Origin: an uncultured bacterium
GTDB lineage: Bacteria; CALINM01
Length of the DNA stretch: 8,464 nt
Direction: 5' to 3'
NCBI GenBank assembly: GCA_938045315.1
Contig: CALINM010000046.1
Location: forward strand, 1-8,464
Below the pieces are notes generated by a model. It did not search any database. It worked only from the letters and a program-made list of their open reading frames with translations, and was not told the DNA's origin. The position numbers and the translations under genes were made by a program. Positions 1 through 8,464 of the stretch are shown piece by piece. Within the stretch, counting starts at the first letter, position 1, and each line of letters opens with the position of its first letter.

Positions 1-2
1 TA

Positions 3-113
3 AGTAACCCGGTTAATAAAGCAAAGGTTAGAGTTATTTTGAAAAAAGCCAATAATATTTCTGTTGGGAATGATGCAAGTGATAGTTTTTTCAATATAAA
101 TCCAGCACCATAA
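3..113 (+). CDS. C-terminal end of an exported protein with Ig-like module (5' end outside window)
   Basis: This frame is open from the left edge to the TAA at 111-113 and gives the last 36 residues of a protein whose start lies outside the window. It is recognised by its match to the C-terminus of the multicopper-oxidase locus just downstream. Both contain K-V-R-V-x-L or L-V-R-V-L-L, about a dozen residues later G-x-D-x-S-D, then F-x-(I/V)-N-P at the very end. The residues seen are therefore the final strands of a tandem Ig-like domain that also ends the downstream protease. The gene is on the same strand as the next gene and only 14 nt before its ATG, so the two were probably co-transcribed. 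The function of the whole protein cannot be told; a secreted or surface enzyme paralogous to its neighbours is the reasonable guess. Confidence 0.7.
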   Translation, partial: SNPVNKAKVRVILKKANNISVGNDASDSFFNINPAP

Positions 114-114
114 A

Positions 115-120
115 AAAGGG
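115..120 (+). promoter_or_regulatory. Shine-Dalgarno for the multicopper-oxidase locus
   Basis: AAGGGG lies 7 nt before the ATG at 128, directly after the stop codon of the preceding gene. The strong site and good spacing support 128 as the true start of the oxidase reading frame, and show that the 5' end of this broken locus is still well formed. Confidence 0.6.
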
Positions 121-127
121 GTAAACT

Positions 128-886
128 ATGAAGATGGTAAATAGATTTTTCTACTTCATATCTTTTTTTGCTATTATTTTAATATCTTTTGCTAATGCTG
201 ATGTAAGAGTTCAATGCCCTGGCGATACAAATGGGGATGCAGTAATTGATTCACCTGATCCAAATCATCCTGATGCTGTATGTATTCACCTTACAGCAGG
301 AGATGGTTTTGTTAAAATGGCCGATGGCACTGATTTATACACCTTTGGGTTTAAAAATGTAACAGGTATTCCAGTAAATCAAGTAATGACCGAAGGTATG
401 TTAAATGCTGATTTTCCTGCACCAACAATAAAGGTAAGAGAAGGTCAAGAAGTATATTTAACACTTACAAATGTAGGTATGGCCATGAGACCAGATCTTT
501 TTGATCCCCATTCAGTACACTGGCATGGATTCCCCAATGCCCCATCCATCTTTGATGGAGAACCCATGGCATCTGCAACTATAAATATGGGTAGTAGTTT
601 CACATATTATTATATTGCTCCATCTCCAGGAACTTACATGTACCATTGCCATGTAGAAGCAACTGAACATATGCAAATGGGGATGCTTGGTAATTTATAT
701 GTTACACCTCTTCAGGATGGAACTGTCATAGGAGGATGTTCATCAGCAAAATATGCATATAATGATGGGGATGGTTCAACGTGCTATGATATAGATTATC
801 CAGTCCAGATTCACGCCTTTGACTCAAATTTGGTGGTTATTTCTTTATGTGGCACTCCCATAAAATTATGTAAGAATATATCTTGA
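128..886 (+). pseudogene. Fragment 1: signal peptide and copper-binding N-terminal cupredoxin domain of a multicopper oxidase
   Basis: The 252-residue open frame begins with a Sec signal peptide (residues 1-24, cleavage likely after FANA). A Cys-flanked, Asp-rich segment (30-52) with a Ca-binding-like G-D-T-N-G-D-A run follows. The cupredoxin domain spans about 55-195. HWHG at 131-134 supplies a type 2/type 3 copper His pair. The block starting HCH at 173-175 and running through E-H-M-Q-M-G-M to 186 supplies the type 3 His residues and the type 1 Cys/His/Met set. The type 1 copper site therefore lies in the first domain, as in one group of bacterial three-domain oxidases. A second conserved block, Y-N-D-G-D-G-S-T to Y-P-V-Q-I, lies at 211-227. 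From about residue 234 the frame stops resembling the family and runs to a TGA, so the other copper-ligand domains are missing. This piece is the best-preserved part of the locus; a secreted single-domain product could be made but would lack the full trinuclear copper centre. Confidence 0.8.
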
Positions 887-1355
887 AAATAATTTGCCAG
901 TTCCAATATCAATAATAATACCTGGCCAATATCAAAAAAACGGTGGAGGTCCTGTTAGAAATTTTAGTGGAAGGGTTCAGTCATTAAGTCACGAAACGCC
1001 ACCGGGGAATACAATACCAGTGTTATATGAATGGGATGACTTTAAAGCAGGTACTTATCTTCTACATAGTGGTACAGATATGGCAATTCAAGTTCCTATG
1101 GGCTTATACTGTGTAGTAAAGAAAGATGTATCACCAAACCAAGCTTATGGTATAAATACTTCATATACAAATGATGCGGTAATTGTTTTTAGCGAAATTG
1201 ATCCTGATCTTAATATTGAGGTAAATAATAATCCTGGTGTTGGTACGATTAGTTCTATTGATTATAAACCCAAATATTATCTTATAAATGGTAGCTCCTT
1301 TTATCCTGGTTTTGAATCCATTGACATTGGTACTGCTGGTTCACTAAGCTTATAA
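864..1355 (+). pseudogene. Fragment 2: cupredoxin-like domain of a multicopper-oxidase-family protein, no start of its own
   Basis: The first possible start in this frame is a TTG at 894, but recognisable coding sequence begins earlier, at about 870, with V-R-I-Y-L-E-N-N-L followed by P-V-P-I-S-I-I-I-P-G-Q. The preceding stop in this frame is at 861-863. The continuation of protein similarity upstream of any start codon shows that this is a gene remnant. The domain ends with A-G-T-Y-L-L-H-S-G-T-D and V-P-M-G-L-Y, which occupy the place of the HCH...GM copper block in typical oxidases but have no Cys, so no type 1 site is expected here. Conserved S-E-I-D-P-D-L and K-Y-Y-L-I-N-G-S-S-F follow and lead into the third domain. 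The frame stops at TAA 1353-1355. Inserting one base near 1351-1352 restores S-L-I-R-I-V-N and joins it to the next fragment. Its style differs from fragment 1 and it may stem from a second, non-catalytic oxidase-like gene or domain set. Confidence 0.7.
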
Positions 1356-2464
1356 GAATTGTAAATAGTGGATTAAAAGATAGAGTCTTTTCGATGGGGG
1401 AAAATTACTTTAAGGTAATTGCCGAGGATGGTAATGAATACCCATATCATCAAAATAATTTAGCTCTTATTGTTGCGGCAGGACAGACGAAGGATGTATT
1501 ATTTACTCCAAACAATTCAGGCTACTATCCCATATTTGATAGAAAGTTAGGGTTGAAGAATTATTTGCAGACAATGGGAGGGATGTTAGCTTATTTGAGG
1601 GTAAAGAGCACAAATGAATTTACATTGAATGTGAGTAAAACTGGCACAGGTGCAGGAAAAGTTATAGTTTCAGGTATTCCTGGAGGAATAGATTGTGGTA
1701 ATGATTGTACGGAAACATATAATGAAAATACTGTTATTAGATTGAAGGCTATTCCAGATATTAATAGTATTTTTGTAGGATGGTCAGGGGGATGTACAGG
1801 AAATGGGGATTGTGAAATTACACTAAGTTCTAATATTACTGTAATAGCTAACTTTGCTCCCCTTACAAATATAATTGTTAATAATCCAAATGGTGGTGAG
1901 ATATTAAAAACAGGTTCTAACTATCTTATTAAATGGCAAGCTCCCTCCAATGCATCCCGTTTTTCTATTTTTTATTCCTTGAACAATGGTAGTAGTTGGA
2001 ATTTAATAACTAAGAATATTACTCGAAGAGATTATTTTTGGAATATACCTGCAATTAAAAATAATACCAAAAAAGCTAAAATAAAGGTTATAGGTTATAA
2101 CACTTCAAATGCACAAGTGGGGATTGATAGTTCTGATTTGCCCTTTAGTATTGAGGTGGTTAAAGTTACATCCCCTGACATATCAGGGTTTGTTTTTACT
2201 TCTGGATCACCATGGCAGATAACATGGGAAACATTTATGACTATTCAACCCGTTGCCAGTACTGTAATTCAATATTCAACAAATGGTGGGCTTACATGGA
2301 AAACTTTAGTAACACTTACTGGTAATCCTGGTAGTTATTCTGGGGTTGTTCCATCTGTTACAAAAACGACTACGAAGGGTTTAGTGAGAGTGCTTTTAAG
2401 AAATTAGAAAAATAGTGTTATAGGTTCTGATACAAGTGATAACCCTTTTACGGTAAATCCATAA
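1352..2464 (+). pseudogene. Fragment 3: last cupredoxin-like domain, InlB-type repeat and two Ig-like domains
   Basis: The open frame has a possible ATG at 1394, but homology begins at 1352 (I-R-I-V-N-S-G-L), upstream of it. Counting from 1394, residues 1-70 finish a cupredoxin-like domain (V-I-A-E-D-G-N near 8-14, and G-G-M-L-A-Y-L near 62-68). Residues 74-156 match the divergent InlB B-repeat type, with W-S-G-G-C, N-F-A-P and two Cys pairs (101/105, 134/140) that could form disulfides in the envelope. Residues 160-258 and 259 onward are two related Ig-like domains carrying N-P-N-G-G-E, I-K-W, N-N-G-S-S-W, then I-T-W, N-G-G-L-T-W-K and G-N-P-G-S-Y. TAG at 2405-2407 interrupts the last domain. 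The same frame goes on with V-I-G-S-D-T-S-D-N-P-F to the TAA at 2462-2464, which matches the end of the gene at 3-113. The stop is therefore a nonsense change, and the natural end is 2464. Confidence 0.75.
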
Positions 2465-2470
2465 GTTAGT

Positions 2471-2496
2471 GGGGGTTTTTAGAACTCCCTATTTTT
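2471..2496 (+). terminator. Rho-independent terminator after the oxidase locus
   Basis: GGGGGTT (2471-2477) pairs with AACTCCC (2483-2489), giving a 7-bp stem with one G-T wobble around the 5-nt loop TTTAG. TATTTTT follows. It lies 7 nt after the natural end of the oxidase locus. Transcription may be reduced here before the small exported-protein gene, whose ribosome site begins only a few bases later. Confidence 0.65.
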
Positions 2497-2515
2497 ATAA
2501 AAGGTTTTTTAATTG

Positions 2516-2965
2516 ATGAAAAAAATTTTTTTTAATTTTATCATTATTTTTTTGATAACCACTAATTTGCATGCCAAAAAAGTGGTTAATTTTAAAAACA
2601 ACACATTAACAATAAATAAAAAAAATGAAAATTTTGAATTGCTTAAAAGCCTGGGTATAGAAATAGTGTCCTTGAGACTAACTGGCTATGGAAAATTTAT
2701 AGACTTTAGATATAAAGTTATCGATATTGAAAAGGCATCAGAAATGTTTAATCCTAAAATCAAGTGCTATTTATTTGATCCTAAGACAGGTAATAAATTT
2801 TATATTCCCCATACACCGAAAGTAGGTTCTTTGCGCTCCTATGGTACGCCAGTTAAAAACAGAGTTTACTTTATGCTTTTCAGTAATAACGGTGTTTTAA
2901 AGAAAGGTAGTGCAGTAAATATTGCAATTGGCGATACTATCATTGAGAATTTAGTGATAGAATAA
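2516..2965 (+). CDS. Small conserved exported protein of unknown function
   Basis: The product is a 149-residue protein with a clear Sec signal peptide: M-K-K start, a hydrophobic Ile/Phe/Leu stretch to about residue 17, and likely cleavage after L-H-A near 20-21. The mature part of about 128 residues has no membrane segment and reads as a compact beta-rich domain. Its conserved-looking blocks are S-L-G-I-E-I-V-S-L-R-L-T, I-D-F-R-Y-K-V, Y-L-F-D-P-K-T-G, P-K-V-G-S-L-R and V-Y-F-M-L-F-S-N, ending I-G-D-T-I-I-E-N-L. From memory it resembles uncharacterised exported proteins of other bacteria, but no function can be assigned. It has one Cys and one His in the mature region, so no obvious metal or redox site. 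An in-frame TTG at 2513 is one codon upstream; AAAAGG at 2499-2504 is 8 nt from TTG and 11 nt from ATG, so either start is possible, and ATG followed by Lys-Lys is preferred. The protease gene follows after 5 nt, so the two are probably translated from one message. Confidence 0.8.
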   Translation: MKKIFFNFIIIFLITTNLHAKKVVNFKNNTLTINKKNENFELLKSLGIEIVSLRLTGYGKFIDFRYKVIDIEKASEMFNPKIKCYLFDPKTGNKFYIPHTPKVGSLRSYGTPVKNRVYFMLFSNNGVLKKGSAVNIAIGDTIIENLVIE

Positions 2966-2970
2966 TAATA

Positions 2971-5223
2971 ATGAAATTTTTAAAAACTCTTATACTCTCT
3001 TTTTATTTAATATTCTATTCTTTCAACGTATATGCTGGAACAATATCTTCAGAACTTGAGGAGTTTCTATCTTCAGCTGGAGAACAGGAATTAGTACCTG
3101 TAATTGTGAAATTTAAATCTTTTAAATTTAAAATAAAGGAAAGCAAGAAAAAAAGCAGGGTAGATTTGGTGAAAGTCCTGAAAAATGAACATGATAAATT
3201 GAAAGAAAAAATTAAAAGTACTTTTAAATTGTTTGGTATTAAACAAATTAACGATTTATGGCATATAGGTGGTTTTTCTTTTTTAGCAAAGCCTGAATTA
3301 ATAAGAAAAATTTCTTATTTATACGATGATGCTGAAATTAAATTAGATAGGACAATTGACATGCCTTCTTTTGAAGCTACTGACATAAATACAAATGAAT
3401 GGAATATTGATATCATTGGTGCTCCGAAACTTTGGAGTTTAAACATTAAGGGACAAGGGGTTGTGGTTGCAAATTTAGATACTGGTGTTGATTATTCTCA
3501 TCCTGATTTATATCATAAATGGAGGGGAGGAAATAATAGCTGGTTTGATCCTTATGGTATTTATTCTCAACCCCATGATGTAAACGGTCATGGCACAGGT
3601 ACTATGGGAATAATAGTTGGTGGAGATTTTAGTGGGACTAATATTGGTATTGCACCAGAATCTAAATGGATAGCTGTAAAGATTTTTGATGATTCAGGTA
3701 AGGCACAGATAAGCAAAATACATCAAGCTTTTGGTTGGATTTTAGATCCCGATGGTAATCCAGATACTGATGATGCACCTCATATAGTTAATAATTCTTG
3801 GGGATTTATAGAAATAAATCAATGTAATAATGAGTTTGAAGATGATATCGAGATACTGAATGATGCAGGTATTGCAGTAGTTTTTTCTGCTGGAAATTCA
3901 GGGCCACAAAAGCCATCAAATAGTAGCCCAGCTAATAATAGAGGGGCATTTTCAGTAGGGTCTGTTGATAATAGTCTAAACATTTCATATTTTAGTTCGA
4001 GGGGGCCATCAGTTTGTACTTATAATATTTTTCCCCATGTTGTTGCGCCTGGGAGTTATATAAAAACAACGGATCTCTTCTTAAATGGGGCAAAGCAAAA
4101 TTTCTATACAATTGTATCAGGCACTTCTTTTGCATCACCCCATGTTGCAGGTGCTCTAGCATTACTTAAATCTGCTTTCCCTGAAAAATCCATTCGAGAA
4201 TTGATTAACGCCATAAAAATTACCTCGATAGACTTAGGTGAGTATGGTTCAGATAACGATTATGGTGCTGGAATAATAAATGTTAAAGATGCCTATAATT
4301 ATCTGGCTGATATACCTGAAATAACGGTTGACAGGAATTCACATACTTTTGTTAAAACATTAATTAACCAGAATTCTTCTGAAGCTACTTTCACTCTTAA
4401 AAACAATGGTTATGGCAACTTATTTATAAATCTGATAAGAATAGAAGATGATGTAAACTTTTCATTAACCTTTGATAGTTGCTCGGGCTTTAATTTAAAC
4501 TCTAAAGAGTATTGTTCAATAAAAATAATATTTAATCCAAAAATTACGGGTATTATTAGTACAAAACTTTTTATTCACTCCAATGATCCTTTTACACCTG
4601 AAAAGATTTTAAATATATCTGGAATAGGCATACTGGAAAGGTTAAGAATATTAACACCTAATGGCGGGGAATCATTAACGGCTGGTTCTTATGTTGAGAT
4701 TAAATGGGCAGAAACAAAAGATACCGAATTTTATACAATACAACTAAGCAAAAATAATGGTTTTTCTTGGACTACTATCGCTAAATTTGTGAAAGGCAAT
4801 AGCTATAATTGGATAGTACCAACAGATATTTATAATCGAACTAAGTGTCTAATAAGAATTTTAGGTTATGATTACAGAAAAAAATATATTACTAAAGACA
4901 TTTCTGACGCTTCCTTTTCTATAGTTGTAATAAGAATTAATATGTCAGTAAGTAAAGATCTTATACTTAATGAAAGTTTGTTAAGAATAAGCTGGGATAC
5001 CTATCAGTTAATAAGGCCTGTGAATATAGTGGAGATATATTTTACTTTAAATGGTGGTTTATCTTGGAAAAGAATAGGACAAATGGAGGGTAACCCTGGG
5101 TATTATGATTGGAAAATAATCCAAAAACCTTCAAATAAATGCTATGTTAAAATAGTTTTTAGAGATATTAATAATATAATAATTGGCACAGTAAAAAATA
5201 GTCTTCCCTTTTCCATAATTTAG
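2971..5223 (+). CDS. Secreted subtilisin-family (S8) serine protease with choice-of-anchor D-like and tandem Ig-like domains
   Basis: This is a complete 750-residue preproprotease. A Sec signal peptide covers 1-22 (cleavage after V-Y-A). A charged, helix-rich propeptide of inhibitor-I9 type covers about 25-130. The S8 catalytic domain spans about 143-445: Asp170 in L-D-T-G-V-D, His207 in G-H-G-T-G, oxyanion Asn309 in S-A-G-N-S-G, and Ser386 in S-G-T-S-F-A-S-P-H-V-A-G. The order and the N-N-S-W-G motif (274-278) resemble the bacillopeptidase F-like group. The usual HGTH is HGTG here, which leaves the catalytic His in place. Residues 449-555 resemble a choice-of-anchor D/ASH-type beta domain with a Cys pair (504/515) and H-S-N-D-P. 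Residues 557-750 are two Ig-like domains like those ending the oxidase locus, the second less conserved. All catalytic residues are present, so an active extracellular or surface enzyme is expected; its substrate is unknown. The ATG is 5 nt after the previous stop with no strong ribosome site, suggesting translational coupling. Confidence 0.9.
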   Translation: MKFLKTLILSFYLIFYSFNVYAGTISSELEEFLSSAGEQELVPVIVKFKSFKFKIKESKKKSRVDLVKVLKNEHDKLKEKIKSTFKLFGIKQINDLWHIGGFSFLAKPELIRKISYLYDDAEIKLDRTIDMPSFEATDINTNEWNIDIIGAPKLWSLNIKGQGVVVANLDTGVDYSHPDLYHKWRGGNNSWFDPYGIYSQPHDVNGHGTGTMGIIVGGDFSGTNIGIAPESKWIAVKIFDDSGKAQISKIHQAFGWILDPDGNPDTDDAPHIVNNSWGFIEINQCNNEFEDDIEILNDAGIAVVFSAGNSGPQKPSNSSPANNRGAFSVGSVDNSLNISYFSSRGPSVCTYNIFPHVVAPGSYIKTTDLFLNGAKQNFYTIVSGTSFASPHVAGALALLKSAFPEKSIRELINAIKITSIDLGEYGSDNDYGAGIINVKDAYNYLADIPEITVDRNSHTFVKTLINQNSSEATFTLKNNGYGNLFINLIRIEDDVNFSLTFDSCSGFNLNSKEYCSIKIIFNPKITGIISTKLFIHSNDPFTPEKILNISGIGILERLRILTPNGGESLTAGSYVEIKWAETKDTEFYTIQLSKNNGFSWTTIAKFVKGNSYNWIVPTDIYNRTKCLIRILGYDYRKKYITKDISDASFSIVVIRINMSVSKDLILNESLLRISWDTYQLIRPVNIVEIYFTLNGGLSWKRIGQMEGNPGYYDWKIIQKPSNKCYVKIVFRDINNIIIGTVKNSLPFSII

Positions 5224-5230
5224 GTTTATA

Positions 5231-5251
5231 TTATTTTGCTTAACAAAATAA
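5231..5251 (+). repeat. Perfect 8-bp inverted repeat between protease and typA
   Basis: TTATTTTG (5231-5238) and CAAAATAA (5244-5251) are exact reverse complements around the 5-nt loop CTTAA, placed 13 nt before the typA start. No T-run follows on either strand and the stem is almost all A-T, so a standard terminator is unlikely. It could be a protein-binding palindrome or a weak leader hairpin near the typA ribosome site, or chance in AT-rich DNA. Confidence 0.4.
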
Positions 5252-5264
5252 AAGAATAAAAATA

Positions 5265-7070
5265 ATGGATACAAAAAAAATTAGAAACATTGCTATCATT
5301 GCCCATGTGGATCATGGAAAAACAACATTAGTAGATGCCATGTTAAAACAGAGTGGTATATTTAGAGACAATCAAATTATTCAGGATAGAGTATTAGATA
5401 GAATTGATTTAGAAAGAGAAAAGGGCATAACAATAATGGCCAAAAATACTGCTATTTTTTATGGGGATTATAAGATTAATATTGTTGATACACCTGGCCA
5501 TGCGGATTTTGGTGGGGAAGTAGAAAGAACCTTAAAATTAGTTGATGGTGCTCTTCTACTTGTTGATGCTTCAGAAGGTCCACTACCCCAAACCCGATTT
5601 GTGCTCAAAAAGGCTTTAGAACTTCAACTCCCAATAATTGTTATTATAAATAAAATTGATAGAAAGGATGCAAGAATAAAGGAAGTACTTGATGAAGTCT
5701 ATTATTTATTTATCGATCTTGATGCTAACGAAGAACAATTGAATTTTCCTGTTATCTATACAAACGCAAAAAGTGGAGTTGCGAAAAATGATATTCAAGA
5801 TGAAGAGGCAAATCTAAAAAAATTATTTGACAAAATTATTGAATATATCCCTGCACCGAAAGGTTTCATTGATGCAGCCCTACAAGTTCTCATAGCCCAC
5901 ATAGAATATGATGATTATGTTGGTAAGCTTGCTATGGGAAGGGTTTTTAATGGCAAGCTAAGAATAAATGAAAACATAGCTTTTGGTAAAAAGGAAGGAA
6001 GTTTAAAACAGGGTAAAACATCAGCTTTATTTGTATTTCAAGGATTGGAAAGAATAGCTGTAGACGAAGTTTATGCGGGAGATATAGTTGCAATTGCTGG
6101 TTTAGAGGATATAAATATTGGTGATACAATAACTGATGTAATAAATCCCAAGTTATTACCTCCTATTAAGGTAGATGAACCAACAATTGCAATGGTATTT
6201 TCAGTTAACACCTCACCCTTTGCGGGCAGAGAGAGTAGATTTGTTACTTCCAGGAATTTAAGAGAGAGGCTTTTCAAAGAAGCCCTTCACAATGTGAGTA
6301 TCAAGGTTGAAGAGTTACCCGGTGGTGAAGGATTTAAAGTTATGGGGAGAGGAGAGCTACAATTAGCGATTTTGATAGAAATGATGAGAAGAGAAGGATA
6401 TGCTTTTTCGGTCTCTAAGCCTGAAATAATTATTAAAGAAATAGATGGGAGATTATATGAACCTATGGAATATGTGGTAATAGATTGCCCCGAAGAATAT
6501 ATGGGGGTTGTGCACCAACAAATGGGTATAAGGAGGGGTAATCTCCTTAAAATGGTTAATCATGAACAGGGAAGGGTAAGATTGGAATTTAGAGTTCCAT
6601 CCAGGGGATTGATTGGTTTTAGAAACATTTTCCTAACCGATACAAGGGGTACTGGTATCATGCATAGCGTTTTTGATGGTTATGAACCTTATTCAGGTAA
6701 AATTACACAAAGACCTACGGGTACACTTGTAGCGGATAGACCCGGAAGAGCCACTGTATATGCCCTTTATCATCTTCAACCAAGAGGAATTCTCTTCATT
6801 TCTGAAAATACAGAAGTTTATGAGGGTATGATTGTGGGAGAAAATTCAAGGGAAGTGGATTTATATGTAAATGTTACTAAAGAAAAAAAATTAACAAATA
6901 TAAGAGCTTCAGGTTCTGATGAAGCCTTGAGATTGACCCCTCCACAAATAATGAGTTTAGAAAAGTGTATTGAATTTATTAAAGATGATGAACTTATTGA
7001 AGTAACACCAGTTGCCATAAGAATGTGTAAAAAAAATCCTGATAGATCTAGATTAAAAAGGGGAGAATGA
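5265..7070 (+). CDS. typA: Translational GTPase TypA/BipA
   Basis: This encodes a 601-residue ribosome-associated GTPase of the EF-G/LepA superfamily, which acts in the cytoplasm on the 70S ribosome or on 50S assembly and matters mostly under stress or cold. The length is usual for the family. The G domain has G1 A-H-V-D-H-G-K-T-T (13-21), G2 R-E-K-G-I-T-I (51-57), G3 D-T-P-G-H (75-79), G4 N-K-I-D (129-132) and a G5-like N-A-K-S-G (167-171). Domain II follows from about 200, then EF-G III- and V-like domains. The C-terminal domain specific to TypA has [14 protein letters not shown] and R-P-T-G-T-L-V, and near the end L-T-P-P. No key residue is missing. The ATG at 5265 gives the standard family N-terminus (K[10 protein letters not shown]); only a weak purine stretch precedes it. 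It lies 41 nt after the protease with no terminator between, so read-through is possible, but a functional link to the secreted proteins is not implied. Confidence 0.97.
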
Positions 7071-7090
7071 GTATTTATTGTTTAGATGTA

Positions 7091-8266
7091 TTAATCAATA
7101 TTTTCAAGAAAAACTGTTTTCAAATATTCAGTCTCTGGCATAGTTAATAAAACTGGATGATCTGGTGCCTGGGATCCCATATGTAAAATTCTAAAGTTTC
7201 TTTTTGTATCCTTAGAACACTCACGTAGTAATTCAATGAAAATTTCTCTTTGCATGTGATGAGAACATGAAGCCGTTATAAGAAGTCCACCATTGGATAA
7301 AATCCTCATAGCTCTTTGGTTAATCTCTTTGTAGCCTTTTAATCCCTCTTTAATTTTTGATCTACTCTTAATAAATGCTGGTGGATCAAGTATTATACAA
7401 TCAAACTTTTCTTTGTTTATATATGCCTCTTTTAGAAATTCAAAAACATCTTTTTTTATAGCTGTTATTTTTTTATGGTTTAGATCCGCATTTTTTTTAA
7501 TTAGTTGTATTGCTTTATCTGATGAATCTACACAAATAATTTGACCATTAAAAACAGTGCTTGCGCTCAATGCCCAACCACCTGAGTAGGAAAAACAATC
7601 TAATATTTTTTTGTAATTCTTATTTTTTAATATTTCCCTTAAATATAACCTGTTTAATTTTTGATCAAGAAAAAATCCAGTTTTTTGCCCCTCAAGTAAA
7701 TCTACATAATATTTAACACCTTGTTCTGATATAATTTGAAGATTGTCGCATCTTCCATAATCAACCTTAGTATATTGTTCAAGTCCTTCATAGGTTCTAA
7801 AACTTGAATCATTTTTTAAGATTATTGCCTTTGGTTTTAACAATTCTATAATTGCTTCTCTAATAAGGGGGAATATTTTTTCTATACCAGCAGTTAGGGT
7901 TTGGATTACCAAATAATTTTTGTATTTATCTATAATTAAGCCTGGTAAAAAATCGCTTTCACTAAAAAAAATTCTGCATCCATCGCAATAAAAATAGCCT
8001 AAATTTTTTCTATAATCTATAGCATTCTTAATCTTCTTTTTTAAGAAATCTTTATTAATCTCTGTGTCTTTGAAAGAAATTATTCTTATGGCGATAAGAG
8101 ATCGGGGATTTATATAACCTATACAGTAAAATTTCCCATTATTTAAATAAACTTTAACAATCTCCCCTGTTTCAAATTCTGATAATTTACCTGATATCTC
8201 ATTAGAGAAAATCCATAAATATCCATTTTTTGGTATAAATGTTTTGTTTAATATAACCTTCTTCAT
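7091..8266 (-). CDS. rlmI: RlmI-like class I SAM-dependent rRNA large-subunit (cytosine-C5) methyltransferase
   Basis: This is a 391-residue protein close in length to E. coli RlmI (396), which methylates C5 of cytosine 1962 in 23S rRNA. An N-terminal PUA domain (about 1-65) has the typical G-Y-L-W-I-F opening for RNA binding. A middle segment contains F-L-P-G-L-I-I-D-K-Y. The methyltransferase domain starts at about 180 with G-Q-K-T-G-F-F-L-D-Q (193-202), a hallmark of this family. SAM-binding motif I is L-D-C-F-S-Y-S-G-G (222-230) and motif IV is D-P-P-A-F (294-298). S-C-S (333-335) holds the probable catalytic Cys334. All expected motifs are present. The start overlaps the stop of the upstream gene as ATGA, with AAGG 8 nt before the ATG inside that gene, so the pair forms an operon. 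Exact target specificity rests on family membership: COG1092 also holds close relatives with other or unknown sites, so the symbol is less certain than the class. Confidence 0.88.
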   Translation of the reverse strand: MKKVILNKTFIPKNGYLWIFSNEISGKLSEFETGEIVKVYLNNGKFYCIGYINPRSLIAIRIISFKDTEINKDFLKKKIKNAIDYRKNLGYFYCDGCRIFFSESDFLPGLIIDKYKNYLVIQTLTAGIEKIFPLIREAIIELLKPKAIILKNDSSFRTYEGLEQYTKVDYGRCDNLQIISEQGVKYYVDLLEGQKTGFFLDQKLNRLYLREILKNKNYKKILDCFSYSGGWALSASTVFNGQIICVDSSDKAIQLIKKNADLNHKKITAIKKDVFEFLKEAYINKEKFDCIILDPPAFIKSRSKIKEGLKGYKEINQRAMRILSNGGLLITASCSHHMQREIFIELLRECSKDTKRNFRILHMGSQAPDHPVLLTMPETEYLKTVFLENID

Positions 8267-8464
8267 TCAAAATACCTTGGAAGCTTTTCAACTAAAAACT
8301 TCTCTTCAAAAATCTCTTTGAAATATCTGTCAGTCATACTTGCTATATAATCAATAGCTATTTGTGGTTTAGGGGTATCATTTAAGTAATTTTCATTCAT
8401 ATTAGCTAAAAAATCTCTAAAAATTGGACTCTTTGAGTTTTTAGTTTCCAAATCTTCCATACAT
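8263..8464 (-). CDS. C-terminal end of a probable HD-domain dGTPase-like triphosphohydrolase (5' end outside window)
   Basis: The frame stays open to the right edge: a TGT codon precedes the first visible ATG at 8460, so the gene very likely starts outside the window. The visible 67 residues end in I-A-I-D-Y-I-A-S-M-T-D-R-Y-F-K-E-I-F, which resembles the D-Y-I-A-G-M-T-D-R-Y/F block near the C-terminus of deoxyguanosinetriphosphate triphosphohydrolase-like HD proteins. These split dNTPs to deoxynucleoside and triphosphate in the cytoplasm. The catalytic HD residues lie outside the window, so activity cannot be judged. The TGA overlaps the start of the methyltransferase gene by 4 nt, indicating co-transcription and coupled translation. 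Confidence 0.65.
   Translation of the reverse strand, partial: CMEDLETKNSKSPIFRDFLANMNENYLNDTPKPQIAIDYIASMTDRYFKEIFEEKFLVEKLPRYFE

Follow-up and report, generated by a model that had tools for sequence, protein, structure and literature searches.

Why should exported proteins encoded side by side carry one and the same pair of Ig-like repeats at their C-termini? The question was raised by a first-pass annotation of an 8,464-base stretch of DNA, here called the window, which is the whole of contig C46 and part of a 1.86 Mb draft genome. Three proteins of the window were there taken for unrelated enzymes united by one C-terminal module, for which a common role in attachment, substrate binding or export was suggested. 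Our comparison with other genomes places them rather in one conserved gene cluster, as the proteins that we call UP, C and PROT. We put at roughly 0.5 the probability that the module is an interchangeable C-terminal attachment domain, for docking or retention, which co-localises the exported products of this cluster.

The conserved cluster and its remains in the window

The cluster has the order UP, a giant beta-helix protein, followed by the multicopper oxidases A, B and C, and often then by ORPH, a small exported protein, and the subtilase PROT. With A as query, 16 carriers including G310 were found among 395 genomes of one other phylum, and these carriers plus G221 and G026, with two clusters in G537, form our comparison set of 19 loci beyond the window. 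UP, of ~1,630-2,090 residues, has domains of SdrD_B-like, PL4-type and beta-helix kinds. A choice-of-anchor-type domain closes the UP cores; the UP of G502 ends in choice_anch_Q (26.2 bits, cut-off 25). The A genes have HxHG and HCH/HSH-type motifs in 19/19 loci, and the B genes an HSH-type motif in 19/19 and HxHG in 18/19. HxHG is absent from all 19 C genes, and HCH/HSH from all but one. The features of the window are as follows.

3-113, + strand: most simply the C-terminal tail of UP, covering ~30 residues at the end of Ig repeat 2 (profile match; identity by position)
128-860, + strand: remnant of multicopper oxidase A, with signal peptide, first cupredoxin part, HWHG and HCHxEATEH (Cu-oxidase_3, 1.3e-17)
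870-1867, + strand: remnant of multicopper oxidase C, with a reading-frame change near 1349 and a terminal InlB B-repeat (Flg_new_2, 2.4e-7)
1868-2155, + strand: oxidase C tag, Ig repeat 1
2156-2461, + strand: oxidase C tag, Ig repeat 2, with an in-frame TAG at 2405-2407 and homology continuing to 2461
2516-2965, + strand: ORPH, small exported protein of the cluster, matching ORPH of G310 and G026 (30-44% identity) and the end of oxidase C of G221 (38.5% identity to its residues 444-551)
2971-5223, + strand: subtilase PROT, intact, with signal peptide, Peptidase_S8 at residues 161-434 (8e-51), a choice-of-anchor D-like stretch at 447-540 (choice_anch_D 2e-8, under cut-off) and the Ig pair
4639-4926, + strand: subtilase tag, Ig repeat 1 (Kre9_KNH 27.8 bits, cut-off 24.6; model m9c00824ac789)
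4927-5220, + strand: subtilase tag, Ig repeat 2, GxDxSD stretch lost

Compared with the cluster order, A, C, ORPH and PROT are matched in order in the window, B is absent, and UP is present as a tail only. This tail ends 14 bases before the start of A. In the other clusters UP likewise ends just before A wherever the UP end is on the contig, with the exception of G410, where the gap is ~3 kb. Because UP directly precedes A in other clusters, the tail at 3-113 is most simply, by its position, the end of UP, the body of which lies off the contig. PROT of the window is 41% identical to that of G310 over 467 residues, and in G221 oxidase C carries ORPH as a fusion at its end. On the 3' side of the subtilase lies typA, followed on the opposite strand by an RlmI-type rRNA methyltransferase gene and the end of a dGTPase-type gene. 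In two related genomes, one of the same genus and one of the same family, the only match to A was with one cupredoxin domain of a different oxidase, at 38%, the subtilase gave partial matches only, and ORPH had no match.

In the apparent oxidase of the window, the front of A runs into the back of C, and the end of A, all of B and the start of C are missing. Over 203-823 the A part has 64% identity to A of G221, with similarity stopping near 823, and the C part at 870-1867 aligns with C of G221 in two frames, at 45% and 37-38% identity. The lesions are an out-of-frame A/C junction at ~823-870, the frame change near 1349 and the in-frame TAG; the oxidase sequence occupies two reading frames, with two changes of frame. 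A search of the genome with the A piece gave no further match, and the neighbouring ORPH and subtilase genes are intact. The oxidase thus looks like a pseudogene in the course of decay; alternatively, the A/C junction may be a fault of assembly. Three oxidase open reading frames were considered as separate genes, a reading rejected by alignment to the intact A, B and C genes. As the A-B-C part has decayed here, at most the subtilase, and perhaps UP, would still use the tag.

The Ig-like repeat pair

It had been proposed that the ends of the oxidase and the protease share one module, and this holds: the two complete copies (n=2; 1868-2461 and 4639-5220) align along the whole two-repeat length with 34% identity (59/173, E=1e-32), and profile matches agree. 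With only 34% identity, these copies are not recent duplicates. The first repeat (D1) is itself related to the second (D2), with z scores of 5.8 to 20 for D1-D2 comparisons and none of 500 shuffles equal. D1 and D2 form separate groups in trees, the D2 branch having support of 0.965 (FastTree) and 95.8/91 (IQ-TREE), and the pair has therefore been copied as a unit.

The product of 3-113, SNPVNKAKVRVILKKANNISVGNDASDSFFNINPAP, covers no more of the module than the final strands of repeat 2. With the fragment left out of the profile, its score is 24.9 bits, where the best of 20,000 shuffles reached 10.4, and its homology is therefore sound. The shared module thus stands for these last ~30 residues, but not the full pattern reported earlier: contig C46 starts at base 1, so the first-repeat motifs claimed for this gene cannot be there, and its N-terminal domain, said to be wholly different from the others, lies outside the sequence. 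The tail and the oxidase end had also been described as closely similar; they are indeed 45% identical (13/29), but a copy at C54 elsewhere in the genome is closer to the tail (17/32). The loss of GxDxSD from the protease module was seen correctly, since the stretch is absent from its repeat 2, and its repeat 1 retains DxSD. GxDxSD is also missing from repeat 2 of the copy at C68 and of the C68 ortholog. The copies terminate in ...NSLPFSII, ...DNPFTVNP and ...FFNINPAP.

The repeats belong to the Kre9/KNH-type Ig family (Pfam PF10342, curated cut-off 24.6 bits). Repeat 1 of the protease and the C54 copy (33 bits) score above it; among 19 aligned relatives, 16 have a match to the family at E<=0.1. 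Both oxidase repeats and protease repeat 2 gave no match when scanned as single repeats, and the unmatched oxidase repeats are still homologous to copies that pass. The literature that we found on PF10342 is fungal. For both window copies AlphaFold predicts the same fold, two beta-sandwiches each with the same strand order (pLDDT 91 and 96; a placeholder residue replaced the TAG in the oxidase copy), in agreement with the two-Ig fold that had been expected. The best solved match to both models is an Fn3-like module of the cellulase CbhA, with Z of 10.3 and 10.6 over 84-85 residues.

Distribution of the module

A profile search of the host genome found the module at five places: the window oxidase, the protease, the 3-113 tail, C54 and C68. 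The C54 copy stands alone directly behind a signal peptide, and at C68 the module ends an exported protein that also carries one CxxCH motif and an fn3 domain. Genome G001, from the same genus, encodes a C68 ortholog and a beta-propeller protein (DUF7948, SBBP) in which the module follows a choice-of-anchor D domain (55.8 bits, cut-off 45). The module thus stands behind such a domain in the propeller protein and, below cut-off, in the subtilase, an arrangement in keeping with attachment; choice-of-anchor D-like domains without the Ig module are also present in the genus. Five of the six complete copies in the genus end at most two residues from the C-terminus, or from the stop that cuts the copy. 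More widely, the domain occurs in 26 of 98 sampled genomes (own and same-genus genomes included), and in other phyla it is mostly an internal tandem repeat. A protein search against plasmids gave no match and a single-sequence scan of genome contigs no relative; an alignment scan of these contigs gave nine weak matches, mostly to long repeat proteins.

Restriction of the module to the C-termini of signal-peptide proteins had been proposed as a test of a sorting role. Its place right behind the signal peptide in C54, and its internal copies in other phyla, speak against such a role, and we no longer regard the module as strictly C-terminal. Among the copies found, none lies in a protein that is evidently cytoplasmic. 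A genome-wide sorting tag was likewise abandoned, there being five places in 1.86 Mb with three of them inside the window cluster. Domains like the Ig pair are common, and the pair is no dedicated sorting signal. The NCBIfam model for type IX C-terminal sorting had no match in the protease copy or 18 aligned relatives, and the module ends without the helix or basic cluster of a tripartite sorting signal (LPXTG, PEP-CTERM, GlyGly-CTERM, MYXO-CTERM). A search for SprA_N gave no match in G000, G001 or G002, and control genomes were likewise silent.

C-terminal modules across clusters

At least two of UP, C and PROT end in a common C-terminal module in eight clusters. The kind of module varies from cluster to cluster (dockerin, DUF4214, DUF5648, short Cys tail, Kre9 Ig). 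UP, C and PROT are all tagged alike in the window and in three others, with the same dockerin-like end in G310, DUF4214 in G682, and a Gly/Ser-rich tail with Cys-Phe-Ile/Val in G534. In G684 dockerin repeats end UP and C, and PROT has a related-looking short end. UP and C end in DUF5648 in G410 and in Kre9 Ig repeats in G585 and G670, with the order C-InlB-Ig of G585 being that of the window. A, B and ORPH keep their native ends and are never tagged, in every cluster. To our knowledge, DUF4214 and DUF5648 have no known function.

Tags were compared by C-terminal BLAST of whole proteins. UP and C matched at their C-termini in 7 of 19 same-cluster pairs and in 4 of 342 different-cluster pairs, and a result as good did not arise in 200,000 permutations; C-PROT and UP-PROT pairs gave p of 0.004 and 0.04, respectively, in a permutation that treats clusters as independent though they are related by descent (G585 and G670, for example, are of the same family). 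With the Cys-tail pattern included, UP-C rose to 8/19 (p<5e-6), with p of 0.0007 for C-PROT and 0.007 for UP-PROT. By these C-terminal tests, roughly half of the clusters show no shared tag. No other open reading frame with the tag type of its cluster was found in 400 kb around the G310 cluster or in 238 kb around that of G684, and one further protein with Ig repeats was found around the G670 and G585 clusters.

The recurrence of unrelated domains on UP, C and PROT agrees with an interchangeable tag for attachment. The main rival to this reading is local duplication of C-termini among neighbours, whereby the modules would be passive spacers or stabilising domains, spread by local duplication or gene conversion, and their sharing would reflect proximity rather than a common target. 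The tags of UP and C are 90% identical in G682, as local duplication would give, and 57% identical in G670; the domain is elsewhere a common internal tandem repeat, and the closest solved fold is an Fn3-like linker module of a cellobiohydrolase. However, A and B lie between UP and C and are never tagged, and this sparing is less well explained by local spread, as are the same three positions in unrelated lineages, filled with unrelated domain types, and the modest identity of the window copies. We therefore consider passive spacers rather unlikely, while granting them a real share of the probability.

A role in binding an external substrate such as a polysaccharide, protein or mineral, by which the enzymes would be brought to their substrate, seems improbable to us. 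The fold class does include carbohydrate-binding modules (8wae, Z 8.8, is among the matches), UP has a polysaccharide-lyase type domain and a beta-helix, and a perhaps related cluster is described as more abundant in growth on solid magnetite (PMC12016527), but this role is at odds with the swap to parts that serve attachment rather than substrate binding, such as the dockerin and the short Cys tail. We hold it very improbable that a type II-like secretion machine recognises the module as a signal for export. In favour of this proposal, the host genus has several secretins and genes that resemble GspF or pseudopilins, and T2SSE and T2SSF genes lie directly downstream of the subtilase in G502. 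Against this, A, B and the untagged members of other clusters would be exported without a tag, the tags are structurally unrelated to one another, and most of the few places of the module in the window's genome (three of five) fall within this cluster. The stand-alone C54 copy and the mostly internal position in other phyla also make an export signal by itself unlikely. Of the roles first suggested for the module, export thus recedes, and an attachment-like role fits a tag that is the same on UP, C and PROT within a cluster and whose type depends on lineage.

Discussion

The mechanism that we favour for the attachment domain would be as follows. A pair of Ig/FnIII-like beta-sandwiches has been copied as a unit and sits at the C-termini of UP, the ligand-less oxidase C and PROT, three exported members of the cluster that lack copper motifs. 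After export by Sec, the tag would keep these three on the outer envelope of the cell or bound to a partner that they share, and the copper-bearing subunits A and B could thereby act at the site of the held proteins. In other lineages, unrelated domains may do the same job on the same proteins. We infer both the binding by the tag and the identity of what it binds. More tentatively, at somewhat less than even odds, the cluster may encode a conserved extracellular split multicopper-oxidase assembly, with copper motifs on A and B and hardly any on C, and with an interchangeable attachment code, in which UP, C and PROT swap their tags jointly, A, B and ORPH stay untagged, and the type of tag is an adaptor to a common docking function. 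Several findings count against attachment, including the stand-alone C54 copy, the internal copies in other phyla, the clusters with no recognisable shared tag and the very alike tags inside G682. No binding partner, sortase or cohesin was identified, which also counts against it.

It has been shown that homologous exported proteins, including S8 proteases, bear alternative C-terminal tails as a suffix, such as GlyGly-CTERM, PEP-CTERM and LPXTG (PMC3237569). The tags described here are like these in being alternative C-terminal tails on homologous exported proteins. In contrast to them, the window tags are folded domains that lack both a transmembrane helix and a basic end, and the change of tail involves several products of a cluster at once. 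Tail swapping between homologs was already known for single proteins; here several members of one conserved cluster appear to swap jointly. Compared with the Pfam Kre9_KNH family, the module likewise has an Ig-like repeat over cut-off, here always as a two-repeat unit. The NCBIfam choice-of-anchor D and Q families share its domain context, the anchor here being the Kre9 Ig pair. The Fn3-like modules of Clostridium thermocellum CbhA (3pe9, 3pdd), the best solved match at 12-18% identity, sit inside a cellulase, unlike the window tags.

Through joint tail swapping, attachment domains such as Kre9 Ig, DUF4214 and DUF5648 could be found from sequence and matched to their targets. Of interest, too, is the exported cluster itself, which is widespread and little studied, has three adjacent multicopper-oxidase genes and may act on extracellular metals. 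A possible parallel is the Slit_1812-1818 cluster of Sideroxydans lithotrophicus ES-1, for which three adjacent extracellular cupredoxin proteins have been described (PMC12016527; the gene cluster also in PMC5566968). According to these descriptions two of the proteins have copper motifs, and the larger one is without them and has adhesin- and polysaccharide-lyase-like domains (PMC12016527, PMC5566968). The likeness, two cupredoxin proteins with copper motifs and one without, is drawn from the papers' descriptions only; that cluster also includes a SCO1/SenC and a cytochrome gene, and the descriptions used mention no subtilase. The Slit_1812-1818 proteins are reported as more abundant in late magnetite cultures (PMC12016527), and if the two clusters are related, the tags may hold a metal-oxidising assembly at the cell surface.

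The multicopper oxidase region of the window (128-2461) is best read as a pseudogene derived from a cluster of three oxidase genes, in which the front of gene A is joined to the rear part of gene C. Comparison with the clusters of two other genomes, G221 (L119) and G310 (L118), showed that gene B is absent from this locus, and an assembly fault could be a partial cause of the A/C arrangement. In the conserved cluster, copper motifs of the HxHG/HCH type are divided between oxidases A and B, each of which has them, and C is almost devoid of them (L102-L120); this division suggests that the cluster may encode a multi-subunit oxidase. In G221, oxidase C continues at its end into the small cluster protein ORPH as a single fused protein (L119:9834-11486), a hint that C and ORPH may act jointly.

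In G502, the gene of the cluster subtilase is followed directly downstream by genes for an ATPase and an F-protein of the type II secretion/type IV pilus kind (L104:14546-16799). The gene next to the subtilase in G567 encodes a di-haem cytochrome c peroxidase (CCP_MauG; L105:1803-3296). Within the G534 subtilase, a MopE-type putative copper-binding motif immediately precedes its Gly/Ser-rich Cys tail (L106:7076-7345).

An exported protein conserved in the window's genus (L011:11503-12696 on contig C68 of the window's genome, and L016:604-2082) ends in the Ig module, a pair of Kre9/KNH-type repeats, and also contains a single CxxCH motif and one or more fn3 domains. On contig C54 of the window's genome, a signal peptide, the Ig pair and a tail of 15 residues make up an entire protein (L010:8539-9231), which overlaps the beginning of another exported protein, 687 residues long and of unknown family. 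In the same-genus genome G001, a 1,874-residue protein with several choice-of-anchor D-like repeats, lacking the Ig module, adjoins a secretin gene (contig C161, L068:3259-8880).
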